The position numbers and the translations under genes are program-made. A model generated the notes under the pieces. The model searched no databases. It was not told the origin of the DNA and saw only the letters and a program-made list of their open reading frames with translations. DNA of 7,295 nucleotides from Acidobacteriota bacterium (GTDB taxonomy: Bacteria > Acidobacteriota > Holophagae > Thermotomaculales > Thermotomaculaceae), in the NCBI GenBank assembly GCA_015487755.1, contig WFPG01000308.1, positions 1-7,295 of the forward strand, given 5' to 3'. Shown here piece by piece: positions 1 to 7,295 of the stretch (position 1 is its first letter; every line of letters begins with the position of its first letter).

Positions 1-20
1 CAGATGTGTATAAGAGACAG
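1..20 (+). other. Nextera (Tn5 mosaic-end) sequencing adapter remnant
   Basis: Bases 2-20 are identical to the 19-bp Tn5 mosaic end used in Nextera libraries. The C at base 1 matches the Read 1 version of the adapter. This is library-construction sequence, not genomic DNA. It explains why infB stops at the window edge, and real sequence starts at base 21. Confidence 0.96.
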
Positions 21-252
21 CTTTTACCGTCTTTTCTTTTGCTTTCTTTTTAGAAGGTGTTTTTTTTGCACTTTCTTTTTTCGGTTTAGGCTTTTTACCT
101 TTAAAGTGCTTAACAATGTCGTCCATGCTTTCTTCAGGCACGGAACTCATATGAGATTTAATTTCGTAGCCCTTTGAGTTTAAAAACTCTATCAACTCCT
201 TATTGGAAACATTTAACTCCTTCGCTAACTCATGCACCCTTTTTTTAGCCAT
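21..252 (-). CDS. infB: Translation initiation factor IF-2, N-terminal fragment
   Basis: I translated this 5' end by hand: 77 complete codons, starting MAKKRVHELAKELNVSNKEL, before the reading frame enters adapter. This is the typical IF-2 N-terminal subdomain, a small helical domain with the VHELAKELNVSNKELIEFL-type pattern over residues 6-25. A Lys/Pro/Ala-rich linker of low complexity follows from about residue 51. The GTPase domain and the fMet-tRNA-binding domain lie beyond the contig end. IF-2 is the GTPase that brings initiator tRNA to the 30S subunit and promotes subunit joining. Its ATG overlaps the nusA stop codon by one base (TAATG at 254-250), so translation is probably coupled to nusA. 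Identification rests on the N-terminal motif plus gene order, and is strong. Confidence 0.93.
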
Positions 253-1547
253 TAGTTGCCCTCCCCGAGTAGTGCCTTTTTAGCCTGCTCTATCAATTGT
301 TCAGCGGACTTTTTACCGATTCCTTCAATTGTTGACAACTCTTCAACCGTTGCGTCGGCAACATCCTTTATTTTAGTAAACCCCGCTTCTTCAAGTTTTT
401 CAAGTTTTTTCTTGCCTATGCCTTTTAGTTCTTTTAAATCATGCTCTTCTTCGTCACTTCCGCCGCCCATTTGCTTTTTAATCTCTTCCTTTTTGTCCGC
501 TTCTCTCTTAACATCTATTGTCCAGCCTACAAGTTTGCTTGCAAGCCTTACATTCTGGCCGTGAGTGCCTATTGCAAGGGAATACTGGTCATCGGAAACA
601 ATTACCTCAAGCCTTTTGCTTTCCCTGTCTGCTATTGAAACCCTTAAAAGTTTTGCCGGCGAAAGGGCATTTTCCGCAAACCTTTCTATATCGTCTTCAT
701 ACTTGATAATATCCACCTTTTCGCCCTTTAATTCCCTTAAAATAGCCTTAATCCTCGAGCCTCCTACACCGACGCATGCACCTATAGGGTCAATATCCGG
801 CTCGGTTGAGTAAACGGCAACCTTTGACCTTTCTCCCGGCTCTCTCACTATGTTTTTTATAATAACCGTTCCTTCGTAAACCTCGGGAACTTCCATTTCA
901 AATAGTTTTATCAACAGCCTGGGGTCTGTTCTTGAAAGTTGAACCTGCAAGTCCCCGGTTTTTGAAACATCAACTATTACAGCCCTTACCCTGTCTCCCA
1001 CAGAAAACCTTTCTCCGGGAATTAACTGGTCTCTTCTAATAACACCTTCGGTTTTCCCTAAATCAACCACAACATTGCCCCTTTCAAACCTTCTAACAGG
1101 GACATTTACAACCTCTCCTATTCTCTCTTTAAACTCGTTGTAGATATGAAACCTTTCAAAGTCTTTAATCTTTGACATAATAACCTGTTTTGCCGCATTT
1201 GCCGCAATTCTGCCCATTGAGTCTTTATCTTTCTCAATCCTGATAGTCTCTCCGATTTCGGCATCTTCTTTGTAATTTTTTGCCTCTTCAAGGGAAATCT
1301 GGGTTTTCGGGTCTTCAACCTCTTCAACCACCTCTTTTAAGGCAAAAATCCTGATATCTCCCGTTTCCTCGTCAATCTCTACTTCAAACTCTCCGTCGTT
1401 TTTGAAATACTTTTTGGCGGCAGATATCATTGCCTCTTTAAGCATCTCAATTATCAATTCATACTCAATGTTTTTGTCGTGCGCAAGCTGGTGCATTGCG
1501 CTGATAAAGTCCTTCGGTGAAGGTTGTGTACTGCTTCTTCTCGGCAT
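252..1547 (-). CDS. nusA: Transcription termination/antitermination factor NusA
   Basis: NusA binds RNA polymerase and nascent RNA, and modulates pausing, intrinsic termination and antitermination. The 431-residue protein shows the family domains in order: an N-terminal RNAP-binding domain (about 14-135), S1 (about 142-206), KH1 (about 207-285, with DPIGACVGVGGSRI at 253-266) and KH2 (about 290-350, with SLAIGTHGQNVRLASKLVGW at 323-342). An acidic linker follows, then a C-terminal helix-hairpin-helix domain (about 370-426) with two GIGKK motifs at 376-380 and 409-413. The length lies between Bacillus NusA, which has no C-terminal repeats, and E. coli NusA, which has two; here I see one such module. 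The start is supported by AGAGAGGT at 1553-1560, where the GAGAGG core ends 6 nt before the ATG. rimP ends 22 nt upstream and infB overlaps downstream by one base. The GxxG loops (GVGG, GTHG) carry no Lys or Arg. Confidence 0.98.
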   Translation of the reverse strand: MPRRSSTQPSPKDFISAMHQLAHDKNIEYELIIEMLKEAMISAAKKYFKNDGEFEVEIDEETGDIRIFALKEVVEEVEDPKTQISLEEAKNYKEDAEIGETIRIEKDKDSMGRIAANAAKQVIMSKIKDFERFHIYNEFKERIGEVVNVPVRRFERGNVVVDLGKTEGVIRRDQLIPGERFSVGDRVRAVIVDVSKTGDLQVQLSRTDPRLLIKLFEMEVPEVYEGTVIIKNIVREPGERSKVAVYSTEPDIDPIGACVGVGGSRIKAILRELKGEKVDIIKYEDDIERFAENALSPAKLLRVSIADRESKRLEVIVSDDQYSLAIGTHGQNVRLASKLVGWTIDVKREADKKEEIKKQMGGGSDEEEHDLKELKGIGKKKLEKLEEAGFTKIKDVADATVEELSTIEGIGKKSAEQLIEQAKKALLGEGN

Positions 1548-1569
1548 AGTTTACCTCTCTCTTTTTTAT

Positions 1570-2031
1570 TTAGAATTTAATTTCTCTCTTCAGGTTTGCT
1601 TTTTTTATTTGAGGAAGGGGGATTTTAAACTCTCCGTCGTCTGTTTCAACTACAACATTATCCTTTTCATCCACCCCTTTTAAAATTCCCTCTACCTTTT
1701 TCCTGCCCCCTATATCTCCCTTTAACTGCACCTTTATTTTCTCTCCTGCAAATTTCTCAAAATCCCTCTTTTTCCCGACAATTCTATCTATACCGGGAGA
1801 GGAAACTTCAAGTGTGTAAGAGTGGGGGATTAAATCTTCAACATCCAACTCATAACTGATTTGATTGCTAATTTTCTGGCAGTCTTTAATTGTAACTCCG
1901 CCCTCTTTATCTATGTAAATTCGCAGAATCCATCTCTTGCCTTCGGGAACAAACTCAACAAAGACAAGTTCCATTCCCTCGTTTTCAATTATGTTTTCAG
2001 CGAGTTTTTCCACTTTTTTTAAATAATCCAT
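1570..2031 (-). CDS. rimP: Ribosome maturation factor RimP
   Basis: RimP assists late maturation of the 30S ribosomal subunit in the cytoplasm. The 153-residue product has the normal family length. It has an N-terminal alpha/beta domain (about 1-85) ending in the signature YTLEVSSPGIDR at residues 72-83, and a C-terminal SH3-like beta domain (about 88-150, including GRKKVEGILKGVDEKDNVVV at 109-128). It is the first gene of rimP-nusA-infB, an order conserved across many bacteria. The likely Shine-Dalgarno is GGAGA at 2042-2046, with a rather long 10-nt gap to the ATG. A second weak AAGG lies nearer. An intrinsic terminator hairpin sits only 7 nt upstream of that Shine-Dalgarno, inside the predicted leader, which suggests attenuation control. 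Confidence 0.96.
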   Translation of the reverse strand: MDYLKKVEKLAENIIENEGMELVFVEFVPEGKRWILRIYIDKEGGVTIKDCQKISNQISYELDVEDLIPHSYTLEVSSPGIDRIVGKKRDFEKFAGEKIKVQLKGDIGGRKKVEGILKGVDEKDNVVVETDDGEFKIPLPQIKKANLKREIKF

Positions 2032-2053
2032 ACCTTAACCATCTCCAAAAACT

Positions 2054-2080
2054 AAAAAAAGTGAGGAAACCTCACTTTTT
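2054..2080 (-). terminator. Intrinsic terminator / likely attenuator in the rimP leader
   Basis: On the minus strand this reads AAAAAGTGAGG, a TTT loop, then CCTCACTTTTT. That is a perfect 11-bp stem (2056-2066 with 2070-2080) whose core is the 6-bp GTGAGG/CCTCAC. Seven consecutive T residues (2060 to 2054) follow the core. It lies between mraY and rimP, so it can terminate the murJ-murG-mraY transcript; I see no other hairpin with a T-run after mraY. A promoter predicted at 2105-2132 lies upstream of it, so it would also sit in the leader of rimP-nusA-infB and control entry into that operon. The 5' A-run makes the element bidirectional in principle, but no plus-strand gene ends here. Confidence 0.85.
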
Positions 2081-2104
2081 AATAGAAAAATGCCGTCGCT
2101 TTAA

Positions 2105-2132
2105 AGTTTGCCATAATTAGCTTTTTTGTCAA
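2105..2132 (-). promoter_or_regulatory. Sigma-70-type promoter for rimP-nusA-infB
   Basis: On the minus strand a perfect -35 box TTGACA (2132-2127) is followed after 16 bp by CAAACT (2110-2105). CAAACT keeps the key A at position 2 and T at position 6 of a -10 hexamer, and is preceded by TGG, fitting the extended -10 pattern TGn. The -10 itself matches poorly (3 of 6). The predicted start is near 2098, giving a leader of about 67 nt that contains the hairpin at 2054-2080. The -35 is convincing; the exact -10 is less certain, and a 17-bp spacing to AAACTT is the alternative. Confidence 0.6.
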
Positions 2133-2205
2133 GGGTAAAATAATGCTAAACTTCCTTTGTCTTTTTACAAACACTGCTTTAATTTTTGTGCTTTAAAATT
2201 TCCTT

Positions 2206-3309
2206 TTACCTTATCTTCAACGACAACAGGCCTATTAAAGCAAGGATTACCGAAATCAGCCACAGCCTTACCACTGCTTTTGGCTCGGCTATACCTTTGT
2301 GGGTTAAAGTGTGGTGGTAGGGTGCCCTGTAAAGCATTCTCCTGCCCAACCTTGAGCCTATCTTTTCCTGTAAAAGGGAAGTGAATATTTCAAAGACAAA
2401 TAAACCGCCTACTATTAAAAACAAGAATTCCTGTTTAAGGAAAAAGGCAACCATTCCTATCACGCTTCCTATTGCAAGGGAGCCTGTATCCCCCATAAAG
2501 ATTTCGGCAGGATAGGTATTAAACCATAAAAACCCTACTATGCCCCCTATGAGTATTGAGCAGAAAATAACAATCTCTTCCGTGCCGGGTATATAGGGAA
2601 ATAAAAGGTATTGGGCAAGTATTTTATTGCCTATTACATATGCAAAAACAGTGTACACCCCTATTGCCAATACACTTGTTCCCCCAAGCAAGCCGTCCAT
2701 TCCGTCAACAATGTTTACCGCATTTATTATTGAAAACATTGTAAAAACAATAAAAATACCGAAAATCATGTCGGGAAGCGCCATTACCGGGTTTTTGTAA
2801 AAGGGAAGGTAAATTAAAGTTTTTAAACCTTCAGGCATAGGGTTTAAAGAAGAAAGGTAGAATATCGCAAAAGGGATTATAAAGGCAAAAAGCATTAAGG
2901 TTTTGCCCATCTGGGAAAGCCCGGAAAGGGATGATTTAAACCTGACTTTTAGAAAGTCGTCTATAAAACCCACAAAGCCTGTGTATAAAAAGCCTGCTAA
3001 CAGGACAAGCACATAGGTATTCCTTAAATCACCCCAGAAAAAGAGGGAAACCACTGTTGAAATTATTATCAACAAGCCCCCGGCGGTGGGTGTGCCTTTT
3101 TTTGAATATGAACTTACGCTTGCCTCTCCAGAAGTGTCTTTCATTCCCTTTTTGTAAAGGAAAACTATGAAATCCGAACCGTATATCAGGCAGAACATAA
3201 GGGAAAAAACCATCCCCATTAATGCCCTGAATGTAATGTAATTTGCAAGCCTGAAAAAACCGAAGTCTATTCCGTTTGCCTGACACAGTTCAATTATCAG
3301 TTTAATCAT
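2206..3309 (-). CDS. mraY: Phospho-N-acetylmuramoyl-pentapeptide transferase MraY
   Basis: This polytopic inner-membrane enzyme transfers phospho-MurNAc-pentapeptide from UDP to undecaprenyl phosphate, making lipid I. At 367 residues it has family length and many hydrophobic segments. Visible motifs are KKGTPTAGGLL (70-80), the Mg/catalytic pair GFIDDFLKV with D117-D118, NAVNIVDGMDGLLGG (196-210, D202 and D205), NTYPAEIFMGDTGSLA (264-279, D274) and the cytoplasmic His loop RAPYHHTLTHKG (328-339). In that loop the usual HHH is HHT, with Thr at 334. The ATG overlaps the murG stop by 8 bases (ATGATTAA), with AGAGGGG at 3314-3320 ending 4 nt before the start. It is the last gene of the operon, with a terminator hairpin about 125 bp downstream. 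The family call is secure despite the His change. Confidence 0.97.
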   Translation of the reverse strand: MIKLIIELCQANGIDFGFFRLANYITFRALMGMVFSLMFCLIYGSDFIVFLYKKGMKDTSGEASVSSYSKKGTPTAGGLLIIISTVVSLFFWGDLRNTYVLVLLAGFLYTGFVGFIDDFLKVRFKSSLSGLSQMGKTLMLFAFIIPFAIFYLSSLNPMPEGLKTLIYLPFYKNPVMALPDMIFGIFIVFTMFSIINAVNIVDGMDGLLGGTSVLAIGVYTVFAYVIGNKILAQYLLFPYIPGTEEIVIFCSILIGGIVGFLWFNTYPAEIFMGDTGSLAIGSVIGMVAFFLKQEFLFLIVGGLFVFEIFTSLLQEKIGSRLGRRMLYRAPYHHTLTHKGIAEPKAVVRLWLISVILALIGLLSLKIR

Positions 3310-5293
3310 TTTTCCCCTCTAATATTTTAAGTGTTTTAAAATACTTCTCCCTTACGCTGTAAACAGGCTTAAACTCGGAAGTGGTTATAAGCATTTTTTT
3401 GAGAAAAACCTGTAATTTTTCAATATCCGATAAACTTGAACTGTCTATCGCTATCCTTACCGCATCAAGCAAAGCCTCTCTAATCCTCACATTTTTATGG
3501 GTTAAGAATTTTTTATTCATTTTAACAAAATTGTCTTCGTCAAGGATAAGGGAAGACGCTTTTATGCTTTCGCAAATTACTTCAAAACTCTCAAACTTTT
3601 TTTCAAGGTTTTTGAGTATTTTCTCTTTTATTTTTTCATTTGTGGACAACTCTCTGAAAAAGCGGATAAAAAGGGAGATAGCCTCTCTCCTCACTTCAAA
3701 GTAGGAATCTTCAATCCCTTTTTCAATTACGGTTTCAAATTGAGGGAAAAATTTTTCTGCATTTTTAAAAGCAATAAGGGTGTTTCTCTTTAAGTAGCCT
3801 TTGAAGTTTGAAAAGTTATCCCACAAAAAGGGGTACTTTTCTTCAACTTTTAAAGCCCCTATCAACTTAATTGCCTTGTTAACTACCATAAAGTTTTGAG
3901 ATTGCAGGTACTCATCAATCTTTATTCTGTAAAACCTTGAGTAAAGGTTTGCCTCTCTTTCTTCTTTCGGTATTGCATAAAGGTACCTTACAAGATTGTC
4001 AAAATACCTTTGAAACTTAACAAATTGAGGTTCAAATACCCCTGTTATAAAGTTTATTTCGTCCTCTTTCCCCGTTAAAAGCCTGTAAATTGTTTCTACA
4101 ATAACCTCTTCCCCTTTTTCGTAAAAGAGAGACTTTGCGTTTTTAGAGATTTCATTCATTCTCTCACTATTGTTTAACAGGCTTTTCAGAAGGCTGATAA
4201 ACTCTTGCCCCTCAATGTAATCGTTGCCGTTCTTTCTCTTTTCAAACAAAACCTCGCAACCGCCTTTTTCCGCAATCCCTATTGCGTTTAACTCCTGGTG
4301 GTCTCCCGGCAAGCCCCTTTTGGGGATTAAAATTGCAGGCTTGCCGAGTGCTAAAATTTCAGAAATTGCTCCCGCCCCGGCCCTTGAAACAATTACATCC
4401 GCCGCTTTCTGGTAATCAAAAATTTTGTCAATAAACCTTTTGCCTGTGTAAAACAATTGCCCGTTTTTGTAAAGCCTTATTTCTTCCCCTTTTTCCTCTA
4501 TTTTAAACCCTGATTTTTTTAATAAGTTCAGGGTATCTTCAAAAGCGTTGTAACTTTCGGAAGTGTTCAAGCCTATTGAGTGGATAAATAAAGTGTTTTT
4601 AAAACCTGCCAATTCATTAACAGACTGTGCCACAAGCCTGTTTATTGTCCTTGCGCCTAATGAGCCTCCGGTTATAAGCACAACCTTTCTATCCGAAGGA
4701 ATGCCTAATTTTTCCTTAAAGTCTTCCTTTTTGTACCCTTCAAGGTACTGGCTTCTTACAGGATAGCCTGTGTAAACACATTTATTGCTCCATATAAAGT
4801 AGGAACTCTCTTTAAAGTTCACAAAAACCGTATCCGCAAAAAGGGATGCCACCTTGTTCAAAAGCCCGGGCACAAGGTTTTGCTCGTCTAAAACTATCTT
4901 GTGCTTTAAAAAAGGCTTGAGTAAAAAGCCTGCAACTATGACAGGCGCGGAAACATATCCCCCTGCTCCGATTATCAAATCAGGCTTAAACTTTATAATC
5001 TTCCCCATAGACTGTAATACCCCGAGTGAAAGGGAAAATATTGCTTTCAGTTTTTCAAATCCTGACTTGTCCGCAAAGGGGGAAGACTTGATAAACTCAA
5101 GTTTTATGCCGTGTTTTGGGACAATAACCTCTTCAGCCTTTCCCTTCAAGCCTAAATAAAGGGATTCTTCAACCTTAAAATGCTTTTTCAAAATATTGTA
5201 AACCGCTATACAGGGAATAACATGCCCCGCAGTCCCGCCCCCTGTTAGCAGTACTTTTATTTTTGAATTTGCAACTTTTTTTTCAAATGCCAT
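3302..5293 (-). CDS. murG: MurG lipid II synthase fused to a C-terminal HEAT-like helical domain
   Basis: MurG adds GlcNAc from UDP-GlcNAc to lipid I on the cytoplasmic membrane face, forming lipid II. Residues about 11-408 are a complete GT-B glycosyltransferase: GGGTAGHVIP (18-27), GAGGYVSAP (109-117), DEQNLVPGLLNK (136-147, Asp for the usual His), TGGSLGA (208-214), SRAGAGAISEILALGKPA (303-320) and DHQELNA (331-337). A segment of about 20 extra residues near 255-283 looks inserted relative to E. coli MurG. The protein then continues in frame to 663 residues, against about 360 for the family. The extension is soluble and helical, with HEAT-like pieces such as DSYFEVRREAISLFIRFF (529-546) and HKNVRIREALLDAVRIA (599-615). 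The start has GGGAG at 5298-5302, 4 nt upstream, and overlaps the end of murJ by 37 bp; no other start codon precedes the glycine loop. The role of the extension is unknown. Confidence 0.95.
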   Translation of the reverse strand: MAFEKKVANSKIKVLLTGGGTAGHVIPCIAVYNILKKHFKVEESLYLGLKGKAEEVIVPKHGIKLEFIKSSPFADKSGFEKLKAIFSLSLGVLQSMGKIIKFKPDLIIGAGGYVSAPVIVAGFLLKPFLKHKIVLDEQNLVPGLLNKVASLFADTVFVNFKESSYFIWSNKCVYTGYPVRSQYLEGYKKEDFKEKLGIPSDRKVVLITGGSLGARTINRLVAQSVNELAGFKNTLFIHSIGLNTSESYNAFEDTLNLLKKSGFKIEEKGEEIRLYKNGQLFYTGKRFIDKIFDYQKAADVIVSRAGAGAISEILALGKPAILIPKRGLPGDHQELNAIGIAEKGGCEVLFEKRKNGNDYIEGQEFISLLKSLLNNSERMNEISKNAKSLFYEKGEEVIVETIYRLLTGKEDEINFITGVFEPQFVKFQRYFDNLVRYLYAIPKEEREANLYSRFYRIKIDEYLQSQNFMVVNKAIKLIGALKVEEKYPFLWDNFSNFKGYLKRNTLIAFKNAEKFFPQFETVIEKGIEDSYFEVRREAISLFIRFFRELSTNEKIKEKILKNLEKKFESFEVICESIKASSLILDEDNFVKMNKKFLTHKNVRIREALLDAVRIAIDSSSLSDIEKLQVFLKKMLITTSEFKPVYSVREKYFKTLKILEGKND

Positions 5294-6783
5294 ATCACTC
5301 CCGCAAAGTAAAGTATGGATAATACTCCGCCTGCCCCTATAAACAAAGCGTAAAACGAAAAGCCGTTCAAACTCTTTAAAAAGTATTTTAATACAAAAAG
5401 GAAAATGGTGTAAGGAATTAGTGCTAACAATATGCCGTAAAAACCGCTAAAGTCATTTCTTTTAAATTTAATATCAAACTTTGAAAGCATAATAAACAAA
5501 ATTACCACCTGTGCAAGCATTGAAATTGCCGTGGCAAGGGCTATGCCCCCCTGTTTTAAACTTGTTTTGTAAAGGGCAAAATCAAGGATTATATTTAAAA
5601 TAGCCCCTATAACGGATGCTATTAAAGGATAGGTGTTGTTCTCCAGTGAAGAGTATGCCCTGCCTAAAACCGCAAGCATTCCCATAGGAAGCAAGACAAG
5701 AGCATAGTAAAAAAACGCTTTTGAAGTCAATAAAAGGGAGTGTGTTCCGAAATTTCCCCTTTTGTAAAAAATTGCAATTACCTCTTTCGGAAAGAGAAGA
5801 AAAAAAACTGTAACGGGAAGCAAAATGGCAATGTTTATAAGCAGTCCCTTTGCAATAAGGTTCCCGAAGGTTTCATTGTCTTTATTCCCTTTAAGTTTTG
5901 AAAACTCAGGTGCAAGCGCCCTTGAAATTGCAAGGGAAAAGAATGCAAAGGGAAGGTGGATTATCCTGAAACTGTACCACAAAGAAGAGATTGCACCGCT
6001 TCCCACAAGGGAAGCCACCAGCCTATCAACTATCTCCACGCTTTTGTTAACAATTGATAGAAAAAATATTTTAACCCCTTCAAACAGGGAAGATTTAAAC
6101 TCTCTATTTTCGTCAGCCACATCCATATTCTTTTCTTCTATCCTTAAAGAAAAGTAAACCTTAAAGACAAATGGCACCTGAATTAAAAGGAAAAGCAAAG
6201 CGCCTGTAAGATAGGCGTAAACTATTGAAACTTCTCCTAACTTTTTGTAGAAAAACACAAGAAAGAGTATTGTGCCCACATTCATAAAAGCAGGGGCAAT
6301 TGCATATAAAAAAGGCTTTCCGTTAAAAAGAAGGAAAGCGCCTAAAAGGGTTGCAAAGGATATCAAAAACAAAAAAGGCACAAGTTTGTATGCAAAACTT
6401 ACGGCGTAGTTATAAGAAATTCCGCTTAACCCAGGGGCTATAAAGTGAATCAAATGAGGGATAAACAGGTAAATTAAAAAGCACGCAAGTATTGACGCAA
6501 GGAAGGTAAAAAATACAATTTTCAAGAAAAACCTTTTTGCAGAGGCTGTTTTTCCCTGCTCTTTAAGCCTTTTAAACCTGGGCATAAAAGCCCTTTCAAA
6601 CATCTCTTCCCCAAGCACCCTTCTGAAAAGGTTCGGGATTGTAAAGGCTACTACAAAGGAATCAAATGTCGAGCCTGCGCCGAAATAGGTTGCGGTTACA
6701 ATCTCCCTTAACAACCCCAATAGCCTTGAAAGCAAAGTGCCTATTGAAATAAAAACCCCGCTTTTTACAATACCCTTATTCAT
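5257..6783 (-). CDS. murJ: Lipid II flippase MurJ (MVN/MviN family)
   Basis: MurJ is a MOP-superfamily membrane protein that flips lipid II from the cytoplasmic to the periplasmic leaflet. The 508-residue product is hydrophobic throughout, fits about 14 membrane segments, and matches family length. The N-terminal signature is clear: SRLLGLLREIVTATYFGAG (19-37), then DSFVVAFTIPNLFRR (41-55). R20, R26, D41 and R54 correspond to E. coli R18, R24, D39 and R52, a constant offset of two that also supports the chosen start. R273 in WYSFRIIHLP is the likely counterpart of R270. Other family blocks are FYKRGNF (339-345) and VLGRAYSSLENNTYP (372-386). It is first in the operon; its 3' end overlaps murG by 37 bp. 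No Shine-Dalgarno precedes the ATG, and a -10 box lies only 7 nt upstream, so the message may be leaderless. Confidence 0.97.
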   Translation of the reverse strand: MNKGIVKSGVFISIGTLLSRLLGLLREIVTATYFGAGSTFDSFVVAFTIPNLFRRVLGEEMFERAFMPRFKRLKEQGKTASAKRFFLKIVFFTFLASILACFLIYLFIPHLIHFIAPGLSGISYNYAVSFAYKLVPFLFLISFATLLGAFLLFNGKPFLYAIAPAFMNVGTILFLVFFYKKLGEVSIVYAYLTGALLFLLIQVPFVFKVYFSLRIEEKNMDVADENREFKSSLFEGVKIFFLSIVNKSVEIVDRLVASLVGSGAISSLWYSFRIIHLPFAFFSLAISRALAPEFSKLKGNKDNETFGNLIAKGLLINIAILLPVTVFFLLFPKEVIAIFYKRGNFGTHSLLLTSKAFFYYALVLLPMGMLAVLGRAYSSLENNTYPLIASVIGAILNIILDFALYKTSLKQGGIALATAISMLAQVVILFIMLSKFDIKFKRNDFSGFYGILLALIPYTIFLFVLKYFLKSLNGFSFYALFIGAGGVLSILYFAGVIWHLKKKLQIQK

Positions 6784-6790
6784 AATGTGT

Positions 6791-6796
6791 ATTGTA
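6791..6796 (-). promoter_or_regulatory. Extended -10 promoter of the murJ-murG-mraY operon
   Basis: On the minus strand TACAAT (5 of 6 to TATAAT) is preceded directly by TGA, giving an extended -10 (TGn). I see no convincing -35 box at 16-18 bp. The hexamer ends 7 nt before the murJ ATG at 6783, so transcription would start at or within a base or two of the initiation codon. There is no Shine-Dalgarno in the short gap, which fits a leaderless transcript. Confidence 0.55.
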
Positions 6797-6822
6797 TCAC
6801 AAAACCTTGATTTTAAAGGCTA

Positions 6823-6852
6823 AAAGCAAAAATCAGGCATATTATTTGCTTT
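6823..6852. repeat. 8-bp inverted repeat in the divergent intergenic region
   Basis: AAAGCAAA at 6823-6830 and TTTGCTTT at 6845-6852 are perfect inverted copies separated by 14 bp, in the 106-bp gap between murJ (minus) and the small exported protein gene (plus). The position would suit an operator serving one or both genes, and the right arm overlaps possible -10 sequences for the plus-strand gene. The arms are AT-rich and short, so chance is a real alternative. Confidence 0.3.
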
Positions 6853-6855
6853 AAT
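6840..6855 (+). promoter_or_regulatory. Tentative promoter -10 region of the small exported protein gene
   Basis: Two overlapping candidates are visible: TATTAT at 6840-6845 (5 of 6 to consensus), and TTTAAT at 6850-6855 preceded by TGC, an extended -10 pattern. Neither has a good -35 at 16-18 bp; TTGATT at 6807-6812 is too far from both. Some promoter must lie between 6784 and about 6870, but I cannot fix it. Confidence 0.25.
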
Positions 6856-6876
6856 AATGTTGTGTGAAAAACTTTT

Positions 6877-6883
6877 AAGGAGG
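6877..6883 (+). promoter_or_regulatory. Strong Shine-Dalgarno sequence that fixes the downstream start
   Basis: AAGGAGG is a full-strength ribosome binding site, 6 nt before the ATG at 6890. It selects that ATG over the in-frame ATG at 6857, which lies upstream of the site and would add 11 residues ahead of an otherwise clean signal peptide. Confidence 0.9.
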
Positions 6884-6889
6884 CATGAT

Positions 6890-7219
6890 ATGAAAAAACT
6901 TTCAATTTTCCTGATTTTAGCGGCATTAACGGTAAGTTTGGGGATTGCCTGTATTGTTGAGCCTGCTCCACATGTGAGAGGCCATGCAAGAGTTCACTAT
7001 GTGGCACCGGGAGTAAGAGTTACTTATGTAGTTAGAAGCGGCGTCAGGGTTTACCGTGTACCGAGAGGGATAAGGCCGGGAGATGTTATCATTATAGACG
7101 GCAAGAGGTGTGTGGTGAGAAAGGTTAAAAGAAACAGGGTAAAGGTTGCTTACCCGAGCGGCACAAGGGTATGGATAAATGTTGTTGCTATAAACAAAGT
7201 CAAGCCCCCCGCGGCCTAA
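6890..7219 (+). CDS. Small exported basic protein or lipoprotein, function unknown
   Basis: The 109-residue product is not one I recognise. It begins MKKLSIFLILAALTVSLGIA followed by Cys21, a textbook export signal with a Lys-Lys start and one hydrophobic core. Cys21 could be lipidated, but the preceding residues G-I-A deviate from the usual L-A/S-G/A lipobox at -3, so ordinary signal peptidase I cleavage is also possible. The mature part is strongly basic and rich in Val and Arg with alternating hydrophobic residues, suggesting beta strands. Three similar short units run in tandem at about 38-66: VHYVAPGVR, VTYVVRSGVR, VYRVPRGIR. A second segment (GDVIIIDGKRCVVRKVKRNR, 66-85) resembles a small beta-barrel strand pattern and has another Cys. 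The charge would suit binding of an anionic envelope polymer or surface, but that is inference. It is transcribed divergently from murJ with its own strong ribosome binding site. Confidence 0.85.
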   Translation: MKKLSIFLILAALTVSLGIACIVEPAPHVRGHARVHYVAPGVRVTYVVRSGVRVYRVPRGIRPGDVIIIDGKRCVVRKVKRNRVKVAYPSGTRVWINVVAINKVKPPAA

Positions 7220-7223
7220 TCTC

Positions 7224-7245
7224 CGAGGTCTATGCCTCAATTTTT
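7224..7245 (+). repeat. Hairpin repeat copy 1 with T-run, possible weak terminator
   Basis: CGAGGTCTATGCCTCA followed by ATTTTT. GAGGT and GCCTC form a 5-bp stem (one G-T pair) with a CTAT loop, then a five-T run two bases later. It starts 5 bp after the stop codon of the preceding gene, the right place for an intrinsic terminator, although the stem is short. A near-identical copy follows 28 bp on. Confidence 0.6.
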
Positions 7246-7251
7246 CATTTA

Positions 7252-7272
7252 CGAGGTCTGCGCCTCACTTTT
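7252..7272 (+). repeat. Hairpin repeat copy 2 with T-run
   Basis: CGAGGTCTGCGCCTCA followed by CTTTT repeats copy 1 at a 28-bp offset, differing only in two loop bases and one base before the T-run. The same stem forms (GAGGT with GCCTC) around a CTGC loop. The two copies may act together as tandem weak terminators, or be part of a dispersed or tandem repeat family continuing past the window edge. I see no gene or other signal in the remaining bases 7273-7295. Confidence 0.6.
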
Positions 7273-7295
7273 GATAAAATAGGCCGTAAGAAATC

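Follow-up and report, generated by a model that had tools for sequence, protein, structure and literature searches.

A MurG with a predicted C-terminal HEAT-repeat solenoid, encoded beside an altered MraY and fused to MurJ in relatives, in Acidobacteriota

Enzymes of the Mur pathway are known to occur as joined polypeptides, including MurE-MurF, MurB-MurC, MurG-MurC, MurC-Ddl, and MraY-MurG (PMC6420597; this and the other papers are cited from their accessible sections). The MurG-HEAT chains described here are alike in that pathway enzymes are joined in one polypeptide, but no fusion in the list given in those sections of PMC6420597 couples MurG with MurJ or carries a HEAT domain. In Streptomycetaceae, the alternative lipid II synthase MglA is likewise a divergent MurG-type enzyme and is able to replace MurG. 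However, as far as the accessible sections describe it, MglA consists of PF03033 and PF04101, has no added domain, and occurs beside a canonical MurG (PMC8092295), whereas MurG-HEAT is the sole MurG-type enzyme of its genomes. Canonical MurG (GT28; E. coli 1f0k, P. aeruginosa 3s2u, A. baumannii 7d1i) has the same two GT-B domains as MurG-HEAT and shares its GGT.GH, EQN, Glu, and HQ..N motifs, but MurG-HEAT adds a predicted C-terminal solenoid, has a longer H238-S303 segment, forms a separate clade, and mostly scores below the NCBI murG cut-off. The MraY encoded next to it resembles canonical MraY (8g01, 4j72) in its near whole-length match, its catalytic Asp residues, and a score above the TIGR00445 cut-off, but lacks the third His and, in 47 of 48 sequences, the Glu of the HHH loop, and has Arg in place of Met at residue 328. 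None of the HEAT/ARM solenoids compared (RanBP5 9im6, importin beta 1qgk, CAND1, designed ARM, alphaRep) comes from cell-wall synthesis. In keeping with the initial annotation, which knew of no described MurG-HEAT fusion, no paper describing MurG-HEAT or MurG-MurJ chains was found in the accessible sections of the literature searched, which covered neither subscription papers nor preprints. As the domain combination is present in databases, it is undescribed in that literature rather than unseen.

The window, i.e., the whole stretch of 7,295 nucleotides analysed here, carries murJ, murG-HEAT, and mraY (Table 1) together with rimP, nusA, and one cut frame that is presumably the start of an IF-2 gene, all on the minus strand. 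Adapter-like sequence is present at the extreme end of the contig, far from murG-HEAT. The layout of the murJ/murG overlap is similar in two genomes of the same genus (G003 and G004). A programmed frameshift is not claimed: the overlap contains the run A_AAA_AAG, at which slipping into the -1 frame would yield a MurJ-MurG chain, but neither of these same-genus genomes, whose junctions are readable, has the run. The genome to which the window belongs has one match each for MurG, MurJ, and MraY, all within the window, and four Mur_ligase_M matches above the cut-off plus a weak one, which suggests that a peptidoglycan pathway is likely present.

Table 1 Coordinates of the features discussed, as positions of the window
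Feature	Position	Strand	Remarks
mraY	2206..3309	minus	367 aa; directly downstream of murG-HEAT
Altered MraY HHH loop	2293..2328	minus	R-A-P-Y-H-H-T-L-T-H-K-G vs canonical M-(A/S)-P-x-H-H-H-F-E-x-x-G
murG-HEAT/mraY overlap	3302-3309	minus	8 nt
murG-HEAT gene	3302..5293	minus	663 aa; sole TIGR01133 match in own genome
C-terminal HEAT-type alpha-solenoid (predicted)	3302..4072	minus	residues 408-663 plus stop
Solenoid residues 472-605	3479..3880	minus	alignment of 36 extensions; contains invariant residues
MurG GT-B core	4085..5266	minus	residues 10-403; GGT.GH, EQN, E312, HQ..N retained
Lengthened core segment H238-S303	4385..4582	minus	vs canonical MurG
murJ/murG overlap	5257..5293	minus	37 nt; murG in -1 frame, own GGGAG and ATG
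murJ	5257..6783	minus	508 aa; directly upstream of murG-HEAT; fused to murG-HEAT in relatives

The MurG part of the protein is a GT28 MurG-type enzyme by its two Pfam domains, PF03033 at residues 14-157 (101.9 bits; cut-off 26.2) and PF04101 at residues 204-389 (93.9 bits; cut-off 22). H24, E137, N139, E312, H332, Q333, and N336, which we take to be conserved catalytic-cleft residues of MurG, occur in 47/47 MurG-HEAT and 32/32 canonical rows. The TIGR01133 murG score of the window protein is 231.2 bits, below the curated 250.25, and this curated score is reached in one of 51 HEAT-bearing genomes; because of these scores, we file MurG-HEAT as a MurG-type clade and not as a TIGR01133 equivalog. 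The median length of the segment H238-S303 is 42 residues in canonical MurG and 58, 64.5, and 51 in MurG-HEAT, depending on the arrangement, with overlapping ranges (40-61 in canonical sequences, 51-69 in the HEAT clade).

The TIGR01133 match ends at residue 402 of a stop-free frame of 663 codons and leaves residues ~404-663 beyond the MurG core, as the initial annotation had read it when it placed the end of the core near residue 408. The VRREA (534-538) and VRIREAL (602-608) motifs that it cited are where it located them, and its suggestion of a fused HEAT-like domain is borne out by structure prediction and by homologues. AlphaFold2 modelled the full-length protein with a pLDDT of 88.3. A PDB search with this model gave MurG and other GT-B-type folds among the best 50 matches, and the extension was therefore modelled alone. 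The resulting model (pLDDT 91.0, pTM 0.86) shows a repeat fold of 14 helices, in which antiparallel pairs are stacked as in a HEAT-repeat alpha-solenoid, and it matches chains of HEAT/ARM proteins. The last ~256 residues are thus predicted, at high confidence, to form an all-helical HEAT-repeat solenoid. By sequence, the HEAT assignment is weak in the window protein, where Pfam HEAT (E 0.029, 15.1 bits) and HEAT_2 (12.4 bits) stay below their gathering cut-offs of 23.5 and 27.7, and clear in homologues: of 36 aligned extensions, 25 match HEAT_2 and 18 match HEAT at E <= 0.01. No significant sequence relative of the extension was found among solved structures, the best match being CLASP1 (E 0.021). 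N472, K476, L477, R503, N504, D529, Y531, E533, and R605 are invariant in the 36 extensions, and an alignment of 47 extensions gave a similar result.

A search of 5.8 billion proteins with residues 400-663 returned 18 proteins with the extension (46-100% identity), one of them the window's own. Fourteen are 599-694 aa long and four (1154-1160 aa) carry an N-terminal MurJ; 12 of the 18 total 660-673 aa. Extension and core are conserved to about the same degree (alignment A1), as in P0009 (69% vs 64% identity) and P0018 (45% vs 49%). A second search, with a distant homologue from genome G337 as query, yielded 587 proteins at E <= 0.001; among the 120 of these listed, PF04101 is present in 119 and HEAT_2 in all 120, as counted by eye from the database's own Pfam column. 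A stand-alone form of the extension was also considered. The profile search gave four shorter proteins. One of them, P0019, starts within MurG, and the rest, such as P0022 on its contig of 1,034 bases, resemble fragments of genes.

Of 396 genomes sampled across Acidobacteriota, 48 have the extension; within the window's class, a search found it in nine of 93 genomes. A wider profile (A3) matched 181/396 genomes at E <= 0.001 and, at E <= 1e-47, only the same 48; the matches outside these (best 1e-11) were counted as other HEAT proteins. The 48 genomes span 13 family codes (f1, f6, f7, f18, f25, f27, f28, f31, f34, f35, f52, f62, and f76), to which a class-level search added f3. The distribution is patchy. 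Both MurG types occur within f34 in the MurG tree, and also within f3 if locus L044 equals genome G016, as their identical gene coordinates indicate; f6 and f25 include members with a canonical-length MurG above the NCBI cut-off. Beyond Acidobacteriota, the scope was that of the protein searches and of a contig scan with two strict peptide patterns, in which 12 of 13 named loci are labelled Acidobacteria/Acidobacteriota or Candidatus Aminicenantes and one just 'bacterium'. No extension match was present in 20 loci of other Acidobacteriota (L116-L135), mostly picked for long MurG frames, whose extra codons lie N-terminal to the MurG core.

With G001, G008, and G016 added to the 48, the HEAT-bearing genomes number 51. 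Each has a single strong MurG match; the best of the other, unrelated matches has an E of 1e-16 (G402). The strong match and the extension are in the same frame in 48 genomes; in G176, G342, and G362 the gene pieces are split over two contigs, and a second MurG piece in G120 derives from the same gene. As there is one strong MurG match per genome, lipid II, the final cell-wall precursor formed in the cytoplasm, is presumably synthesized by MurG-HEAT. The loci read contain 54 distinct extension genes. Seven are truncated where a contig or locus ends, and 47 distinct, complete proteins were assigned to an architecture and placed in a tree. In this MurG tree, which excludes odd-numbered loci below L032 as well as canonical rows with a cut end or <300 model positions, a branch with SH-aLRT 100 parts the 47 HEAT-bearing rows from 32 canonical rows. 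Both this tree and the MraY tree below are of a quick kind with SH-aLRT support only, and the MurG tree was flagged for long branches and composition.

Three architectures were found among the 47 proteins: 30 MurG-HEAT, eight MurJ-MurG-HEAT, and nine MurG-MurJ-HEAT. MurJ thus shares a chain with MurG and HEAT in 17/47 proteins and in two orders, with HEAT strictly C-terminal throughout. The fusion first noticed in the window is real, but HEAT is not a domain of MurG alone, as it follows MurJ in the nine. Pfam analysis of six fused proteins recovered MurJ (PF03023, 241-272 bits; cut-off 27.4) and both MurG domains in all, and HEAT_2 above the cut-off in two (57.3 and 55.5 bits). The opposite orders are not interconvertible by simple gene splitting and would represent separate fusions, so that at least two independent MurJ/MurG fusions are likely; the architecture labels require five changes on the MurG tree. 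In E. coli, MurJ has both its ends on the cytoplasmic side (PMC4790310), and therefore MurG and HEAT remain cytoplasmic in either order. With MurG and MurJ joined in some relatives, synthesis and export of lipid II would probably be the work of a single physical unit. No further MurJ match better than E 1e-20 was found in 12 of the 17 genomes with a single-contig fused gene, and the remaining five carry a second MurJ; G210, whose fused gene starts at a contig end, is among the 17, and G342 and G362, with fused genes on two contigs, are not. Where unfused, murJ lies directly upstream in three loci of the window's genus with a readable junction and behind mraY in seven f28 loci; in other loci it is outside the stretch read.

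MraY and MurJ had been named as first suspects for binding the extension. Genetic evidence from gene order and fusion supports both as candidates, but MurJ is hardly an obligatory partner because seven of the 51 HEAT-bearing genomes (G107, G134, G157, G165, G167, G176, and G001) gave no TIGR01695 MurJ match, among which G165 and G001 have a completeness of just 82-83% and the G001 contig starts inside murG. Nor is MurJ a necessary partner of HEAT, since all four genomes of family f31 retain HEAT yet show no MurJ. The mraY gene, however, always follows: in 52/52 genes followed by 300 nt or more of sequence, the MraY match starts between -16 and +62 nt from the final sense codon of HEAT. The other two of the 54 reach contig or locus ends. 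This junction is constant across all three architectures. One MraY above the cut-off was found in 49/51 HEAT-bearing genomes; G298 has two, one of them canonical-scoring, and G008 only sub-cut-off pieces. Weaker PNPT-type matches also occur in these genomes.

The linked MraY is itself distinct. A branch with SH-aLRT 100 parts 50 HEAT-linked rows (the window's gene being present twice) from 17 canonical rows. The window MraY scores 262 bits against TIGR00445 (cut-off 192), and the catalytic Asp residues are kept (D117, D118, D202, and D205 in 50/50, D274 in 49/49 HEAT-linked rows). Its loop PYHHTLTHKG departs from the pattern PxHHHxExxG, and we treat it as an MraY-type variant. The third His is present in 0/48 HEAT-linked vs 17/17 canonical rows, the Glu in 1/48 vs 17/17, and the change of Met to Arg at residue 328, four before the first His, in 48/48 vs 0/17. 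The HHH motif lies in the fifth cytoplasmic loop of MraY (PMC5039524) and therefore on MurG's side of the membrane. It was proposed to be MraY-specific and to contribute to specificity for UDP-MurNAc-pentapeptide (PMC5039524), or called PNPT-superfamily-specific and a speculated binding site for this substrate (PMC4790310).

We tentatively propose, as quite possible, that the HEAT solenoid docks MurG, and in many cases MurJ as well, onto the adjoining MraY within one assembly. Docking on MraY is suggested because the HEAT-mraY junction is constant while the order of MurG and MurJ varies, and because MraY is altered on the cytoplasmic side, where MurG acts; an interaction of MurG with MraY has been reported in E. 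coli (PMC6420597). We infer that HEAT may bind MraY and that the change in the HHH loop may be tied to this contact. The solenoid would hold the lipid II synthase at MraY, and lipid I would be both formed and glycosylated inside one assembly. A MurJ fusion would add export to this docking, and lipid II would be flipped in the same assembly wherever MurJ is fused or coupled. The benefit would presumably be that lipid I and lipid II are passed on directly and need not diffuse. The same pattern, however, would be expected from plain joint inheritance of the block.

A farther-reaching version of MraY docking, which we consider rather unlikely, is that the altered MraY and MurG-HEAT, often with MurJ, replaced the canonical enzymes and act as one machine in which HEAT clasps the altered MraY loop. 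The solenoid would then assume part of the role of the HHH loop, lipid I would pass directly from MraY to MurG, and lipid II would enter the flippase directly where MurG and MurJ form a single chain. If true, this would be, to our knowledge, the first polypeptide in nature that unites synthase and flippase of a cell-wall precursor.

HEAT/ARM solenoids often bind proteins, and the extension could instead dock cytoplasmic Mur enzymes (MurF, for example) or cytoskeletal proteins and feed precursor to MraY and MurG. MurG binds MurD, MurE, and MurF in Thermotoga, and MurE-MurF in Bordetella, while E. coli MurG binds MreB (PMC6420597); an altered HHH loop would suit a new delivery route for UDP-MurNAc-pentapeptide (PMC5039524), and the window's genome does encode Mur ligases. 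Yet no mur ligase adjoins the gene in the window, while mraY always does, and we hold this explanation to be unlikely. A partner need not be a protein if HEAT anchors MurG to the membrane or lipid, or has the carrier lipid as its ligand. MurG is a peripheral membrane enzyme (PMC9046198) and the extension is basic (pI 9.2; 46 K/R vs 39 D/E), but so is the core (pI 9.3). That N, K, R, D, Y, and E residues stay invariant across 36 divergent sequences also speaks against such an anchor, although some may serve the HEAT fold, and HEAT is retained where fusion to MurJ already ties MurG to the membrane, which leaves this a distinctly improbable explanation.

It is also conceivable that HEAT just stabilizes or oligomerizes MurG, with no pathway partner, and that operon and fusions reflect ordinary operon compaction, as adjoining genes in tight operons fuse readily. 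Bordetella MurG does form oligomers (PMC6420597). We nevertheless give this little credence, since HEAT can follow MurJ instead of MurG and the co-segregating change in MraY would be left without explanation. A lost stop or indel joining MurG to an unrelated downstream frame, an error for which the initial annotation had allowed, has a negligible chance of being the cause: the same junction occurs in 17 database proteins besides the window's own and in the 54 distinct genes read, one of them in a single-contig genome of 2.3 Mb (G003), and its recurrence in independent assemblies rules out a frame error or chimera.

In one study, lipid transfer along the pathway was explained by rising affinities (PMC9046198). 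Natural MurG-MurJ single chains combined with a conserved docking-type domain would offer a direct handle on whether these steps proceed in one complex or by diffusion. The altered loop of the HEAT-linked MraY is of interest, too, as it presumably adjoins the site bound by MraY inhibitors.

In the MraY proteins linked to HEAT-bearing MurG (MurG-HEAT), that of the window included, the third histidine of the canonical cytoplasmic motif PxHHHxExxG (the HHH loop) is missing in every row that covers the loop (48/48). G298 is the sole HEAT-bearing genome with two MraYs above the cut-off (C62:14676-15644 and C119:37637-38548), one of which scores canonical-like (429.6 bits); its MurG is single-copy despite the two MraYs.

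Features of the window, with positions in nucleotides
Feature	Position	Strand	Basis or remark
Adapter remains	1-20		contig end; read from sequence
MraY HHH loop without third His	2293-2328		loop comparison
murJ/murG overlap	5257-5293		A8G run inside
120-aa frame	6857-7219	+	signal-peptide-like stretch at start

Adapter remains at the contig end, where we read CAGATGTGTATAAGAGACAG, presumably the Nextera transposon end, and the VSYTHL tail of the IF-2-like frame is therefore false. A Pfam search with the small plus-strand frame gave no family above the cut-off.

A -1 shift at the A8G run would join MurJ and MurG; this run was found at neither of the two same-genus junctions checked (G003 and G004). 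A profile search returned no TIGR01695 match for MurJ in five MurG-HEAT genomes (G134, G157, G167 and G176 of family f31, and G107), which may possess a different flippase or a highly divergent MurJ, or may reflect an assembly gap. Family f28 genomes G127, G171, G204, G255, G269, G337 and G365 each have two strong MurJ matches, and in all of them except G127 (6/7) one of the two lies directly behind mraY. In G362 of family f6, a single frame of 746 codons (C117:7-2175) joins MurJ to an N-terminal portion of MurG and stops at the contig end; family f6 therefore probably holds another MurJ-MurG-HEAT chain.
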